Assembly: GCF_001049755.1 (NCBI RefSeq) | Contig: NZ_CVLB01000001.1 | Location: 806,001 to 870,000, forward strand | Direction of reading: 5' to 3' | Source: Brachyspira suanatina | GTDB lineage: Bacteria > Spirochaetota > Brachyspiria > Brachyspirales > Brachyspiraceae | Length of the DNA stretch: 64,000 nt | Shown here: in pieces, positions 1-64,000 of the stretch | Layout: each line of letters opens with the position of its first letter | Position numbering within the stretch: the first letter of the stretch is position 1 | Notes under the pieces: model-generated | Database searches by the model: none | Seen by the model: only the letters and a program-made list of their open reading frames with translations | Told to the model about the DNA's origin: nothing | Position numbers and translations under genes: made by a program

Positions 1-402
1 GTTACTGTTTTTGAAAATTTAATAGCTTTTACTATGTCTGAATTTAAGATGCCTAGAAATAAAGCTGCCATATTAGTGGGAATAGTTGTATTTATATGTT
101 CTCTTCCTACTGCTTTGGGTTTTAATGTATTATCATTCATACAGCCTATGGGAAAAAATACTAGTTTCTTAGATTTATTTGATTTTATAATAAGCTATAA
201 TTTAGTTGAGCTTGGAGGAATATATATAATAATATTTTGCGTATCTAAATATGGTTGGGGATGGGATAATTTTATTAAGGAAGTAGATTCTGGGGCTGGA
301 ATAAAATTTCCTAAATTCTCAAGAATATATGTAACTTATTTTCTTCCTCTAATATTATTTGCTATATTTATTATTAATTATATATATAAATTTTTTCTAT
401 AA
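1..402 (+). CDS. Sodium-dependent (NSS family) symporter, C-terminal part
   Basis: The reading frame is open from the first base of the window, so this is the 3' part of a longer gene. The visible 133 residues begin with a helix end and a loop containing MPRNKAA, followed by two strongly hydrophobic helices and a short tail. This arrangement resembles the last transmembrane helices of bacterial sodium:neurotransmitter symporter family proteins of the YhdH/YocR type, which take up amino acids with sodium. The Met at base 34 is internal and not a start. The family call rests on recognition of the C-terminal pattern only, and the substrate cannot be told. A hairpin terminator follows 21 bases after the stop. 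Confidence 0.6.
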   Translation, partial: VTVFENLIAFTMSEFKMPRNKAAILVGIVVFICSLPTALGFNVLSFIQPMGKNTSFLDLFDFIISYNLVELGGIYIIIFCVSKYGWGWDNFIKEVDSGAGIKFPKFSRIYVTYFLPLILFAIFIINYIYKFFL

Positions 403-422
403 AATATTAAATTAGATTTCAT

Positions 423-452
423 AGCCAAGTATAAAAATACTTGGCTTTTTTA
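423..452 (+). terminator. Rho-independent terminator of the symporter gene
   Basis: A perfect 9-bp stem (AGCCAAGTA at 423-431 pairing with TACTTGGCT at 438-446) is followed by a T run. It lies directly downstream of the symporter stop codon. Confidence 0.85.
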
Positions 453-477
453 TAAAAAATTATTATATACTAAAAAA

Positions 478-800
478 TTTTTAACCTTGTAAATTTTATA
501 TTGTTCTTTTTCCCGCTGCAAAAAGAACTAAAAAGTTCAACTATAAAGTTAGTATTAAATCATATTAAAATAGTATTACATATAATATAAATTATTAATT
601 TAAGCTAAAATATAGCTCTTTGCGAAGCGTATCCTAGCCTGTTAATGATATAGCTTCTTGCAGTAGGTGGGCTTCGCCTGTGGCAACAAAAGAAGTTGTG
701 TGTGGTACGTCTGTGTTCTTCGCAGTAAAGCCATGCAAATATTTCAAATTTAAAAAAAATTATTTTTGACAAAATATAGTTGTTTATGTATATTATAATT
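478..800. repeat. Dispersed ~300-bp intergenic element, copy 1
   Basis: This segment has the same ends as the one at 19151-19450. The left end begins TTTTAAC-TTGT-AAATT followed by TTATATTGTT, and the right end is TTGACAAAATATAGTTGTTT. The core between them is more GC-rich than its surroundings, contains GCGAAGC and GGGCTTCGCC motifs, and differs between the two copies. No coding frame is convincing. It fills most of the 607-base gap between the symporter and thioesterase genes; the remainder (801-1009) is AT-rich with no further feature seen. Confidence 0.55.
766..794 (+). promoter_or_regulatory. Outward-facing promoter at the right end of the dispersed element
   Basis: TTGACA at 766-771 and TATATT at 789-794 are separated by 17 bases. 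The same -35 and spacing occur at the end of the other element copy (19421-19449). It points toward the thioesterase gene 215 bases downstream. Confidence 0.5.
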
Positions 801-1009
801 GACTATAATTAATTTTTATAATTTGTAAATGTTTTAAATTATATTATATATAGAATTTGACTTTAAATGTAAATAATGATAATAATATATTAAACAAATC
901 ATAATTGTATTTCATGCTATATATAAATGAATGTTTATTGAATCAATTACTTTATAAAATATATGATTGTTTGAAATTATTATGAAATTTATTTAGAGGA
1001 GTTATTAAT

Positions 1010-1429
1010 ATGTTGGAAAAAGAAGTTTATGAAAGAATAAAAAAGAGATTTGAGTCTCAGAATTTTTTATCTTTTGTTGGGATGAAGCTTGAGCATATAG
1101 ATAAAGGTAAAGCTGTTATATCATGTGAAAATAAAAAGGAGTTTTCTCAATATTTAGGCTATATGCATGGGGGTATGGTTTCAGCTATTGCAGATACTGC
1201 GGGAGGACATGCTGCCGCTACTATGCTTAAAGAGGGATATAAAACAGTAACTTCTGAATTGAAAATACATTTCTTGAAGCCGGTTGTTTCTAAGAAGGTA
1301 ATAGCTACAGGTGAGGTTCTAAGTGCTGGTAAAAGATTAATTATAGTAGAAACTACTGTAAGGGATGAAGAAGATAATATGCTTGCTAAGATGATAGCTA
1401 CTATGTTTGTGATAGAGCCTTCAGAATAA
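1010..1429 (+). CDS. PaaI-type hotdog-fold thioesterase
   Basis: The 139-residue product has the size and pattern of a single hotdog domain of the PaaI/YbgC-like acyl-CoA thioesterase group. The central stretch YLGYMHGGMVSAIADTAGG (about residues 46-64) matches the conserved helix with HGG and a following acidic residue that supports thioester hydrolysis. The C-terminal half alternates as beta strands (FLKPVVSKKVIATGEVLSAGK). These enzymes act as cytosolic homotetramers on acyl-CoA or aryl-CoA. The actual substrate cannot be inferred. The start is supported by GAGGAG about eight bases upstream of the ATG. It stands alone, with repeat elements on both sides. Confidence 0.85.
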   Translation: MLEKEVYERIKKRFESQNFLSFVGMKLEHIDKGKAVISCENKKEFSQYLGYMHGGMVSAIADTAGGHAAATMLKEGYKTVTSELKIHFLKPVVSKKVIATGEVLSAGKRLIIVETTVRDEEDNMLAKMIATMFVIEPSE

Positions 1430-1440
1430 TTGTATAAATA

Positions 1441-2023
1441 GGGTAGGGATAGTTAAAAAGATTTTGAAATTTATTTTCGTTCCCCGCCCATTATCCTTTA
1501 TTAGTTTCATTTGCAATTTTAATTTTTCTTTCTTATTTGCTTAAAAATAATTTAAAAGCACCCGCCCTAGTTTTAATTAGATTTAAAATTTTTATACCGC
1601 ACGGTAAACATATTTTTTAATATAATAAAAATTGTATTATTAATCGACTTATATTCCTATTTTTAATTTAACGTGCGTTGTATGCATTCTAAATTTAAAA
1701 AAATCTTGGGTGGGCAGCTAAAATAACAGTAGAAGTAAAAAAGAAAAATAATACAAAAATGAGAGAGAAATATTGAAAGCCTAAAGGGCGGGCATATGTA
1801 ATTAGATTTTAAAACTTTTATTACAATCCCACCCATTATTCTTTATTAACTTCATTTTTAATTTTAATTTATTCTTTCTTATTTGCTTAAACAGAATTTA
1901 AAAGCCCCACCCTAATGTCATTTAAATTTTTAGCGAATAAACCGCACGTTAAATAAAAAAGTAGTTAACAATACAAATTGTATTATTAACTACTTTAAGT
2001 TTAAAATCTATTTACCGTGCGTT
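1441..2023. repeat. Modular palindromic intergenic repeat, locus 1 (two G-box hairpins and two ACCGCACG modules)
   Basis: The block is built from recurring parts. G-rich/C-rich pairs form hairpins (GGGTAGGG at 1441 with CCCCGCCC at 1482; GGGCGGG at 1786 with CCCACCC at 1828). Further G/C boxes sit about 70 bases away (1561, 1705, 1905). Modules bounded by ACCGCACG and CGTGCGTT span about 80 bases (1596-1679 and 1941-2023). The same parts occur with nearly the same spacing at 5603-6030, 17441-17640 and 49501-49744. It fills the gap between the thioesterase and DUF4132 genes, and no coding potential is visible. Confidence 0.8.
1951..1993 (-). terminator. Terminator hairpin downstream of the DUF4132 gene
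   Basis: GTAGTTAA (1961-1968) and TTAACTAC (1986-1993) are the outer arms of a long near-perfect palindrome. On the minus strand it is followed by a T-rich run. It lies about 40 bases after the DUF4132 stop and inside the second ACCGCACG module, so the repeat appears to supply the terminator. Confidence 0.75.
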
Positions 2024-2034
2024 ATGATAAAATA

Positions 2035-5000
2035 TTAATCTCCAAAAACACTTTTTACTATGCTATAAATTGAAGAAGCAAATCTCTTATTAACTTTTAA
2101 AGGATTAATCAAAGTTTCAATGCCGTCAGTAATTTCACAGAACTCAATATCACCAAAATTAATATCTTCATTAGCATCCATTCCAAAGTACATATAGTCG
2201 AATGAGAGATGAACTGCTATGTTGAGATAAGTATCTTTTAATATGTACTCGCAGAAAGTTCCTCCGTCCATAGCTTCGCCTCTAGCCATATCGTACTTAG
2301 TAGCTAATGACATTAATACACCAGCCTTTATTGTTTTAGAATCAAGAGAATGAATCTTATCTTCTTTTATGTCTTCTTCTTTAATCTCTTCATATTTGAA
2401 ATTAAGCTGTTCTATAGGCTGTGATATCTCATAATCTGATAATTGAGTTTTCCATTTCTCTATAGTGTCAGCATCTAATTCTGAAGGGTGAACTAAAGTT
2501 ATTAAACTGTTCTCAGGTAAAGTGTACTCTTCTTCATCAACTGTATTGAAAGTACCGTCTTCCATGTATCTGAAACTCTGTATTAAATTGTTGTTCTCAT
2601 CATAAGCACCCCAAATAAGCTTCAAAGCAAATATGTTCATTATTGGGTTCTCAACAAATACTGTTTTGAAATTATTGTAAGTCCATTTTCTGCCATTTAA
2701 TAAAACTTTTTGAAGTCTTATTTTCTGATTCTGTATCAAAGTTTTTATTTCTTTCTTGAGTGTAGTACATTCTTTCTTAGCACTGTCTGCTTCTGCTTTG
2801 TCGTCTTTGCTGTTTGGTGCAGGAAGTGATTTTATTACTTTTTGTTTTTCATTATCTGTTATAGTGAGTTCAAGATTATTGTCTATTGATAATGTGAATG
2901 TTCTTCTTGCTTCTCCTCCGTAATTTAGAACTCTTTCACCTTTTTGACTAAATCCAAAATTAGGTATTATTCTGTCTGAAAGTTCATCAGCTGTCATATC
3001 AAGCATATAAGCAGCATTCTCCATAGTTTCTATTGCCACTTCTTTTATTTTTGCTGTAGGTGATTTTCTTGTTAGACCGTCTACTAATATTAATGCATAG
3101 TTCTTTCCGTTTAATGCCATACATTTTACAATAAATGCTGCCATAACAGTACGTGAACCTTTAGCAAATTCTTTTATAAGAGGATAAACTTTATCTATTT
3201 TCAAATCATCAGAATATATTAAATAAGGTATTAAAATATTCTTTTTTGTTGCTTCATAATTAGAATCTTTCCAATGGATATATAACATTTCCAAAGCATT
3301 AGTAAATGAAGTAGTATCAAGCATTTCAGCAAGCATATCGCAGTCTTTTAATCTTGCAGGCTCTACTAAATTCATATATTCCATAATAATATATTTAAAT
3401 ATTCTCTCATCAGCCAATGTTCCATTATTGTATAAAACTTTTGTCAAATGAACATCATCTAGGAACTTTATATTTTTTTCATAGTTTGTATTGTAGTAAG
3501 TGTCAATAAACTCCAAAGCCTCGTCGATACTTTTGAAATAGTCGCCGTATTTTTTTAAGTTCCAATTCTTAATAATATTTTTTAATGCTCCTTTAAGTTC
3601 TGATGATCTTGCTTTCTCTGACATCTTTTCGACATAAGGTCTTGTAATAGCTTCATTATCAGAAATAACTTTAATACAATGCCTTTTTACTTCGGCTCTC
3701 TTTGTATTTTCAAGAATCGTATAAACTAAATGATAATCATTATAATGACATTTATTATACAATGTTCTTAATATATCTAAGGCTGTATTTTTATTGCTTG
3801 CTATATTATCTTTTATAAACTTATCATCATTTAATATATTTACCACTTCATCAAAATAGCTTTTTAATAATTCATCTTTTACGCTATTTATAATAACATT
3901 ATTATTTTCATCTACGCATCTAAGTTCTTTATATAATGTAGGAAGAGATTTTCCTCCATAGTCATAATAATAATTTGAAAGATCTCCTGCATAATCAAAA
4001 TAGTATGATAATAAAATTTCTTTTAATGTAATATTCAATTCTTTATTATTTAATAAACTATCAATAACTTCTTTTAAAGTTTTACTTCCTATAGATGCCT
4101 GCACTTCTATATATTTTCTTATTCCAAGCTGAATTGGTAAATATTTAAAAATATCAAGAGCAAACTTTTTATAGTTTTTTATTTCAGGGATATCATAATT
4201 AAATAAAGAGAATAAATAATAAAGTTCTGTACTAAGACAATATTCAGGGAGAGTATTTCCCCATCTGTATGTGCTGTATAGATTGTATGTATTTTTTTTG
4301 TCTGTATAATAATCTATAAGCGTATCAAATAGTTTATTTTTATCTTTATCAAATATTTCTTCTATTTTTTCTGTAGTAGTAAAAGTAGGTCTTGGATTAT
4401 ATCTATTAGAGTTATCTTTTGTAAATTTATTAACTATAGTTTCTAATACAGTTATAGATTTTTTTAAATTATTTGTATCTAAATTATTATCATTATGTTC
4501 TAGTAAAACACCGCTAAGAACTATAAATATTCTTTTATTTCTATCATTATTTCTATTATTATTATACCTATCACTATTTAAACTATTTTCTACAAAATTA
4601 TAAATTTTATAAAAATCTTCTTTATGATTCAAATATAAATCTCTTGCACCATAAATGAAGGCATAATGAAAATAGTCCTCAAAATGCTGTGCTATAAATG
4701 CAAAATCATTTGGATAATTTATTGCATTAAAGAATTTCTCTCTAGCTTTATAAGGATTGTTATAATCTAATGATCTTAAATGGTATCCAAGTATAATATT
4801 AATGTCAATGATATATTCTTCATTTTTATTAAGCACTTCTATAAATTTATTTTTTATAGCCTCATTTTTATCTAAGATAGCAGCAATTACATTTAAAGTG
4901 TCATAAAGATTAGGAAGAACATCGAATGATTTTATAGCTGCATTTATATATTTCTCATCACATTCTTTATTATTTTTTATAACAGAACATATTGCAATCA

Positions 5001-5502
5001 ATGGTATTACAGCATCTCTATCCATTTTTTTTAATATTTTTTTATTATCATTGTTATTAATAATATCAATATATTTATCTGTGTATTCTTGAAACTCTTT
5101 ACTGAAGTATTTATTAAAATCTTCAAAAACTGTATATATTAAAGTTTCACCATTTAAAGTTCTTGCCTGTTCTTTATATCTTTTCTCATATCCATAAACA
5201 AGATATCTGAGTGACTTTTCAAAATCTCTATTGACTATATAATCAAAAATAACATATCTAGTTCCGCCTTCTCCTTCCTTATCTTTTCCATAAATAAGTA
5301 TCTTCATGAAATGTTCATATCTTTTTTTTAATTTTTCATCTTCTATAGAAAAGTAATCTTTCAAAAATTCCTCTTTATAATGGAAATAATCATAAGAATT
5401 CCTTCTTATTTTACTGAAATCATTTGTAGCTTCACATTTTGCCATATCATCTTCTATAGCAGAGCCTTGATAATATATTGCAAGTTTTTCTTCTAAGTTC
5501 AT
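2035..5502 (-). CDS. DUF4132 domain-containing protein (giant cytosolic protein)
   Basis: The 1,155-residue product is a long, mostly alpha-helical protein without signal peptide or membrane helices. The C-terminal third carries the DUF4132 signature: a basic helix with LLNGRKW, then a segment ending FALKLIWGAYD, then strands with YTLP and LVHPSEL. DUF4132 proteins, some described as MolR-like, have no established biochemical function. The start is set at the second Met (MNLEEKL), because AGAGGTG lies six bases before it and overlaps the codons after the upstream ATG at 5518-5520. The gene is alone between two blocks of modular repeats, which is suggestive of an accessory gene. Base composition is like that of its neighbours. 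Confidence 0.8.
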   Translation of the reverse strand: MNLEEKLAIYYQGSAIEDDMAKCEATNDFSKIRRNSYDYFHYKEEFLKDYFSIEDEKLKKRYEHFMKILIYGKDKEGEGGTRYVIFDYIVNRDFEKSLRYLVYGYEKRYKEQARTLNGETLIYTVFEDFNKYFSKEFQEYTDKYIDIINNNDNKKILKKMDRDAVIPLIAICSVIKNNKECDEKYINAAIKSFDVLPNLYDTLNVIAAILDKNEAIKNKFIEVLNKNEEYIIDINIILGYHLRSLDYNNPYKAREKFFNAINYPNDFAFIAQHFEDYFHYAFIYGARDLYLNHKEDFYKIYNFVENSLNSDRYNNNRNNDRNKRIFIVLSGVLLEHNDNNLDTNNLKKSITVLETIVNKFTKDNSNRYNPRPTFTTTEKIEEIFDKDKNKLFDTLIDYYTDKKNTYNLYSTYRWGNTLPEYCLSTELYYLFSLFNYDIPEIKNYKKFALDIFKYLPIQLGIRKYIEVQASIGSKTLKEVIDSLLNNKELNITLKEILLSYYFDYAGDLSNYYYDYGGKSLPTLYKELRCVDENNNVIINSVKDELLKSYFDEVVNILNDDKFIKDNIASNKNTALDILRTLYNKCHYNDYHLVYTILENTKRAEVKRHCIKVISDNEAITRPYVEKMSEKARSSELKGALKNIIKNWNLKKYGDYFKSIDEALEFIDTYYNTNYEKNIKFLDDVHLTKVLYNNGTLADERIFKYIIMEYMNLVEPARLKDCDMLAEMLDTTSFTNALEMLYIHWKDSNYEATKKNILIPYLIYSDDLKIDKVYPLIKEFAKGSRTVMAAFIVKCMALNGKNYALILVDGLTRKSPTAKIKEVAIETMENAAYMLDMTADELSDRIIPNFGFSQKGERVLNYGGEARRTFTLSIDNNLELTITDNEKQKVIKSLPAPNSKDDKAEADSAKKECTTLKKEIKTLIQNQKIRLQKVLLNGRKWTYNNFKTVFVENPIMNIFALKLIWGAYDENNNLIQSFRYMEDGTFNTVDEEEYTLPENSLITLVHPSELDADTIEKWKTQLSDYEISQPIEQLNFKYEEIKEEDIKEDKIHSLDSKTIKAGVLMSLATKYDMARGEAMDGGTFCEYILKDTYLNIAVHLSFDYMYFGMDANEDINFGDIEFCEITDGIETLINPLKVNKRFASSIYSIVKSVFGD

Positions 5503-5602
5503 AAATTCACCTCTTATCATTTTTTAATCTATATTAATGTATAGTATATATATTTTTTTATTTATTGTCAACTTCTTTAAGTTCTATTTACCTAACATAA
5601 CC

Positions 5603-6030
5603 CCCATCGCACGCAGTATAAATCATAAATATAATTATATTATTATACAATTTATATCATAAATTGATAATGCATTTACTGTGCGTTAAATAGATTTTAA
5701 ATTTAAAAATAACTTGGGCGGGTGCCTTAATTTCTAATAAAGTATCAAAACAATTTAAATTATAATTACAGAACAAAGCAACAAAGAATTAAGGGCGGGG
5801 AATGTAAATAATACTTTAAAGTTTAATTACATCTGCCCACCCTCTTGCTTTATTATTACATTTTACATTTTAGACTTTACTTCTTTACTGCCTCAATTAA
5901 AAAAGCATGCCCACCCAAAATGTTTTTAAAGTTATTAGTTTATTTACCGCACGAAAAAATAAAACAAGAAATAAAGAATAATAAAAAATCAAATATTAAT
6001 TATAAAATAGAATTGACTAACCGTGCGTAA
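5603..6030. repeat. Modular palindromic intergenic repeat, locus 2
   Basis: The order is CGCACG (5608), GTGCGTT (5681), CTTGGGCGGG (5713), GGGCGGGG (5793) paired with CCCACCC (5836), CCCACCC (5910), ACCGCACG (5946) and CCGTGCGT (6021). It is therefore two ~75-bp ACCGCACG modules placed symmetrically about a ~50-bp G-box hairpin. The spacings of about 70, 28 and 70 bases match locus 1. It fills the gap upstream of the DUF4132 gene. A 61-codon frame crossing it looks accidental. Confidence 0.8.
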
Positions 6031-6055
6031 AAAAATACAAAAAATAAAATTATAA

Positions 6056-6086
6056 TAAAAAAACCTATGCAATAAATGCATAGGCT
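6056..6086 (-). terminator. Terminator of the first small-protein unit
   Basis: CCTATGCA and TGCATAGG (6064-6071 and 6077-6084) form an 8-bp stem, followed on the minus strand by a T run. It sits about 20 bases after the stop codon of the 36-residue gene. An almost identical hairpin follows the second small gene. Confidence 0.85.
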
Positions 6087-6104
6087 TATGGGAAAAAATA
6101 AAGC

Positions 6105-6215
6105 TTATTCTTCTACATTTTCTATTATGTCGTTATATTCGTTGATTAATAAATTATATTCTTCATCATCTAATAAAATACAATCATTATTCAAACTGTT
6201 TAATAATCTGCTCAT
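6105..6215 (-). CDS. Small acidic protein of 36 residues (paralogue 1), unknown function
   Basis: The start codon at 6213-6215 is preceded by AAGGAG at ideal spacing, and the frame ends at 6105. The protein has about eleven acidic residues, one Cys, and a central LLDDEEYNLLINEY segment that looks amphipathic. There is no signal peptide or membrane helix, so it does not look like a classic hydrophobic type I toxin. The second small gene (6441-6554) encodes a clear relative, sharing L-N-x-L-N, a Cys at position 14, DDE/NDE-x-Y-x-LLI-x-EY and a final EE. Own promoter, leader hairpin and terminator make it a self-contained unit. I do not recognise the family. Conservation between the pair is the main argument that it is translated. 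Confidence 0.75.
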   Translation of the reverse strand: MSRLLNSLNNDCILLDDEEYNLLINEYNDIIENVEE

Positions 6216-6259
6216 GTAAATCTCCTTCTTTCATTCATAAATAAACCTTAATTTTTTAT

Positions 6260-6336
6260 GTGATATATTAAGTTTATATTGTAGTTCATTATCACGATTT
6301 GTACTAATAATATAAGAAATTAATATATAAAGGCAA
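6260..6336 (-). promoter_or_regulatory. Promoter and leader hairpin of small gene 1
   Basis: On the minus strand TTGCCT (6331-6336) and TATATT (6309-6314) are 16 bases apart. The predicted leader then contains GTGATA (6290-6295) and TATCAC (6260-6265), which can pair. The second small gene has the same layout, with the same GTGAT/ATCAC arms. Confidence 0.6.
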
Positions 6337-6390
6337 GAAGTTTTTTATATTGGTTTTAATAAATAATTTTATATAGATAAACAAGAATAA

Positions 6391-6420
6391 TAAAAAAGCC
6401 TATGCATTTATCGCATAGGC
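6391..6420 (-). terminator. Terminator of the second small-protein unit
   Basis: GCCTATGC (6398-6405) and GCATAGGC (6413-6420) form a perfect 8-bp stem followed by a minus-strand T run. It separates the two small units, so they are transcribed independently. Confidence 0.88.
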
Positions 6421-6440
6421 TTAAGGAGAAACAAATAATA

Positions 6441-6554
6441 TCATTCTTCTATATATTTCCTCATTATTTCATAATATTCGCTTATTAATAGCCTATAATC
6501 TTCATCATTTAAAAAGTTACATTCTTTATTTAATATGTTGAATAATTTAGTCAT
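6441..6554 (-). CDS. Small acidic protein of 37 residues (paralogue 2), unknown function
   Basis: The ATG at 6552-6554 follows a full AAAGGAGGT Shine-Dalgarno site, one of the strongest in the window. The product resembles the 36-residue neighbour in length, in the Cys at position 14 and in the NDEDYRLLISEYYEI core, but it has more basic residues near the C-terminus. No signal peptide, membrane helix or known motif is seen. It has its own promoter and leader hairpin upstream and its own terminator downstream. Partial protein similarity combined with conserved layout points to an older tandem duplication under selection. The function is unknown, and peptide, regulator or RNA-plus-peptide roles all remain possible. 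Confidence 0.77.
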   Translation of the reverse strand: MTKLFNILNKECNFLNDEDYRLLISEYYEIMRKYIEE

Positions 6555-6595
6555 AATAGACCTCCTTTTTCATCATAAATAAATTTAAATTTTTA

Positions 6596-6674
6596 TGTGA
6601 TGAACAAGTTGTATCTTGTAATTAATTATCACAAGCATCTATTAATAATATAATAAATTGTGTAATAAATTCAA
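6596..6674 (-). promoter_or_regulatory. Promoter and nested leader hairpin of small gene 2
   Basis: TTGAAT (6669-6674) and TATATT (6647-6652) are 16 bases apart on the minus strand. The leader contains outer arms TGTGAT/ATCACA (6628-6633 with 6596-6601) and inner arms ACAAG/CTTGT (6615-6619 with 6604-6608), giving a nested stem-loop about 40 bases before the Shine-Dalgarno site. Apart from this and the terminator at 6816-6849, the 319-base gap 6555-6873 shows only AT-rich sequence. Confidence 0.6.
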
Positions 6675-6815
6675 GAAATTTTTTTATTTAGATTTAAAGT
6701 AAATTATAAAATATGAAGTTTATGATATATTTGTTTTTAGCTATTTTAGTATTTATCAGATTTATATTGAAAAGAATAATTAATAAAAATTACATATATT
6801 TTTTATATGATATAT

Positions 6816-6849
6816 TAAAAAAAGCAATGCATTTTATTTTTGCATTGCT
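6816..6849 (-). terminator. Terminator of the outer-membrane protein gene
   Basis: AGCAATGCA (6823-6831) and TGCATTGCT (6841-6849) form a perfect 9-bp stem with A and T runs on either side. It lies 24 bases after the stop of the minus-strand gene that follows. Confidence 0.87.
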
Positions 6850-6873
6850 TTTATTTATTTTTAATTATAACTA

Positions 6874-7956
6874 TTAGTATCTCCAAATTCCCCAAATATC
6901 TAATCCGCCGCCGAATGCATTATTTATTTCAAAGTTGGCACTTTTTCTCATTATTCCCTGACCTTCGGCATATCCCGTCAAACCAAATGTTAGATTTTCT
7001 ATTAAAGTAACTTGAAGTTCTCCTTCCACACCATAATGCAAATTGTATTCTCCATCTACTTTATATAACTGACCTTCAAACATAAGTCTAGGCATTATGT
7101 ATGTATATATTGCCCCTAATTTTGCCTCAAATTTAGCTGGTAATAATATATAGAAATACATACTGTCAGTAGATCTTCCGCCTTCATCATCATATAAATA
7201 ATTAATCAAAGCATCTTCTGCATATCCGGCATCTATAGTAGCAAATCTTGACCCGATACCATAATAGAAAGCTAATTTTATAGGAAGACTTATTTGTACC
7301 GGATAATTATCAAATCTTGTAAGCATTACACTTCCATATAAAGAACCTCCTATTACCATAGGTGCTATAGAAGTTCCGCCAACATCATTTATAACAGTTG
7401 AAAGCTGTATTCCATAATGAAGCGACATAGTAAATTCATCTAATAATCCGCCTCTAAACATAAAAGAAAATTTAGGTGTGGTACTAAATGCTAATTTTCC
7501 GCCATAATGATTCTGATCAGCAATATAAAATGAAAAAGGTAAAGTAAATCTATATTTCTCCATAGCTAGACCAAAAGAAAATGAATGGCTATGAGCAATA
7601 GGCATATTTTTTTCACTAAGATCATTATATAAATTAAATTGATATCCAAATCCGAATATACCATAGCTTAGTCCTACAAATCCTTTAGGTAAAAATGCTA
7701 ACTTTCTTTCTCCAGCAGCATTTGTTTTATTATCTACTATATGTGATAAATCTAATATTGATACACCCAATTTTAAAGGCGTATTATGATTCATAAGCGG
7801 AGCAAAATCGTATATTGTACTTACTCTGTCAGATCCAAATCTTGTTGAAGTTACTCCTTCTATTAAATTATGCATATTATCTTTATCTAAGATATCATCT
7901 ATAGCAAAAGCAAAAGAATTTAATATTAAGAGCATCAGGAATATTATTTTTTTCAT
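6874..7956 (-). CDS. Predicted outer-membrane beta-barrel protein
   Basis: The 360-residue protein starts with a typical signal peptide (MKKIIFLMLLILNSFAFA, likely cleaved before IDD). The rest alternates short amphipathic strands rich in Tyr, Phe and Gly (for example FGFGYQFNLYND and FSFGLAMEKYRFTLPFSFYI) and ends in an aromatic residue (IWGIWRY), as expected for an outer-membrane barrel. No conserved family motif is recognised. It probably sits in the spirochaete outer membrane, with a porin or structural role possible. It is a single-gene unit with a clear terminator and a divergent metallopeptidase gene upstream. Confidence 0.65.
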   Translation of the reverse strand: MKKIIFLMLLILNSFAFAIDDILDKDNMHNLIEGVTSTRFGSDRVSTIYDFAPLMNHNTPLKLGVSILDLSHIVDNKTNAAGERKLAFLPKGFVGLSYGIFGFGYQFNLYNDLSEKNMPIAHSHSFSFGLAMEKYRFTLPFSFYIADQNHYGGKLAFSTTPKFSFMFRGGLLDEFTMSLHYGIQLSTVINDVGGTSIAPMVIGGSLYGSVMLTRFDNYPVQISLPIKLAFYYGIGSRFATIDAGYAEDALINYLYDDEGGRSTDSMYFYILLPAKFEAKLGAIYTYIMPRLMFEGQLYKVDGEYNLHYGVEGELQVTLIENLTFGLTGYAEGQGIMRKSANFEINNAFGGGLDIWGIWRY

Positions 7957-8161
7957 TTTTTCTCCACTTATTATTAATAATTATATTACAAAACAGATGT
8001 TATTTAATAATGTAATAGTATTTTGTATAATTTAATTGCTCTAATAGTTTATAGCAGAAACACTATTATTTCAAGTGCATATTTTCTACATATTTTTTCT
8101 ATTATCTTAAAAGTAAATTAAAAGGTATTTTCTTCCGATAATTTTACATACGGAATTAAAA

Positions 8162-9070
8162 ATGATAAAAGATTTTTTTTATTTTATAGTTATTATACTA
8201 TCTAAAACTATAATAGATTTATTTAGATCATTTGGAAGTATTATAATATTCGGATTTATTTTATATGTTCTTTCTTCTGTCACTAGAAGAATATTTGCTA
8301 AAACTTTAGGTTCTAAGACAGAAGTTTATATCACAGGCTGGATTGGTACTCCTATACATGAACTTTCACATGCTTTATTCTGCTTATTATTCAGACATAA
8401 AATTAATGATATAAAGTTATTTAATACAAAATCTGATACTATAGGATATGTGCTTCATAGTTATGATTCAAGAAGCTGGTATCAGCAAATGGGTAATTTT
8501 TTTATAGGGGTAGGGCCGATTATTATTGGAACTTTGATAGTTTATTTACTATTTATATTATTAGCTCCTGAATTAAAAAATAATGTATTTGAAATACCTG
8601 TCATTAAATATAAACAAGTATTTAATTCAGATATACTTTCAATATTCTACTATACAATATCAAATATATTTGTATACACTTATAATATTTTTGTGAATAT
8701 AATAAAGAATGTTATAGAATATTCTTCTTTTAAAAATATTACTTTTTGGATATTTTTGTATTTCTCAATAGCAATAGCTTCTCATATGGAGTTAAGTCCT
8801 GCTGATATTTCACATGCTTCAAAAGGTATTATAGTTATATTTGCTTTATCATTGATATTAAATACTTTATTTATAATAATGAAAGTATTTTTTAAATTGG
8901 ATATTCCTATTTTTATAAATCAGTTTTTTAATAGAATTTTAGAAACATATAATATGCTGTTAATATTTTCAGCCATAATATCATTATTCAATTTTCTTAT
9001 ATCATATATAATTTTGACGCCTATTAATTTAATAAAAAATGGCAGTTTAATTAATCCATTTACTAGCTGA
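8162..9070 (+). CDS. Integral membrane metallopeptidase-like protein (M50-like HExxH)
   Basis: The 302-residue protein has about six hydrophobic helices. The motif HELSH at residues 66-70, in a helix that continues ALFCLLF, matches the HExxH zinc site of membrane-embedded M50 (site-2 protease-like) peptidases. A later PADISHASKG segment (about residue 219) could supply the third ligand, but the usual LDxxP/NxxPxxxLDG motif is not visible, so catalytic activity is unproven. No PDZ domain is present. The start has no strong Shine-Dalgarno site. The gene converges with csrA, and no terminator hairpin is obvious in the 94 bases between them. Confidence 0.6.
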   Translation: MIKDFFYFIVIILSKTIIDLFRSFGSIIIFGFILYVLSSVTRRIFAKTLGSKTEVYITGWIGTPIHELSHALFCLLFRHKINDIKLFNTKSDTIGYVLHSYDSRSWYQQMGNFFIGVGPIIIGTLIVYLLFILLAPELKNNVFEIPVIKYKQVFNSDILSIFYYTISNIFVYTYNIFVNIIKNVIEYSSFKNITFWIFLYFSIAIASHMELSPADISHASKGIIVIFALSLILNTLFIIMKVFFKLDIPIFINQFFNRILETYNMLLIFSAIISLFNFLISYIILTPINLIKNGSLINPFTS

Positions 9071-9164
9071 TTATAATATTATTTATTCTGATTTCAAAAC
9101 ATAAATATAATTAATATTAGATTTTAGAATAGTTTTAAGAAAAAAATAAGATTATATTTAATTA

Positions 9165-9410
9165 TTATTTTTTACCAAATTTATTTTTAACAAAATTACT
9201 TAAAATATTCAATTTATCAGCAGTAGCTTCTTTTGATGCCTCTAAGTTTTGGCTTTCTATTTCTTCATAAACTTCTTTTCTGAATATTTTTACATTTTTA
9301 GGAGCATTAATACCTAGTTTTATTTGATCGCCTCGTATATCTACGAGCATTATTTCTATATTATCTCCTATTACTATGCTTTGATTAATTTTCCTAGAAA
9401 GTACAAGCAT
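9165..9410 (-). CDS. csrA: Carbon storage regulator CsrA (translational repressor)
   Basis: The 81-residue product begins [20 protein letters not shown] and contains [24 protein letters not shown], the full core of CsrA. CsrA is a dimeric RNA-binding protein that blocks translation at GGA motifs. The C-terminal tail of about 20 residues is longer than in E. coli CsrA. It lies two bases after fliW, and its AAGGAG site lies within the end of fliW. In bacteria with this gene pair, FliW binds and antagonises CsrA so that flagellin translation follows hook completion. The gene order here fits that switch. Confidence 0.97.
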
Positions 9411-9412
9411 TG

Positions 9413-9889
9413 TTATGAACTCCTTTCTTCTGTATTACCATTTTCTGAAGAATCATTATCTTCTAAAAGAATTGAATGTCTGGTTGTATATTTATCACCT
9501 GAAACGGTACATTGTTTAGCTTTGTGATTTTTGATATTAAAAACTACAGGCGCCACTAGATTAGCACTCATAGATTTAAAATCACTATTAGGAATGCTGA
9601 CAATAGTAAGCAGGTATAAATCTTCATTATTCTCTATACCTAAATATTTTATATCATCATCATGTACATCAGGTTCATAATTTTTAAATATCAAAAATGG
9701 ATCTATAAGTATAAAGCATACATTTTTATCATCTTTAGATTGAAGTATTTTAAAAGTTCCTTCCTCGTCCATATTGAGGAGATAAAATTCATCATAGGCC
9801 TCAAATGCTAATATAGTACCATTTAAGTGGTATAATGAATCATCTGAAACTTCTATTTTTCCTAGTATCCTAGATTCTATTTCCGGCAT
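9413..9889 (-). CDS. fliW: Flagellar assembly factor FliW
   Basis: The 158-residue protein matches FliW in length and pattern. It has an N-terminal strand with [17 protein letters not shown], an [11 protein letters not shown] segment and a central LLTIVSIP motif followed by [11 protein letters not shown]. FliW binds flagellin and CsrA alternately, acting as a checkpoint in filament assembly. About 20 polar residues at the C-terminus (rich in Glu and Ser) extend beyond the core. It is preceded by GGAAAT and sits between flgL and csrA, forming a three-gene minus-strand operon. Confidence 0.95.
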
Positions 9890-9959
9890 ATAATTATTTC
9901 CTTTTATACAATTAATAATATTTTATATTGTCAGCATTTTATTTCTTATCTTAATTTTA

Positions 9960-11213
9960 TTATCTTAAATAATCCATAAGAGTTCTGCCTAATAATCTTC
10001 CTGCTGTTTGTAATGAAGCATTATGAGCATATTGCCACATATTGAAATTAACAATTTCTTCAGCATAGTCTATATTTTCATTTTTAGCCAAAGCTTCTTC
10101 AATAGCCAATTTCTGATCTTCAAAACTAGCATAACCCATATCAAGTCTTGTAACTTTAGAAGATGCATTAGCCTGAACAGTAGCAACATTATCCAAAGAA
10201 CTATCTATATAACCTAAAGCTTCGCTTCCTATAGCTCTTACATCATCATTAAGCATAGCATCTCTTAAATAAATAAGAGTTTCAAATACGCTTTTTCCTG
10301 TAACTAAAGCACTAGGTTCATAGTTGTTTTCAGGATTATTAGCAGCTCCAGCTCTTACTAAACCTATATCTTGTAAAACTGTACCACCGGCTAAATCTTG
10401 TAAAAGTATTTTATGAGGAGAGCCTGTTTTTAATTGTATAACTTTTTCTCCGCCTCTTAAATCACCTATACTGGCACTTACATTTCCATTAGCATCATTT
10501 ATTCTTTGAACTATAGCTTCAATATTATCGCCTTGTTTAATATTTACAACCATATCATCTATCATAATATCCTGGTCTTCAGCAGCAATATAAGTTGATG
10601 CATCAGTTGTAGATATTATTTCCATATCAGTTCCCCAGAAAGCATAATTACCTGGAGTTGCTACATTAATAACTTGTCCGTTTTCTATTTCTCTGTTCTG
10701 AGCATTTCCATCACCTTCATATATAACAGATTTTACTATAGAACGTCCTGCTTTTTCATCATGTCCATAAAGTGCTCTGAAAGGTGCTGTTTTAATGCTT
10801 GTTCCTGAGAATATATACTCGCCTTTGCTCTGAGTTTTTGATATGTCGTATATTCTCTCTATCATTTCTTCCACTTCCATAGCCATTTTTGCTCTGTCAT
10901 CTGCTCCGTAAGTACTATTTGCACCTTGAACTGCTAAATCTCTTGCTCTATTCAAAGCCTGAGTGATAGCTGACATAGAATCATGTGCTACGCTCAATTT
11001 TTCTTTTCCATCAACTATATTGCTTTGATATCTGTCTACTGAAGACATTCTAGTTCTATAATATATAGAATTAATAGTTGAAGTAACATTCTGGTGAGGG
11101 TACTGCACCCTTTGACCAGTAGATAATCTAGTTTGAGAAGCTTCCATCTCATTATAGTTTCTTTTTATTGTACTAACTGTTCTATTAAATTGGGCTTGTT
11201 CAGTAACTCTCAT
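9960..11213 (-). CDS. flgL: Flagellar hook-filament junction protein FlgL (HAP3)
   Basis: The 417-residue protein has the flagellin-like N-terminal coiled-coil domain (TRLSTGQRVQYPHQN, then ARDLAVQGANSTYG) and the matching C-terminal helix (NFNMWQYAHNASLQTAGRLL). The central part is a short variable domain. The length is typical for FlgL and too short for FlgK. In spirochaetes it joins hook to periplasmic filament. The start is preceded by AGGAGAT, and a TATAAT-like -10 lies on the minus strand at 11246-11251 without a good -35. flgK, often next to flgL, is not upstream; a repeat region is there instead. Confidence 0.95.
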   Translation of the reverse strand: MRVTEQAQFNRTVSTIKRNYNEMEASQTRLSTGQRVQYPHQNVTSTINSIYYRTRMSSVDRYQSNIVDGKEKLSVAHDSMSAITQALNRARDLAVQGANSTYGADDRAKMAMEVEEMIERIYDISKTQSKGEYIFSGTSIKTAPFRALYGHDEKAGRSIVKSVIYEGDGNAQNREIENGQVINVATPGNYAFWGTDMEIISTTDASTYIAAEDQDIMIDDMVVNIKQGDNIEAIVQRINDANGNVSASIGDLRGGEKVIQLKTGSPHKILLQDLAGGTVLQDIGLVRAGAANNPENNYEPSALVTGKSVFETLIYLRDAMLNDDVRAIGSEALGYIDSSLDNVATVQANASSKVTRLDMGYASFEDQKLAIEEALAKNENIDYAEEIVNFNMWQYAHNASLQTAGRLLGRTLMDYLR

Positions 11214-11300
11214 TTTTTATCTCCTGTTTTAATATAGAAATAATTATTATATCGTTTCCATTTTCGTAATAATCTAAAATTCTTTTACTATTTTTTTAGT

Positions 11301-11397
11301 ATTATTGCTAGCTATAAACTCGCTTTTAATAAGCTGACAACTTCCTTCGTCAGTTATCAGCTGCTCGTTTATAGCTTTAAAATTATCACTAATTATA
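11301..11397. repeat. Structured direct repeat, copy 1
   Basis: This 97-bp sequence recurs 265 bases away at 11566-11662 with few differences. Inside each copy GCTATAAAC (11311-11319) pairs with GTTTATAGC (11367-11375), and AGCTGACAAC pairs imperfectly with GTTATCAGCT, giving a nested hairpin like a small non-autonomous element. It occupies the region upstream of flgL. Confidence 0.75.
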
Positions 11398-11565
11398 ATT
11401 TATTTATTACATATAAATAAAAACTTCTGACAAATAACCTTATCAGACACTCAAAATTTTTATTATTGCTATGTTCGCCCACCTGTATGGTGCCTACTTG
11501 GTACGCCTGCAATGAGCAAATAAATAAATTTATTTGCTGGCTTCGGCTCACTTTTTATATTTTTT
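11398..11565. other. Spacer between the structured direct repeats
   Basis: The spacer contains a short more GC-rich stretch (about 11468-11515) and a palindrome, GCAAATAAAT/ATTTATTTGC, at 11516-11537. I see no gene. Together with the two repeats and plain AT-rich sequence at 11663-11889 it fills the 676-base gap between flgL and the methyltransferase gene. Confidence 0.45.
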
Positions 11566-11662
11566 ATTATTGCTAGCTATAAACTCGCTTTTAATAAGCT
11601 GACAACTTCCTTCGTTAGTTATCAGCTGCTCATTTATAGCTTTAAAATTAGCATTAATTATA
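11566..11662. repeat. Structured direct repeat, copy 2
   Basis: This is the second copy of the 97-bp repeat at 11301-11397, in the same orientation. Differences are a few single bases in the loop and right arm (for example CGTCAG to CGTTAG). A 63-codon minus-strand frame covers it but lacks a start site, and it is not supported by the way the copies vary. Confidence 0.75.
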
Positions 11663-11889
11663 GCATTTAAATTTTTATTATTTTTATAACAATAATAAAA
11701 ACTATTCTTATTTATCGGAATATAAATTATAAAAAACATTTATGCATATATTAAATTCATATACGAAGAAATTATATTTCTGTTAATACTATACCTAAAA
11801 CGAATATAATACAGATGAAAGTATTATGAAGTATTTTGATAGTTTTGCTTATATATTGGCAAAAAGAAAAGGTAAGTGATTATTATATA

Positions 11890-12726
11890 TTATTCTTTAG
11901 TTTTACCTATGATAGCTTGCTGACATATATCATTATATCTAGTATCTCTTTTTCTTTTTTCTATTATTACTATACCGTCATAATAATGAATAGAATATGT
12001 GCTGTCTGTAAAAGCATTTGGATATAAATCGTCTTCCTCAGTAGCCCAATAAGCATTAAGTGAGTCTATTAAATTTTTTGTGTATTCTATATATGAGTTA
12101 GGATTTTTATAACCGCCTCCGAAATTAGGCCAATATGAAGTATAAACATCTTCGCATAAATAAATTCCATCATCTTTTACATGTTCATACATCTCTTCAA
12201 AAGTAGTTATTTGCTGATTCATTCTATGTCCGCCGTCATCTATTAAAATATCTAATTTTGGAATTTGGCTTTTTACTTCTTTTAAAAATTCTCTGTCATC
12301 TTGAGAGCCTATGAATATTTTTATATTATCCTGTTCAAATTGTTTGCATTTAGGGTTTCTATCTATTGCATATATGTTGACATTGGCTTCAGGGTTATTG
12401 TTTCTAAAATATTCCCTCCACATTTTTACAGCACCACCGCTGCCAACACCGATTTCCATCATATTAATATCTTTACCTCTGTATTTAGAGAAATGTCTTT
12501 CATATATATCAAAAAAAGGTAGATGTTTGAAAATAGCTTCTCCTTTATTATCCAAAAAGTAATTATGTAAATCATATTTAGATTGATCTTCATTATCATT
12601 TATGAGTATATCTCTAATAATTTCTAATTTTTTTTTATCTTCTTCGCTGTCGCTTTTGACAAGTAAGAGGTTTTTATGTTTTTTCACTCTTAATTTTTTT
12701 ATTTCATATTTTTTGCCTTTTTTCAT
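11890..12726 (-). CDS. Class I SAM-dependent methyltransferase
   Basis: The 278-residue protein has motif I in MMEIGVGSGGAVKMW (about residue 90), an acidic ribose-binding strand IYAIDRN, and LDILIDDGGH in place of motif IV. A following GIYLCEDVYTSYWPNFGG stretch resembles sugar O-methyltransferases of the macrocin/TylF-like and cephalosporin hydroxylase-like group that act on glycans or secondary metabolites. It should bind S-adenosylmethionine in the cytosol; the acceptor is unknown. The N-terminal 45 residues are very basic and specific to this protein. GGGAAAT precedes the start. Glycosyltransferase genes within 5 kb make a surface-glycan role possible but unproven. Confidence 0.75.
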   Translation of the reverse strand: MKKGKKYEIKKLRVKKHKNLLLVKSDSEEDKKKLEIIRDILINDNEDQSKYDLHNYFLDNKGEAIFKHLPFFDIYERHFSKYRGKDINMMEIGVGSGGAVKMWREYFRNNNPEANVNIYAIDRNPKCKQFEQDNIKIFIGSQDDREFLKEVKSQIPKLDILIDDGGHRMNQQITTFEEMYEHVKDDGIYLCEDVYTSYWPNFGGGYKNPNSYIEYTKNLIDSLNAYWATEEDDLYPNAFTDSTYSIHYYDGIVIIEKRKRDTRYNDICQQAIIGKTKE

Positions 12727-12981
12727 CTATTTCCCTTAAGTTAATGAATGTAATTAATATTATGTTAATTCTTTATACTATAAAATTTTAAATTGTCAAG
12801 AATGTAAAATATTATTAAAACTGAACATCCATATAATTTGTTTTTTTATTGAATTTTTTTTATATATGCATCAATATTTCATATTTAGTATATGTAAAAT
12901 AATAATTTTTGTATTGTAAAATATCTTTAAAATGTTAAAGTTTAAATATACATATTAAATTATTAAGGAGTATGAAAACTT

Positions 12982-13752
12982 ATGAGAAAAATAGTACTTT
13001 CTATTGTAATGTTTATTTTTATTGTATCTACATCATTTGCAATTGATGGAGGTTTTGAGTTTATATTAAATGTACCTGTTGGAATGAGTGTTGGTATTTA
13101 TGATTATGATTTAACTGATAGAGCTGAAAATGCTGATGTTTGGCTTAATGGTGAAATAAGAAATAATGTAGGAAGAAATAGCGGAATTGGTTTTGATATA
13201 GGTTTAACTGCTCAGCTTGGTTATATGTTTAAGTTTACTGATAATTTGGGATTAAGCGTTCTTGGTGAAGTAGGATATAGTCATGATACTTATTCTTATA
13301 TTAGTAAACTTAATAAAAACATATCATATACATATTCTTTTGAAAGTATACAGTTAGGTATACTTCCTAAATTCAATTTCTTCAATTTTGCTGTAGGAAT
13401 TGGAGGAGGTATTAAATTTCCTATGGCTGGAAACTATCATACAAAAGTAGGTTCGCTTACTGCTGATACAAAAATAGATTCAGATTATATGAAAAGAAAT
13501 TTTAAATCAGGTGTAATTCCTTATATCAAATTTACTTTTGATTATTCTATTTTCTTTACAGAAAGAATGGCATTTAATATAGGTTTATATCTAGGATATG
13601 ATTTCGGAGTAGAGCCTAATTTATATTCAATCAATGCAGATCTTCCATCAAATTGGTTAGGTAATAATGTTTTAGTAGTTGATGAAGTTAATTACTCTAG
13701 TTTTGATATAGGTTTACAATTAGGATTTAAATTCGGACCTAGAACAAAATAA
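12982..13752 (+). CDS. Predicted outer-membrane beta-barrel surface protein
   Basis: The 256-residue product has a signal peptide (MRKIVLSIVMFIFIVSTSFA, cleaved before IDG). The remainder consists of paired amphipathic strands with Gly-rich turns (GIGFDIGLTAQLGYMF, FAVGIGGGIKFP and FDIGLQLGFKFG), typical of small eight-stranded outer-membrane barrels. No specific function is recognised. AAGGAG lies 12 bases before the chosen ATG; an earlier ATG at 12972 is out of frame. The 255-base region upstream is AT-rich, with no clear regulatory site. A strong terminator follows, so the gene is monocistronic. Confidence 0.7.
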   Translation: MRKIVLSIVMFIFIVSTSFAIDGGFEFILNVPVGMSVGIYDYDLTDRAENADVWLNGEIRNNVGRNSGIGFDIGLTAQLGYMFKFTDNLGLSVLGEVGYSHDTYSYISKLNKNISYTYSFESIQLGILPKFNFFNFAVGIGGGIKFPMAGNYHTKVGSLTADTKIDSDYMKRNFKSGVIPYIKFTFDYSIFFTERMAFNIGLYLGYDFGVEPNLYSINADLPSNWLGNNVLVVDEVNYSSFDIGLQLGFKFGPRTK

Positions 13753-13790
13753 AACAAAATAAAATATTATAATTATTGAATAATAAAAAG

Positions 13791-13829
13791 AAATAGTTTA
13801 TCTTTATTAAAGATGACTATTTCTTTTTT
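13791..13829 (+). terminator. Terminator of the outer-membrane protein gene
   Basis: AAATAGT (13791-13797) pairs with ACTATTT (13816-13822), with an inner ATCTTTA/AAAGAT stem. A run of T follows immediately. Confidence 0.85.
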
Positions 13830-13859
13830 ATTTTTTAATGTTTAGAGCAGGTTTAAATT

Positions 13860-14462
13860 ATGAATAATAATATTAATGAAATTATAGATATAGCTAATAA
13901 CAATCAGAAAAAAGCATTTAGTATTATAAAAGATCTTGATATTGAGAACGTTTTCAAAAATATTGGTGCCAGAATTAATTTAGTTGGTTCATTGAGAATG
14001 GGACTTTTAATGAAAAATATAGATATTGATTTTCATGTTTATACCGCTGAATTAAATATAGAAAAAAGTTTTTCAGCAATATCAAAAATAGCTTCAAATA
14101 AAAAAATAAAAAAAGTTACTTATACAAATTTAATAGATACAGATGAGCATTGTATAGAATGGCATTTATTTTATCAAGACAATGATAAAGATGATAATGA
14201 AATTTGGCAGATTGATATTATTCATATTTTAGAAGGTTCTTATTATGACGGATATTTTGAAAAAGTTGCTTACGATATAATGAATATGCTTACAGAAGAA
14301 AAAAGAAATACAATATTAAAATTAAAATATGAAACTCCTGATGATATAAAAATAATGGGTATAGAATATTATAAAGCTGTTTTAAAATATCATATTACAA
14401 CCTATAAAGATTTTATCAAATGGAGAGATAAACAATTATTTAATGGTATAATAGAATTTTAA
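13860..14462 (+). CDS. Nucleotidyltransferase-fold protein, function unknown
   Basis: The 200-residue protein carries a GS at residues 43-44 followed by NIDIDFHVY (Asp 55 and 57), and a third acidic residue in WQIDIIHI near residue 119. The GS...DxD...D arrangement fits the polymerase-beta-like nucleotidyltransferase fold. There is no recognisable partner domain (HEPN, PAP or antitoxin) next to it. Its C-terminal half is helical and Lys-rich. It may be a small-molecule nucleotidyltransferase, but the substrate cannot be guessed. The upstream AGCAGGT is a fair ribosome-binding site. Confidence 0.55.
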   Translation: MNNNINEIIDIANNNQKKAFSIIKDLDIENVFKNIGARINLVGSLRMGLLMKNIDIDFHVYTAELNIEKSFSAISKIASNKKIKKVTYTNLIDTDEHCIEWHLFYQDNDKDDNEIWQIDIIHILEGSYYDGYFEKVAYDIMNMLTEEKRNTILKLKYETPDDIKIMGIEYYKAVLKYHITTYKDFIKWRDKQLFNGIIEF

Positions 14463-14528
14463 TAGTTGTATTGTAAAAATATTATTATATGATATTATAA
14501 CCTATAATTTTTTTGGATTATTTTGATT

Positions 14529-16085
14529 ATGAATAATAGTAAAACAACACTTTATATTTCTATATTTTTATTAATAATATCTATTTCTTTAACTATATTT
14601 ACAAGAGTGTATTCTTTCCCAAAAGCGGGTACAGATTTTGTAGATTTTCTCACACATTTTTATGATATGAAAAGATATTATGATAATAATTCTATGCCGG
14701 TAGTAGGTGCTAGATTTCAAATGGGACCGCTTACTGAAGAAGTAGCTCCACGTGTACCGGGCGGATTTTTTTATTTACATTATTTAACTTGCTATAAATT
14801 AGCTAGTGAAAATATAGAGTTAACGAGAGTGTTTAATTTTATTACAATGTTTTTACCGGCAGTAATATTTTTATTATGGGTTTATAAAAGATTTGGTATA
14901 TCTATAATGTCAATATTATCTGTATTAACATTGTTTAATATATATTTTGTATATACCAATAATATATTTTATAATCCTAATATAACGCTTTCATTATCTT
15001 TTCTTCTAATACCATTACTTGGAGAATATATTATAGGTGATAAACCATATATTCCAGCTATGATGTTTTTTCCTTTATTGGCATTAATGGGGCAGGCACA
15101 CTTTGCCGTTTATTATGGAATTGTTCCTACAGTAATAGTTTATCTTATTATAAGATATAAATATACTATTAAAAATATTAAGGCTCTTGCTATGGGTGTG
15201 TTTTTAGCATTTTTGACTTATTTACCTTATTTAGTATCCGAAATAAAAAATGGTTTTTATAATACAAATAAAATGCTTAATTTTTCTGTTAATAGTGATT
15301 TAAGAAATGTATTTCCTTTTCCTCAGGTTCATTCTTTATTAATGTTTCCTACAAATGAATTTTCTGTTATGTATTCAGCTAATAATTTTGAAAAAATAAT
15401 GAATTTTTATTTGCAAAATAATCCTTTTTTTGTATTTACTTTAGCTGTGCTTATAATATCTATATTAGTAATATTAACAGCCTTTCTATATTCTGTAATA
15501 ACTTTTTTTAAATATAAAAGATATAAATTTGATATAAAAACTAATGATAAAACATTGATTTTAGTAAAGGAATTAATGTTAATTTTCTTATTATATTTTC
15601 CAGTAACTATAGCTGTAACATTTTTAGGCAGAGGTATAGCAGGTCAATTTAGATATCAATATGGAGCATTTGCTTTATCTTTTGTTCCTATGATGTATTT
15701 ACTGTATAGCTTGAAAATCAATTTAAAATATAAATATATAAATTATCTCTCTATATTTTATATATTTAGTGCTATAGCCATGACTTTTAATATAGTGGTG
15801 TTTTATAAAAATTATCAGGAGCCATATAGATGGAAAAGTTATATTGATACAGTTCAGAATATAGCTAATGATGCTAATGGTGAAAAATTTATTATAGAAA
15901 ATGGTTCACTTTATTTTAGTCAAATGGGGTTTGTTTATAATAAAAATGGATATTGGAATGAAGTTACAAATAGTGCTAATATTATTTATTATTTGGAAAA
16001 TACTAAGGATAATACAAATATTATTAATCTGCCAATAATATCAAGTAATAATATTTATATTGTTTATAAAAAAGAACAAAAATAG
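14529..16085 (+). CDS. Polytopic membrane glycosyltransferase-like protein (GT-C fold)
   Basis: The 518-residue protein has about ten to twelve hydrophobic helices. The first extracytoplasmic loop contains AGTDFVDFLTHFYDMKRYYD and then APRVPGGFF, resembling the acidic first loop of GT-C (PMT/ArnT-like) lipid-linked sugar transferases. The C-terminal 90 residues form a soluble domain. It probably transfers a sugar from a lipid carrier at the outer face of the inner membrane. The ATG at 14529 is preferred to a TTG six bases earlier; neither has a strong Shine-Dalgarno site. It converges with a GT2 gene (6-base gap). Confidence 0.5.
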   Translation: MNNSKTTLYISIFLLIISISLTIFTRVYSFPKAGTDFVDFLTHFYDMKRYYDNNSMPVVGARFQMGPLTEEVAPRVPGGFFYLHYLTCYKLASENIELTRVFNFITMFLPAVIFLLWVYKRFGISIMSILSVLTLFNIYFVYTNNIFYNPNITLSLSFLLIPLLGEYIIGDKPYIPAMMFFPLLALMGQAHFAVYYGIVPTVIVYLIIRYKYTIKNIKALAMGVFLAFLTYLPYLVSEIKNGFYNTNKMLNFSVNSDLRNVFPFPQVHSLLMFPTNEFSVMYSANNFEKIMNFYLQNNPFFVFTLAVLIISILVILTAFLYSVITFFKYKRYKFDIKTNDKTLILVKELMLIFLLYFPVTIAVTFLGRGIAGQFRYQYGAFALSFVPMMYLLYSLKINLKYKYINYLSIFYIFSAIAMTFNIVVFYKNYQEPYRWKSYIDTVQNIANDANGEKFIIENGSLYFSQMGFVYNKNGYWNEVTNSANIIYYLENTKDNTNIINLPIISSNNIYIVYKKEQK

Positions 16086-16091
16086 GTATGT

Positions 16092-16931
16092 TTATTTTTT
16101 ATTATCTTTATAAACATTTTCTTTTTTTGATATGTTAAATTTTGAAAGTATATAAACAACTCCTATCAAGAACCTTAAAAAGTACATTGATATTGAATAA
16201 ATAGGGTGTAGAAGCAGTTTTTTCCATTTTCCTTTTTCTACATATACGCCTATATAACGATAAAACATACCAAATTGTTTCTTTGTTGTTTCATCATGTC
16301 CCCATTTTTTGAAGTAATTATCAAAATTAGATGCATAATAACTTTTCTTTACTATATATTGTTTTAAAGTATGATTTTCATGATGATATAATGGTGATTT
16401 TATTATGTCAACTTGTCCTATTTCTTTTATTCTTCTGTCTATATCCCAATCTTCTGTGCCATTTAAGTTTAAATCAAAGCCGCCTATTTTTATAAATGCT
16501 TCTCTTCTAAAAAACCTTACAGCATCTATAACTGTGGCATCATAAAAAGAACGTTCAAAACTTCTTACTCTATTAAAGAAACTCTCTCCGTAAATTTTTT
16601 CTGGTATATAAATAGCCTGAACATCTTTATTATTTTCAAAAATTTCCAAACATTCTGTTATAACATTTTCTGATAAAGTCATATCTACATCTAAAAATCC
16701 TATTATTTCACCGCTTGACATTTCAGCACCATAATTTCTTTGTGCAGAACGTTCTGGGCCTTTAATAAAAGTTTTTGCTCCCAATTCTTTTGCTATTTCC
16801 ACAGTTTTGTCAGTTGAACTATTATCTACTAGTATTATTTCTGTGTCTTTATAATTAGAATTTTTTACTGCATTGATACAATCAGCAATGAAATTTTCTG
16901 AGTTTTTAGTTGTTATAATTATGCTTACCAT
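16092..16931 (-). CDS. Family 2 glycosyltransferase
   Basis: The 279-residue protein starts MVSIIITTKN and continues with IILVDNSSTDKTVEIAKELG, the GT2 nucleotide-binding core. The metal-binding site is GFLDVDM (DxD, about residue 77). A later NGTEDWDIDRRIKEIG segment supplies the acidic ED and R/K of the acceptor region. C-terminal hydrophobic helices (about residues 240-265) suggest membrane attachment. It likely builds a surface glycan from a nucleotide sugar. It has no obvious ribosome-binding site. Confidence 0.85.
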   Translation of the reverse strand: MVSIIITTKNSENFIADCINAVKNSNYKDTEIILVDNSSTDKTVEIAKELGAKTFIKGPERSAQRNYGAEMSSGEIIGFLDVDMTLSENVITECLEIFENNKDVQAIYIPEKIYGESFFNRVRSFERSFYDATVIDAVRFFRREAFIKIGGFDLNLNGTEDWDIDRRIKEIGQVDIIKSPLYHHENHTLKQYIVKKSYYASNFDNYFKKWGHDETTKKQFGMFYRYIGVYVEKGKWKKLLLHPIYSISMYFLRFLIGVVYILSKFNISKKENVYKDNKK

Positions 16932-17038
16932 TTATTTACCAATATTTATTTATGATTAATAAATAATATATTCATAATAAAAAAATAACAATATGATTTA
17001 ATTATTTTAATTTTATAAATGTTTAGATTATAATAAAA

Positions 17039-17376
17039 AGCGGAGCTATAAGCCGTATTCTGTCATTTAAGGTAAACATTTATCTGCGCATTATATCACT
17101 ACAATGCTTTAGCGAGCCACCTGAAACATAGGAAAAGGGCAATCCGTTTCTGTTTGCTCTTGCCTCTCATGGGGTTTACACTGCCATTCATGTCGCCATA
17201 AATGCGGTATGCTCTTACCATGCCTTTTCACCCTTACCAAATTGGCGGTATATTTTCTGCTGCACTTTCCATAGGCTTTCGCCTTCAAGCCGTTAGCTTG
17301 CATGAAGCCCTTTAGAGGTACGGACTTTCCTCAGTATTAGTTAATTAAATACCGCGTTTACCCACTCCGCATAGTC
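17039..17376 (-). ncRNA. rnpB: RNase P RNA
   Basis: Read on the minus strand the segment has the universal RNase P RNA landmarks. GAGGAAAGTCCG lies near the 5' end (about 17322-17334), followed by GGGCTTCATGC and the AAGGCGAAAGCC stem. The 3' part has GACAGAATACGGCTTATAG (about 17047-17066). The ends ATGCGGAG and CTCCGC can pair as helix P1. The length of about 338 nt fits bacterial type A RNase P RNA, which cleaves the 5' leader from pre-tRNA. It is much more GC-rich than its surroundings. A 64-codon frame inside it is accidental. Confidence 0.96.
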
Positions 17377-17440
17377 AATTACTCTATTATAAAACTTATA
17401 AAATGTCAATCATTATTTTTATTTAATTAAAAAATTCAAT

Positions 17441-17640
17441 ACCGCACGGTAAATAAAATAACAAATATAAATTAAGTTATAATCTGCATATTATTAATAT
17501 TAAAAATACTTTCTTAATCGTGCGTTTAGTTAATTATAAATCTAATCAAAACTTGGGCGGGCATGCTTTTTTTATTTGAAGCATTAAGGAAATAAAGATT
17601 AAAATTTAAAATGAAATAATAGAGATATAGAGCGGGGTGT
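17441..17640. repeat. Modular palindromic intergenic repeat, locus 3 (truncated)
   Basis: ACCGCACG (17441-17448) and CGTGCGTT (17519-17526) bound one module. CTTGGGCGGGC follows 25 bases later (17552) and GAGCGGGG 70 bases after that (17630). The right hairpin arm is missing, and the sequence runs straight into the promoter of the next gene. This fills the 326-base gap between rnpB and the nuclease gene. Confidence 0.75.
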
Positions 17641-17668
17641 GTAAATAATTTTTTTAATATTAAATTAA

Positions 17669-17696
17669 TTGATTTTTTATTTTTGTTTATTATAAT
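17669..17696 (+). promoter_or_regulatory. Promoter producing an apparently leaderless mRNA
   Basis: TTGATT (17669-17674) and TATAAT (17691-17696) are 16 bases apart. The ATG of the next gene begins exactly six bases after the -10, where transcription would normally start. No Shine-Dalgarno site is present. Confidence 0.65.
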
Positions 17697-17702
17697 CAAT
17701 AT

Positions 17703-19130
17703 ATGAATAAAGAAATTATTGAAAACACATTATTAACCTTAATAAATGAATTCAAAAAAGATGAAGAAGAAAAATATAACGCTGTAAGCAATACTATATA
17801 TTCTATTCATAAATCATTTTTATATGAAGAAGAATTAAAAACAAATAGATTAAATGAAATCTTCTCTAAAATTAAAATAATAATAGAAGAAGTAAAAAAT
17901 GAAATGAAAAAATTTCCTCATCAATTTTGTATATTTGATGTGGTAAATTTACAAAGACATGAGAATTATAATAGTAATTTACTTGCCGAGTTTCTTAAAA
18001 TAAATATAGAGAATGAAGCTACTAAATTAAGTTTTGTTAAAGATTTTCTAATTTATTTAAATGATAAATTTAAATGGGGTTATTATGGATTTAAGAGTAT
18101 TGAAGAATTAGAAGAAATAAATCATTCATATATAAAAATAAAAAGAGAAGAATATGCAGGCAGCAGAAGAATAGATTTATTTATATCTTATAAAAAAGAC
18201 TTTGCAATTATAATAGAAAATAAAATATACGCTGGAGAGCAAGATAATCAATTAGATGATTATTATCAGAATAAGAAAAAAGATAATTATAAAAAATTAT
18301 ATATGATTTTTCTCACTCCTTCAGGCTATGAACCTTATACTTTATCAGAAAAATCCAAAAAAGAACTTGGAAATAATTTTCAAACATTAAAGCATAGCGA
18401 TATAGCTTTATGGCTTGAGAAAATTTTAGATAAATATAAGTCATTATTTGATGAAAATGATGATGAATCAGGTAATGATAATAAATATATAAAAGATTAT
18501 AGGCTTTTGAAATCTGCTATGATACAGACTATACATAATGCCAATATGATAAGCAATAATACAAAGGAGCTTGATATGACAAAAGAAAAAATACGAACAC
18601 TATTGGAAGACAATATTTTTAAAGACATACAAACTGTAGAGGAGGCGGAAGAATATAAAAAAATATTTAATAGTGTTATAGATATTATTAATGAAAAAGA
18701 AATAGATATATCACTTGAACCTATATTGTTTTTTACTGATAAAGTAATCAAATATTTAAATGAAAATTCAGATGATAAATCTTATTATTATAAAAAAATA
18801 GATGAAATTACTAAAAATATAAAAGACAATCCTTATAGTAAAGATTTTTGTCATAATATAAAATACAATTTAAATAATTATAATGCTGATATATTATTAG
18901 AATATCACTATGAATCAGGTACATTTCAGTTTTCTATTTATAGTGACTCAGATAAAAATGAAAAAAGTTATAAAAAATTAAAAAATAAAGAGTCTTCGAT
19001 AAAGGAAATATTTAGTAATTTTGAAGAAGGAAATCCATATGTATACTATATAGATACAGAAAAAGACAGCCCAGAGGAAATTGCTGAGGCTATGATTAAG
19101 CTTTATAATCTTTTGAAAAATAATTTATGA
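17703..19130 (+). CDS. PD-(D/E)XK nuclease superfamily protein
   Basis: The 475-residue protein contains a PD-(D/E)XK core. SRRIDLFISYK supplies the Asp, AIIIENKIYAGEQDNQLDDY supplies the E-x-K and the Q motif, and KLYMIFLTPSG is the next strand. The order resembles the PDDEXK_4 family, found in many phage-defence or DNA-repair contexts without known targets. The N-terminal 90 residues contain an HENYNSNLLAEFL segment seen in that family. The C-terminal 200 residues are helical and unassigned. It stands alone behind a modular repeat and appears to be translated from a leaderless transcript. Confidence 0.75.
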   Translation: MNKEIIENTLLTLINEFKKDEEEKYNAVSNTIYSIHKSFLYEEELKTNRLNEIFSKIKIIIEEVKNEMKKFPHQFCIFDVVNLQRHENYNSNLLAEFLKINIENEATKLSFVKDFLIYLNDKFKWGYYGFKSIEELEEINHSYIKIKREEYAGSRRIDLFISYKKDFAIIIENKIYAGEQDNQLDDYYQNKKKDNYKKLYMIFLTPSGYEPYTLSEKSKKELGNNFQTLKHSDIALWLEKILDKYKSLFDENDDESGNDNKYIKDYRLLKSAMIQTIHNANMISNNTKELDMTKEKIRTLLEDNIFKDIQTVEEAEEYKKIFNSVIDIINEKEIDISLEPILFFTDKVIKYLNENSDDKSYYYKKIDEITKNIKDNPYSKDFCHNIKYNLNNYNADILLEYHYESGTFQFSIYSDSDKNEKSYKKLKNKESSIKEIFSNFEEGNPYVYYIDTEKDSPEEIAEAMIKLYNLLKNNL

Positions 19131-19150
19131 TTATTTGATATATACGAAAA

Positions 19151-19450
19151 TTTTTAACTTTGTCAAAATTCGTTTTTATATTGTTATTATTTTCGGGGAC
19201 TACTCCCCGAACCCCTACTTCTTTTGGTGACCCAGGCGAAGCCCGCCTACGGCGAGAAGCAAAAGGACTACGTTTTTTACTAAAATTTAAGGTATTAAAC
19301 TACTTTTAATATATATTTTTAAAATATAATGCTGTAGTATATGCGTTTTTTGCAACTTTGACGAAGTCCGCAGAGCGTGTGCGACAAAAAAGTTGATAAT
19401 ATATTTACAAAATATAAAAATTGACAAAATATAGTTGTTTAGGTATATAC
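19151..19450. repeat. Dispersed ~300-bp intergenic element, copy 2
   Basis: The left end (TTTTTAACTTTGT followed by TTTTTATATTGTT) and right end (TTGACAAAATATAGTTGTTT at 19421-19440) match the element at 478-800. The core differs, with a CGGGGACTACTCCCCG hairpin near 19194 and a GC-rich stretch to about 19260. The right-end promoter (TTGACA-N17-TATATA) points into the 3' end of the minus-strand TSUP gene. It fills the 330-base gap between the nuclease and TSUP genes. Confidence 0.55.
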
Positions 19451-19460
19451 TACTATATTG

Positions 19461-20228
19461 TTATCTAATGATATCTAATAAAATTTTTAATGTAGTTAGT
19501 AAGGAAATAGTTACGAATATTGGCTTTATAACTTTTATTCCTTTCTTTATAGCGAACTTAGCACCGAAGTAAGTTGATGTCATTATAAAAGGTATAACGA
19601 ATACACCAGCCATATAGTTAACTTTTCCCTCTATAGCAAATATTATTAATGAACATAAATTACTTGTAAGATTCAAAGCCTTAGCATTACCAGAGGCAAG
19701 AAGAAAATCCATTTTATAATAAAGTACAAAAAACATTATTAAAAAACTTCCTGTACCGGGTCCGAATACTGCATCATAAAAACCCAAAAGAAAAGCAAAG
19801 AACATTCCTGTTATATAGTTTTTAGTTTTGAGATTATTTTCATCGAATTGATTTTCTGTACCGAAAGTTTTTGAAAATAAAGTGTAAATACCAACAGCTA
19901 AAATAAGTATCATTATTAAAGGCTGCAATACTTTTGCATCTATAAGTACAATAACCTGAACTCCAACAATAGAGCCTAATATTGTCATAGGTATCAAAAA
20001 CTTTATTAGTTTGGTTGTGAGTTTTCCATTTTTGAAGAATGTAAAAGCAGAAACTACAGCTCCTGATGTGGAAGTGAGTTTATTTGTAGCTAAAGCCGTA
20101 TGAGGAGGAATACCAGCTATCAGATATGCAGGTAAACTTATAAGTCCGCCGCCTCCTGCAGCAGCATCAACGAAACCAGCTATGGAACAGCCTATAATTA
20201 TTATAATTAAATTTTCTATACTAAGCAT
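19461..20228 (-). CDS. TSUP (TauE/SafE) family membrane permease
   Basis: The 255-residue protein has about eight transmembrane helices. It contains the N-terminal signature GFVDAAAGGGGLISLPAYL (about residues 19-37), typical of TauE/SafE/YfcA sulfite or organosulfonate exporters, and the second-half repeat GFYDAVFGPGTGSF. The duplicated GxxD motif marks the inverted-repeat fold. Transport of a sulfur-containing anion is likely, but the substrate is not certain. The gene is alone on the minus strand, and the promoter of the upstream element copy would generate antisense RNA into its 3' end. Confidence 0.85.
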   Translation of the reverse strand: MLSIENLIIIIIGCSIAGFVDAAAGGGGLISLPAYLIAGIPPHTALATNKLTSTSGAVVSAFTFFKNGKLTTKLIKFLIPMTILGSIVGVQVIVLIDAKVLQPLIMILILAVGIYTLFSKTFGTENQFDENNLKTKNYITGMFFAFLLGFYDAVFGPGTGSFLIMFFVLYYKMDFLLASGNAKALNLTSNLCSLIIFAIEGKVNYMAGVFVIPFIMTSTYFGAKFAIKKGIKVIKPIFVTISLLTTLKILLDIIR

Positions 20229-20463
20229 ATTTTTATCTTATAATGGATTATAAAAATTGAAGGCATCTGTAAATTTACTTAAACAGAGCTTTAAAAAACA
20301 ATTTTTATTAGCAATAGATATTATATCTTTGATGATTTTTTGTCAAATAATTTATATTAATTCTTATTGATTTATTTTTTATATATTATATAGTAATTAT
20401 TTAGTAAACATAATTTTTAAATATGTAAACTAAACATAATATTGTATATGAAGGATATGAAAT

Positions 20464-21681
20464 ATGAATAAGAAAATACCTTTTTCCCCTCCGGATATAA
20501 CAGATAGTGAAATAGAGGCTGTAGTTAATGTATTAAAATCAGGCTGGATTACAACAGGACCGGTAAATAAAGAATTTGAAGAAGAGCTTTGTAAATATAT
20601 AGATGTAAAAAGAGTAAAGTTATTATCCAGCGCTACATCAGCTATGGAATTGGCATTGAAAATATTCGGAGTAGGTGAGGGTGATGAAGTAATAGTACCT
20701 GCTTATACTTATGCTTCTACTGCAAATGTTGTAGTTCATTTGGGTGCTAAAGTGGTATTCATAGATGCAAAAGAAGATGATTTTAATATAGATTTAGAAA
20801 GACTTGAAAAAGCTATTACTAATAAAACTAAAGCTATTATTGCAGTTGATATTGGAGGAAAACCTTGCGATTATGATGCTATTATAAATATTTTAGAAAG
20901 CAACAAAGAATTATTTAAGGCATCAGAAAATAAATATCAAAAAGAATTAAAAAGACCATTATTTTTACTTGATGCAGCTCATTCAATAGGTGCCGTTTAT
21001 AAAGGAAAAAGAACAGGTTCACAGGCTGATATGTCTTCTTTCTCTTTTCATGCTGTAAAAAATATAACAACTTCAGAGGGCGGCGCATTGTCTTTTAATG
21101 AAATAGGAAATATAAATGCTGATGATATATACAAAGAACTTTCTGTATTATCTTTACATGGACAAAATAAAAGTGCTTTCGATAAGAATAAAGGCGGTAA
21201 AGGAGCTTGGAGATATAATATAGAATTGCCAGGATATAAATGTAATATGAGTGATTTGCATGCCGCTATTGGTTTATCACAGTTAAGAAGATATGATTCT
21301 ATGCTTAATCATAGAAAAAAAATAGTGGATATGTATAATTATATTTTAAGTAAAAATAAAAGAATAATACTCCCTAATTTTAAAGATGATTACAGTGAAT
21401 CTTCATATCATTTATATTTAATAAGAATACAGGATTTTGAAGAAGAAGACAGAGATTTATTTATAGATAAAATGTCAGAATTAGGTATAACATTAAATGT
21501 TCATTATTTGCCTTTGCCTGCACATAAGGCTTATATAGATTTGGGTTACAAAATGGATTATTATAAAAATGCATTTAATTTATATAAAAATCAAATAACA
21601 TTGCCTTTATACAGCATATTAAAAGAAGAAGATGCTGAGTATATAGCACTTAACATAATTAAGTATTTAAATGAATTTTGA
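20464..21681 (+). CDS. DegT/DnrJ/EryC1 family PLP-dependent sugar aminotransferase
   Basis: The 405-residue protein shows the family N-terminus (FSPPDITDSEIEAVVNVLKSGW-TTGP), the cofactor-binding SATSAMELALKI, EVIVPAYTYASTAN, an LLDAAHSIGA strand with the PLP-binding Asp, and SFHAVKNITTSEGG with the Schiff-base Lys (about residue 200). These enzymes aminate keto-sugars bound to nucleotides for surface polysaccharides. ATG is preceded by AAGGAT. It is monocistronic with a good terminator. The sugar product is unknown, and no partner nucleotide-sugar enzyme is adjacent. Confidence 0.92.
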   Translation: MNKKIPFSPPDITDSEIEAVVNVLKSGWITTGPVNKEFEEELCKYIDVKRVKLLSSATSAMELALKIFGVGEGDEVIVPAYTYASTANVVVHLGAKVVFIDAKEDDFNIDLERLEKAITNKTKAIIAVDIGGKPCDYDAIINILESNKELFKASENKYQKELKRPLFLLDAAHSIGAVYKGKRTGSQADMSSFSFHAVKNITTSEGGALSFNEIGNINADDIYKELSVLSLHGQNKSAFDKNKGGKGAWRYNIELPGYKCNMSDLHAAIGLSQLRRYDSMLNHRKKIVDMYNYILSKNKRIILPNFKDDYSESSYHLYLIRIQDFEEEDRDLFIDKMSELGITLNVHYLPLPAHKAYIDLGYKMDYYKNAFNLYKNQITLPLYSILKEEDAEYIALNIIKYLNEF

Positions 21682-21723
21682 TATATGATAAAAGTTTTAT
21701 AAACTATAATTAATTTATAAAAT

Positions 21724-21762
21724 AAAAGGGCTTTAGTTAATTAAAAAACTAGAGCCTTTTAT
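21724..21762 (+). terminator. Terminator of the aminotransferase gene
   Basis: AAAAGGGCTTTAG pairs with CTAGAGCCTTTT (21749-21760) across a 12-base loop, and T-rich sequence follows. Confidence 0.82.
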
Positions 21763-21863
21763 TTGTTATGAACTTTTTCTATATCAAAATCAATTAAAAT
21801 TTAATATTATTTCTAATCAATTGTTATTTAACTTACATATAAAAGTAAGAAAATAATTAAAAC

Positions 21864-21892
21864 TTTACTTTTATAATTATTTTTTGTATAAT
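21864..21892 (+). promoter_or_regulatory. Promoter producing an apparently leaderless mRNA (Rpn gene 1)
   Basis: TTTACT (21864-21869) and TATAAT (21887-21892) are 17 bases apart, and the ATG at 21899 begins six bases after the -10. The whole stretch is closely similar to the promoter at 52992-53019. Confidence 0.7.
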
Positions 21893-21898
21893 AATGTT

Positions 21899-22852
21899 AT
21901 GAAAGATTTAGATAAATTAAAACAAATATTAAATGAACCTGTTACAATTGAAAATTTAAATAGAATCAATGATTATTTTGTACGCTATTTATTTTCACAT
22001 GAAGGAAATGAAAATATAGCTTTAAATTTTATTAATGCTGTATTTAAAGATTTAAATTTTGAAACTTTTAATAAAATAGAAATATTAAATCCGTTCAATA
22101 TTTCAGAAAATTATGATGAAAAAGAATCTATAGTAGATATTAAGGCTACTACAGAAACAGGAATAACTGTTTTAATAGAAATACAATCCAGAGGAAATGA
22201 AGATTTTATAAAAAGAGCTTTATATTATTGGGCTTATAATTATAGTTCTAGTTTAAATAGAGGTTCTTTTTATGATGAATTAAAGCCAACTGTAAGTATC
22301 AATATTACAAACTTTATACTAACAGATGAGGATAAGGTTCATAGCTGTTATATATTAAAAGAATTAAGTAATAATAAAATTCTAACAGATCATTGCCAAT
22401 TACATTTTGTTGAACTTCCTAAATTCAATTTAAAAAATACTTCTGCAATAGAAGGTTTAGATAATATACATAAAGAATTCATTTCTTGGGTTAAATTTTT
22501 TAAGGGGGAAGATATGTCTACATTAATGAAAGAAAATACTATATTTGAAGAAGTAGAAAAAAAATGCCGTACATTTGTTAATGATAGTCCTGTAATGGAT
22601 AAATATAAAAAACGAGAAGTAGATACATATTTCTTTAATAAAAGTATGGAGTTAGATATAAAGAAGGCTAAAGAAGAAGGTATTAAAGAAGGTATTAAAG
22701 AAGGTATTAAAGAAGGTATTAAAGAAGGTATTAAAGAGGGCATTAAAGAAAATCAAATATTAGTAGCTAAAAATCTCAAAAAATCTGGTTTAGATATAAA
22801 GTTCATAAGTGAAAATACAGGATTGAGTATACAAGAAATAGAAAAACTATAA
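21899..22852 (+). CDS. Rpn/PD-(D/E)XK nuclease-family transposase-like protein 1
   Basis: The 317-residue protein has the Rpn-type N-terminal domain: INDYFVRYLFSHEGNE, then EILNPFN, then IVDIKATTETGITVLIEIQS with the Asp and E-x-Q of the PD-(D/E)XK core (about residues 80-98), then YYWAYNYSS. Rpn proteins are recombination-promoting DNA endonucleases. A C-terminal EGIK repeat (six units) leads to a small helical domain NTGLSIQEIEKL shared with the relative at 53026. ATG at 21899 is chosen because it fits the promoter; an upstream TTG lies inside the promoter. The gene is monocistronic and probably mobile. Confidence 0.8.
   Translation: MKDLDKLKQILNEPVTIENLNRINDYFVRYLFSHEGNENIALNFINAVFKDLNFETFNKIEILNPFNISENYDEKESIVDIKATTETGITVLIEIQSRGNEDFIKRALYYWAYNYSSSLNRGSFYDELKPTVSINITNFILTDEDKVHSCYILKELSNNKILTDHCQLHFVELPKFNLKNTSAIEGLDNIHKEFISWVKFFKGEDMSTLMKENTIFEEVEKKCRTFVNDSPVMDKYKKREVDTYFFNKSMELDIKKAKEEGIKEGIKEGIKEGIKEGIKEGIKENQILVAKNLKKSGLDIKFISENTGLSIQEIEKL
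22676..22747 (+). repeat. In-frame 12-bp tandem repeat (six units)
   Basis: Five exact copies of GAAGGTATTAAA and one variant (GAGGGCATTAAA) encode repeated Glu-Gly-Ile-Lys. Unit length is a multiple of three, so copy changes alter linker length without shifting the frame. The paralogue at 53026 has only one to two degenerate units. Confidence 0.95.
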
Positions 22853-22953
22853 TAAAAAACTTGTGAGTGTCTATCAATTAATTTTCTAAATATAAACTAC
22901 TAACAAATTTATTATAAAAAAATAAATATTTTTGAAAGTTGTTATAAATAATA

Positions 22954-23904
22954 ATGTCGTATATTATCATAATCACTATAATACTATTTTTCTTATTAGT
23001 TTTTTTATTCATCACTCATTTTAATAATAATGAGGAAAAAACATATATAAATAATATTGATAATGCAAAAGAAATATTAAGTTTTATCTCTGTAAAGAAT
23101 TATGATAATGAATTAATTAACATAATAAATAATACTAAAATATCAGGCATTATAATAAATATTGATAATTTAGATATTGATACACTTTCTAATATTATAA
23201 AAACTATTAAAAGAAGTATTAATAGAAAAATATTCATAACATTAGATCAGGATTATAAATCTACTTATAATATAGCATATCATCAGAAGTTTAAAGTTTA
23301 TCCTAGTTATATAGGAGAGAGAGAAAGCGAAGAATATGCTTATAAAATAGCATATCAAAGAGCATTAAAATTAAAGTCTTTAGGTATTAATATGATTTTA
23401 TCTCCTATATGCAATACCTATTGTAATGAAAAATCACATTTAAAAGAGAATATATTTACAAATGATAAAATACTTGCTTCAAGACTTATATATCAAACTG
23501 TAAAAGCACAAAAAGATGCAGGAATTATAACTGCATTAAAATATTTTCCAAAATACTATGATGATGAGTTATATATAGATGAAAAAATAGATAATGTAGA
23601 AAGCGTATTGGATAATAGAGAAACATTCTTAGCAGGAATAAAAGCTAATGCTGATATTATAGTGATGTCGCATATTAAAAATACTGATAAATGCAGAGAT
23701 TTTCTTATTAACAATATGAAGTTTAAAGGCATTATAATGACTGATTATATTAATGATAATAAAAATATAATTGGTTATGGAATAAATGTTTTTTCCTATA
23801 ATTATTATAGAAACAAAAATATAAAAAATATGATAAAAAATAATTTAAAAGAAACGGATCTGGAAGTATGCTCAAAAGTCTTAAATTTAATGAAAAAATT
23901 GTGA
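22954..23904 (+). CDS. Degenerate GH3-like membrane-anchored protein (probable pseudoenzyme)
   Basis: The 316-residue protein starts with a membrane anchor (about residues 2-22) and then follows the glycoside hydrolase 3 (NagZ-type) barrel pattern: ITLDQDYKS, GINMILSPICN and DAGIITALKYFPKYYDD. The catalytic elements are lost. KHFPGHGDT, present in the next gene, is replaced by KYFPKYYDD, and the nucleophile region reads IIMTDYINDNK instead of VITDDLAMTG. It appears to be a duplicated copy that keeps the fold but not activity. The 3' end overlaps the next gene by 37 bases, so the pair is likely co-expressed. A TATAAA box ends five bases before the ATG. Confidence 0.65.
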   Translation: MSYIIIITIILFFLLVFLFITHFNNNEEKTYINNIDNAKEILSFISVKNYDNELINIINNTKISGIIINIDNLDIDTLSNIIKTIKRSINRKIFITLDQDYKSTYNIAYHQKFKVYPSYIGERESEEYAYKIAYQRALKLKSLGINMILSPICNTYCNEKSHLKENIFTNDKILASRLIYQTVKAQKDAGIITALKYFPKYYDDELYIDEKIDNVESVLDNRETFLAGIKANADIIVMSHIKNTDKCRDFLINNMKFKGIIMTDYINDNKNIIGYGINVFSYNYYRNKNIKNMIKNNLKETDLEVCSKVLNLMKKL

Positions 23905-24968
23905 AAATTGTATTGTATTTAATTTTGATATTATTATTTATATATGCATGTAAAACTGCTTCAAATGCAATTGGAGATAGCATGTATATATCTGAATTGA
24001 AAAAAAATTATCCTGATTTATCTGATTATATAGATAAAGTTTCTGAAATGAGTGATAAAGAGCGAAAAGGTTTGCTTTTAATGGTAGGTATAAAAGATAA
24101 GGTGCTTTCTGAAGAAACTATTAAAACTCTTAAAGATAATCATATAATGGGTGTAATACTATTTGATTATAATATCACAGATGAAAAACAATTAAAGAAG
24201 TTAACATCAGATTTAAGAAAATATGTTAATCCAAATATGTTAATTTCTATAGATCAGGAAGGAGGAGAGGTTAATCGCATTAATTTTGATAAATTAAAAA
24301 ATATATCTCCAAAGAATATAGGAGATTCAAACAGTTCAGAATATGCTTATAATATAGCTTATCAGAAATCTAAGTTCTTATTAGATTTAGGAATTAATAT
24401 GATATTAGGTCCTTTATGTGATGTTCCTAATGATACAAATTCTTATCTATATAATAGAAGTTTTTCAACAAATGTTAATATAGTTGCGGAAATGGTTTCA
24501 AATACAGTGAAAGCCCAAAGGGATGCAGGAATAATAAGTGTATTAAAACATTTTCCAGGACATGGAGATACTGCTGTAAACTCTCATAATGATTTTCCAA
24601 GTATTAATAAAACTACAAATGAATTATTATTGAATGAGTTTATTCCTTTTAAAAGCGGTATAGATGCAGGAGCAGAAATGGTTTTAGTTGCTCATATAAA
24701 AAATAAATATATAGACAATAAAAATACGGCTAGTATGTCAAAAAAATATACTGATATATTAGAAAAAGACTTAGGTTTTAATGGGGTAGTTATTACAGAT
24801 GATTTGGCTATGACAGGAAGCATTGATAAAGGAATTAATTTTGGTATTAATTTGATAAGCAATGTATATGAAAATGTAGAGTATATGTTTGAAGATATAG
24901 ATGCTGATATCATTTCATGTGCGAGATTATTAAAGATAATTTCCGAAAATACTAAATCCCGCACATAG
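23868..24968 (+). CDS. nagZ: Glycoside hydrolase family 3 beta-N-acetylhexosaminidase
   Basis: The 366-residue protein has an N-terminal hydrophobic segment ending IYACKTAS, which could be a lipobox or an anchor. The GH3 domain shows LISIDQEGGEVNRI, LGPLCDVP, the acid/base loop LKHFPGHGDTAVNSH (about residues 225-239) and nucleophile loop GVVITDDLAMTGS (about residue 306). NagZ enzymes release N-acetylglucosamine from muropeptides during cell-wall recycling. NagZ is usually cytosolic, so the N-terminal segment is unusual and implies a periplasmic location. It overlaps the degenerate relative upstream, and no terminator is seen before the convergent HTH gene. Confidence 0.85.
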   Translation: MLKSLKFNEKIVKIVLYLILILLFIYACKTASNAIGDSMYISELKKNYPDLSDYIDKVSEMSDKERKGLLLMVGIKDKVLSEETIKTLKDNHIMGVILFDYNITDEKQLKKLTSDLRKYVNPNMLISIDQEGGEVNRINFDKLKNISPKNIGDSNSSEYAYNIAYQKSKFLLDLGINMILGPLCDVPNDTNSYLYNRSFSTNVNIVAEMVSNTVKAQRDAGIISVLKHFPGHGDTAVNSHNDFPSINKTTNELLLNEFIPFKSGIDAGAEMVLVAHIKNKYIDNKNTASMSKKYTDILEKDLGFNGVVITDDLAMTGSIDKGINFGINLISNVYENVEYMFEDIDADIISCARLLKIISENTKSRT

Positions 24969-24982
24969 AAATATCATTAATT

Positions 24983-25279
24983 TCAATTGGCTTGTTTCTT
25001 TTTCCTATTACTGTTAGGATTTCTCTTATATGTTAGAGTTTCATCTAATCCTGATTTAACATATTCATTAATAATGTTTACTACAGTGTGGTAAGTAACA
25101 TTATATTGTTTTGCTATATCAGTATGAGTAAGTCCTGTGTTTTTCTTTTCATTTAATGCCAAAATGATATTTGCTCTAGAAATGAGTCTTTTTGATTTTC
25201 CTTCCTTTTTAATAAATTCTTTGATTTTTTCTTTCTCCTCTTCACTTAAGGATATCATGTGTTTAGTTGTTATACTCAT
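24983..25279 (-). CDS. IS630-type helix-turn-helix protein (transposase N-terminal fragment)
   Basis: The 98-residue protein resembles the N-terminal HTH domain of IS630-family transposases: LSEEEKEKIKEFIKKEGKS, ISRANIILALNEKKN, GLTHTDIAKQYNVTYHTVVNII and GLDETLTYKR. The DDE catalytic domain is absent and the frame ends after a basic NPNSNRKKKQ tail, so this is a stand-alone fragment. It keeps an intact GGAGG ribosome-binding site, which suggests it may still be expressed as a DNA-binding protein. No flanking inverted repeats are apparent. Confidence 0.7.
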   Translation of the reverse strand: MSITTKHMISLSEEEKEKIKEFIKKEGKSKRLISRANIILALNEKKNTGLTHTDIAKQYNVTYHTVVNIINEYVKSGLDETLTYKRNPNSNRKKKQAN

Positions 25280-25605
25280 TCGAACCTCCTATTAAAAGAA
25301 TACATATAACTAACATTAAGGATAGAGAGATTTTTAAGAATAAAATTATAAAAATATAGTCAAAGAATAAAATATATTTGTTAAATATCAAAAAATAATT
25401 TAGGTAAATTATGTCAAAATATATAGATAATCTAATATATTTTTATTCCAATATATATTTTATAAACCCTTGTTGTATGATAAAGATTATCATAATATGA
25501 ATAAAATATCAATATGAAAAAATAAAATTAGAATTTTGTATAAAAAGTCTTATATTTATAACATAATTTTATACAAAAAGAAACATAATAAATATTATTA
25601 TATTA
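25280..25605. other. Intergenic region between HTH fragment and cyclodeaminase gene
   Basis: The 326 bases are plain AT-rich sequence. The only clear structure is the hairpin TTTTGTATAAAA (25534-25545) with TTTTATACAAAA (25567-25578), a likely terminator for the minus-strand cyclodeaminase gene. I see no other gene or repeat. Confidence 0.6.
25534..25578 (-). terminator. Probable terminator of the cyclodeaminase gene
   Basis: A 12-bp perfect inverted repeat is separated by 21 bases and lies 28 bases after the stop codon. The stem is AT-only, so strength is uncertain. Confidence 0.55.
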
Positions 25606-26250
25606 TTATATTCTAAATAATAATATTTCTTTTTCTATGTTATAAAAATTATTTTCTATAGTATTGATATATTCTTTTGTATTTATTTTTATGTTATTTA
25701 AAAATGTATTATCATCTATAAGAGGTATATTTATATTGATATTAAGTACGGAGCCTTTAGCACATGCAAATGCTAATACATAAGCTGAAGCAATATCTGT
25801 AACAACATTGCTATTTCCGTATTTAATTACTATTTCAAAAAACGGCATTAATTCATAACAAGATTTTAAAGCACTGAAAGGAATATCTATAGCTTTTTTT
25901 GCAGCTTCAGATATAGCAGTTTTTCTTTTTGCTTTTTCTTCTTCTGTATTTTTAGGGAGTTTCATAGCTTCCATAAATGCATTAAAACTTTCTGCATCTT
26001 TATCCACTATCTCCATTAATCTGCTTTTTATATTTTTTATATTTTCTATAGCATTATTAAAATTATCTTGTTCCTCTTGACTTAATTCCAAAAACTTTTT
26101 TTTATTAACTGTAAGATGTCCAACCATACCAGCTAATGCACAAGCCAAACTTCCTACAGCTCCCATAACGCTTCCACCTCCTGGAGCAGGAAGAGAACTA
26201 TCAACATCATTGATATAATCTGCTAATTTTTTATCGATTAATTTTGACAT
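25606..26250 (-). CDS. Methenyltetrahydrofolate cyclohydrolase / formimidoyl-THF cyclodeaminase family protein
   Basis: The 214-residue helical protein starts with the family hallmark VDSSLPAPGGGSVMGAVGSLACALAGMV (about residues 16-43), shared by FchA and the cyclodeaminase domain of FTCD. It converts formimino- or methenyl-THF in one-carbon metabolism. The length matches stand-alone FchA. No folate partner gene is adjacent, so which reaction it performs is open. It is divergent from the lipoprotein gene at 26393. Confidence 0.85.
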   Translation of the reverse strand: MSKLIDKKLADYINDVDSSLPAPGGGSVMGAVGSLACALAGMVGHLTVNKKKFLELSQEEQDNFNNAIENIKNIKSRLMEIVDKDAESFNAFMEAMKLPKNTEEEKAKRKTAISEAAKKAIDIPFSALKSCYELMPFFEIVIKYGNSNVVTDIASAYVLAFACAKGSVLNININIPLIDDNTFLNNIKINTKEYINTIENNFYNIEKEILLFRI

Positions 26251-26392
26251 ATAATAACTCCGAAAATATTTGTATATTATTTTACCTGATTTTAATATAT
26301 CATAAAATAAATATCAATAGTAAAAATATAATATTGTATTGTTATTTGTTATTTTTATGGTATTATATATGAAGTAAAATTAAGGATTTTTT

Positions 26393-27001
26393 ATGAAAAA
26401 TATTATACTTTCTATATTTCTTTGTCTATTTTTTGTAAGCTGTTTAGATTATACTCAGTATGTAACTGTAGATGGGAATAAAAATGTAACAGTTGTGGCA
26501 ATAGTTACAGTGTCTAAATCTTTAATAGAATTGGCAGCCTATTCAGAAGGTTATGAAGAAGGAGTTCCTGATTATTATTATGAAGATATATTAAGAGATA
26601 TGGAAAGTGAAGCTAGAGATTCTTATCCTAGAAATTTTAAATTCAAACATATAAATAATGATAATGAAATAGGACTTTATGTAAATGGTGTTTTGAAGGA
26701 AAGTGATATAACTGAAGATGATAATTCATTATTGCCTGTAAGAAATGGAAATAAATTTTTATTTACTCCTTTTAAAGATTCTGAAAATACATCTGAATAT
26801 AAAGAATATGAATCTATGTATAGTTCTATGAAAATGAAATTAATAGTTTCAAAATCTTATATACCGACTGTAAGTTCATGCTATCTTTCTTCTTATGATG
26901 ATGTAAAAGATGTTAATGTTTATGATTTAAGAGATGCATTTTTAATAGAAATTCCTATATTTTCAGGTATGAATAATCCTGTTTTATATATCGAATTATA
27001 A
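26393..27001 (+). CDS. Hypothetical lipoprotein
   Basis: The 202-residue product has a lipoprotein signal peptide with lipobox VSC at residues 15-17 (LCLFFVSCLDYTQ). The rest is mixed alpha/beta, with an early YVTVDGNKNVTVVAIVTVSK strand pair and no recognised domain. AAGGAT precedes the start. It probably sits on a membrane surface facing the periplasm. The zinc operon that follows has its own promoter, so functional linkage is not implied. Confidence 0.6.
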   Translation: MKNIILSIFLCLFFVSCLDYTQYVTVDGNKNVTVVAIVTVSKSLIELAAYSEGYEEGVPDYYYEDILRDMESEARDSYPRNFKFKHINNDNEIGLYVNGVLKESDITEDDNSLLPVRNGNKFLFTPFKDSENTSEYKEYESMYSSMKMKLIVSKSYIPTVSSCYLSSYDDVKDVNVYDLRDAFLIEIPIFSGMNNPVLYIEL

Positions 27002-27056
27002 TAAAAAATATTATTATATGTATTTCATATTGAACAATAAAAATAAATATTCATAA

Positions 27057-27084
27057 TTGACAATTATTTATTATCTATTATAAT
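27057..27084 (+). promoter_or_regulatory. Promoter of the zinc uptake operon
   Basis: TTGACA (27057-27062) and TATAAT (27079-27084) are 16 bases apart. The first ATG of the operon is at 27094, nine bases after the -10, leaving almost no leader. No convincing Zur-type palindrome is visible. Confidence 0.7.
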
Positions 27085-27093
27085 AGCAATATT

Positions 27094-27387
27094 ATGAGAT
27101 TAGTATTAATATTACTTGTTTTTATCCTATCTGTATATGTTTTTCCAGCATTTTATGTAATTCATCATTCGCATCATCATGTACATCATTTAAGCGAAAA
27201 TTGCGAAACTTGTATGGAAATATTTTCTATAGTGAAAGCGGTAAGTAAGATAATAAAATTTTATAATATATATAATTCTGTGATAATATATTTATCTATT
27301 TCATGTATATTTTTTGTAAAAATAAGAAAGTATATATTTTCTTTAAATAATAACCCCACAAGCCTGAAGGTGAAGCTGATCAATTGA
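27094..27387 (+). CDS. Small His-rich membrane protein at the head of the zinc operon
   Basis: The 97-residue protein has an N-terminal hydrophobic segment and then HHSHHHVHHLSENCETC (about residues 24-40), a dense cluster of histidines plus a Cys pair able to bind a transition metal. A second hydrophobic segment follows (about residues 58-76). The tail is basic. Short proteins of this kind occur near metal transporters in several anaerobes, without assigned function. The position directly before znuA and the metal ligands suggest zinc binding at the membrane. Almost no leader separates promoter and start. Confidence 0.65.
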   Translation: MRLVLILLVFILSVYVFPAFYVIHHSHHHVHHLSENCETCMEIFSIVKAVSKIIKFYNIYNSVIIYLSISCIFFVKIRKYIFSLNNNPTSLKVKLIN

Positions 27388-27451
27388 TTTAAGATCTTTT
27401 ATATTTTAATGATTTAATTTGTTATATAATTTTAATATAAAGGATTTTTAA

Positions 27452-28468
27452 ATGCAAAAAAAGATATTAATTTTTTTAACTTTATTATTTTCAATTATTA
27501 TTGTTTCATGTAATAATGCTAATAAAAGCAGTAATGAAAATAATAAAGAAATTGATAATAGTAAATTAAAAGTAGTAACTACAATATTTCCAATATATGA
27601 TTTTACAAGAAATATAGCTGGAGATAATGTAAATCTTCAAATGATAATAAAACCTGGTATAGAGATTCATTCATTTAATACTACACCTGCCGATGTAATA
27701 GATATACAAAATGCTGATGTATTTATTTATATAGGCGGTGAAAGTGAGGCTTGGGCTGAAAAAATTATATCTTCTATGAATACTAATGGTAAAAAGATAA
27801 TCAGACTTATAGATTATGTAAAAGCATTAGATGAAGAGATTGTAGAAGGTATGGAGCATGACATAGATCATAATCATGAAGAAGAAGCAAATCATGAAGA
27901 GCATGAAAATCATATTGAAGAAAGTCATACTCATGAAGGAATTTACGATGAACATATATGGACTTCTCCAAAAAATGCTCAATTAATGGTTACAGCTATA
28001 TGTGATGCATTATCCGAAATTGATACTAATAATGCTGATGTATATAAAGCAAATGCTGATAAATATAATCAGGAATTAACAGTTTTAGATGAAGAAATAA
28101 GAAATACAGTAAACTCATCTAAAAGAAAAAATATAGTATTTGGTGATAGATTTCCTTTCAGATATTTAGCAGAGGAATATGGATTGGAATATAGAGCACC
28201 TTTCACAGGATGCAGCAGTCAGGTAGATGCAAGCCCAAAAACTATAGCTTATTTGATGAATTATATTAAAGACAATAAAATACCTTATTTGTATTATATA
28301 GAATTAAGTAATGAAAAAATAGCAAATACTTTGATAGAACAAACAGGGGCAGAAAAATTAAAGCTTCATTCAGGACAAAATGTTACAAAAGAAGAATTTG
28401 ATTCAGGTGTTACATATTTATCTATTATGAGGGATAACTTAGAGAGTTTGAAAAAGGGTTTAAATTGA
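27452..28468 (+). CDS. znuA: Zinc ABC transporter substrate-binding lipoprotein (ZnuA-like)
   Basis: The 338-residue protein has a lipobox (IVSC, about residues 17-20) and the cluster A-1 metal-binding protein fold. It opens with LKVVTTIFPIYDFTRNIAGD and has GIEIHSFNTTPADVIDIQNADVFIYIG. A His/Glu-rich loop of about 35 residues near residue 140 (HDIDHNHEEEANHEEHENH) precedes DEHIWTSPKNAQ. Such loops are typical for zinc rather than manganese carriers. It delivers periplasmic metal to ZnuB. AAGGAT precedes the ATG, and the stop overlaps the znuC start (TGATG). Confidence 0.93.
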   Translation: MQKKILIFLTLLFSIIIVSCNNANKSSNENNKEIDNSKLKVVTTIFPIYDFTRNIAGDNVNLQMIIKPGIEIHSFNTTPADVIDIQNADVFIYIGGESEAWAEKIISSMNTNGKKIIRLIDYVKALDEEIVEGMEHDIDHNHEEEANHEEHENHIEESHTHEGIYDEHIWTSPKNAQLMVTAICDALSEIDTNNADVYKANADKYNQELTVLDEEIRNTVNSSKRKNIVFGDRFPFRYLAEEYGLEYRAPFTGCSSQVDASPKTIAYLMNYIKDNKIPYLYYIELSNEKIANTLIEQTGAEKLKLHSGQNVTKEEFDSGVTYLSIMRDNLESLKKGLN

Positions 28469-29160
28469 TGTTGAATATAAAAGATTTATCGGTATTTTAT
28501 GACAGCAATGAGGTATTATCTAATATCAATTTTTCTTTGAATAAAGGAGATTATCTTTCTATAATAGGTGAGAATGGCTCTGGTAAAACCACTTTAATAA
28601 AAACAATACTAGGACTAATAAAACCTAAAAAAGGAAGCGTGTCTTTTAACAGCATAAAGAAAAATGAAATAGGATATTTACCTCAGCAGGGAATAGTTCA
28701 GAAATCATTTCCGGCAAGCGTATTTGAAGTTGTTATTTCAGGAAGATTAAATAAGAAAAAGTTTCTTCCGTTTTACACTTCTAAAGATAAAAAAATCACT
28801 TTAGATAATTTAAGAAAACTTAATATAGAAAATTTAAAAAATAAGTCATATAAAGATTTATCAGGAGGACAGCAGCAGAGAGTGGCATTAGCAAGAGCAT
28901 TATGTTCTACTAAAGAATTACTTATACTTGATGAGCCTTCTACAGGACTTGATCCAATAGCTACGGCTGATTTATATAATTTAATAAAAAAATTAAATGA
29001 TGAAGTAACTATTATAATGGTTTCGCATGATATATCGAATGCAGTTAAATACTCTAATAAAATACTTCATATAAATAAAAATATTCTTTTCTTTGGAAGC
29101 ACAGAAGATTATACAAAAACGGATATATACAAAAGAATATCAGGGGAGGATATGAGATGA
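28468..29160 (+). CDS. znuC: Zinc ABC transporter ATP-binding protein (ZnuC-like)
   Basis: The 230-residue protein has Walker A GENGSGKTT (about residues 36-44), the Q-loop PQQG, signature LSGGQQQRVALARAL and Walker B LLILDEPSTGLDP, with a switch His in VSHD. It powers metal uptake with ZnuB at the inner membrane. The start at 28468 is the ATG inside TGATG, overlapping the znuA stop; a TTG three bases earlier is less likely. Its end overlaps znuB by ATGA, so the three transporter genes are translationally coupled. Confidence 0.95.
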   Translation: MLNIKDLSVFYDSNEVLSNINFSLNKGDYLSIIGENGSGKTTLIKTILGLIKPKKGSVSFNSIKKNEIGYLPQQGIVQKSFPASVFEVVISGRLNKKKFLPFYTSKDKKITLDNLRKLNIENLKNKSYKDLSGGQQQRVALARALCSTKELLILDEPSTGLDPIATADLYNLIKKLNDEVTIIMVSHDISNAVKYSNKILHINKNILFFGSTEDYTKTDIYKRISGEDMR

Positions 29161-29984
29161 TTGCTTTGATTCAGGAACTTTTTTCATATACCTTCATCGT
29201 GAGGGCTGTTATAGTCGGCATATTAGTATCATTATGTGCGGCACTTTTAGGCGTTAACTTAGTTTTAAAAAGATATTCTATGATTGGTATTGGGCTTTCT
29301 AATGTAGGATTTGGAGCATTATCTCTTTCTTTAATGTTTGGATTTTCTACTCTTCAGCTTTCAATACCTATAGTTGCTATTGCTTCAATATTGCTTTTAA
29401 GATTAAGTGAAAACAGTAAAATAAAAGGTGATGCTGCTATTGCTTTGATTTCAAGTGTATCTTTAGCGGTTGGTATTATAGCCATTACTGTGAAAACAGG
29501 TATAAATACAGATGTATGTAATTATATGTTTGGAAGTATACTTGCTATGAGCAAAAGCGATGTTTATATAAGTATTGCTGTAAGTATTGTAGTTATAGTA
29601 CTTTATGTTCTTTTCTATAATAAAATATTTTTAGTAACATTCGATGAGAATTTTGCCCGTGCTGTTGGAATAAATGCTGAATTTTATAATATGCTTATAT
29701 CTATACTAACATCTTTGATTATAGTATTAGGTATGAGAATGATGGGAGCTATGCTTATATCAAGTTTGATAATATTTCCGGCACTTACCTCTATGCGTGT
29801 ATTTAATACTTTTAAGAGCGTGGTAATTTCATCGGCTATATTATCTGTATTATGCTTTTTTATAGGGATGATAGCTTCTTTTCAGCTTGAATATCCTACA
29901 GGAGCATGCATTGTTATGGTAAATTTAGCTATGCTTTTAATTTTTTCTATTGTAGGAAGGTTTATAAAATTAGGGGCTAAATAA
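29157..29984 (+). CDS. znuB: Zinc ABC transporter permease (ZnuB-like)
   Basis: The 275-residue protein has eight to nine transmembrane helices of the ABC-3 (ZnuB/TroC) family. Characteristic stretches are GVNLVLKRYSMIGIGLSNVGFG near the N-terminus, FDENFARAVGIN before the coupling helix and RMMGAMLISSLIIFPALTS near residue 195. It forms the inner-membrane channel. It overlaps znuC by four bases and is followed after 17 bases by a lipoprotein gene in the same operon. Confidence 0.93.
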   Translation: MIALIQELFSYTFIVRAVIVGILVSLCAALLGVNLVLKRYSMIGIGLSNVGFGALSLSLMFGFSTLQLSIPIVAIASILLLRLSENSKIKGDAAIALISSVSLAVGIIAITVKTGINTDVCNYMFGSILAMSKSDVYISIAVSIVVIVLYVLFYNKIFLVTFDENFARAVGINAEFYNMLISILTSLIIVLGMRMMGAMLISSLIIFPALTSMRVFNTFKSVVISSAILSVLCFFIGMIASFQLEYPTGACIVMVNLAMLLIFSIVGRFIKLGAK

Positions 29985-30001
29985 AAGGAGGAATATTGTA
30001 T

Positions 30002-30577
30002 ATGAAAAAAGTATTATTTTTATTTGCTGTATTATTAGCATTTTCTTCTTGCTCAAAAAAAGAATACAATGACGGTTGGTTTGATATAGAAAAAAATTAT
30101 GTAGATATACCTCAAAAAAAATATGATTACAGCGGTATAGAAAGTAAATCTGCCAATAATTCTCAAAATAATAATGAGCTTAAACAGGATAAAATAGATA
30201 CATCAAAACTTGATATGAATAATGTAATAGAAATAAAAGAGAGAATGTTTATAAATCAATGCAATGATGTTTATTTGAATCCTGATGATTACAGAGGAAA
30301 GATAATAAAATTGCAAGGAATATATGACGGATTTACTGATAAAGAAACAGGTGAGAAACTTAATTTTGTATTTAGATATGGACCTGGATGCTGCGGATAT
30401 GATGGTGTTGCTGGATTTGAGTTTGATTATAAAGGTAATATACCTAATCCTCAGGATTGGATAGAAGTTGTGGGTGTTGTAGAAATATTAGAGATAGATA
30501 ATTATGAAACTGTAAGGCTTAATGCTATAAGTTTGAATGTTTTAGATAAAAGGGGCAAAGAATTTGTCGCTAATTAA
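30002..30577 (+). CDS. Lipoprotein of the zinc operon with a YcgQ-like C-terminal domain
   Basis: The 191-residue protein has a lipobox (SSC, about residues 16-18). Its C-terminal domain of about 100 residues reads GKIIKLQGIYDGF, FRYGPGCCGYDGVAGFEFDY and DWIEVVGVVEI. The CC motif inside an OB-like pattern resembles the end of TIGR03943/DUF1980 (YcgQ) proteins, which are often encoded with zinc uptake genes. A metal-binding periplasmic role is inferred. The ATG at 30002 lies ten bases after GGAGG; a nearer TTG at 29996 is possible. A terminator follows. Confidence 0.65.
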   Translation: MKKVLFLFAVLLAFSSCSKKEYNDGWFDIEKNYVDIPQKKYDYSGIESKSANNSQNNNELKQDKIDTSKLDMNNVIEIKERMFINQCNDVYLNPDDYRGKIIKLQGIYDGFTDKETGEKLNFVFRYGPGCCGYDGVAGFEFDYKGNIPNPQDWIEVVGVVEILEIDNYETVRLNAISLNVLDKRGKEFVAN

Positions 30578-30620
30578 CTTTTGATAATTTCGTATATTTA
30601 TATTTTATAAACCATGTTGC

Positions 30621-30660
30621 GGGCAGGATAATAAGGGATATATTATCCTGTCCATTTTTA
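30621..30660 (+). terminator. Terminator of the zinc operon
   Basis: GGCAGGATAATA (30622-30633) pairs with TATTATCCTG-TCC (30641-30653), and a T-rich run follows. It ends the five-gene zinc unit. Confidence 0.88.
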
Positions 30661-30677
30661 TGGCTTAATTTATATAA

Positions 30678-31709
30678 TTATTTCCAAAAAGCTCCTACTC
30701 TTTTTCTTACATTTTCTTTTAAATCATAATAATAAAGAGCAATATCATAAACATGGTAAACGCCTTTTTCAAAAACTCCACCGCCTCTAACATAAAAATC
30801 ATCAGGGTTTATAGTGCTGCATTTTATAACGCCTCTTGCCTTATCTACTTTAGCATCGGCTATCTTTGAAGGGCTGCCTGCATTTGTAACTATATTAGCA
30901 TCAGGATTTCCATAATTATGAGATATATTAGCTCCTAAACCCTGTTCTTTAGTTGCTAAAGTTTCATCCAATGTCCAAGTTATAGGATTTATTGAAATTG
31001 CTCCTTCAAGAAGTGTAGGGTTATATCCATTAAAATCTGGTGCTTCTGTATTATAAGAAATTATTACTCCTGTATCATATTCACTGTTTGCAAATCTCAA
31101 ATGAGGATTTTCATCTAAATCTTTTTGAGTAACTGAATATCCTAATATATAAGCTGCTACCATTCTGTTTTTTAAATTTTCATTTGTTTTGAAATAGTCT
31201 ATTAATATTTCTTTTATCATCATAGCACCCTGAGAATGTCCTGCTAATATGAATGGCTTTCCATTATTATAATTTTTAATATAATAATCGAATGCTGCTA
31301 TTGCATCTTCTTTAGGTGAAGAATAAAAATATTTATTTTGTTCTTCTTTGCTTATGTTATTATTTGTATTCATTAAATATAAAGCATCAGCCTGTCTGTA
31401 AAACGGAGCATATACATTTCCAACTTCTTCAAATATTCCTGTTTGTTCAAGCATTGAATTTGTAACAGTTTTTCTCATTGGCTCATAGTCTATTGGGCAT
31501 ACTATACTGTCATTGCTATTTGCTCTGCTCCATGTTGTAGGGTATAGATAAAATACATCTACTTCATTTGATGTTGAAGGTATACTAAGCCAATTATTTT
31601 TGTCTGAATAATCGGTTAATTTTGTTTCTGCTGTATTATTGTTATTTGCAGAACAGCTTAGAATTATAATACTTGATAAAATAGCAATAAAGATTTTAAT
31701 TTTTATCAT
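30678..31709 (-). CDS. DUF3089 alpha/beta-hydrolase lipoprotein
   Basis: The 343-residue protein has a lipoprotein signal (IILSC, about residues 15-19). It then has VDVFYLYPTTWSRAN and YAPFYRQADAL, the DUF3089 hallmark, and the nucleophile elbow GHSQGAM (about residue 153). C-terminal SINPITWTLDE and YHVYDIALYYYDLKENVR also fit. DUF3089 proteins are predicted serine hydrolases of unknown substrate. The second Met is chosen as start because AGAGGAAT precedes it; the upstream ATG overlaps that site. It is a single gene, convergent with the zinc operon. Confidence 0.85.
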   Translation of the reverse strand: MIKIKIFIAILSSIIILSCSANNNNTAETKLTDYSDKNNWLSIPSTSNEVDVFYLYPTTWSRANSNDSIVCPIDYEPMRKTVTNSMLEQTGIFEEVGNVYAPFYRQADALYLMNTNNNISKEEQNKYFYSSPKEDAIAAFDYYIKNYNNGKPFILAGHSQGAMMIKEILIDYFKTNENLKNRMVAAYILGYSVTQKDLDENPHLRFANSEYDTGVIISYNTEAPDFNGYNPTLLEGAISINPITWTLDETLATKEQGLGANISHNYGNPDANIVTNAGSPSKIADAKVDKARGVIKCSTINPDDFYVRGGGVFEKGVYHVYDIALYYYDLKENVRKRVGAFWK

Positions 31710-31801
31710 TTGAATTCCTCTCATTATTTTTTAATAAAATAAATATTATAATGTATAAAAATTAAAATCAATAACAAATTATTATTATTGTTATACTCGC
31801 T

Positions 31802-33034
31802 TTAATTATTATAAGTTATCTCTTTTCCTATATAATTGTCAGTGAATTTGCCATTATTATATACTATATTTCCGCGTACTATAGTAGTTAAAACTTTTCC
31901 GCCTCTTTTGAAACCTATATAAGGCGACCAGCCTGCTTTAGTAATTATATCTTTTTCTTCTATTTCTGAATTATCATTTAAATCTATTATTACTAAATCG
32001 GCATCGTAATTTTCTTTTAATAAACCTTTATCTTTCATAGAGAAAATTTCAGCAGATTTTTCACTCATGATTTTTGTAAGTAATTTTAAATCTATAGTAT
32101 TATCATTAACTTTTTTGAGCATTAATTCAAGAGAATGTTCAACAGAAGGAACTCCGAATGTAAGTTTTTCTAATTTCTCGCTTATCAAATGAGGAGCATG
32201 ATCTGTTCCTATTGTATCTATAGTGCCGTCTAATATTGCATCCCATAATGCTTTATTGTCTGATTTTTCTCTTAATTCAGGCTTCATTCTAAGCAGCATT
32301 TTATTTCTATCATTTTTATTTACATCTTCAGTATTTAAAAATAAATGATGAGGAGTAGCTTCTCCGTAAATTATCATTCCAGAGTCTTTTGCTTTCCTTA
32401 ATGAATCAATTTCGCTTTCAAGTGATAAATGGCATAAATATAATGGAGTATTAGTATTTTTTGCTATTTTTATTGCCTTATCAACCATTTTATCTTCAGC
32501 ATGAACAGTAACTATTTTTGATGCTTCAAATAATTTTTCTAATATTTTATCATCTTCTACAAGCATATTTCCTGTAGATGCATTAAAGAATATTTTTGTA
32601 GATGCTGCATCATTGATAATATTTTTTATATCATCGCTGTTATCTGCTTTGCTTCCTCCAAAATGAAAGCCGTAATCTACATAAGATTTTCCAATCATCA
32701 TAGATTTTTTTGAAAGTAAATTTTCTTTTGAAATAGTGTTTGGTACAGTATTAGGCATATCTAAAAATACTGTAACACCTCCTCTGGCACAAGCTTTACT
32801 TCCTGAATTAAAATCTTCTTTATGTGTAAGTCCAGGATCTCTCATATGTGTATGAGGGTCTATTATTCCTGAAAGCACATAATTGTAATTAGCATCTATT
32901 ATATCATCTGTTTTATTATCAGATATATATTTTTCAAAGTTATTATCATAGTCTATATTTTTTATTTTTTCATTTTCTATTATTATAGAAACTATTTTTT
33001 CATTATTTGGAATTTTAGCATTTTTGATTATCAT
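31802..33034 (-). CDS. pyrC: Dihydroorotase
   Basis: The 410-residue protein has the amidohydrolase metal site SGIIDPHTHMRDPGLTHKED (about residues 55-74), later HAEDK and LCHLSLESE with metal-binding histidines, and IGTDHAPH near residue 275. The length and order match the class I (PyrC/AllB-like) dihydroorotase. It cyclises carbamoyl-aspartate in pyrimidine synthesis. It starts 16 bases after pyrB ends, so the two consecutive pathway enzymes are co-transcribed under the pyrB leader. The start site AGGT is weak, which suggests translational coupling. Confidence 0.93.
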   Translation of the reverse strand: MIIKNAKIPNNEKIVSIIIENEKIKNIDYDNNFEKYISDNKTDDIIDANYNYVLSGIIDPHTHMRDPGLTHKEDFNSGSKACARGGVTVFLDMPNTVPNTISKENLLSKKSMMIGKSYVDYGFHFGGSKADNSDDIKNIINDAASTKIFFNASTGNMLVEDDKILEKLFEASKIVTVHAEDKMVDKAIKIAKNTNTPLYLCHLSLESEIDSLRKAKDSGMIIYGEATPHHLFLNTEDVNKNDRNKMLLRMKPELREKSDNKALWDAILDGTIDTIGTDHAPHLISEKLEKLTFGVPSVEHSLELMLKKVNDNTIDLKLLTKIMSEKSAEIFSMKDKGLLKENYDADLVIIDLNDNSEIEEKDIITKAGWSPYIGFKRGGKVLTTIVRGNIVYNNGKFTDNYIGKEITYNN

Positions 33035-33050
33035 AATTTACCTGAATAAT

Positions 33051-34130
33051 TTATTTTCCTATTTCTCTGTTACAGTAATAACAGAAATCTCCATAACCTT
33101 TCTTTACAACTCTATTTTTTGTTTCCTCAAAATGTGTAACGCATTTATTATTAGGACAAACTATTTCTTTATTTTCTACAACTTCATAGTTCATTTCTTT
33201 TCTTTTTACCTTAGGTTTTATAGCATCTGTAGCCAAAGCCATCATAGCCATTCTTGTAGGAACACCATTTCTAGCCTGTATAAAATATTTAGCGTATTTT
33301 GTATCATCTAAATCTATATTAATTTCATCAACTCTTGGAAGAGGGTGAAGTATTATCATATCATCTTTACATTTTCCAACAATATTGTCTTTTGATATTC
33401 TGAATGCATGTTTAACTTCTTCATATTCATTGATATCATCAAATCTTTCTCTTTGTACCCTAGTCATATATAAACAGTCTATCTCTTTCAATACTTCTTC
33501 ATAATTACTAAGTTTTTTATATTTTATATTTGCATTATCTAATTCTTTTAATATATAATCAGGTATTTGTATAACATCAGGAGATATAAAATAGAACTCA
33601 CCATTAAACATCATTAAACCATCAACTAAAGAGTGAACAGTTCTTCCGTACCTTGTATCTCCTACAAAAGCAATTTTTTGGTTCTCTATAGTCCCTAATT
33701 CTTCTCTCAATGTATATAAATCCAATAAAGTTTGACTAGGGTGTTCGTTAGCACCATCTCCAGCGTTTATTATAGGACAGTTTGTAACTTCTTCAGCAAA
33801 TTTAGCAGCCCCGTCAATACTATGCCTCATAACTATAATATCTGAATAGGCAGAAACCATAATTATAGTATCTCTTAAAGATTCTCCTTTTTTTATCGAA
33901 CTTTGATCCGGGTTATCAAATCCTAACTCTTTGCATCCCAATCTGTAAGCAGCTGATGTGAATGATAATCTTGTCCTTGTAGAAGGTTCAAAGAATATAC
34001 TTGTCATTATCATTCCATCCATTAATTTTCTTCTTTCTCTACTATCAGTGTTATCCAACTCCTTAGCTACATCTAATACTTCGATAACTTCCTCTTTTGA
34101 TAACTCTTTAATAGATATAAAGTTCCTCAT
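33051..34130 (-). CDS. pyrB: Aspartate carbamoyltransferase with fused PyrI-type zinc domain
   Basis: The 359-residue protein has the carbamoyl-phosphate site FEPSTRTRLSFTSA (about residues 51-64), HPSQTLLDLYTL and LHPLPRVDEI, the standard PyrB core (about residues 1-308). The last 40 residues contain Cys325, Cys330, Cys350 and Cys353 (CX4C-X19-CX2C), matching the zinc domain of the regulatory chain PyrI (CX4C-X23-CX2C in E. coli), but the nucleotide-binding allosteric domain of PyrI is absent. The zinc domain normally forms the contact with catalytic trimers. It is preceded by AGGGAG and by a leader with a peptide frame and terminator. Confidence 0.94.
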   Translation of the reverse strand: MRNFISIKELSKEEVIEVLDVAKELDNTDSRERRKLMDGMIMTSIFFEPSTRTRLSFTSAAYRLGCKELGFDNPDQSSIKKGESLRDTIIMVSAYSDIIVMRHSIDGAAKFAEEVTNCPIINAGDGANEHPSQTLLDLYTLREELGTIENQKIAFVGDTRYGRTVHSLVDGLMMFNGEFYFISPDVIQIPDYILKELDNANIKYKKLSNYEEVLKEIDCLYMTRVQRERFDDINEYEEVKHAFRISKDNIVGKCKDDMIILHPLPRVDEINIDLDDTKYAKYFIQARNGVPTRMAMMALATDAIKPKVKRKEMNYEVVENKEIVCPNNKCVTHFEETKNRVVKKGYGDFCYYCNREIGK

Positions 34131-34160
34131 TATTTCTCCCTTAAAAAATAGTTAATTGTT

Positions 34161-34310
34161 TTATTGAAATTTAGCATAAAAAAAAGGAATAAAATTGTTA
34201 AAGATAACAACTTTATTCCTTTTTAAAAAATTCCAAATTATTAAATTTAAATAAATAGAATAGGCGTGCAAATAAAAAATTATCTTGTATTTAAGAAACA
34301 TGTTTTTCAT
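34161..34310 (-). CDS. Putative 49-residue pyrB leader peptide overlapping the attenuator
   Basis: On the minus strand an ATG at 34308-34310 follows AGGAT with seven bases of spacing. It opens a 49-residue frame that runs through the whole terminator hairpin and stops at 34161-34163, 30 bases before pyrB. The peptide is rich in Phe, Ile, Leu, Tyr and Asn, reflecting U-rich RNA, including a T6 stretch just ahead of the hairpin. In E. coli a 44-codon leader (pyrL) overlaps its attenuator in the same manner, and translation coupled to UTP-sensitive RNA polymerase pausing prevents termination. The similarity is in layout, not in sequence. Translation here is inferred. Confidence 0.6.
   Translation of the reverse strand: MKNMFLKYKIIFYLHAYSIYLNLIIWNFLKRNKVVIFNNFIPFFYAKFQ
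34181..34224 (-). terminator. Attenuator terminator in the pyrBC leader
   Basis: AAAAAGGAATAAAGTTGTTA and its partner (34205-34224 with 34181-34200) form a 20-bp stem with one G-U pair and a four-base loop, followed by T-rich sequence. It lies about 50 bases upstream of pyrB and inside the leader reading frame. No plus-strand gene reads toward it, so it acts on the pyrBC transcript. Confidence 0.85.
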
Positions 34311-34340
34311 TTTTTATCCTATTCTTTACAAATTGAACGG

Positions 34341-34368
34341 ATTATATCATGTATATTAAAAAAAGCAA
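34341..34368 (-). promoter_or_regulatory. pyrBC promoter
   Basis: On the minus strand TTGCTT (34363-34368) and TATAAT (34341-34346) are 16 bases apart. The predicted start near 34334 gives a leader of about 200 bases, enough to contain the leader peptide and attenuator. Confidence 0.75.
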
Positions 34369-34401
34369 GTATAAATTTATAATTTATATATTTTTAGTAT
34401 A

Positions 34402-34429
34402 TTGAAATAAAATGTTTTATGGTTATAAT
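34402..34429 (+). promoter_or_regulatory. dxs promoter
   Basis: TTGAAA (34402-34407) and TATAAT (34424-34429) are 16 bases apart, about 30 bases before the dxs start. It is back-to-back with the pyrBC promoter; with the pyr leader these account for the 329 bases between pyrB and dxs. Confidence 0.72.
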
Positions 34430-34459
34430 TAAATTCAAAGTTTAATTATAGGGTTATGT

Positions 34460-36313
34460 ATGTACTTAGAATCTATCAATACTCCTTCAGATATAAAAAA
34501 TTTAGATATAGAACAATTAAAATTATTAGCTTCAGAGATAAGAGAGTTTTTAATAAATAATGTATCTAATACAGGTGGACATTTGGGAAGTAATTTAGGA
34601 GTGGTAGATTTAACTTTGGTACTTCATTATTTATTTGATTCTCCTAAAGATGCATTTATATTTGATGTAGGGCATCAGTCATATACTCATAAAATTCTCA
34701 CAGGAAGAAAAGATAAATTCAATACTTTGAGAACTTACGGAGGAATATCCGGTTTTCCCAAAAGAATAGAATCTGAGCATGATATTGAAGAAACAGGGCA
34801 TTCATCTACTTCATTATCATTTGCCTATGGATTAGCATGTTCAAAAGAACTTTTAGAACTTAGAGGTGATGTTATAGCTATTATTGGAGATGGTGCTATG
34901 ACTGGCGGAATGGCATTAGAAGCTATGAATAATATTGCACATACAAATACAGATATAATAATAGTTTTGAATAATAATGAAATGTCTATAGGTAAAAATA
35001 TAGGTGCTGTATCTAAATTTTTAAATACTACATTGAATGACAGTTTAGTTCAGGAAGCATCAGAGAAGGTTAGGGGACTTGTATCTACTTTACCTTTCGG
35101 AGATATTGCTAATGAATTTATAGATAGAGGAAAAGGGGCTATTAGAACTTTTGTAGCTCCTGGAATTGCTTTTAGAGAAATGGGATTCAAATATTTTGGT
35201 CCTGTTGATGGTCATAATTTTGAAGATTTAATCAGTACTTTTCAGAAGGCAAAATCAATAAGAGGACCTAGATTAGTTCAGGTTAATACTATTAAAGGTA
35301 AAGGATACAAAGTAGCAGAAGAAAATCCATCTAAATTTCATGGTATAGGACCTTTTGATATAGAAACTGGAGAATTAAAAAGTAAATCTTCTTCAAAAAC
35401 TTTTTCTAATTTAGCAGGAGAATGCATAATAAAAGTAGCCGAAGAAAATAAAAATGTTGTTGCAATAACTGCCGCTATGGAATCGGGTACAGGTTTAACT
35501 GAATATGCAAAACTTTTTAAAGATAGATTTTTTGATGTAGGTATAGCAGAACAGCATGCCATCACTTTTGCTGTTGGACTTTCTGAAAATGGTATAATAC
35601 CTTTTGTATGCTTGTATTCTACATTCCTTCAAAGAGGATATGATCAGGTTATACATGATATTGGTATAATGAATGCTAATGTTAAACTTATGATAGATAG
35701 GGCAGGTCTTGTTCCTGAAGACGGAGATACTCATCAGGGTGTATTTGATGTATCTTTTTTAAGAATCATACCTAATATTACAATTATGGCTCCGGTTGGA
35801 GAAAAAGATTTTAAGGATATGGTAAAAAAATCTGTAGAATATAAAGGTCCTACAGTTATGAGATATAATAAATCGGCTGTGAGAGAATTAAAGGCTAATA
35901 TTGTAGCTGATAATTTTGAGATAGGACATGCTCATATTGTAAGAGAATCTAATAAACAAAAAAATCTTATAATAAGTTACGGTCCTACGCTTATTGATAT
36001 AGTTGATGCTGTTGATGAAATTAATTTTGACTCTTCAATATTAAATCTTTCTACTTTAAAGCCGCTAGATGAGGAAACTATTTTAAATATGATTAGAAAA
36101 GCGGATAAAATTTTAATAATAGAAGAAAGTATAAAAAAGGGCGGTATTGGAAGTGCTATATTAGAATTAATGTCTGATAATGAAATATATAAGAATGTTA
36201 AACTTCATGCTTTGCCTGATAAGTTTTTTGAAGTTGCTACTAGAGATGAGCTTTTAAAAATTTACAAATTAGATAAAGAAGGTATAAAAGAAACTATTAA
36301 AAGTTATTTTTAA
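34460..36313 (+). CDS. dxs: 1-deoxy-D-xylulose-5-phosphate synthase
   Basis: The 617-residue protein matches full-length DXS. It has GGHLGSNLGVVDLTLVLHY and DVGHQSYTHKILTGR near the N-terminus, the thiamine diphosphate motif GDGAMTGGMALEAMNN (about residues 148-163), FRYFGPVDGH-type FGPVDGHN, and the transketolase pyrimidine domain with DVGIAEQHA. It condenses pyruvate and glyceraldehyde 3-phosphate, the first step of the MEP isoprenoid pathway. The chosen ATG follows GGGTT, and an out-of-frame ATG lies four bases earlier. It converges with the HD-domain gene, leaving a four-base gap. Confidence 0.97.
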   Translation: MYLESINTPSDIKNLDIEQLKLLASEIREFLINNVSNTGGHLGSNLGVVDLTLVLHYLFDSPKDAFIFDVGHQSYTHKILTGRKDKFNTLRTYGGISGFPKRIESEHDIEETGHSSTSLSFAYGLACSKELLELRGDVIAIIGDGAMTGGMALEAMNNIAHTNTDIIIVLNNNEMSIGKNIGAVSKFLNTTLNDSLVQEASEKVRGLVSTLPFGDIANEFIDRGKGAIRTFVAPGIAFREMGFKYFGPVDGHNFEDLISTFQKAKSIRGPRLVQVNTIKGKGYKVAEENPSKFHGIGPFDIETGELKSKSSSKTFSNLAGECIIKVAEENKNVVAITAAMESGTGLTEYAKLFKDRFFDVGIAEQHAITFAVGLSENGIIPFVCLYSTFLQRGYDQVIHDIGIMNANVKLMIDRAGLVPEDGDTHQGVFDVSFLRIIPNITIMAPVGEKDFKDMVKKSVEYKGPTVMRYNKSAVRELKANIVADNFEIGHAHIVRESNKQKNLIISYGPTLIDIVDAVDEINFDSSILNLSTLKPLDEETILNMIRKADKILIIEESIKKGGIGSAILELMSDNEIYKNVKLHALPDKFFEVATRDELLKIYKLDKEGIKETIKSYF

Positions 36314-36317
36314 TTTA

Positions 36318-37457
36318 TTATAGTTTTATTTTTTTTATTTCTTTTAGATATTCTATAAATATATCAGTCATTATAGGATCAAGCATTATATCTTTTTCCA
36401 AGAAATTTTCTGTCATAAAGAAAATAGCTTCTTTAGGAGTTTTTTTCATATTTTTTGTAAGAGTATCATAAACATCAATTACTTCAAGCATTTTTGCTGG
36501 AAGATATGTAAGACTTTGTAATGTTAATATATCTTTATAATCATAAGATACTATATATTCTATTTTATGATGAGGGTTTCTTCTTAATACTGCTTTATAT
36601 AATTCTGTGAAAAGTCCGTATCCATGACTATAATATTCATGATGTAAAGATACTGTTAAGGCTACTCCTTCATTACCCCTCATAAAATATTTAGTAAAAC
36701 CATAGTCTTTTATAGAATGATTGTCTTTTTCTTCATTTGGCATAGGTATATAATCTTTTTCTTTATCCAAGGCAATATCATGCATTAATACACCTATAGC
36801 AATTTCTGAAATAGTATTATTTTCTATTTTTCTTATGCCTAATTTTACATTTGAATCTAATGTATTTACTTCATTAATTAAATTATATCTTTGGTATATC
36901 CTTTCTGAATATTTATAATATGTTTTTTTGAAGTCAATTCTCATTTTATTGGCAGCGCCTTGATTAAGTTTATTATTAAAGAAATTTACTGCTTCAATTA
37001 TCATTATAAATACTCTAATACTATGACCTATAGTAGTATCAGATTTTAAAGCACTAAAATTATTAAACATGCTATCTGTTTCATATTCTTTTGTAGATAT
37101 TATAATAGCTATTTCCGATATTAGAAGCTGAAGTATTTTTGATAGATTATTTATTTCATAATCATCATTTTTTAATGTATTACTTTCTTTATCTTTTAAA
37201 TAATCAATATATTGTATTCTTAATACAAAGCTTATTTCCAATAGCATTTTACATATAAGCTCTGCAGTTTCTACATCTAAGAAATTTTTACGATAATAAG
37301 TTAATTTGATAATATATTGCCTCATATAGGCTGTAATATCTTTGGTAGACATATTTATTATATTTTCTAATATTTCTTCTTCTTTTTTTGCTATTTCTTT
37401 ATCGGAAGGAACACAATATCTGAATGTTTTATAAAATTCTGTTGTTTTACTGCTCAA
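36318..37457 (-). CDS. HD-domain phosphohydrolase (HD-GYP-like)
   Basis: The 379-residue protein has an N-terminal helical region of about 200 residues and then an HD-type domain. GVLMHDIALDKEKDY carries the HD pair (about residue 226) and LTVSLHHEYYSHGYG (about residue 275) resembles the HHE-x-xDGxGYP element of HD-GYP c-di-GMP phosphodiesterases. The GYP itself is altered (HGYG) and MLEVIDVYDTLT is retained. It may degrade cyclic di-GMP or another nucleotide; activity is uncertain. It is the last gene of a possible minus-strand run with the FecR-like and PBP genes. Confidence 0.75.
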   Translation of the reverse strand: MSSKTTEFYKTFRYCVPSDKEIAKKEEEILENIINMSTKDITAYMRQYIIKLTYYRKNFLDVETAELICKMLLEISFVLRIQYIDYLKDKESNTLKNDDYEINNLSKILQLLISEIAIIISTKEYETDSMFNNFSALKSDTTIGHSIRVFIMIIEAVNFFNNKLNQGAANKMRIDFKKTYYKYSERIYQRYNLINEVNTLDSNVKLGIRKIENNTISEIAIGVLMHDIALDKEKDYIPMPNEEKDNHSIKDYGFTKYFMRGNEGVALTVSLHHEYYSHGYGLFTELYKAVLRRNPHHKIEYIVSYDYKDILTLQSLTYLPAKMLEVIDVYDTLTKNMKKTPKEAIFFMTENFLEKDIMLDPIMTDIFIEYLKEIKKIKL

Positions 37458-37525
37458 TTTTCAATCTCTTTCAATATTTCATTAATAGTATATCGGAATT
37501 AATCGATATAAAATGATTTTATAAT

Positions 37526-38281
37526 TTATCTTTTTACTTCATTAGTAATAATGAATGTAGTTCTATTTTCATTAGTATTGCCTACATAATTTATAGATGT
37601 AATTTCTGCTACAGTATTAGTTTCAGCACTTACATGGTTTTTAATGTTATTAATATCTATTTTTTCAGGAACAACTGTTTCAATATAAGGCATTGAAGCT
37701 ATTTCATTTATAGTATTAGTTAAATCTTGATTTAATTCTATATTTTTTATAGATATTTTATTTGAATTATCTATATTAGCTTCCATAAATTGATTAACTT
37801 TAGTACCGTTTATTTCTCCGTTTCCATATAAGAATTGTGCTTTTGTATTGCCATTATTATATGTTACAGCAGCTACTCCTGATATTTTAATATTAGCATT
37901 TGAAGTAGAAACTATAATAGAATCAGCTTTAGCATTAGATGAAGCTGCAATTAAGAAATCGCCTTTATTTAAATGCAATTTTGTATTGCCTGTTTTGTCA
38001 TAAGATTCATCAATATTTAATGATGAGTTTCCTTTGACTTTAAATATATTATTGCTCTCTAAATATGAAGTAAGAGAAGAATTTGCTTCAGTGGAAATAT
38101 TATCTTTGCTGAATAATAAATCGCCGTTTTGTGCAGGTTTTACTATAGCCTTTTGAGAAGATATTTTTACTTTTCCTTTTACATCTACTACTTTCATATA
38201 TTGATTTGTTTTATAAGCTGACTGCAAACTAAAAGCTATAGAAAGCATTAACAATATAGAAATAATTTTTTTATTCAACAT
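37526..38281 (-). CDS. FecR-domain periplasmic protein
   Basis: The 251-residue protein has a signal peptide (MLNKKIISILLMLSIAFSLQS). The following domain fits FecR-like proteins: VVDVKGKVKISS, NGDLLFSKDNISTEANSSLTSYL, a GNTKLHLNKGDFLIAAS strand, and IKISGVAAVTYNNGNTKAQFLYGNG. FecR domains act in surface signalling or structural roles, and here no sigma factor or TonB receptor is adjacent, so a signalling role is not implied. The C-terminal 80 residues are polar. It sits between PBP1C and the HD protein. Confidence 0.72.
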   Translation of the reverse strand: MLNKKIISILLMLSIAFSLQSAYKTNQYMKVVDVKGKVKISSQKAIVKPAQNGDLLFSKDNISTEANSSLTSYLESNNIFKVKGNSSLNIDESYDKTGNTKLHLNKGDFLIAASSNAKADSIIVSTSNANIKISGVAAVTYNNGNTKAQFLYGNGEINGTKVNQFMEANIDNSNKISIKNIELNQDLTNTINEIASMPYIETVVPEKIDINNIKNHVSAETNTVAEITSINYVGNTNENRTTFIITNEVKR

Positions 38282-38360
38282 AAATAAAACTCCATAGAAA
38301 AATACATATTACACTATTAATATTATCGGTATTATAAAAATTATTCAATACTGTTTTTTT

Positions 38361-40949
38361 TTACTGTACATATATTTTAACAGGTGAACTTTTTATAGTT
38401 TCTCCTTCTTCTGTTTTTGCTTCTATATAAAAAGTGTAATCACCTTGTTTTAAATTCCATCTTATGTATTGTTTTTTTAAATCATCAATATTTGCTATTA
38501 TTTCTTTATTGCAATATAGATTTGCACTTACAACATTTTTGGGTATATATGAAGATATGAATATATTTTGATATTCTATAGGAAGTGTAGAATCTATTTT
38601 ATATACAGAGTTGTCTGTAGGCTCTTTTATTGATAGACGTTCTTTTATATTTATAGTTCTTTCAGGTGAGGCATAAGGAACAGCATTTAAATTCATTTGA
38701 ACTCTTTCAGCTGAATCGTATGCAAAAGCATTTTCTGCATTATTAATATTTTCTGTTGTATTATCAGTATGAGTTTCTAAGCTTCTATTTTGATTATTGA
38801 TAGTATTTTTCATTCTATTGTATGCATATATGTTATTAACTTTTGTCCATTCTGAAGTAGGGCGTTCTATTTGCTGTTCTCTAATCCAGCCATTATATTC
38901 ACTTGGAAGGTTTACAAATACTTTTTCACTAATTGATCCGTCATAATTTGTTTTTATATATAGATTATGTACATCGCATTCTTCTTTTGGCACATTTATA
39001 TGAGAAAACTCTTCCATTCTTGTTTCTTTACAGAACTCTCCTCTAAGTTTTCCGCTTATAAGACAGATTTCTCTTTTTACTATAGTATCAGGCTTATTCC
39101 ATTTAGTTTCTTTCTGACTTTTATTAAGCATAGTAAATAAATCATAAAGTATAGGAACAGCACCATTACCGCCGGTTATATTTATCATCTCGCTTCCTGC
39201 AAAATCACCAAGCCAAATTCCAACTATATAGTCTTTTGTATATCCTATAGCCCAAGCATCTCTTGAACCTTTTGAAGTTCCTGTTTTTATAGCTATAGAA
39301 AATGGATAAACTATTCCTTTATAGCTTCTGAATGAACCCATTCTGGCATTTCTATCTGATAATATGCTTGTTATTAAATATGCACTCTCTTCAGATATTA
39401 CTTTTCTTGTAGTTTTTTTAGGTAGAGTAATAACTTCTCCGTTGGCTTTTTTTAATGAAGTTATAGAGTAATTATTTATAAATGTTCCTGAATTTGGAAA
39501 TATTGTATATGCTGAAGCTAAATCTATTAAACGCACTTCGGCACTTCCCAAAACCAAAGAATATCCGTAATAATCAGGATTTTTATCTATGGAGCTTAAT
39601 CCGGATTTTAAAAGTATATTTTGAAAATCTTTTATACTGTATCTTGCCAACCATTTAACTGCAGGTATATTTAGAGAATTAGCTAATGCATCTCTTATGG
39701 TAACAGGACCTCTGTATTTATGATCGAAATTTTCCGGTATATAATCTCCGCCCGGTGAATTGATATGTGTTTTAATATCGGCTATAACTGAAGCAGGGGA
39801 TTCTCCTTTATCAAATAAATATGCATACATAAAGGGTTTTAAAGTACTTCCTGCCTGCCTTAATGCAGTAGCTCCATTAACTGCTCCGTGAGTTTCAGCA
39901 TCAAAGTAATCCATAGAACCTATCATTGAAAGAACTTCGCCTGTTTTGGCATTAAGTATTACACATGATATATTTCTTACATTGAAAGTATGAAGCGACT
40001 GACTGGAATTGCTTATAACTAATACTGCTTCTTTTTGCATTTTATAATCTAATGTTGTTCTTAATTCTGTTACTCCAGTATATTTTAATTGTTCCAATGA
40101 TTCTTTTGCATACATTGTAAAATGAGGAGCTTTGAAAGTGTATTTTTCTTTATCATCAAAAATTTTTAATTTTTCATTTGTATATTTATTATAATTTTCT
40201 TCTGTTATGAAATTATTATTTTTCATTTCTCCAAGTACATATATCCTTCTTGATTTCAATCTTTCTTCATATTTATAAGGATTAAATTTAGTACCGGATT
40301 TTATTATAGAAGCAAGCATTGCAGATTCATTGATATTTAAATCTTTTGCTTTTTTATGAAAGTATAAATCGCTTGCAGCACCTACACCATAACAGTTATT
40401 TCCAAAGAATACTCTATTTAAATATTCTGTAATTATTTGTTCTTTTGTGAGATTTCTTTCCAATCTTATTGCATCAAGTGCTTCATAGAATTTATTTATA
40501 TATGTTCTTTCGCGAGGAATAATATTTTTTGCAAGCTGCTGAGTTATAGTGCTTCCGCCTGATACTACTCTTCCGCTTATCAAATTTGATAAAAATGCTC
40601 TTATTATAGCTTTATAATCTATACCGTTATGATTGAAGAAATTTTTATCTTCAGCACTTACAACAGCATTTATTAAATTTGTTGATAAATCATTATATTT
40701 TACTTCTTCAAAGAATCCTCCATGCTTTGGAAATATTGTTGATATAAGTATTGAGTTTCTATCATATATTTTTAAAGCACGTTCTTCATTTATATTTAAT
40801 TCATTTTCTGAAAAAGGTTTATTGATATATTCTTTGCAGTATTTATAAAAATTATATCCTTTTGGTATGAATATAATTGAAACTGCTATTATAGATAATA
40901 ACAAAGTGTATATTATAGTTAATGCTATTCTTCTAATAATTTTTTCCAT
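38361..40949 (-). CDS. pbpC: Penicillin-binding protein 1C-like bifunctional peptidoglycan synthase
   Basis: The 862-residue protein has one N-terminal membrane anchor. The GT51 transglycosylase domain follows (SAEDKNFFNHNGIDYKAI, then GGSTITQQLAKN, about residues 95-150). The transpeptidase domain carries SxxK in GSTLKPFMYAY (about residue 368), SLN and KTGTSKGSRDAW (about residue 556). A C-terminal beta domain follows (CLISGKLRGEFC and later), as in PBP1C. It polymerises and cross-links peptidoglycan on the periplasmic side. It is divergent from a chemoreceptor gene. Confidence 0.92.
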   Translation of the reverse strand: MEKIIRRIALTIIYTLLLSIIAVSIIFIPKGYNFYKYCKEYINKPFSENELNINEERALKIYDRNSILISTIFPKHGGFFEEVKYNDLSTNLINAVVSAEDKNFFNHNGIDYKAIIRAFLSNLISGRVVSGGSTITQQLAKNIIPRERTYINKFYEALDAIRLERNLTKEQIITEYLNRVFFGNNCYGVGAASDLYFHKKAKDLNINESAMLASIIKSGTKFNPYKYEERLKSRRIYVLGEMKNNNFITEENYNKYTNEKLKIFDDKEKYTFKAPHFTMYAKESLEQLKYTGVTELRTTLDYKMQKEAVLVISNSSQSLHTFNVRNISCVILNAKTGEVLSMIGSMDYFDAETHGAVNGATALRQAGSTLKPFMYAYLFDKGESPASVIADIKTHINSPGGDYIPENFDHKYRGPVTIRDALANSLNIPAVKWLARYSIKDFQNILLKSGLSSIDKNPDYYGYSLVLGSAEVRLIDLASAYTIFPNSGTFINNYSITSLKKANGEVITLPKKTTRKVISEESAYLITSILSDRNARMGSFRSYKGIVYPFSIAIKTGTSKGSRDAWAIGYTKDYIVGIWLGDFAGSEMINITGGNGAVPILYDLFTMLNKSQKETKWNKPDTIVKREICLISGKLRGEFCKETRMEEFSHINVPKEECDVHNLYIKTNYDGSISEKVFVNLPSEYNGWIREQQIERPTSEWTKVNNIYAYNRMKNTINNQNRSLETHTDNTTENINNAENAFAYDSAERVQMNLNAVPYASPERTINIKERLSIKEPTDNSVYKIDSTLPIEYQNIFISSYIPKNVVSANLYCNKEIIANIDDLKKQYIRWNLKQGDYTFYIEAKTEEGETIKSSPVKIYVQ

Positions 40950-41111
40950 AATAAAAATATTCTATAATAAAAAAATAATTAGTCAAATTATATCGAATTT
41001 GTAGCATTTAAATGATGATTATTAAAACTTAAAACTGTAAAATATTGATAAAAAATAATTATTAATTAACTTTAAAAGTAGTAATGTAATTATATAATAA
41101 ATAAATTTTTA

Positions 41112-41139
41112 TTGACAATAATATTTTATTTTATATAAT
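41112..41139 (+). promoter_or_regulatory. Promoter of chemoreceptor gene 1
   Basis: TTGACA (41112-41117) and TATAAT (41134-41139) are 16 bases apart. The -10 overlaps an in-frame ATG at 41138, which therefore cannot be the translated start. Confidence 0.78.
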
Positions 41140-41176
41140 GTATATCAATTTTTTAATATATTTTAGGAGTCTTGAT

Positions 41177-43012
41177 ATGCTTAAGACAGAGAAAAGAATC
41201 AGAAGAAGCAGGATTATATTAAAATTTGTCATTCCATACTTCATATTTTTTGTATTAATTTGTGTTCCTGTATATATAACTTATTATAATCAGTATAGAG
41301 AAAATTTTTTGTATAGTATATATGATATTATGGATAATGCTTCATTAGATATATCAGGTTGGATATTAGAATACAAAATTCAATTAAAGACTGTAAGTAG
41401 TTTTTTTGAAACAGATATGACAATAAATGATATGATGTCGGCTGTTTATAAAATGAAATCATTAGATAGTGAATTGGTGGATGTTTATTTTGGAGGAGAT
41501 ATTCCTTATGCTAATGGCAGATTTTTTGTAACTGCCATTCCTGATACTATACCAAGTGATTATGATCAAACTACTAGAGATTGGTATGTTAATTCTATAA
41601 ATACAAATGATGTTTATGTTAGTGAACCATATACAGATGCTTCAACTTCTTCTTCTGTTATTACTTTAGCAATTGCTGTTAAAAATTCATCAGTTGTTAA
41701 AGGAGTTGCTGCATTGGATGTGTATTTCTCTAAAATAGAAGAAATAATGAATAAAATAAAAAATGATAAAGGTTATGAGTTTTTTGTAATATTATCTGAC
41801 GGTAGATACCTTAATCATAGCAATAAAGATTATTTGCTTAATGATAGATATTCTGCTTTTAATATGCCGGAATTTTCAGATGTTAAAAATAACATGATAA
41901 ATGGAAGTGCAGTATCTATATATAAAGATCAATGGTATGGTATTAAAGAAATAAAAGGTTTTCCTTGGTACATAGTAGCTAAAGGAAATGACAAAGAGTT
42001 AAAAAATAATATATATAAATTAACTTTTTACTTATTTTTAGTTATTATTTTATCTATAGGATTGGAAGTTGTTTTAGTAACTGTTATTACTATACCTATT
42101 ACAGATACTTTAAATGAAGCTATTCATCATATAGATAATATGGCTTTAGGTAATTTTGATACTAAAGAGAATGATTCTAAAAAACATAATAATATAGCTC
42201 ATGCTTTATCATCTTCTATATATGATATGCAGAAAAATATTAGTTCAGTGATTTATAATTTAAAATTGGATATAGATTCTATTAATAGTGAAATGGAGAA
42301 AATATCTTTAGGAAATAATGATTTATCTGATAAAACTATTGATCAGGCATCTTCAATTAATGAATTAGCAAGTGCTATACAATTTCTTTCATCTTCTATA
42401 GCTGATACTTATAATAATACAAATAATGCTAAAGAAGTAAGTAAAAAAGCATTGGAATGCAGTATTAGAGGAGTGGAAATCGTTTCTAAAACTTCATCAA
42501 ATATGGAAGAAATATCGGATGCAAGCAAGCAAATTTCAGAAATCATTAAAATGATACAATCAATAGCATTTCAAACCAATATTTTAGCACTTAATGCAGC
42601 AGTTGAAGCAGCTAGAGCTGGAGAACAGGGTAAAGGTTTTGCTGTTGTAGCTAGTGAAGTAAGAAATCTTGCTCAAACTTCTTCTAAAGCAGCAGATGAT
42701 ATAACATCTATAGTTGAAAGTACAATTCAAAAAATAAATTTAGGATATGAAACTGTTGCTGAATCTTCATCATTATTAAATGAAATAAATAATTTAGTAA
42801 CTGATGTTTCCAATGCGTTGGTAAATATATCAAATGCAGCAGAAGAAGAAAAGGATAACATAGAGCAGATTAATGTAAGTGTTTCTTCTATTAGTAATAT
42901 AACACAAAGAAATAGCTCGCTTGCAAATGATAGTGCTTTATCAAGTAAAGAAATATTAAATAAAACAGGAAATATAGCAAATAATATATCATACTTTAGA
43001 TTTAAAAATTAA
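41177..43012 (+). CDS. Methyl-accepting chemotaxis protein 1
   Basis: The 611-residue receptor has a cytoplasmic N-terminus, a membrane helix (about residues 15-38), a periplasmic Cache-like sensor ([33 protein letters not shown]), a second membrane helix near residue 285, and a signalling domain with the conserved tip [25 protein letters not shown]. The start at 41177 has AGGAG seven bases before it; an in-frame ATG 39 bases earlier lies within the promoter. It is the most divergent of the four receptors here. A HAMP-like stretch follows the second helix. Ligand unknown, although the sensor class often binds amino acids. Confidence 0.92.
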
Positions 43013-43105
43013 TTATTATATTTCTTATTTTATAAAAATAACTTTTATTTCATAGCTACTATGGTATTTTATATTTTATAATATATAATAGTAATATTGT
43101 ATAAT

Positions 43106-43134
43106 TTGACAATATTGATAATTTTTACTATATT
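43106..43134 (+). promoter_or_regulatory. Promoter of chemoreceptor gene 2
   Basis: TTGACA (43106-43111) and TATATT (43129-43134) are 17 bases apart, about 47 bases before the start codon. Confidence 0.65.
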
Positions 43135-43180
43135 ATAGAATATATCACATTGTAATCTATACTATAAATAATTATTAACT

Positions 43181-45019
43181 ATGAAAAAATTAAATAGTTT
43201 AGCGTTTAAAATGCCTTTGTCCATTAGTTGTATAAGTAGCATAATAATAATTGTACTCTTAGTAATTTCGTTGTTTTTTTCAAGTAAAGGTATTACAGAA
43301 TCAATAAATGTTGGATTTAGAAATACAGTAGAAGGATATGCTTACTTATTGGATGCTTTAACAGAAGCACAAATGTTGCTTGCAAACTCTTATGCAAGTG
43401 ATGCTAATATTAGAAACTATATGATTTTTAGAGATGATGTTTATAGTGTATACAGTGGAAGAGATATGACTAATTTTATAGAAAAAAATAGCTATGTAGA
43501 AAGTCTTTATTTAACAGATATAAATGGAAATGTTTTACTTACTACATCAGAAGCTTTAAGAAATAGAAATATGGCTGATATAAGACCTGATTTATGGAGA
43601 AAACTTTCAACAGGAGAAAAAGTTGCATTTGGAAGTCCTAGAGAATCCCCAGTTTCAGGAGAAATAACATTGGGTGTTGGATCTATAGTTACAGATTTCA
43701 CAAATAATACAATAGGTTATTTAGTTAGTACCATTAAAGGTTCAGTTATACATGATAATTATTTTTCAAAAGTTAGATTAGGAAGAACGGGAAGAATAGT
43801 TGCTGTTAATGAGAATTTTATAGTTACTATGGATATGGATCCTGCTAATATCAATAAACCAGCACCTGAAGCATATAAAAATATATTTAATAATGCTTCA
43901 GATGAAGGTCCTTATAGTTATAAAAATGGTAATATATTGAGAATAGGATACTATAAGAAAATGGATGTTCAGCCTTGGATAGTAACTTATGCTATGAATG
44001 AAGATGAAATATTTGAACAGATAAGAACTACTGTGTTTGTAAGTATTTTAGTTGCTGTTCTTTCTATAATTGCTTTAGTTATATTTATGTTTATGTATGC
44101 TAGAAGGATTACAAAACCTCTTCGTATAGTTGTTGAAGAAGCAAAAGAAATAGAAGAAGGCAGACTAATTATGCATGGAAGAAAAATTAATAGAAATGAT
44201 GAAATTGGAGAATTATCTCGCTCTTTCCATAATATGAAATATAAGCTTATAGATATAATAGAAACTTCTTTGAATGAGTCTAGTAGAATGGCACAAGCTG
44301 CTAATAGTCTTGCAACTGGAAATAAAGATTTAGCAGAAAAAGCAGAAAGTACTGCAGGCAATCTTGAAGAAACAGGATCATTTATGGAAGAGATAGCTGC
44401 TGCAATCACCGTATCTATCAATAATTCCGTAAAAGGAAATGAAATGATGAATGATTGTAAAATAGCCATAGAAAATGCTGCATCAGTAGTTGAAGAAACT
44501 GTAAAAAGTATAAGCGAAGTTAATGCCGACAGTGAAAAAATAAAAAATATCATTAAAGTTATAGAAGGAATAGCATTCCAAACTAATATATTGGCACTTA
44601 ATGCCGCAGTAGAGGCAGCTCGTGCAGGAGATCAAGGTAAAGGTTTTGCTGTAGTTGCTAGTGAAGTAAGAAGCTTAGCACAAAGCAGCCAAGATTCAGC
44701 TAAGGATATAACAGAGTTAATTAATCAGGTATATGAAAAAATTAACAGAGCAAATCAGATAGTAGGAAGTCAGGAACAATTATTTGTAGGAATAAAAGAA
44801 CAAATAGAAGAAACAGCTGACACTATAAAGAGTATCACTGAAGCAGCAGTTGAACAAAAAGAAGGAGTAGCTCAAGTTAATAGGGCTGTTGAAGAAATGG
44901 ATACTTTAACTCAGGAAAATGCAGCTTTGGTTGAAGAGTCTACAGCATCTTCTATGTCATTATATGATGATGCCAGACATTTGAAAGAAGTTATTAATTT
45001 CTTTAGTATAGAAAAATAA
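43181..45019 (+). CDS. Methyl-accepting chemotaxis protein 2
   Basis: The 612-residue protein has an N-terminal membrane helix, a periplasmic Cache-type sensor (about residues 35-280, with [22 protein letters not shown]), a second helix (about residues 285-307), a HAMP segment ([20 protein letters not shown]), and an MA signalling domain with [23 protein letters not shown]. It belongs to the same subfamily as the two receptors that follow, sharing [14 protein letters not shown]. No strong ribosome-binding site precedes the ATG. It ends before two terminator-like hairpins. Confidence 0.92.
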
Positions 45020-45028
45020 AAATTGTTA

Positions 45029-45076
45029 GTGTATAGTAAATTTACTGAATATATACAAAGTTATTTACTATACATT
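45029..45076 (+). terminator. Terminator hairpin after chemoreceptor gene 2
   Basis: GTATAGTAAAT and ATTTACTATAC form an 11-bp perfect stem with a long loop (arms near 45031-45041 and 45063-45073), followed by T-rich sequence. Confidence 0.65.
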
Positions 45077-45130
45077 TTAAGTAAACAATTTTTATAATAA
45101 TTTAATTCTAAATATAAATTTGATTATTAA

Positions 45131-45172
45131 AATCTCTGGCACATTTTTATATTAGTTGCTAGAGATTTTTTA
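45131..45172 (+). terminator. Second hairpin with T run after chemoreceptor gene 2
   Basis: AATCTCTGGCA (45131-45141) pairs with TGCTAGAGATT (45157-45167) apart from one mismatch, and TTTT follows. No gene lies between it and the previous hairpin, so it may be a back-up terminator or a short RNA end. The rest of the 527-base gap to the next receptor is AT-rich, with only a promoter seen. Confidence 0.6.
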
Positions 45173-45444
45173 TCTATAAGATCTAATAAAATTATACCAC
45201 AATTTATTTAGTAGATTATTATGATTTTTAAATTAATAATAAAAGAATTTTTTTAATGCTTTAACGCTAAATATAAAAATTATTATTATATTACAAATTA
45301 TTTCATATAAAGTAATAATTTTGATTAGAAGTAATAAAAAATCAGTACAAAGTTTTTTATAGTATTTTGAATATGTGCTTTAATTTAATGCTTTAAAAAT
45401 GTATAACAGCATAAATAATAAAAAATCAAAAATATTTTATTGTA

Positions 45445-45471
45445 TTGACAACTATTTTTTTTTAATATACT
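45445..45471 (+). promoter_or_regulatory. Promoter of chemoreceptor gene 3 with a T9 tract in the spacer
   Basis: TTGACA (45445-45450) and TATACT (45466-45471) are 15 bases apart, and nine consecutive T (45455-45463) lie between them. The paralogous promoter at 47487-47515 has a 17-base spacer without such a run. Confidence 0.6.
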
Positions 45472-45546
45472 ACATATATAGGAGTTTGTTGATTTTTATC
45501 AATCTATGTCTTATATAAAATTTTATAATAATGTTAGGAGTAAATT

Positions 45547-47388
45547 ATGAGTAGGTTTTATAGTCTATCTTTTAAACTGCCAATTACTATTAGTTTAATG
45601 TCTATAATAATGTTAGGTTTTTTATTAAGTGCTTCTGTCTTTTTTTCAAATAAGGGAATAACACAAAGTACTGATACAGGTTTTAAGAATACTGTAGAAG
45701 GATATGCCAATCTATTTGATTCTATATTAGATGCTCAAGTAATGGTAAATAAAGCTTATACGAGCAGTGCTAATATTAAGAATTTTCTTACAGATATGAG
45801 TAATTCCTATAGAAATAATGTTAATCTTGATATAACTTCATATATAGAAAACAATAATTTCATTGAAAATATTTCAATAATGAATACTAATGGTGTAATA
45901 GTTTTTGATAAAAATGAAAAATTGATAGGAAGAAATTTTATGGATTTGAGACCGGATATGATGCGAAAATTGTTAGCCGGAGAAGACTTAGCTTTTGGAA
46001 ATGAAATTAAAGAATCAGCAGCTACAGGTGAACTTACAATATCTTTAGGTGTAAGAGTACTTGATTATAATAATCAATTGATAGGATATTTAGTTTCTAT
46101 TATAAAAATAATGGTTATATATGATAATTATTTTAGTAATATACAATTAGGAAGAACTGGAAGAATAGTAGCCGTTAATGATCAGCTTAAAGTTGTAATG
46201 GATACAGATCCAAAAGAAATAAATAAACAAGCACCAAATGAATATGATAATATAATAAAGAGCGGATCAGTATCTGGAAATATTAGTTATGTTGCTAATA
46301 ATCATATTAGAGCAGGTTTTTATAAAAAGATGACAGTTCAGCCTTGGATAGTAGCTTATGCCATGGATGAAGAAGAAATTTATGAGATTAATAAATCTAT
46401 AGTTATAACAAGTGTTATTATAGGTATAATATCTATGCTTCTTATGACATTTGTAGTGTTCTTATTTACTAGAAGTATAATAAAACCTTTAAACATTGTA
46501 GTTTCAGAGGCTAAAGAAATAGCATCTGGAAGACTTATTATGCATAATAGAAAATTAAATAGAAAAGATGAACTTGGAGAATTATCTCATTCTTTCCATG
46601 ATATGAAATATAAACTTATAGAAGTGATAGAAACAACTTTACATAATGCAGATAAGATGTCGCTTGCAGCAAATAATTTAGCAGCGGGTAATAAAGATTT
46701 ATCAAGAAGATCAGAGAATACAGCAGCTAATCTTGAAGAAACAGCGTCATCTATGGAAGAAATATCTTCAGCAATATCTATGGCTACAAATAATTCTGTT
46801 AAAGGCAATGAAATGATGAATCATTGTAGAGAGTCTATAGATAATGCTACATCAGTTGTATCAGAAACAGTTAGAAGTATGAATGAAGTTAATGCTGATA
46901 GTGAAAAGATCAAAGATATCATTAAAGTTATAGAAGGTATAGCATTCCAAACTAATATATTAGCTTTGAATGCGGCAGTAGAAGCAGCAAGAGCAGGCGA
47001 TCAAGGTAAAGGTTTCGCGGTAGTAGCTTCAGAGGTAAGAAGTTTGGCACAGAGCAGTCAGGATTCAGCTAAAGATATAACAGAATTAGTAAATCAAGTA
47101 TATGAAAAAATCAATAAAGCTAATAAGATAGTAGAAAGTCAGGAAGAGCTATTTATGAATATAAAAACTGAAATAGATGAAACAGCTAATATTATTAAAG
47201 ATATTAGTTCAGCAGCATTAGAACAGCAGTCAGGAGTAGCTCAGGTAAATAAAGCTGTAATGGAAATGGATTCTATAACACAAGAAAATGCTGCATTAGT
47301 GGAACAGTCTACAGCTTCATCACTAGCTTTATATGATGATGCTAAAGAACTACAATCTGTAATGAGTTTCTTTAAAATAGAAAAATAA
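45547..47388 (+). CDS. Methyl-accepting chemotaxis protein 3
   Basis: The 613-residue protein has the same architecture as receptor 2: helix, Cache-type sensor (LRPDMMRKLLAGEDLAFGNE), helix near residues 283-306, HAMP and MA domain. The first ~55 residues and the last ~265 residues are almost identical to receptor 4, while the sensor region between differs considerably. Such mosaic identity is typical of duplication with sensor diversification or gene conversion of the ends. AGGAG precedes the ATG. A 17-bp hairpin terminator follows. Confidence 0.93.
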   Translation: MSRFYSLSFKLPITISLMSIIMLGFLLSASVFFSNKGITQSTDTGFKNTVEGYANLFDSILDAQVMVNKAYTSSANIKNFLTDMSNSYRNNVNLDITSYIENNNFIENISIMNTNGVIVFDKNEKLIGRNFMDLRPDMMRKLLAGEDLAFGNEIKESAATGELTISLGVRVLDYNNQLIGYLVSIIKIMVIYDNYFSNIQLGRTGRIVAVNDQLKVVMDTDPKEINKQAPNEYDNIIKSGSVSGNISYVANNHIRAGFYKKMTVQPWIVAYAMDEEEIYEINKSIVITSVIIGIISMLLMTFVVFLFTRSIIKPLNIVVSEAKEIASGRLIMHNRKLNRKDELGELSHSFHDMKYKLIEVIETTLHNADKMSLAANNLAAGNKDLSRRSENTAANLEETASSMEEISSAISMATNNSVKGNEMMNHCRESIDNATSVVSETVRSMNEVNADSEKIKDIIKVIEGIAFQTNILALNAAVEAARAGDQGKGFAVVASEVRSLAQSSQDSAKDITELVNQVYEKINKANKIVESQEELFMNIKTEIDETANIIKDISSAALEQQSGVAQVNKAVMEMDSITQENAALVEQSTASSLALYDDAKELQSVMSFFKIEK

Positions 47389-47395
47389 TTAAAAA

Positions 47396-47456
47396 AATAT
47401 TATTATATAGAGTAACTTTATATTGAGTTTTCTCTATATAATAATATTAATATTTC
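47396..47456 (+). terminator. Terminator of chemoreceptor gene 3
   Basis: AATATTATTATATAGAG (47396-47412) pairs perfectly with CTCTATATAATAATATT (47432-47448), giving a 17-bp stem followed by T-rich sequence. Confidence 0.8.
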
Positions 47457-47486
47457 TTTTTTATGTATGCATCAAGTGTTATTTAA

Positions 47487-47515
47487 TTGACAAGGCTAAT
47501 AGTTTTTACTATACT
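47487..47515 (+). promoter_or_regulatory. Promoter of chemoreceptor gene 4
   Basis: TTGACA (47487-47492) and TATACT (47510-47515) have the optimal 17-base spacing. Confidence 0.75.
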
Positions 47516-47592
47516 ATTTATTATCAGAAATTCTATCATTATTTTCGTATTTATCTAAAATAAATATCTAAAATATCCAAGGAGTTTGCATA

Positions 47593-49434
47593 ATGAGTAG
47601 ATTTAGTAGTTTATCTTTTAAAATGCCTATTACTATTAGTTTAATGTCTATATTAATGTTAACTTTTTTATTAAGTGCTTCTGTATTTTTTTCAAATAAA
47701 GGAATAACAGAAAGTACAGATACTGGGTTTAAAAATACTGTAGAAGGGTATGCTAATCTATTTAATTCTATATTAAATGCTCAGGTTATGGTTTCAGTAG
47801 CTTATTCCAGCAGTGCTAATATTAGAAACTATCTTCTAATCAGAGATGAAAATTATAGAAGATTAGGTTTGATTGATTTAAATTTATTCATAAAAAGAAA
47901 TGAATACTTAGAAAATATTTACGTTGTAGGTGTAGATGGTAGTATATTATTGGATAAAAAAAATGAATTGACTGGTCAGAGTATGGCAGAATTTAGACCT
48001 GGTATGTGGAATAAATTAAAGGCTGGTGAGGAATATTCTATTGGAAATAATATGAGAAAATCAGCAGATACAGGTGAGTATACTGTATCTATAGGTACTC
48101 AAATATTGGACTTTGAAAATAATATTATAGGTTATTTGGTATTGATAGTTAGATCGTCTATTATACATAAAAATTATTTTAGTAATATAAAGTTGGGAAG
48201 AAGTGGAAGAATAGTAGCAGTTAATGATCAGCTTAAAGTTGTAATGGATACTGATATAAATGAGGTGGCTAAAGATGCACCTAATGAATATGATAGCATA
48301 TTTAAGTCTGGAAGTTTAGAAGGAAATGTGGAATATAGTTTCAACAATCATAAAAGATTGGGGTATTATAAAAAAATGAAAATTCATCCTTGGATAGTAG
48401 CTTATGCTATGGATGAAGAAGAAATTTATGAGATAAACAAATCTATACTTGTAACTAGTATTATTATAGGTATAATATCTATGCTTCTTATGACATTTGT
48501 AGTGTTCTTATTTACTAGAAGTATAATAAAACCTTTAAACATAATTGTTGAAGAGGCTAAAGAAATAGAAGATGGAAAACTTGTAATTAATAGAAAACCT
48601 TTAAATAGAAAAGATGAGTTAGGAATATTATCAAGATCTTTTACTTCTATGCGTACAAGACTTATAGAAGTAATAGAAACAACTTTACATAATGCAGATA
48701 AGATGTCGCTTGCAGCAAATAATTTAGCAGCGGGCAATAAAGATTTATCAAGAAGATCAGAGAATACAGCAGCTAATCTTGAAGAAACAGCGTCATCTAT
48801 GGAAGAAATATCTTCAGCAATATCTATGGCTACAAATAATTCTGTTAAAGGTAATGAAATGATGAATCATTGTAGAGAGTCTATAGATAATGCTACATCT
48901 GTAGTATCAGAGACAGTTAGAAGTATGAACGAAGTTAATGCTGATAGTGAGAAGATTAAAGATATAATTAAAGTTATAGAAGGTATAGCATTTCAAACTA
49001 ATATATTAGCACTTAATGCAGCAGTAGAAGCAGCAAGGGCAGGTGATCAAGGTAAAGGTTTTGCAGTAGTAGCAAGCGAGGTAAGAAGTTTGGCACAGAG
49101 TAGTCAGGATTCAGCTAAAGATATAACAGAATTAGTAAATCAAGTATATGAAAAGATTAATAAAGCTAATAAGATAGTAGAAAGTCAGGAAGAGCTATTT
49201 ATGAATATAAAAACTGAAATAGATGAAACAGCTAATATTATTAAAGATATTAGTTCAGCAGCATTAGAACAGCAGTCAGGAGTAGCTCAAGTAAATAAAG
49301 CAGTAACAGAAATGGATTCTATAACACAAGAAAATGCTGCATTAGTGGAACAGTCTACAGCTTCATCACTAGCTTTATATGATGATGCTAAAGAACTTCA
49401 GTCTGTTATGAGTTTCTTTAGAATAGAAAGATAA
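47593..49434 (+). CDS. Methyl-accepting chemotaxis protein 4
   Basis: The 613-residue protein is the closest relative of receptor 3. The signalling domain from the HNADKMSLAANNLAAG segment to the C-terminus differs at only a few residues (for example KAVME to KAVTE and FKIEK to FRIER), while the sensor (residues about 60-270) and part of the HAMP region are distinct. It carries the same N-terminal SLSFKMPITISLMSI segment. GGAG precedes the start. It closes a run of four receptors on the plus strand. The ligand is unknown. Confidence 0.93.
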   Translation: MSRFSSLSFKMPITISLMSILMLTFLLSASVFFSNKGITESTDTGFKNTVEGYANLFNSILNAQVMVSVAYSSSANIRNYLLIRDENYRRLGLIDLNLFIKRNEYLENIYVVGVDGSILLDKKNELTGQSMAEFRPGMWNKLKAGEEYSIGNNMRKSADTGEYTVSIGTQILDFENNIIGYLVLIVRSSIIHKNYFSNIKLGRSGRIVAVNDQLKVVMDTDINEVAKDAPNEYDSIFKSGSLEGNVEYSFNNHKRLGYYKKMKIHPWIVAYAMDEEEIYEINKSILVTSIIIGIISMLLMTFVVFLFTRSIIKPLNIIVEEAKEIEDGKLVINRKPLNRKDELGILSRSFTSMRTRLIEVIETTLHNADKMSLAANNLAAGNKDLSRRSENTAANLEETASSMEEISSAISMATNNSVKGNEMMNHCRESIDNATSVVSETVRSMNEVNADSEKIKDIIKVIEGIAFQTNILALNAAVEAARAGDQGKGFAVVASEVRSLAQSSQDSAKDITELVNQVYEKINKANKIVESQEELFMNIKTEIDETANIIKDISSAALEQQSGVAQVNKAVTEMDSITQENAALVEQSTASSLALYDDAKELQSVMSFFRIER

Positions 49435-49500
49435 ATATTATTATTTTACTTTAAGTTAAAAAATTATTTAAAAATTGAAGTGATATTATAAAATTAAAGT

Positions 49501-49744
49501 GTGGGTAGACGTAATTAAATTTTTAAATTTTAATTACAACTCCCACCCTTTAAGATTTTTTTATTTAATTATAAAATTATAATTTATATTTATATTTTTA
49601 CTAAATAAGTAAGTAAAGTGCCCGCCCAAGTGTTATTTAAATTTTTAGTTTTTATTAACGCACATTTAATTAAATTTTATATATAGTTAAATTTAAAATG
49701 CATCATTAAGGTATAATTATAGCTTTGCGTGCGTAATATTTTTA
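49501..49744. repeat. Modular palindromic intergenic repeat, locus 4
   Basis: GTGGGTAG (49501) forms a ~48-bp hairpin with CTCCCACCC (49540). CCCGCCC follows about 72 bases later (49621), and a module bounded by AACGCACA (49657) and GCGTGCGT (49737) follows after a further 29 bases. Order and spacing match half of locus 1. With the hydrogenase promoter it fills the 458-base gap before the maturation genes; the first hairpin may terminate receptor 4. Confidence 0.78.
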
Positions 49745-49786
49745 TCTAAATACCAGTAAAAATTTGATAAACTTAGAAAATATCTA

Positions 49787-49814
49787 TTTACAAATTAAAA
49801 ATAATTATTATAAT
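49787..49814 (+). promoter_or_regulatory. Promoter of the hydrogenase maturation genes
   Basis: TTTACA (49787-49792) and TATAAT (49809-49814) are 16 bases apart. The leader to the first ATG is about 70 bases, with no clear Shine-Dalgarno site. Confidence 0.7.
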
Positions 49815-49892
49815 ATTATTAACCTAAGTGAGTAACTATTAAGGTTTATCATAAAGGTATTTAAAATTTATATTAATCTGATTTATTAGCCT

Positions 49893-50144
49893 ATGGAAAA
49901 TAATAGAATTGCTGTTATAGGAATAATAGTAGAAAAAACAGAAAATGTTTCAAAAGTTAATGAAATTCTGCATGATTACAGTGATTTTATTATAGGAAGG
50001 ATGGGAATTCCTTATAGAGAAGAGAATATAAATATAATCAGCATAGTCTTAAATGCTCCTAATGATAAAATTAATAGTTTAACAGGCAAACTTGGTATGC
50101 TTGAAGGTGTTTCTGCAAAAGCACTTTATGCAAGTAAAAAGTAA
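49893..50144 (+). CDS. TM1266-like iron-only hydrogenase system regulator (ACT-like)
   Basis: The 83-residue protein begins RIAVIGIIVEKTENVSKVNEIL and continues FIIGRMGIPYREENINIISIVL-A and LTGKLGMLEGVSAKALY. This is the TM1266 family of small ferredoxin-like-fold proteins encoded with hydrogenase maturases. They are annotated as putative regulators of the [FeFe]-hydrogenase system; the mechanism is not established. It lies 44 bases upstream of hydG in the same direction, which fits the family's usual location. Confidence 0.85.
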   Translation: MENNRIAVIGIIVEKTENVSKVNEILHDYSDFIIGRMGIPYREENINIISIVLNAPNDKINSLTGKLGMLEGVSAKALYASKK

Positions 50145-50188
50145 AATTAGGTTAAATATTATCAGTTTAATTATTAGGAGTTTATATC

Positions 50189-51613
50189 ATGTCTTCTGCT
50201 ACTTTGTTTAAGTACGATTCAAAATCAAGAAATGCAAATGAATTTATTAATGATGAAGAAATTTTAAAAACCATATCTCAAGTAGAAAGCGGTAATTACA
50301 ATATAAGAAATATATTAGATAAGGCTAAAGAGATGAAAGGCCTTGAACCTAATGAGGCATTGGCTTTACTTCTTTGCGATGATAAAGATGCAGAAAATGA
50401 AATGTATGAAATAGCTAAGAAAATAAAATTAGAAATATATGGAAAGAGAATAGTTTTATTTGCTCCTCTTTATTTATCAAACTACTGTATTAATGGCTGT
50501 GTTTATTGTCCTTATCATGCTAAAAATAAACATATAGCTAGAAAGCAATTAACTCAAGATGAGATTAGAGCTGAAGTTATAGCATTACAAGATATGGGAC
50601 ATAAAAGACTTGCATTAGAAACAGGAGAAGATCCTGATTATGCTAGTATGGAATATTTACTTGAATCAATAAAAACAATATACAGTATTAAGCATAAAAA
50701 CGGAGCTATTAGAAGAGTTAATGTTAATATTGCCGCAACTACAGTAGAAAATTATAAAAAGTTAAAAGATGCCGGCATTGGTACTTATGTATTATTCCAA
50801 GAAACATACCATAAACCAACTTATGAGAAAGTTCATCCAAGTGGCCCAAAAAGCAATTATGAATATCATACAGAGGCAATGGACAGAGCTATGGAAGGCG
50901 GAATTGATGATGTTGGTATAGGGGTATTATTCGGACTTTACAATTATAAATATGATTTTACTGCTATGCTTTACCATGCTAAGCATTTGGAAGATACTTT
51001 TGGATGCGGCCCTCATACTATAAGCGTACCAAGAATAAGACCTGCCGATGATGTTGATGTAAAAAGTTTTCCTAATGCTATTACTGATAGCTTATTCAAA
51101 AAGATAGTTGCTGTTTTAAGAATAGCTGTTCCTTATACTGGAATAATAGTTTCTACTAGAGAGAGTCAGAAATCAAGAGAAGAAGTTTTGGAAGTTGGAG
51201 TTTCTCAGATAAGCGGAGGATCAAGAACAAGCGTTGGAGGATATGTTGAAGAGGAAGAAGAGAATTCCAAACAGTTTGAAATTTCAGATAACCGTTCTCT
51301 TGATGATATTATAAAATGGCTTGCTGATATAGATTATCTTCCTAGTTTCTGTACTGCTTGCTATAGAGAGGGAAGAACAGGAGATAGATTCATGGCATTT
51401 GCTAAAAGCGGACAAATAAAAAATTTCTGTCAGGCTAATGCTATAATAACTTTAAAAGAATATGAGAATGATTATGCTAAAGAAGAAACTAAAAAATCTA
51501 TAGATAAAGTTATAATAAATGAAATAGAAAAAGTGCCTAATGAAAATGTAAAGGCAAAATTAGTAGATTCTTTAAAAGGCATAGATGAGGGAAGGAGAGA
51601 TTTCAAATTTTAA
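50189..51613 (+). CDS. hydG: [FeFe]-hydrogenase maturase HydG (radical SAM tyrosine lyase)
   Basis: The 474-residue protein contains the radical SAM cluster motif CINGCVYC (about residues 100-107, CX3CX2C), GVLFGLYNYKYDF and QISGGSRTSVGGY. The second, auxiliary cluster site is CTACYREGRTGDRFM near the C-terminus (about residues 390-404). HydG cleaves tyrosine to provide CO and cyanide ligands for the H-cluster. AGGAG precedes the ATG. A long hairpin lies between it and hydF. No structural hydrogenase gene is within the window. Confidence 0.96.
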   Translation: MSSATLFKYDSKSRNANEFINDEEILKTISQVESGNYNIRNILDKAKEMKGLEPNEALALLLCDDKDAENEMYEIAKKIKLEIYGKRIVLFAPLYLSNYCINGCVYCPYHAKNKHIARKQLTQDEIRAEVIALQDMGHKRLALETGEDPDYASMEYLLESIKTIYSIKHKNGAIRRVNVNIAATTVENYKKLKDAGIGTYVLFQETYHKPTYEKVHPSGPKSNYEYHTEAMDRAMEGGIDDVGIGVLFGLYNYKYDFTAMLYHAKHLEDTFGCGPHTISVPRIRPADDVDVKSFPNAITDSLFKKIVAVLRIAVPYTGIIVSTRESQKSREEVLEVGVSQISGGSRTSVGGYVEEEEENSKQFEISDNRSLDDIIKWLADIDYLPSFCTACYREGRTGDRFMAFAKSGQIKNFCQANAIITLKEYENDYAKEETKKSIDKVIINEIEKVPNENVKAKLVDSLKGIDEGRRDFKF

Positions 51614-51640
51614 TTTTTAGGGTTACTCATTTTATAATTG

Positions 51641-51699
51641 ATTCAGTTTTCTTAATTGCATCTATTGATATATGCATTAAGAAAGCTGAATTGATTTTA
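51641..51699 (+). terminator. Long hairpin between hydG and hydF
   Basis: ATTCAGTTTTCTTAATTGCA (51641-51660) pairs with TGCATTAAGAAAGCTGAAT (51673-51691) with two weak positions, and TTTTATTT follows. It may be an internal terminator or a processing site, setting hydF expression below hydG. Confidence 0.65.
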
Positions 51700-51715
51700 T
51701 TTATGAATAGGATAT

Positions 51716-52918
51716 GTGAAAAATATGAATGATACACCGAATGCAAATAGAACTCATATTGCAATATTTGGAAGAAGAAATGCAGGTAAATCTAGTATTA
51801 TAAATGCAATAGCCAATCAGGATATAGCAATAGTTTCTGATACTGCAGGAACAACTACTGATCCTGTTAAAAAAGCTATAGAAATAAATGGCATAGGTGC
51901 ATGTGTTATAGTTGATACTGCAGGTTTTGATGATGAGGGAGAGCTTGGAGCTTTAAGAATAGAAAGAACAAAAAAAATAATGGAGTCATCTGATATAGCT
52001 TTACTCGTTTTTGATTCTAGTTTTGTAGATAATGATTATTCGTTAGAGCTTAAATGGAAAAATAAACTTGAAAGTTTAGAGATACCAATTATAGCAGTTT
52101 TAAATAAAATAGATTTAAATGCTGATTATAAAAATATAGAACAAAATATAAAAGAAATTTTTAATTTAGAAACTGTTTCAATAAGCGCTATAAATGCTAA
52201 CAATAAAATTAATATAGATAAATTAATTGATGCTATAAAATTAACGATTCCAAAAACAGAAGAAATAAGTATAACAGGACATATAATAAAAGAGGATGAT
52301 ATAGTAATGCTTGTTATGCCTCAGGATATTCAAGCACCTAAAGGCAGATTGATTCTTCCTCAAGTTCAAACTATAAGAGATATTTTAGACAATAAAGCTG
52401 TGATAATGGCTTCTACTTTTGATAAATTTGAAAATGCATTAAAAGCATTAAGCAAAGCACCTAAAGTAATAATAACAGATTCTCAAGTTTTTAAAGAAGT
52501 GGAAAAATTAAAACCTAAAGAAAGTTTATTAACTTCATTTTCTGTATTATTTGCCCGTTATAAAGGAGATGAGAAAATATATAAAAAAGGTGCTGATTTT
52601 ATAGATAATTTAACAAAGGACAGTAAAATATTAATAGCAGAAAGCTGCACTCATATACCATTGGAAGGAGATATAGGCAGAGTAAAAATTCCAAATTTAT
52701 TAAAAAAGAAATTTGGTTTTGAATTTGATATAGATTATGTTGCAGGTAATGATTTTCCAGATGATTTGTCAAAATATGATTTGGTTATACATTGCGGAGG
52801 ATGCATGGGTACTAGAAAACATATTTTAAATAGAATAAGAATATGCGAAGAACAGAATATACCTATAACTAATTACGGTATGACTATAGCAAAGATTAAT
52901 GGAGTTCAATATATATAA
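51716..52918 (+). CDS. hydF: [FeFe]-hydrogenase maturation GTPase HydF
   Basis: The 400-residue protein has an N-terminal GTPase domain with GRRNAGKSS (P-loop, about residues 18-26), DTAGTTTDPV, VDTAGFDDEGELG and NKID. The C-terminal cluster-binding domain has ESCTH (about residue 304) and HCGGCMGTRKH (about residue 357), the C-x-H and HC-x-x-C ligands of its [4Fe-4S] site. HydF is the scaffold carrying the diiron precursor to the hydrogenase. The frame opens at a GTG; an ATG nine bases later (51725) is an equally possible start relative to AGGA. Confidence 0.95.
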   Translation: MKNMNDTPNANRTHIAIFGRRNAGKSSIINAIANQDIAIVSDTAGTTTDPVKKAIEINGIGACVIVDTAGFDDEGELGALRIERTKKIMESSDIALLVFDSSFVDNDYSLELKWKNKLESLEIPIIAVLNKIDLNADYKNIEQNIKEIFNLETVSISAINANNKINIDKLIDAIKLTIPKTEEISITGHIIKEDDIVMLVMPQDIQAPKGRLILPQVQTIRDILDNKAVIMASTFDKFENALKALSKAPKVIITDSQVFKEVEKLKPKESLLTSFSVLFARYKGDEKIYKKGADFIDNLTKDSKILIAESCTHIPLEGDIGRVKIPNLLKKKFGFEFDIDYVAGNDFPDDLSKYDLVIHCGGCMGTRKHILNRIRICEEQNIPITNYGMTIAKINGVQYI

Positions 52919-52991
52919 AAGTAATTTTTAGTATTACAAATAAAATAAATTATTAATAATATATTTTATATAATTATATTTTTATTATAAC

Positions 52992-53019
52992 TTTACATTT
53001 ATGATTATTTTAGTATAAT
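52992..53019 (+). promoter_or_regulatory. Promoter producing an apparently leaderless mRNA (Rpn gene 2)
   Basis: TTTACA (52992-52997) and TATAAT (53014-53019) are 16 bases apart, and the ATG at 53026 begins six bases after the -10. Nearly the same sequence drives the relative at 21899. Confidence 0.72.
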
Positions 53020-53025
53020 AATATT

Positions 53026-53883
53026 ATGAGCCATAGAGATATTAATGTATTAAATGATTATTTTATGAGATATTTATTCTCATCTAAAGATAGTAATTTA
53101 ATATTGCTTGATTTTATTAATTCCACAATGCTTGATGCTGGTATGAAAACTTTTAGAAGAGTTGAGATTTTGACTCCATTTAATTATAAAGAAAATTATG
53201 AGGATAAAGAGACTATTGCTGATGTAAAATGTATTACACAGAATGGAACTGTTGTTATTATAGAAATACAATTACAAGGTAATTCAAGATTTCCAGAACG
53301 AATACTTTATTATTGGGCTTCGAATTATAGTAAACTCCTAAAGCATGGAGAAAAATATGATGCCCTTACTCCTGTAATTAGTATTAATTTACTTAATTTT
53401 AATTTAGATGATAATGATAATATTCATTCATGCTACATGATTTATGATACTCTTAATCAAAGGTTATTAACTGACCATTTACAAATCCATATAATAGAAT
53501 TAAAAAAGTTTAAATATAATTTACTCAAGCATGATTTGAATTGCTGGCTAAAATTTTTTACTATGAAAGAGAAAGATAATAAGGAGGTTATTATGTCAGA
53601 ATTAGTAAAAGAGAAACCTATAATGGAAGAAGTACAATCACGATATAATAATTTTATAAAAAACAGACTTATGATGAATGAATATGATAAAAGAGAAGCA
53701 TATCTATATGGCAACCAAATAATACTTGAAGAAGAAAGAAGATTAGGTATTGAAGAAGGTTTTAAACAAGGTATAAAAGAAAATCAAATATTAACTGTAA
53801 AAAATATGAAAAATAGAAATATGGATATAGCATTAATAAGAGATATTACTGGACTTAGTATAGAAGAAATAGAAAAATTATAA
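53026..53883 (+). CDS. Rpn/PD-(D/E)XK nuclease-family transposase-like protein 2
   Basis: The 285-residue protein is a paralogue of the one at 21899. It shares LNDYFMRYLFSSKDSN, EILTPFNYKENY, IADVKCITQNGTVVIIEIQLQ with the nuclease Asp and E-x-Q, and YYWASNYSK. The C-terminal helix ITGLSIEEIEKL is also shared, but the EGIK linker is reduced to LGIEEGFKQGIKENQI. It lies between hydF and hydE with its own promoter, which implies insertion into an older hydG-hydF-hydE run. A recombination-promoting nuclease function is known for the family; activity here is inferred. Confidence 0.8.
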   Translation: MSHRDINVLNDYFMRYLFSSKDSNLILLDFINSTMLDAGMKTFRRVEILTPFNYKENYEDKETIADVKCITQNGTVVIIEIQLQGNSRFPERILYYWASNYSKLLKHGEKYDALTPVISINLLNFNLDDNDNIHSCYMIYDTLNQRLLTDHLQIHIIELKKFKYNLLKHDLNCWLKFFTMKEKDNKEVIMSELVKEKPIMEEVQSRYNNFIKNRLMMNEYDKREAYLYGNQIILEEERRLGIEEGFKQGIKENQILTVKNMKNRNMDIALIRDITGLSIEEIEKL

Positions 53884-53976
53884 TGTAAAACATTTAAAAT
53901 TATATAGTGATATATTCTATAATTTATTACTCTCCATTTAGTAAAAACTATTCTAAATTATAAAGGAAATGTAAAC

Positions 53977-55098
53977 TTGATTAATATAAATAAAGCAAAA
54001 GAAATTATTAACAAAATAGAAATAGAAGAAAAAATATCAAAAGAAGATGCTTTGACTATTTTATCATCTTTTGAATATGATAATAATATAAATATAAAAA
54101 AATTACATGATGAAGAAAAAGAAGAAGTAAAGAAATTAAAAGAATATTTAAGAGTAAAGGCAAGAGAAAAAGCTGATAAAGTATTCGGCAAATATGTTTT
54201 TATGCGCGGGCTTATAGAATTTACTAATTATTGTAAGAATGACTGTATATATTGCGGAATAAGAAAAAGCAATAAAAATGCAGAAAGATACAGACTAAAT
54301 AAAGAAGATATTTTATCATGCTGCGAACTTGGTTATGAAATAGGATTTAGAACCTTTGTACTTCAGGGCGGAGAAGACCCTTATTATAATTTAGAAATTA
54401 TGTCTGATATAGTAGAAGCAATTAAAACAAAATATCCGGATTGTGCTTTAACATTATCAATAGGCGAAAAAGAAGAAGAGTATTATAAAGCATTAAAAGA
54501 AAAAGATGCTAATAGATTTTTACTTAGACATGAAACTTCTGATGATATTCATTATTCAAAACTTCATCCTAATAATATGAGTTTAGAAAATAGAAAAGAA
54601 TGTTTAAGAACTTTGAAAAAACTAGGCTATCAAACTGGTACAGGTATAATGGTTGGAAGCCCTTATCAAACTTTGGAGAATATTGCTGATGATTTAATTT
54701 TTATGCAGGAGATAAAACCAGAGATGATAGGTATAGGGCCTTTTCTTCCGCATAAAGATACTCCTTTTGCAAATGAAAAAAAAGGAGAATTGGAACTTAC
54801 TTTAATACTTATAAGCATACTTCGTCTAATTTTTCCATTGTCTTTGATACCAGCTACTACAGCTTTAGGTACTATTAAAGAAGGCGGCAGAGAATTAGGA
54901 ATACTTCATGGTGCTAATGTAGTTATGCCTAATTTATCTCCTATGAATGTAAGAAAAAAATATTTGCTTTATAATGATAAAATTGCTACAGGAAGCGAAT
55001 CAGCTGAAGGTGTTAAAAGCCTTAGAAATAATATGGAAAATATTGGCTATATTCTTACTGGTATGAGAGGAGATTTTGATATTAACAGACATATTTAA
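53977..55098 (+). CDS. hydE: [FeFe]-hydrogenase maturase HydE (radical SAM)
   Basis: The 373-residue protein has the radical SAM motif FTNYCKNDCIYCGIRKSN (about residues 82-99, CX3CX2C), GFRTFVLQGGEDPYY, LLRHETSDDIHYSKLHP and MVGSPYQTLENIADDL. HydE is thought to process a sulfur-containing precursor to the bridging dithiolate ligand of the H-cluster. The start is a TTG preceded by AAAGGA. No in-frame ATG occurs before the catalytic domain, so the TTG is well supported. The nuclease gene separates it from hydF, so it probably has its own transcription or reads through. Confidence 0.94.
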   Translation: MININKAKEIINKIEIEEKISKEDALTILSSFEYDNNINIKKLHDEEKEEVKKLKEYLRVKAREKADKVFGKYVFMRGLIEFTNYCKNDCIYCGIRKSNKNAERYRLNKEDILSCCELGYEIGFRTFVLQGGEDPYYNLEIMSDIVEAIKTKYPDCALTLSIGEKEEEYYKALKEKDANRFLLRHETSDDIHYSKLHPNNMSLENRKECLRTLKKLGYQTGTGIMVGSPYQTLENIADDLIFMQEIKPEMIGIGPFLPHKDTPFANEKKGELELTLILISILRLIFPLSLIPATTALGTIKEGGRELGILHGANVVMPNLSPMNVRKKYLLYNDKIATGSESAEGVKSLRNNMENIGYILTGMRGDFDINRHI

Positions 55099-55185
55099 AC
55101 TTTATAAAAAATAAAATTATATATTTACATATAATCTATTATATATTAAAATAGTACAATTATATGATAAGAGTAAAGATTAGTT

Positions 55186-56943
55186 ATGAAAAATATTTTT
55201 AATAATAAAGTTAATAATCAAAGTAATCCAAATAAAAGCTTAATTCAGGCTGTAGATGAGTTTTTAAGAAGAATATCAAATTTAATAGCTATAGCTGGTT
55301 CAATATTTGCAATATTTGTTCTTTTAATGCAGGTAAGGCAGATTAGTATTTACAACTTTTATATATATAATTATGATAAAATTATTAATATCATAACAAT
55401 ATGTTTTGTATTTATACTTATAGATCAAATAAGAATAGCACCAAGAAAACTTTATATAGTTGTGCCGATTATTCAGCTTATAGGTTTATTGCTTTTAAAT
55501 TTTTTCAGCAGAAAATATTACGATGTATATGCAAACAGAATAATATGGACTATAGCAGGTTCTATACTTTTCTTTTTAGTTATAGTTATAAATTGGCTTA
55601 GGCTTTCATATTCAAAATTTACATTATATCAAATGATTATAGCTTCTTTTATATTTGTTATAACATTAGGAAGTTTACTTTTATATTTGCCTTTAAGTAC
55701 TGTAACAGGTAAATTATCATTTGTAGATGCTTTATTTACTGCTACTAGTGCTGTATGTGTTACAGGGCTAAGTGTTATAGATATTTCAAAAGAGTTTACT
55801 TTATTCGGACAGATTGTATTGATTGCTCTTATTCAAATAGGAGGACTTGGTATTATGTCCATATCAGCAATAGTGCTTTTATTTTCTATAAGTAAGGGTA
55901 GTGTTCAGGATAGGGTAAGAACTTTAGAGATGTTTAATACACAGAATAAAGATATAATACAATCTACTATAAAAGTGATCTTTTTATCAACATTTTTAAT
56001 AGAATTATTGGGTGCTGTTTCTTTATTTACTGTTATGGATACTAATGATAGATTGGGAATGCGTATATTTTCTTCGGTGTTTCACTCTATAAGTGCATTT
56101 TGTAATGCCGGATTCTCTCTTTATACAGATAATCTTCATCAATATTCTGATAATGTTGTAGTGAATGTTACTATTATGCTTCTTATCACTCTTGGAGGTA
56201 TAGGATATCCTGTTATGCTTACTGTTACTAGGGCTATCGTTAATAAGATAAAAGGACAAAGATATGTATTTGATGTTCAGGCTAGAATAGTAATATTTAC
56301 AAGTATTCTTCTTATAATAATTGGAAGTGCTTTTATATTTTTTAATGAATATTCAAATTCACTTAAAGATTTGCCTTTAAAAGAGAAGATATTGGTTTCT
56401 TTATTTCAAAGTGTAAGTCCAAGAACGGCAGGTTTTGAAACTATTGCTTATAATTCCATGAGCAGTGTTACTATAGGAGTTGTTATATTTTTAATGTTTG
56501 TAGGAGCTTCTCCAAACAGTACAGGAGGAGGAGTAAAAACTACTACTTTATTTGTATTTATATTTTCAGTAATCACAGCAATTTTTAATAGACCATATAT
56601 TGTAGTTAATGGCAGAAAAATAAAAGATGATACAGTTAATAAATCCGTTGCTATAGTTACGCTTGCAATAGCTATTTCTGTATTAGCTTCATTTATTATG
56701 TTTTATATAGAAAAGTCAAATACTATGATGCCTATACTTTTTGAAGCTATATCTGCAATAAGTACAGTAGGGCTTTCTCTTGGTATAACTCCTACAGTTA
56801 CAGTATGGAGTAAATTAATACTTATAGTTTTAATGTTTATAGGACGTGTTGGTTATCTTACTTTATTTATGAGTATAGGTTCTATTAATAAAGGCAAATA
56901 CGGCATAATAGATTTACCTACAGGTGAGGTAACTATAGGATAA
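55186..56943 (+). CDS. TrkH/KtrB-family potassium uptake channel protein
   Basis: The 585-residue protein has four repeated M1-P-M2 units. Filter glycines are seen in ATSAVCVTGLSV, ISAFCNAGFSLY, SVSPRTAGFETI and ISAISTVGLSLG. An N-terminal extension of about 140 residues with four hydrophobic helices precedes the core, longer than in KtrB. It imports potassium with a TrkA/KtrA-type RCK partner, which is not adjacent here. The stop is two bases before the yqeC-like gene, so the two are co-transcribed although functionally unrelated. Confidence 0.9.
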   Translation: MKNIFNNKVNNQSNPNKSLIQAVDEFLRRISNLIAIAGSIFAIFVLLMQVRQISIYNFYIYNYDKIINIITICFVFILIDQIRIAPRKLYIVVPIIQLIGLLLLNFFSRKYYDVYANRIIWTIAGSILFFLVIVINWLRLSYSKFTLYQMIIASFIFVITLGSLLLYLPLSTVTGKLSFVDALFTATSAVCVTGLSVIDISKEFTLFGQIVLIALIQIGGLGIMSISAIVLLFSISKGSVQDRVRTLEMFNTQNKDIIQSTIKVIFLSTFLIELLGAVSLFTVMDTNDRLGMRIFSSVFHSISAFCNAGFSLYTDNLHQYSDNVVVNVTIMLLITLGGIGYPVMLTVTRAIVNKIKGQRYVFDVQARIVIFTSILLIIIGSAFIFFNEYSNSLKDLPLKEKILVSLFQSVSPRTAGFETIAYNSMSSVTIGVVIFLMFVGASPNSTGGGVKTTTLFVFIFSVITAIFNRPYIVVNGRKIKDDTVNKSVAIVTLAIAISVLASFIMFYIEKSNTMMPILFEAISAISTVGLSLGITPTVTVWSKLILIVLMFIGRVGYLTLFMSIGSINKGKYGIIDLPTGEVTIG

Positions 56944-56945
56944 TT

Positions 56946-58129
56946 ATGTCTGAAATTATTATTGTATGCGGTGCCGGAGGTAAAACCTCATATATAAAAA
57001 AATAGCAGAAAATAATAAAGATAAAAAAATAGTAATCACAACTACTACTAAAATATTCAAACCTGATAATTATACAGAAACTATAAATAATCATTCCTTT
57101 GATAATGATAATATTATTGTATTAGGAAAAAAGTATGATGAAAAAAAATTAATATATGCAGGAGATGAACAATTAGGGAATGCAATTAAATATGCTGATA
57201 TTGTTTTGATAGAGGCAGACGGTGCAAAATATCATTCTTTAAAAATACCTAATGATGAAGAGCCTGTTATACCAAGTTCTTTATATGGCAGAATATATAA
57301 AATAGTTGTTATTATGGGGCTTCATAGTTTAGGAAGAAAATTTAAAGAGACTTGTTTCAGATATAATTTATGTGATGAAATAGAGCCTGAAAGAATAGTT
57401 GATTTAGATACTATTAATTATATAGCTGATAAATATTATATTAATAAACTTAAATATAAATGCAGCAATATAAAACTATATTTAAATGATTTTACAGAGA
57501 ATAATTATATTTATTATAAAAAAACATCTTTTATTATACTAGCATCTGGTAAAAGCGAACGTTTTAATGGAAACAAATTAATTCATAAATTCAAATCTCT
57601 TGATAATAAAACATTATTTGAAAAAACAATAGATAAAATATCTGATGTGAGAAAATTATTTAAAGAAGATGAAAATCTCAAAAATATAGAAACCGATGTA
57701 ATAGTTGTAAGCGTATACGATGATATAATAAATAAAAAATTTGAAAATAAAGATTATTATGCTTTTTATAATGACAGACATAATGAAGGTATAAGTGCTT
57801 CTATAAAACTTGGAATTAATGAGGCATTAAAAGTAAAAGCTGATTCATTTGCTTTTTTTGTATGCGATATGCCTTTTTTAGAAAGTAATGATATATTCAA
57901 TATGTTAAAATATTTTTATTATAGTCATAAAAATATAGGTGCTATGTTCACAGATAACAGACCTTCTAATCCTGCTATTTTTTCATCTAAGTATATTAAT
58001 GATATTTTAAGTTTAGAAAATGATGTTGGAGCACTTAGAATTATAAAAAAGAATATAGAAGATTGTTTCTTTTATACTATAGATGAAAATAAATTAAAAG
58101 ATATAGATACCAGAGAAGATTTATTTTAA
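56946..58129 (+). CDS. YqeC-MocA fusion interrupted by a frameshift at A7 (slippage site or disrupted gene)
   Basis: The ATG at 56946 starts a frame with the YqeC-type P-loop VCGAGGKTS, but it stops after 19 codons (TAG at 57003). The -1 frame continues from 57002 to 58129: KKIVITTTTKIF and LIEADGAKY (YqeC, selenium-dependent hydroxylase accessory), then a MocA-like cytidylyltransferase domain (ILASGKSERFNGNKL; FFVCDMPFLES). Joined, the product is 394 residues, a reasonable fusion length. The junction is A AAA AAA immediately followed by TAG, a canonical -1 slippery heptamer. Alternatives are a sequencing error, transcriptional slippage or a recent mutation. MocA proteins modify molybdopterin cofactor for xanthine dehydrogenase-type enzymes, and these follow in the window. 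Confidence 0.7.
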
Positions 58130-58180
58130 ATATATTTAATCAATAAAAATTAATTGAAGTTAATAAAAATTAATAAAAGA

Positions 58181-58212
58181 AAAAGCATAAGCTATAAATA
58201 ACTTATGCTTTT
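58181..58212. terminator. Bidirectional terminator between yqeC-mocA and the permease gene
   Basis: AAAAGCATAAG (58181-58191) pairs with CTTATGCTTTT (58202-58212). The gene ends converge here, and the A and T runs allow function on both strands. Confidence 0.87.
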
Positions 58213-58234
58213 ATATATTAAAAGATATTTTTAA

Positions 58235-59620
58235 TTATTTTTTAGCTTCTTCTTTAGGAAGAATAACGTTAAGTATAATAGCAACACAAGTAGCTATAAC
58301 AACAGGACTGCTTCCAAATACAGTTTTAGCCCAAGCAGGGAAAGTATCTAAAGCACCGCCAACCTGAACAGTACCCATACCTAAAGCAACAGCAAGTCCA
58401 ACTATTAATGTGTTTCTAGGTCCCATATTTTCAGTGAATACCAATTTAATACCAGTCATAGCGATAGAAGCAAATACCATTATAGTAGCTCCTCCTAATA
58501 CACAAGAAGGTATTGTAGTAAGTAAAGCTGAGAATTTAGGGAATAAACCAGCTATTAATATTATGATAGCAGCTATACCTAAAACGATTCTGTTAATAAC
58601 TTTAGTAGTAACAACTATACCTACGTTCTGACTGTAAGTAGCAGTTGGTAAACATCCGAATACAGAACATAATATATTAGTAAGACCATAAGCAGTGATA
58701 CCGCATTTTAATTCTTGGTCTGTAGGCATTCTTCCTATAGGACTTCCTGAAGTAGTAGCAGAGAAGTCTCCTATTGCCTGAACAGAGTTAACTGCGAATA
58801 AAAGAGCTATAGCTATAGCAGCAGAAGGATCAAATTCTATTCCAAAAGGTATAAGTTTAGGAGCTTGGAAAATACCGGCATTAGCAACACTTGTAAAGTT
58901 AATCATACCAAAGAAGAAAGCAGCTATATATCCTACTATTAATCCGAATAATACAGAAGCTAATTTTAAGAATCCTTTAGTAAATTGGTTGAAGAAAATA
59001 ACTGCAACAAGAGTTATACCAGCAACAGCCCAATACTGCCAAGAACCGAAAGGAACAACTTCACCATTTATTTTGTACAAAGTACTTCCGCCAGCCATAT
59101 ATCTAACAGCTGTAGGGTATAAAGAAAGACCAACAGTGAAAACAACAGTACCAGCAATTAGAGGAGGGAATAGTTTTCTTATTTTATCAACGGCAAAACC
59201 AAATATTATAGCAACTACACCACCTATGATTTGAGCTCCAAGTATTATAGCTATACCTCTAACACCAAGACCAGTACCTTCAGGACCTCTAGCAATAGAT
59301 TGCATAGTAGATACATAAGCAAAACTAACACCCATTATCATAGGAAGTCTAGCACCTATGTGATAATTTTTTGTAATAGGTATTGGGAACAACATAATAA
59401 TAGTTGAAATAGCAGCAAATACTAAAGATGATTGAACTAGTAATATCTGCTCTGGACTTCCGCTTTTAAGACCTGCAGCAGATGATACAATAAGTGCTGG
59501 TGTAACACAACCAACGATCATTGCTACTACGTGCTGAATAGCTAACGGAAAAGCTTGAGACATTTTGGGCATACCTTCGTACTGAAACAAAACGTCTTGA
59601 GTTTTTTCATTTGTACTCAT
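58235..59620 (-). CDS. NCS2 family nucleobase (xanthine/uracil-type) permease
   Basis: The 461-residue protein has about 14 transmembrane segments. Family signatures are SFAYVSTMQSIARG, GTVVFTVGLSLYPTAV, FSATTSGSPIGRMPTDQELKCGI and TATYSQNVGIVV (the NCS2 Q/E-x-N-x-G element). It is a proton- or sodium-coupled purine or uracil importer. Location at the end of the hydroxylase operon favours xanthine or a related purine. The ATG at 59620 follows GGAG; a TTG four codons upstream overlaps that site. It is separated from the FAD-subunit gene by 27 bases. Confidence 0.92.
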   Translation of the reverse strand: MSTNEKTQDVLFQYEGMPKMSQAFPLAIQHVVAMIVGCVTPALIVSSAAGLKSGSPEQILLVQSSLVFAAISTIIMLFPIPITKNYHIGARLPMIMGVSFAYVSTMQSIARGPEGTGLGVRGIAIILGAQIIGGVVAIIFGFAVDKIRKLFPPLIAGTVVFTVGLSLYPTAVRYMAGGSTLYKINGEVVPFGSWQYWAVAGITLVAVIFFNQFTKGFLKLASVLFGLIVGYIAAFFFGMINFTSVANAGIFQAPKLIPFGIEFDPSAAIAIALLFAVNSVQAIGDFSATTSGSPIGRMPTDQELKCGITAYGLTNILCSVFGCLPTATYSQNVGIVVTTKVINRIVLGIAAIIILIAGLFPKFSALLTTIPSCVLGGATIMVFASIAMTGIKLVFTENMGPRNTLIVGLAVALGMGTVQVGGALDTFPAWAKTVFGSSPVVIATCVAIILNVILPKEEAKK

Positions 59621-59647
59621 AATTAACTCCAATTTTTTTATTATATT

Positions 59648-60490
59648 TTATAGATTTATATTATCTAAAAAATATTCAATTAAATTTAAAGCGCATTTCT
59701 TCCTATATAAGGCTGTTGACCTAGCACTGTTTCTAGGATTCATAATTGAAGAATATGCTTCCTGTATAGATTTAATATTATTCTTCCATTCATTGATATC
59801 TGAAGTAATAAATTTTTCCTCTATACCTTCATCTCTTGTAATTGTAATACCTAATGTACAAAAACTTATTTTGAATCTGTACTTGTCATTTTCTTTGCAA
59901 ACTAATGCACATATTGCAAGTTTTGATAATGCATTAGCTTTTCTAGTTCCTATTTTTCTATAAAAAGAATATTTATAATCTTTTTTCGGTATTATAATAT
60001 GGGTAAGTATTTCGTCATTTTTTAATATTGTTTTACTTACTCCTGTGATAAAGTTTTTTATTTTTACTTCTCTTTGTGAATTTTTACTTTTTAATACTAG
60101 AACAGCATCCATAGCATATAAAGAAGGAAGACTATCCGCAGAAGGAGAGGCATTGCAAATATTTCCGCCTATAGTGGCAATATTTCTAATAGGAGGTCCT
60201 GCTATTCCTGAGGCACTGTCTTTCAATACCTGAGGAGTTAAATCTGATTTAATAATTTCATCAAATGTAGTTAATGCCCCTATAATGATATTATTTTCAT
60301 CTTCTTTTATGCCTTTTAATTCTTCTATATCATTTATAAATAATATAGGCTTATCAAATTTAGCTATTAAATTGCTTCCTCTAAGATGCTCTACCATTAA
60401 ATCTGTACCGCCTGCAAAAATCACAGAATCATTTGAGGCTCTAAAATCTAATGCTTCATTAATATTTTTAGCTTTTAAAGTTACTGCCAT
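59648..60490 (-). CDS. xdhB: Xanthine dehydrogenase-type FAD-binding subunit
   Basis: The 280-residue protein is the FAD-binding middle subunit of molybdenum hydroxylases. It has the FAD motif VIFAGGTDLMVEHLRG (about residues 20-35), GPPIRNIATIGGNICNASPSADSLPSLYAMDA (about residues 98-129) and a CO dehydrogenase flavoprotein C-terminal domain (RKIGTRKANALSKLAICAL). Electrons pass from the iron-sulfur subunit to FAD and on to NAD or another acceptor. It overlaps the iron-sulfur gene by ten bases, and GGAGGG precedes its ATG. Its length is normal. Confidence 0.92.
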   Translation of the reverse strand: MAVTLKAKNINEALDFRASNDSVIFAGGTDLMVEHLRGSNLIAKFDKPILFINDIEELKGIKEDENNIIIGALTTFDEIIKSDLTPQVLKDSASGIAGPPIRNIATIGGNICNASPSADSLPSLYAMDAVLVLKSKNSQREVKIKNFITGVSKTILKNDEILTHIIIPKKDYKYSFYRKIGTRKANALSKLAICALVCKENDKYRFKISFCTLGITITRDEGIEEKFITSDINEWKNNIKSIQEAYSSIMNPRNSARSTALYRKKCALNLIEYFLDNINL

Positions 60491-60969
60491 AAATTTTTAC
60501 CCTCCTTAAAAGCTATATCAGATGCTCTTAATACAGCACTTACTATATGATCATATCCGGTGCATCTGCATAGATTGCCAGATAATCCTTTTCTTACTTC
60601 ATACTCTGTAGGTTTTCCTTTAGTATCATTCAAAATAGCTTCAGATGACATTATCATTCCCGGAGTACAGAAACCGCATTGAACAGCTCCTTCATCTATA
60701 AAAGCCTTTGTTACTATTTTACCTCTTTCAGTTTCAGAATATCCTTCTATTGTTATAATTTCTTTTCCTTCACATAAAATTATAGGTATTAAACAAGAAT
60801 TAACTACTTTTCCTTCCATAAGTACGGCACAAGCTCCGCATTCTCCTTCTCCGCATCCTTCTTTAGTACCTGTAAGTTTTAATTCATCTCTTATAAAATC
60901 TATTAATCTAGTTAAAGGATCTAACTCTGTATTAATTTCATTTCCATTTACTTTAAATTTTATAGGCAT
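60481..60969 (-). CDS. xdhC: Xanthine dehydrogenase-type [2Fe-2S] subunit
   Basis: The 162-residue protein has an N-terminal ferredoxin-like cluster site GCGEGECGACAVLMEGKVVNSC (about residues 38-59) and a second helical cluster site QCGFCTPGMIM with GNLCRCTGYD (about residues 97-143). This is the small subunit of molybdenum hydroxylases, linking the molybdopterin site to FAD. It overlaps the large-subunit stop by one base (TAATG) and the FAD-subunit start by ten bases, so the three genes are translationally coupled. GGAGGT precedes the start. Confidence 0.95.
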   Translation of the reverse strand: MPIKFKVNGNEINTELDPLTRLIDFIRDELKLTGTKEGCGEGECGACAVLMEGKVVNSCLIPIILCEGKEIITIEGYSETERGKIVTKAFIDEGAVQCGFCTPGMIMSSEAILNDTKGKPTEYEVRKGLSGNLCRCTGYDHIVSAVLRASDIAFKEGKNLWQ

Positions 60970-63104
60970 TATATCACCTCCGCTATGTTTTCAGGCAGAA
61001 TAGGAATTTTTGTAAAATGATGTTTCAAAGCATTTTCCATAGCAGATGCATAAGCACTTGCAGCACCGTCAAAAGTAATTTCTCCTATTCCTTTTGCACC
61101 AGAAGGACCATATTGATAAGGCTCTCCCATAATATATGTTTTTATTTCAGGCAAGTCTAAAGAAGTAGGTATCATATAATCAGACATTTTTACCTGTAAG
61201 AATCTTCCGTCTTTATTCACTATGTTTTCTAAAGCCCCCCAACCAAGTGCCTGAGCAACTCCGCCTTTTATCTGACCTTCAACTATCTTTTCATCTATAG
61301 CATATCCGCAGTCAAATACAGCCCAAACACCTACTATTTTTACTTCTAATGTAAATTTATCAATTTCAACTTCAACAACATTTATTCCAAGTCCATAAGT
61401 AGGGTAGGCATCTCCTCTTAAATTAGTACTATCCCAATCAACTAAATGCGAAGGATGTTTATAATCTTCAGTTATTTCTATTTCTTCAGATTCATTCCAT
61501 CTATCTTTTAATTTTTTGCATGCTTCCTGTATTAAATATCCTACTATCATAACTGAACGTGAAGCAACAGTCGGACCTGTATTTGGTATTATATTTGTAT
61601 CATATACGGATATATCTATATTTTCTAATGGTATATTCAAATTATAAGCAGCTATTTTTCTGAATGTGGTATGAAGTCCCTGACCTATTTCTGTATTTGA
61701 TGTCAGTATTGTTACTTTATTTCCTTTTTTCTTTAACTTTAATTTAGCTTTGATTATATCTCTTTCTCCGCTTCCTGTGAAAGCACAGCCATGTAAGAAG
61801 CAGGAAATTCCTATTCCTCTGTACATATCATCTTTATATTTTTTTACTTTGTTTTCATAATCAGATTCTTTTAAAGCTAAATCAAGCATTTTAGGAAGTA
61901 TTATATTATCATGGAATATTCCGCCTGTTATTGTAGGATCATTTTGTTTTACGAAATATTTTCTTTTAAGCTCTATAGGATCTACATTTATTTTATTAGC
62001 TATATTATCCATAGTTCTTTCTATAGCGAATATAGCCTGAGGTCCGCCGAATCCTCTGAATGCACAGCTAGGTACATTATTAGTACAGTATAATCTTCCC
62101 AAAACTCTCACATTAGGAAAATGATATACATTAGCAGCAGTGTAAGTGCATCTTTGCATAATAACTCTTGAGCTTGATTCATAGGCACCAGCATCCATAT
62201 CTGAAACTACATCAAGAGCAATGATATTATTATTTTCATCAAGAGCAATTTTAGTTGTGATTTGAGCAGGCTGTCTTTTTACACTATAAGCTAAATCAAA
62301 TTGTCTGTCTAATATAAGCTTAACTGTTTTTTTGAGTTTATGTACAGCAACGGCAACTGCAGCGGATAGTATATCAGGATAATGTTCTTTTCCTCCGAAT
62401 CCTCCGCCTATAGTAGGTGATATTACTCTTACCTTTGAATCTTCAACACCAAGAACAGGAGCAACAGCTTTTTGTACATAATATGGACATTGTGTAGATG
62501 AATATAAAGTTACTCCGTCATTTTCCCAAACACCCACGGTTCCATTAACTTCCATATATAAATGTTCTTGATATGGTGTATGATATGTTTCTTCTATTAT
62601 TGTTTTAGCTTTTTTGAAAGCTTCATCAACATCGCCGTATCCTGCTTTAAATGAAATGAATATATTATCATCTCCATATATAGGACCGCCTAATAATTTT
62701 TTGGAGTCTTCTATATTTAATACAGGTTCCAAATCTTCATATTCTATTGTAACTTTTTCAGCTATATCATATACTATATTTTTGTCAGGACCTACAATAA
62801 GAAGTATTGTTTCTCCAATATATCTAACATTATCATCAGCAAAAGGACGCCAGTCAGATATAATCATAGTAGCGGCATTTTTACCCGGAACATCTCTATA
62901 GTCTATTATAGAATAACCTTCAGGAAGTTCAGGAATATTGATTTTTAATATCTTAGCCCTGGCTTTTGTAGAATGAACAATTTTGGCATGCAGGACTTCT
63001 TTTCCAAAATCAATATCGTTTAAATACTTAGTTTTTCCTGTTATTTTATCAAGAGCATCTACTCTTGCTACAGAATTTTTCAATTCTTTAATTAGAGTTT
63101 CCAT
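60969..63104 (-). CDS. xdhA: Xanthine dehydrogenase-type molybdopterin-binding large subunit
   Basis: The 711-residue protein has the N-terminal hammerhead domain (VARVDALDKITGKTKYLNDI) and then the molybdopterin regions. ISPTIGGGFGGKEHYPDILS is near residue 235, CAFRGFGGPQAIFAIE near residue 345, and GAKGIGEITFDGAASA carries the catalytic Glu near residue 678. It hydroxylates purines such as xanthine or hypoxanthine, or a related N-heterocycle. The adjacent permease and carbamate kinase favour a purine substrate. It is the first gene of the xdhA-xdhC-xdhB-permease operon, behind a 15-bp inverted repeat. The weak start context has GAGGGC upstream. Confidence 0.93.
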   Translation of the reverse strand: METLIKELKNSVARVDALDKITGKTKYLNDIDFGKEVLHAKIVHSTKARAKILKINIPELPEGYSIIDYRDVPGKNAATMIISDWRPFADDNVRYIGETILLIVGPDKNIVYDIAEKVTIEYEDLEPVLNIEDSKKLLGGPIYGDDNIFISFKAGYGDVDEAFKKAKTIIEETYHTPYQEHLYMEVNGTVGVWENDGVTLYSSTQCPYYVQKAVAPVLGVEDSKVRVISPTIGGGFGGKEHYPDILSAAVAVAVHKLKKTVKLILDRQFDLAYSVKRQPAQITTKIALDENNNIIALDVVSDMDAGAYESSSRVIMQRCTYTAANVYHFPNVRVLGRLYCTNNVPSCAFRGFGGPQAIFAIERTMDNIANKINVDPIELKRKYFVKQNDPTITGGIFHDNIILPKMLDLALKESDYENKVKKYKDDMYRGIGISCFLHGCAFTGSGERDIIKAKLKLKKKGNKVTILTSNTEIGQGLHTTFRKIAAYNLNIPLENIDISVYDTNIIPNTGPTVASRSVMIVGYLIQEACKKLKDRWNESEEIEITEDYKHPSHLVDWDSTNLRGDAYPTYGLGINVVEVEIDKFTLEVKIVGVWAVFDCGYAIDEKIVEGQIKGGVAQALGWGALENIVNKDGRFLQVKMSDYMIPTSLDLPEIKTYIMGEPYQYGPSGAKGIGEITFDGAASAYASAMENALKHHFTKIPILPENIAEVI

Positions 63105-63143
63105 AAAATAGCCCTCAACTTATTATTTAATTTAAATATTGTT

Positions 63144-63191
63144 AATATCTATAATATATCAATAGTCAAATATTAATATATTATAGATATT
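63144..63191. promoter_or_regulatory. Perfect 15-bp inverted repeat upstream of xdhA, candidate operator
   Basis: AATATCTATAATATA (63144-63158) and TATATTATAGATATT (63177-63191) are exact reverse complements, 18 bases apart. A TTGACT -35-like box lies between them on the minus strand. The position just before the xdhA operon fits a repressor or activator site. It is AT-only, so chance structure cannot be excluded. Confidence 0.5.
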
Positions 63192-63206
63192 TACAAATGA
63201 TAAATA

Positions 63207-63243
63207 AACTAGATAATTTATAGTTTAATATAAATATCTAGTT
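63207..63243 (-). terminator. Weak hairpin after the carbamate kinase gene
   Basis: AACTAGATA (63207-63215) pairs perfectly with TATCTAGTT (63235-63243), 20 bases after the carbamate kinase stop. The following minus-strand T content is moderate, so termination may be partial. Confidence 0.5.
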
Positions 63244-63263
63244 CATTTATATACTACTAAAAA

Positions 63264-64000
63264 TTATTTTATTACTCTAGTACCAGTTTTTCCATTGATA
63301 GCATCTTTAGCTTTTTCTAATAATGTTATCATAGCTTCTTTTCCAGTAGCTTCAACAAACTGCATACAAGCCTGTACTTTTGGAAGCATAGAACCAGGAG
63401 CAAACTGACCATCATCGCAATGTTTTTTAGCTTCTGCTATAGTCATAGAATCAAGCCATTTAACATCAGGTTTTCCGAAGTTAACAGCAACTTTTTCTAC
63501 AGCAGTTAAGATGATAAGCATGTCAGCATTAAGTTCTTTAGCAAGTACAGAAGCAGCAAAGTCTTTATCTATAACAGCAGCCATACCTTTCAAGTGATTA
63601 CCTATTCTTATTACAGGTATTCCGCCGCCGCCGCAGCAAATTACTAATGCTTTTTCATTAAGCATAGCATTGATTGCAGTACTTTCAGCTATAGCAACAG
63701 GTTTAGGAGAAGCAACAACTCTTCTGTATCCTCTTCCTGCATCTTCTTTTACTATCCAGCCTAATTCTTTAGCTTTTGCTTCGCCTTCTTCCTTAGTCAT
63801 GAATTGACCTATAGGTTTAGTAGGGTTTTTGAAAGCAGGGTCATTTTCATCAACTACTACTTGTGTAATTAATGTAGCTATTGGCGGAACAGCAATCTTT
63901 CTATTAGAGAACTCTTCCATAATAGCATTCTGTAAGTCATAACCAATATAAGCCTGACTCATAGCAACACATACTGATAAAGGTATAGGATTTCCAGTAT
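63264..64000 (-). CDS. arcC: Carbamate kinase, N-terminus outside the window
   Basis: The frame runs to the last base of the window, so about 70 N-terminal residues are missing. The visible 245 residues include TGNPIPLSVCVAMSQAYIGY before the internal Met at 63960-63962, then RRVVASPKPVAI, VICCGGGGIPVI (about 120 residues from the visible end), DKDFAASVLAKELNADMLIILTAV and FAPGSMLPKVQA. These are the carbamate kinase (amino-acid kinase fold) motifs. It makes ATP and carbamate from carbamoyl phosphate, the final energy step in purine or arginine breakdown. The hydroxylase operon downstream suggests purine breakdown. Confidence 0.95.
   Translation of the reverse strand, partial: TGNPIPLSVCVAMSQAYIGYDLQNAIMEEFSNRKIAVPPIATLITQVVVDENDPAFKNPTKPIGQFMTKEEGEAKAKELGWIVKEDAGRGYRRVVASPKPVAIAESTAINAMLNEKALVICCGGGGIPVIRIGNHLKGMAAVIDKDFAASVLAKELNADMLIILTAVEKVAVNFGKPDVKWLDSMTIAEAKKHCDDGQFAPGSMLPKVQACMQFVEATGKEAMITLLEKAKDAINGKTGTRVIK

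Follow-up and report, generated by a model that had tools for sequence, protein, structure and literature searches.

Locus 1 occupies positions 1441-2023 of the window, i.e. the whole 64-kb stretch of DNA which was analyzed, and lies next to a 1161-aa ORF containing a DUF4132 domain (2035-5520, minus strand). It is one of four loci of a repeat family in this window, beside genes which are all ordinary and code for a thioesterase, a DUF4132 protein, a glycosyltransferase, a PD-(D/E)XK-like protein and a chemoreceptor. A preliminary description had recognized four loci with boxes at recurring distances, and the box positions established here agree with its marks within a few bases; the gaps of about 70, 28 and 68 bases which it gave are start-to-start distances minus the box lengths. 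Measured from start to start, the distances between successive boxes are 42, 78, 36, 75, 36, 78, 42, 78, 36 and 74 in locus 1 (1441-2023), 73, 36, 77, 43, 74, 37 and 75 in locus 2 (5607-6029), 77, 36 and 75 in locus 3 (17442-17637) and 43, 79, 37 and 70 in locus 4 (49499-49735). Two boxes of the window are degenerate, the G box at 1441 and the outer G box at 17630-17636. In what follows, C and G denote CCCRCCC and GGGYGGG, > and < the two ends of module D, and H the head-to-head junction of two arms.

1441-1489: locus 1, H junction, two arms head to head, from the degenerate G box 1441-1447 to the C box 1483-1489
1483-1567, plus strand: locus 1, arm with CCCGCCC as both C boxes, the outer at 1483-1489, the inner at 1561-1567
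1597-1678, plus strand: locus 1, first D module, ACCGCACG...CGTGCGTT
1708-1792, minus strand: locus 1, opposite-strand arm, inner G box 1708-1714 and outer G box 1786-1792
1786-1834: locus 1, second H junction, GGGCGGG...CCCACCC
1828-1912, plus strand: locus 1, arm, outer C box 1828-1834 and inner C box 1906-1912
1942-2022, plus strand: locus 1, second D module, oriented as the first, ending 12 bp from the stop of the 1161-aa ORF (DUF4132)
5607-5686, plus strand: locus 2, first D module
5716-5799, minus strand: locus 2, arm, G boxes 5716-5722 and 5793-5799
5793-5842: locus 2, H junction
5836-5916, plus strand: locus 2, arm, C boxes 5836-5842 and 5910-5916
5947-6028, plus strand: locus 2, second D module
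17442-17525, plus strand: locus 3, D module, with the RNase P RNA gene on one side and a PD-(D/E)XK-like ORF on the other
17555-17636, minus strand: locus 3, arm, inner G box 17555-17561 and degenerate outer G box 17630-17636
49499-49548: locus 4, H junction, GTGTGGG...CCCACCC
49542-49627, plus strand: locus 4, arm, C boxes 49542-49548 and 49621-49627
49658-49734, plus strand: locus 4, D module, left box CGCACA with one mismatch

Other features of the window were recorded along with the repeat. The bacterial class A RNase P RNA gene (17033-17373, minus strand, 272 bits) has locus 3 just upstream. Four consecutive ORFs of one family, of about 612-624 aa, occupy 41138-49434, the last being a methyl-accepting chemotaxis protein (dCache and HAMP domains). 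Two similar tandem ORFs of 36-37 aa (6105-6215 and 6441-6554, minus strand) each have a hairpin with AAGCCTATGCATT next to them; the orthologous interval of genome G009 includes a related copy, and these ORFs may form a family of small peptides with a terminator of its own.

Architecture and distribution of the repeat

The unit consists of an arm (two CCCRCCC boxes whose starts are 78 bp apart) followed, 36 bp from the inner C box, by module D (CGCACG...CGTGCG, 75 bp from one end box to the other). Two arms meeting at H are 42 bp apart from start to start, and units joined head to tail have a period of 345 bp. In the stretches extracted from the window's own genome, 77 chains reduce to few module strings (CC><GG 21, ><GG 12, ><GGCC>< 11, CC>< 9 and rarer ones), chains scoring below 8 being uncounted and solo D modules therefore invisible. 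The elements have two kinds of ends, a half of H or a D: homology fades about 20 bp beyond the outer box, at the axis of H, and about 7 bp beyond the end of D. Mirrored arms lie at the ends of CC><GG copies, and D ends the other copies on one or both sides. On the C strand, spacers are composed of 52% T and 31% A.

Two classes of arms were distinguished, one of which meets D as ACCGCACG and the other as AACGCACG. D has arms of opposite classes on its two sides in 17 of 23 cases, and the same holds for H in 11 of 14; the unit is therefore oriented and repeats head to tail. The element is thus no true palindrome, and the preliminary description, which had seen a palindromic repeat with hairpins, was right about the complementary boxes, which are real, but not about the symmetry, since the element is oriented and its mirrored halves pair less well than shuffled ones. 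It was borne out in regarding the repeat as a structured family whose modules are added or removed as units, as shown by the few strings into which the 77 chains fall and by orthologous loci which differ by whole units. A shorter arm-plus-D tandem was observed in G011 (L176, G011:C1:2493000-2497000, 1501-2627), with five units and a period of about 233 bp vs 345; it is possibly a local amplification.

The boxes are strongly over-represented in the window, with 4 CCGCACG vs 0.09 expected, 13 CCCRCCC vs 0.40 and 5 CGTGCGT vs 0.14, counts which were never reached in 100 shuffles. Genome-wide and genus-wide counts, as the preliminary description had proposed, showed that copies extend far beyond the window with their spacing conserved: CCCRCCC-N22-38-CGCACG has 57 forward and 59 reverse matches in the own genome (116 in total; reversed control 0 and 0) and is present in 23 of 26 Brachyspira genomes, with 28 to 187 matches in each positive genome, so that the copy number of the family across the genus ranges from dozens to hundreds. 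G001, G003 and G020 have no match to this pattern and likewise none to an independent arm pattern (0/3). The latter has 46 matches in G011 and 25 in G013, and equals its own reversal, which makes the reversed control uninformative. In other genera of the same order, the box pattern was found in none of five genomes. A stricter consensus pattern matched 10 stretches of genome_contigs, all from Brachyspira, own-genome records being possibly excluded from that collection. Among plasmids, no Brachyspira record matched, the one weak match being to Mycoplasmopsis over 17% of the query; phages gave no match, and viral_contigs none to the exact consensus pattern. Among the genera searched, the element is restricted to Brachyspira.

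Nearly all chains (76/77) are intergenic. Their neighboring genes are convergent in 31 cases, tandem in 32 and divergent in 14, and the gaps of at least 150 bp in the same stretches, element gaps included, number 34, 59 and 32. As a rough comparison, convergent gaps are therefore the most often occupied. With dnaA as a stand-in for the origin, and with loci separated by more than 3 kb, the ori-distal half of the chromosome holds 34 of 35 loci in G010, 51 of 57 in G004 (74 of 75 forward matches and no reverse matches being covered) and 15 of 28 in G011. For G009, the quarter nearest dnaA alone was used; it contains 17 of 160 matches and falls within the matches listed. Clustering in the ori-distal half, in three of the four chromosomes tested, is suggestive, not proven, and may mean merely that this half tolerates insertions. 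According to the available part of one genome paper, the origin may have moved in some Brachyspira species (PMC2897892).

Movement of whole units and the search for a mover

All four loci of the window differ between species. Locus 3 is empty in G006, G008 and G010, the whole insertion being about 230 bp, and filled in G000, G002, G004, G005, G009, G015, G021 and G023. At locus 2, G000 and G023 have the insertion and G004, G005, G006, G007 and G009 lack it; at locus 4, G009 has it and G007 does not. Locus 1 is shorter by one 345-bp unit in G009, and in close relatives, occupied sites differ by whole units. In G004, a 202-bp unit which begins with ATTCA-ACGCACG (ATTCA preceding D) and ends with the complete outer G box, GGGCGGG, is identical at two dispersed sites (about 0.80 and 2.54 Mb), the flanks of which are no more similar than chance. 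From the differences at all window loci together with this exact dispersed copy, it follows that the family moves. A second pair, L177 and L186 in G010, is identical at 352 of 353 positions. As a fresh insertion it was rejected, since its junction flanks lie apart in G008 and G016 (in G016, each near a copy); rearrangement or conversion is more likely.

Such observations are those expected from a non-autonomous, MITE-like mobile element moved in trans, whose boxes would be recognition ends, kept since only good-ended copies spread. The filled and empty sites at loci 2, 3 and 4, the exact unit between unrelated flanks in G004 and the number of pattern matches per positive genome all speak for it. 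However, no clean target-site duplication was found at the three loci inspected (8-9 bp or about 20 bp are possible at locus 3, none is evident at locus 4 or L150), the elements have two kinds of ends instead of one inverted-repeat pair, and no recurrent transposase was found near copies. When 382 ORFs around own-genome copies were clustered, chemoreceptors (9) and a DUF4132-type family of 1161 aa (6, the window ORF included) came out, with no recurrent transposase or mobility gene among them. The search for a gene associated with the element, which the preliminary description had advised, thus yielded no transposase around own-genome copies; its suggestion of a spread by an enzyme encoded elsewhere may hold, as the family does move, but no recurrent mobility gene was seen nearby and reverse transcriptases do not track the element.

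Two known types of movers were considered. Spread of a REP/BIME family by a RAYT (Y1 transposase) would fit intergenic, modular and alternating units with more than 100 pattern matches per genome, but PF01797 is absent from all 26 genus genomes (the control was positive in 5/14) and hairpin covariation is lacking; this origin was rejected and is barely credible. The REP/BIME label of the preliminary description consequently survives as an analogy only, given this absence and the unsupported function of hairpins. A retroelement, e.g. an ORF-less relative of group II introns inserted after terminators, is suggested by the flanks of some copies, which directly follow terminator-like sequences. 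Yet RVT_1 occurs in 7 of 26 genomes, excluding the window's own and including two of the three element-free genomes, and this distribution, which does not track the element, led us to reject an origin that we regard as very improbable. Terminator-like hairpins in flanks point into the element in only 21 of 154 cases and away from it in 14, vs 6.2 in shuffled sequences, a count by which terminator-targeted insertion is only weakly borne out; it was likewise rejected.

Next to the RNase P gene, another repeat (GCAGTTCTTTTGGTTCTTTTATACCAATAAAAGAACTGG) was observed inside the D module at L111 (G023) and alone in the same RNase P-side intergenic region at L112 (G017); it is absent from the window.

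Pairing of mirrored halves and conservation of boxes

A transcribed structured RNA or a bidirectional terminator, with stems made of G and C boxes, would account for the complementary boxes of two-armed elements, for the preference for convergent genes and for the inward terminator-like hairpins of the flanks (21/154 vs 6.2 shuffled). Moreover, the predicted RNA fold of locus 2 is better than that of shuffled sequences (z -3.17, 1/100 shuffles being equally good), its DNA fold having a z of -1.65. Against this, mirrored positions of D pair below shuffled expectation, at 0.524 vs 0.550 (z -4.8, n=121 distinct modules, unlike C/A ends) and, for A/A ends, at 0.559 vs 0.588 (z -3.4, n=97); mirrored positions of H give a z of -1.6, and allowing G-U pairs leaves the deficit of D unchanged on either strand. 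A hairpin conserved by compensatory change was hence not found, pairing being below shuffled expectation. The middle bases of the two boxes of H are mismatched in 88 of 110 cases, as T/G or C/A, and the inner boxes differ in 56 of 76 two-armed elements vs 40.7 expected. Partnerless single-arm copies are common (12 '><GG' and 9 'CC><' of 77), and Rfam, at the gathering threshold, matched RNase P alone in the window, with weak matches at chance level for locus 1 at a permissive threshold. Hairpins are not supported by these data, a function as hairpin or RNA was rejected on the pairing of mirrored positions, and the transcribed reading is decidedly improbable. Long perfect palindromes are unstable in bacteria, and their avoidance would account for both the sub-shuffled pairing and the mismatched boxes.

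Identity between copies is 50-56% in spacers and 93-98% in boxes (101 of the 116 own-genome pattern matches). Of the boxes which were unused for finding these 101 copies, the outer C is intact in 72% of the copies and the far end of D in 88%, with offset controls at 0. Opposite-arm boxes are intact in 38% and 34%, because many copies have a single arm. Among 285 units, thinned from 347, spacing deviates from the mode by at most 1 bp in 81%, 90% and 89%.

Conservation between copies could by itself reflect selection for movement, and orthologous copies, located via their flanks irrespective of the state of their boxes, were therefore compared. At 13 non-redundant orthologous loci, 17 of 384 box sites changed (4.4%) vs 130 of 476 G/C spacer sites (27.3%; Fisher p 8e-21). 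The free middle base of boxes changed in 9 of 41 cases, and G/C sites of the flanks, possibly with coding sequence included, in 50 of 432. A single locus, window locus 1 compared with G007, contributes 9 of the 17 box changes (9/60 box sites differ). A redundant set of 77 directed pairs gave 60/1992 for boxes vs 585/2364 for G/C spacer sites, and separate blastn alignments gave 2/102 changes for inner boxes, 5/144 for outer boxes and 12/138 for D. Loci with a length difference above 25 bases (77-pair set) or 60 bases (13-locus set), i.e. those with gains or losses of units, were omitted from these comparisons. Indels in orthologues are not rarer than in flanks (8.6 vs 10.4 per kb, p 0.49), and the constraint on spacing is therefore deduced from paralogues alone.

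Boxes at individual loci are thus kept by selection as the spacers drift. Such conservation in orthologous copies, which do not move, is not predicted by selection for transposition alone, and we consider a MITE-like element rather unlikely. The selection on boxes at individual loci makes a host-level role of the duplex DNA likelier than a purely selfish repeat.

A candidate docking element and its relation to known systems

The reading that we tentatively prefer, at somewhat short of an even chance, is that of a duplex-DNA docking element for a putative sequence-specific protein, BIME-like in its working. The short G/C boxes would be read as double-stranded DNA by such a protein, or by a protein pair, which would dock on several boxes simultaneously, so that box sequence and spacing would matter and the intervening DNA would not. 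Located between transcription units, mostly convergent or tandem, the element may act on local DNA folding or topology, by analogy with the gyrase- or IHF-binding BIMEs of enterobacteria. Copies would be gained, lost and multiplied as whole units via DNA recombination and some dispersal route. From a mobile, oriented and intergenic architecture whose boxes are selected at individual loci, we infer binding by a protein, on duplex DNA, and action there. Counting against docking are the 3 of 26 genus genomes without a copy, the loss of boxes at individual loci (locus 1 in G007, and locus 3, whose boxes are mutated in G021 and G005), an indel rate in orthologues not below that of the flanks and the RNA fold of locus 2 (z -3.17).

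A more far-reaching version, which we hold to be quite unlikely, is a chromosome-organizing system private to Brachyspira, in which a protein-held multi-box scaffold would mark the ori-distal half, fold the DNA between convergent genes and, by recombination, account for rearranged gene orders without apparent insertion sequences.

Extensive rearrangements between Brachyspira genomes have been reported, as far as the available part of the source goes (PMC2897892), and the available part of the WA1 paper states that insertion sequences were not found. The element is a candidate substrate for these rearrangements.

A transposase or RNA folding accounts for most dispersed repeats of bacteria, and here neither is in evidence. 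Selected boxes amid drifting spacers point, in this genus of gut pathogens, to a DNA-binding partner still to be discovered, and the elements are a ready bait for finding the binding protein.

In the literature, no paper was found whose title or the start of whose abstract describes such a Brachyspira repeat, a search with most subscription papers outside its scope and which leaves its unpublished status unproven; the available parts of four Brachyspira genome papers do not describe it (PMC3532143, PMC3163572, PMC2897892, PMC2650404). Several known systems share some of its features.

The BIME/REP elements with RAYT of Enterobacteriaceae and Pseudomonas are likewise intergenic and modular, with many copies, alternating inverted modules and local multiplication; some BIMEs of enterobacteria bind gyrase or IHF, and binding of Pol I is also a BIME feature. 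Among the features of these composite repeats, intergenic position (76/77), alternating module orientation and variable unit number recur in Brachyspira. In contrast, no RAYT gene occurs in the 26 genus genomes, units measure 200-345 bp instead of 20-40 bp, box spacing is fixed over tens of bp, and halves are mismatched rather than paired.

MITEs are also non-coding, dispersed and missing from some sites in relatives, but the Brachyspira element has two kinds of ends, no clear target duplication and no parent transposase found near its own-genome copies. The BOX elements of Streptococcus pneumoniae are similar as modular intergenic repeats with a variable number of internal modules and no internal transposase, whereas in Brachyspira an oriented 345-bp tandem unit is found, and spacers are nearly randomized while boxes and distances persist. 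Finally, the matS/MatP system of the Escherichia coli terminus resembles the Brachyspira element in its many ori-distal sites, a concentration found in three of the four genomes tested here and missing in G011; unlike the multi-box Brachyspira element, matS is one short palindrome.

Follow-up and report, generated by a model that had tools for sequence, protein, structure and literature searches.

The anti-repressors SinI and SlrA of Bacillus, which carry the SIN domain, are very small acidic helical proteins whose sequences resemble L-D-x-E-(W/Y)-x-x-L-(M/I)-x-E. The Spo0E-like aspartyl phosphatases fold as a short helical hairpin in which the pattern L-I-x-x-Y occurs. In addition, lineage-specific small proteins have been detected by ribosome profiling (e.g., PMC5345727 and PMC9426450).

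The locus described here lies in a window of 64,000 nucleotides from Brachyspira suanatina (contig NZ_CVLB01000001.1, positions 806,001 to 870,000), in which a first-pass annotation had pointed to two tandem, self-contained units for related small proteins. The analysis adds a selected, multi-copy small-protein family, absent from the libraries, to the repertoire of Brachyspira, gut spirochaetes among which are pathogens of pigs and humans, and such families are raw material for the discovery of new small regulators.

Organization of the Locus

The two units are consecutive on the minus strand, flanked by a porin-like outer-membrane protein gene (6874-7956, named by inference from its sequence; a Pfam search of the product gave no match) and a DUF4132 gene (2035-5520). 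Unit 2 is transcribed first (promoter from 6674, ORF 6554-6441, terminator 6422-6396) and is followed by unit 1 (promoter from 6336, ORF 6215-6105, terminator 6087-6061). Where the readable sequence of an orthologous Brachyspira locus was long enough, it showed the same neighbours, in the order porin, unit 2, unit 1, and DUF4132 gene. Each unit is a monocistronic gene.

Each unit had been credited with its own promoter with a 16-base spacer, and both promoters were located, at 81-94% identity in three orthologous loci. The unit 2 promoter, TTGAAT-16-TATATT (6644-6674, minus strand; boxes 6674-6647), is 81-90% identical in these loci, compared with 57-76% in the spacer upstream, while that of unit 1, TTGCCT-16-TATATT (6306-6336, minus strand; boxes 6336-6309), is 90-94% identical. 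A promoter scan of the DNA was not significant (32 sites found versus 37 expected by chance). The strong Shine-Dalgarno sites were also confirmed, with AAGGAG read in the sequence of unit 1 at 6222-6227 and present in unit 2 at 6562-6567, within an AAGGAGG-containing region (6555-6567) that is 92-100% identical in the three orthologous loci. The terminators proposed to share a near-identical stem are intrinsic terminators of 11 pairs at 6396-6422 (unit 2; 81-89% identical in orthologues) and 6061-6087 (unit 1; found by terminator scan and stem search), all of these elements being on the minus strand. The scan detected two terminators versus 0.7 expected, and the stem was absent from the rest of the window.

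When the intergenic region was aligned between the window and three other genomes with orthologous loci, identity was 81-94% for promoters, 82-95% for leaders, and 86-99% for ORFs. Spacers ranged from 10 to 93% by genome, most being 44-88%, and promoters, leaders, and ORFs were mostly better kept. Across orthologous loci, each unit keeps its promoter, leader, Shine-Dalgarno site, and terminator, a block-like conservation that bears out the description of the units as self-contained.

In most loci of the window type, a small ORF and then a terminator precede the DUF4132 gene, an arrangement expected if the ORFs were attenuator leader peptides controlling that gene. This explanation is very unlikely. 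Unit 1, which has its own promoter, comes after unit 2, the downstream genes vary by locus, the stretch of 450 bp separating unit 1 from the DUF4132 gene is largely absent in two of the three species compared, and neither a codon run nor anti-terminator pairing was seen by eye.

Two further observations concern the same side of the locus. The stretch at 5600-6050, which is 93% identical in one genome, carries inverted elements of the GGGCGGG and CCCGCCC type together with GTGCG/CGCAC motifs. Brachyspira also shows a strong expansion of DUF4132 (PF13569), with 17 matches in the genome of the window and up to 17 in others, whereas only 1 of 14 control genomes has any. A functional tie between the small proteins and DUF4132 was rejected because of these 17 matches and because the domain is also present in genomes without the small proteins.

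Selection on the Encoded Proteins

The related acidic ORFs of 36 and 37 residues were found as described, on the minus strand. Unit 2 (6441-6554) encodes the 37-residue peptide MTKLFNILNKECNFLNDEDYRLLISEYYEIMRKYIEE, which has orthologues of 76-92% identity in eight further species, and unit 1 (6105-6215) encodes the 36-residue peptide MSRLLNSLNNDCILLDDEEYNLLINEYNDIIENVEE, whose orthologues in four genomes are 78-97% identical. The motif DE-x-Y-x-LLI-x-EY is exact in both peptides. The shared L-N-x-L-N holds for unit 1, but unit 2 reads F-N-x-L-N, and the Cys that had been placed at position 14 is residue 12 in both.

Selection on the peptide, suggested in the first-pass annotation, is evident from substitutions that are mostly synonymous and fall chiefly in the third position of codons. 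Pairwise dN/dS of unit 2 of the window against its orthologues is about 0.09-0.19, and the differences summed over all unit 2 pairs, which are not independent of one another, number 96 at the first codon position, 61 at the second, and 203 at the third. Single-pair tests of unit 2 against the Brachyspira hampsonii orthologue gave a synonymous excess at p = 3e-5 and a third-position bias at p = 0.007. Unit 1 has fewer differences, with a summed pN/pS of 0.30 and a dN/dS of 0.51 in one pair. Start codon and Shine-Dalgarno site are kept among orthologues. Both checks named in advance, homologues that keep the frame in related genomes and a codon-position bias of substitutions (most visible in the unit 2 counts above), came out in favour of purifying selection on the protein, and the two ORFs are almost certainly real, selected proteins.

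The DNA is very A+T-rich and holds many small ORFs, and the pair could in principle be chance ORFs riding on conserved intergenic DNA. The selection tests already refute this, leaving it a negligible probability: the third-position bias, the retained start codon and Shine-Dalgarno site, and family profile E-values down to 1e-18 all argue against it.

Distribution of the Family in Brachyspira

Iterated profile searches gathered 48 members around the first matches. With a profile built from a 28-row alignment and members accepted at E <= 2e-4, 52 members were found in 18 of 26 Brachyspira genomes; the gap below them is clean, the next match having an E-value of 0.02. No convincing member was detected in approximately 270 other genomes of the phylum, and a control with reversed ORFs gave no match better than E 0.03. 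Two matches outside Brachyspira, at E about 0.005, lie inside large ORFs and were taken as chance. The same was concluded for weak matches in a MoxR-type ATPase of about 530 residues (e.g., E 0.003 in one genome), which are C-terminal and confined to one orthologous group. The C-terminus of this ATPase has, at three loci, a short core-like stretch, SDEEFNLFIDMFNNHIENLE, whose likeness is probably due to chance.

The family was also said to be an unrecognised one, and it matches none of the libraries searched. No convincing match was obtained for any member in Pfam, NCBIfam, or PHROGs (PHROG matches were weak and scattered), and none in a PDB sequence search or in phage records. The family had no label before, and all members known to date come from Brachyspira.

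The genome of the window has four members, namely unit 1, unit 2, one beside rpsT (C1:87234), and one beside a flavin reductase-rubredoxin gene (C3:151074). Across the genus, with neighbour gene names inferred from sequence, the following arrangements occur: rpsT, member(s), a PepSY-like protein, and a TPR protein; porin, member(s), and DUF4132; rpsT, member, and DUF4132; rubredoxin, member, and a methyltransferase; and the lysS locus. At seven loci, members of about 28-34 residues directly follow the flavin reductase-rubredoxin gene and are without the usual leader. One genome has three members in tandem by rpsT. The family has therefore probably expanded through tandem duplication, possibly starting beside rpsT, before reaching other loci.

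Members that are multi-copy, tandem, fast-diverging outside the core, and patchily distributed (18 of 26 genomes) might be mobile or conflict-related small proteins from phage, such as antitoxins, immunity proteins, or anti-defence proteins. Such an origin is improbable, slightly more so than the RNA-centred reading considered below. Neither phage-record homologues nor a conserved partner ORF was found, viral contigs searched with two degenerate patterns gave no exact match, the PHROG matches are only weak and scattered, no toxin or mobile-element partner is obvious, and several positions are kept between species beside housekeeping genes such as rpsT.

The Conserved Leader

Between promoter and ORF, each unit has a leader on the minus strand. 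That of unit 2 (6568-6643) contains GTGATAATTAATTACAAGAT (6632-6613) and CATCACATAAAA (6602-6591), and that of unit 1 (6229-6305), identified by leader alignment, leader model, and orthologous loci, contains GTGATAATGAACTACAATAT (6295-6276) and TATCACATAAAA (6265-6254). GTGATAA, TACAATAT, and TATCACAT are common to twenty leaders at nearly fixed spacing, and the leader alignment has 11 invariant columns. A sequence-only leader model (R1) gave clear matches (E <= 2e-5) only before family members, including unit 2; the next matches include a partial family leader (E 0.001) and the adhE promoter of one genome (E 0.007). A leader regulon extending beyond the family was rejected, as the model matches the family alone apart from this adhE promoter. 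Candidate Rfam families for the leader were only sub-threshold chance matches.

A leader hairpin with GTGAT/ATCAC arms had been proposed for both units. The two 5-mers are indeed present, at 6291-6295 and 6260-6264 in unit 1 and at 6628-6632 and 6597-6601 in unit 2, but their pairing as a conserved hairpin is not supported. In the best fold of unit 2, the partner of GTGAT is a nearer ATTAC instead of ATCAC, the unit 1 leader folds no better than shuffled sequences, and RNAalifold predicted no pairs in the family leaders. For a hairpin of either GTGAT/ATCAC or GTGAT/AYTAC, no pair changed on both sides, and counts of compensatory changes equalled those of shuffles. Covariation gives no support for a structured leader RNA or for the hairpin; the primary sequence of the leader is what evolution keeps.

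A leader so strongly conserved and family-specific, in units that are short and self-terminated, would also suit a dual-function or regulatory RNA, in which a small RNA formed by leader and terminator does most of the work and the ORF plays a secondary part. We consider this unlikely. The amino-acid sequence is under selection, the distant members beside rubredoxin and lysS have the peptide core but no leader, and neither conserved RNA structure nor an Rfam family was found.

A weak lead, applicable to some members only, is a Rex-like operator. The operator of the redox repressor Rex is TTGTGAA-W4-TTCACAA (PMC2883068), and 23 of 26 Brachyspira genomes have a gene for Rex. Leaders of the rpsT type, one paralogue group, hold TTGATAATATTATCACAA, which resembles one operator half, and five Brachyspira adhE promoters, each from a different genome, hold TTATCACAA, a possible Rex half-operator, directly after the -10 box; it is all that adhE promoters have in common across species. 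No adhE match was found at E 1e-20 in the genome of the window. The leaders in the window differ from the Rex operator in that their spacing is 7 bases instead of 6 and TATCACAT is not framed by a palindrome, and the perfect operator TTGTGA-N6-TCACAA is absent from the 26 genomes, where only degenerate half-palindromes occur. A broader proposal, as unlikely as the regulatory RNA, is a genus-specific small-protein regulon in which dozens of paralogous acidic two-helix regulators have a 5' element in common. A Rex-related redox-type repressor might read this dedicated element, and each regulator would act on a different target protein while Brachyspira lives anaerobically.

Predicted Fold and Possible Function

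The family core is (N/D)-D-E-(E/D)-Y-x-x-L-I-x-E-Y-(N)-(D/E)-I-I. Among 28 diverse aligned members, Y20, E26, and Y27 are invariant and L23 and I24 nearly so; both ORFs in the window carry (N/D)DE(E/D)YxxLIxEY with the three invariant residues. The pI is 4-5 in nearly all members and 8 in one, and no signal or transmembrane stretch is evident. AlphaFold2, given nine similar rows, modelled unit 1 with helices at 3-9 and 17-35 (mean pLDDT 83, pTM 0.49), and a Foldseek search with the predicted fold returned nothing meaningful (best E 8.4). In the 28-row alignment, hydrophobic residues at positions 20, 23, 24, 27, and 30-31 line one face of the long helix, and this one-sided conserved face suggests docking on a partner.

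The explanation that we favour, at somewhat less than an even chance, is that these are genus-specific small acidic cytosolic two-helix proteins that dock on another protein, with a separate regulated mRNA for each of them. A short N-terminal helix would lead into a capped amphipathic one (D/N-D-E-E/D-Y..LI..EY..II), and the hydrophobic face of the latter (Y20, L23, I24, Y27, and I30) would contact the partner. The protein may serve as an adaptor or small regulator, in the manner of an anti-repressor, an inhibitor, or a chaperone. Copies may have been duplicated in tandem and then dispersed to other loci, divergence outside the core presumably tuning the choice of partner and the conserved 5' leader setting the timing of production of each copy. 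Counting against docking, no partner gene is common to all members, whose neighbours vary with the locus (rpsT, DUF4132, rubredoxin, or lysS). Thanks to the family-specific leader and the tandem arrays, both regulation and partner are open to direct testing.

Comparison with Known Small Proteins

Like SinI and SlrA, the Brachyspira proteins are very small, acidic, and helical, with a similar sequence pattern, a likeness that serves as a lead only. They lack the second C-terminal helix and belong to a different phylum, and none of the 28 members matched the Pfam SIN domain at E <= 1. They are also short and helical with a pattern like that of the Spo0E-like phosphatases; the SQELD motif is absent from all aligned members, and no Pfam match to that family was found. 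The small proteins of the ribosome-profiling reports (PMC5345727 and PMC9426450) resemble the Brachyspira family in being products of stand-alone small ORF genes without assigned function. Unlike them, the predicted Brachyspira proteins form a paralogous family with a leader dedicated to it.

Follow-up and report, generated by a model that had tools for sequence, protein, structure and literature searches.

Attenuation at pyrL and UTP-dependent slippage at transcription start sites are textbook cases of pyrimidine gene control from enterobacteria. In E. coli, 49% of pyrL requires U, and at low UTP the polymerase pauses and the coupled ribosome blocks the hairpin (PMC10135430); coupling across pyrL has also been described in a separate report (PMC5021804). 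UTP-dependent reiterative transcription occurs at pyrBI, codBA, upp and carAB, and slippage requires an uninterrupted T run, with a stronger effect where A is the first base (PMC6245113). In Brachyspira suanatina, the pyrBC operon is encoded on the minus strand of the 64-kb stretch of DNA analysed here (the window, 48 genes), and we put at roughly 0.8 the probability that its leader controls transcription by translation-coupled, UTP-sensing attenuation in the manner of E. coli pyrL-pyrBI. A preliminary description of this locus had proposed the pyrL-pyrBI layout, and all features of that layout that can be tested in sequence were found here and were conserved across the genus. Brachyspira, which includes animal pathogens, belongs to another phylum than E. 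coli, and its operon is pyrBC, sharing pyrB with pyrBI of E. coli and Salmonella and having no separate pyrI.

Anatomy of the pyrBC leader

The anatomy of the leader was read directly from the window (all positions on the minus strand), whereas its start site is a prediction. The promoter (34341..34368) consisted of a -35 element TTGCTT (34368-34363) and, after a 16-nt spacer (16-17 nt across the species read), an extended -10 TGATATAAT with the hexamer TATAAT at 34346-34341. CCGTTC separated the -10 from AATTTG (34329..34334), the predicted initially transcribed sequence (+1 to +6) and a candidate UTP-dependent reiterative start; with +1 at A34334 the leader would measure 204 nt, matching the roughly 200 bases proposed earlier, compared with 156 nt in E. 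coli. The same AATTTG follows TATAAT at the start of E. coli pyrBI, where the sequence compared reads TATAAT-GCCGGAC-AATTTG. Spacing from -10 to start was 6 nt, one less than the 7 nt of E. coli, so that transcription could also begin at the second A (AUUUG). As at E. coli pyrBI, carAB P1, codBA and upp (PMC6245113), a run of three U directly follows the initiating purines. In several species (L018, L020, L025, L026, L033 and L035), a near-identical stretch, AAGGAATACC...ATGTGCAATATCTATGGCTCTTAAACA, stood directly 5' of the pyrBC promoter; it was also seen near contig ends, was absent from the window and is probably a repeat or mobile element.

The ribosome-binding site and 49-codon frame of the preliminary description were both present: AGG (34320-34318) stood 7 nt before the ATG of a frame (34161..34310) encoding MKNMFLKYKIIFYLHAYSIYLNLIIWNFLKRNKVVIFNNFIPFFYAKFQ, which begins at +25, compared with +19 in E. 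coli, both systems having a short 5' end. Folding and column pairing placed the ribosome-binding site in a predicted hairpin with AGAATAGG (34318..34325) as 5' arm and CCTATTCT (34257..34264) as 3' arm. Within the frame, a U-rich stretch, ATTTTTTATTT ... GGAATTTTTT (34225..34282), forms a candidate UTP-sensitive pause region 5' of the terminator. The U-rich tract claimed at this place was borne out, as T made up 45% of the leader frame 5' of the terminator and a mean of 31% (sd 4.4%) of 657 same-length coding windows from five neighbouring genes, none of which was as high as the leader.

As proposed, a 20-bp terminator with a T tail lay within the frame. This predicted intrinsic terminator (34178..34224), the putative attenuator, comprised a stem at 34224-34181 with a 4-nt loop and a T tail to 34178. 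It began at +111, compared with +108 in E. coli, and in both systems a U-rich frame runs through it; the Brachyspira stem is long and A/U-rich, whereas that of E. coli is short and G/C-rich. Its predicted free energy was -21.5 kcal/mol (z -8.98 against shuffles), that of the segment from +1 to the terminator was -40.1 kcal/mol (z -6.1), and it was both the strongest intrinsic terminator in the window and the only one that closely preceded a start codon while being distant from any same-strand gene upstream. Elsewhere in the window (6060-6600, minus strand), two tandem paralogous genes encoded proteins of ~36 aa, MTKLFNILNKECNFLNDEDYRLLISEYYEIMRKYIEE and MSRLLNSLNNDCILLDDEEYNLLINEYNDIIENVEE, each followed by a terminator of its own.

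The terminator and the end of the frame were separated from pyrB by a short gap, as a pyrBI-type plan expects; a predicted ribosome-site hairpin and this short gap are common to both systems. The pyrB ribosome-binding site GGGAG (34136..34140) was conserved in the alignment and preceded the ATG at 34130 of pyrB (33051..34130), an aspartate carbamoyltransferase (TIGR00670) with a PyrI-like metal-binding tail at its C-terminus; the second gene of the operon was pyrC (31802..33034), encoding dihydroorotase. No Pfam or NCBIfam family matched the leader peptide over cut-off. Its dissimilarity to PyrL, noted earlier, held in that no alignment to PyrL was obtained at E<=100, so neither this search nor Pfam gave a sign of descent from PyrL; the Brachyspira leader is probably convergent with the pyrL type, with no sequence relationship between them.

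Conservation of frame, terminator, start sequence and hairpin

Of 26 Brachyspira genomes, 24 had full-length pyrB (the draft assemblies G003 and G013 had weak transcarbamoylase matches only), and the leaders of these 24 species formed the genus comparison, in which frame, terminator and start sequence were directly seen to be conserved. Ribosome-binding site and start codon kept a fixed distance genus-wide, with the ATG at +24 to +26 in 23 species and at +32 in the remaining one. In all 24 species the frame was open into the terminator arm; over the first 30 codons, none of 600 neutral simulations (on the leader tree rooted at the window sequence, whose frame is open from the outset, with substitutions only and without indels) gave 24 open frames, the mean being about 2. 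Counted from the first base of the terminator 5' arm, the stop codon fell 7-93 nt downstream in every species, and even a ribosome terminating there would still overlie the arm. It lay inside the stem or loop in six species and in some others beyond the T tail, overlapping the pyrB start in two; in L032 the frame ended at the first bases of the arm, and the weaker ribosome cover this implies counts against attenuation. The peptide was hydrophobic and its N-terminal half was conserved within clades, while its C-terminal part varied freely and its length ranged from 31 to 64 codons. The end of the frame drifts and the overlap stays, so the trait that is kept is overlap with the terminator and not the end of the peptide. 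The preliminary description would have been contradicted by a conserved stem with an unconserved frame; the frame proved to be conserved up to the terminator in 24/24 species, whereas the part after the terminator was not conserved.

A terminator helix of 17-20 pairs (-14.8 to -23.5 kcal/mol) was present in 24/24 species and was the only structure recovered by RNAalifold from the whole leader. Compensatory stem changes, suggested earlier as a check, were found among the Brachyspira leaders at five pairs, each changed on both sides. No upstream segment paired consistently with the terminator 5' arm, which left no candidate for a conserved antiterminator; a pyrBI-type attenuator needs none. Within the U-rich stretch, the motif AATTTGGAATTTTTTAAAA was nearly invariant among species.

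The start sequence was constrained as well. AATTT[AG] occurred 6 nt after the -10 in 23 of 24 species, with TATTTA in the remaining one, giving a predicted transcript 5' end of AAUUU[G/A]. On a tree built from these same leaders, AATTT (+1 to +5) changed once, compared with 26 changes at the six sites before it, 24 at the six sites after it and five in the -10 hexamer; in a control, the Brachyspira pyrK promoter, the eight bases after the -10 were not conserved. At least three T directly followed the initiating purine at the predicted start site, as a reiterative start demands, and the first base is A, as at E. coli pyrBI. The AAUUU start is a predicted slippage site and probably provides a second, UTP-dependent layer of control.

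Pairing was predicted between the leader AGG, often together with the ATG, and a segment lying 40-60 nt 3' of it, the probability of a paired ribosome-binding site being 0.69-1.00 in 22/24 species; the two most distant species had a weak hairpin or none. Its arms differed by clade (AGAATAGG/CCTATTCT, AAAATAGG/CCTGTTTT and TAGGAAATA/TATTTTCTA), and as clades use different registers for the helix, it was tested apart from RNAalifold. Column counts showed 83% of cells paired, compared with about 38-55% once the partners were slid. Both sides had changed in four pairs, a number reached by 13 of 500 shuffles, so that covariation supports the hairpin moderately. A like fold was predicted for the E. 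coli pyrL leader, GGGAGGA pairing with UCUUCCC.

A model for UTP sensing and its alternatives

When UTP is plentiful, the polymerase would pass quickly across the U-rich leader, the ribosome would lag or never load because its site is soon buried in the hairpin, the 20-bp terminator would fold and transcription would end before pyrB. When UTP is scarce, the polymerase would stall in the U tracts, giving a ribosome the opportunity to initiate on the leader frame, close up behind the polymerase and occupy the terminator 5' arm, which would block folding and allow pyrBC to be made. As the ribosome would have to load before the 3' arm of its hairpin is made, a slow polymerase would be needed and loading itself may be UTP-sensitive. 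High UTP at the AAUUU start would in addition lead to slippage and abortive poly-U transcripts. Pausing, termination and the UTP response are, like the start site, deduced from sequence features. New relative to the preliminary description are the AAUUUG start, the hairpin over the ribosome site, and the carA and pyrKDFE leaders described below.

In a different account, PyrR loaded with UMP or UTP would bind the leader RNA and tip the choice between antiterminator and terminator towards the latter, and the frame would be incidental. A PyrR family protein scored over the NCBIfam cut-off in 22/26 Brachyspira genomes, PyrR attenuators likewise sit before pyr genes, and a leader terminator of pyr genes together with a PyrR gene is common to Brachyspira and the B. 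subtilis-type systems (RF00515). However, no RF00515 element exceeded the cut-off in the 26 genomes, while two controls did, and none appeared in the leader even at a relaxed threshold. The Brachyspira leader also differs from PyrR attenuators in having a conserved translated frame (24/24 species), for which PyrR control would have no need, and in lacking an antiterminator, the terminator 5' arm being without a conserved upstream partner; the PyrR gene adjoins a fliL-like gene (L046, L047), not pyr genes. We consider PyrR control of this leader quite unlikely, although the presence of a PyrR protein in most Brachyspira genomes counts against translation-coupled attenuation. The missing antiterminator also bears on amino acid attenuation of the trp/his type, in which stalling at certain codons would pick between alternative hairpins. 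Such systems share with this locus a leader peptide and a terminator, and Phe, Ile, Leu, Lys and Asn codons are many here, but the U-richness of the sequence accounts for them and the residues are not fixed among species, making this mechanism highly improbable.

It is very unlikely that the terminator is a constitutive partial one and that the frame encodes a small functional (membrane) peptide, without UTP sensing. Its hydrophobicity and the within-clade conservation of its N-terminal half would suit such a peptide, but drift in C-terminus and length, with terminator overlap kept, argues against a function of the peptide itself, and the same geometry occurs at carA and pyrKDFE with unrelated peptides. 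Control could also be confined to initiation, through reiterative transcription at AAUUU, with the leader merely adding a weak constitutive terminator. A conserved frame running into the terminator would then be left unexplained, as would carA, whose promoter has no AATTT start; a start sequence constrained as much as the -10 box speaks for this possibility, to which we assign only a minimal chance.

We found no report joining Brachyspira to pyrB or to leader-peptide attenuation of pyr genes in a literature search that mostly did not extend to subscription papers, so an earlier report is possible. The full combination, in a spirochaete genus that encodes PyrR and with no sequence relationship to the enterobacterial leaders, suggests that polymerase and ribosome can readily be recruited anew for UTP sensing. 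Leaders of this kind have neither a common sequence nor an Rfam model, and may therefore be overlooked elsewhere. The leader offers insight into gene control in a genus with animal pathogens, as well as clear predictions for transcription-translation coupling in spirochaetes.

Leaders of other pyrimidine genes in and outside Brachyspira

A gene-by-gene survey of the regulon directly showed recurrence of the arrangement at other pathway genes. The carA leader (L131-L152), unrelated in sequence to that of pyrBC, contained a frame (MIWKKFKLKKILRKMQFLIILKRLEIDFQLISNLFFILNKNLKKI in G000) that in 22/22 genomes stayed open into a terminator with 15-18 pairs and stopped 7-72 nt after the terminator arm began. 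In most carA leaders there was also a small CUGC-GCAG hairpin (GUGC-GCAC in L138), a possible pause hairpin, with U-rich RNA on its 3' side. The carA promoter had no AATTT start and its start no U run, unlike E. coli carAB P1. A leader peptide is likewise mentioned for Pseudomonas aeruginosa carA (PMC4997734). A second conserved possible hairpin, TCTAAA-TTTAGA, was located 3' of the carA terminator, and carA did not exceed its family cut-off in G001, G002, G019 and G021, though pyrB was present.

At pyrK-pyrD-pyrFE (L159-L178), a terminator preceded pyrK in a leader unrelated to the other two. In all 14 species examined, the ATG of its short frame came precisely 8 nt after the -10 hexamer, which predicts a leaderless or nearly leaderless pyrK transcript, and the frame often ended 7-25 nt before the terminator arm, which makes ribosome cover less certain. 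One clade was without the pyrK leader because pyrK directly follows another gene. A promoter of its own for pyrE was considered and rejected, as pyrE was directly behind pyrD with no leader; its open frame (452-484 aa, L103-L128) had an OMP decarboxylase-like N-terminus, MTKLTENPKERLIIALDFNS, and is a probable pyrF-pyrE fusion. No known Rfam leader was detected at the carA and pyrK loci or in the pyrBC leader of the window.

The odds appear about even for a broader proposal, that Brachyspira and some other spirochaetes have a repressor-free pyrimidine regulon in which the unlinked pyrBC, carA and pyrKDFE each evolved a translated-leader attenuator of its own. The pyrKDFE frame would be leaderless or nearly so, pyrBC would have two further elements, an AAUUU start liable to slippage and a hairpin through which ribosome loading itself becomes the UTP timer, and PyrR would be encoded but unused here.

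Among 40 Spirochaetota pyrB upstream regions outside the genus, a terminator was absent from most, and that of L075 stood 3' of an HU-like gene. In four genomes of another spirochaete order (G026, G050, G075 and G087; L070, L071, L077 and L179), pyrB was preceded by a short U-rich frame that ran into a terminator, and the close genomes G026 and G087 kept both frame and terminator. In some of these regions the ATG was again 8-9 nt after the -10.

Fusobacteria were tested as a source of the leader because the nearest non-Brachyspira PyrB occurs there. Inheritance of the leader with pyrB was rejected, as L011, L012 and L014 had no such leader; a single fusobacterial genome (L013) had one possible frame, ending in a terminator loop. 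The closest non-Brachyspira PyrB was that of a Fusobacteriaceae MAG (L011), in an alignment that included the C-terminal tail, and matches in members of the same spirochaete family were much more distant. This tail (33051-33170 of the window, minus strand) resembled the PyrI metal-binding domain (PF02748, E 0.004, below cut-off) and came without the PyrI allosteric domain.
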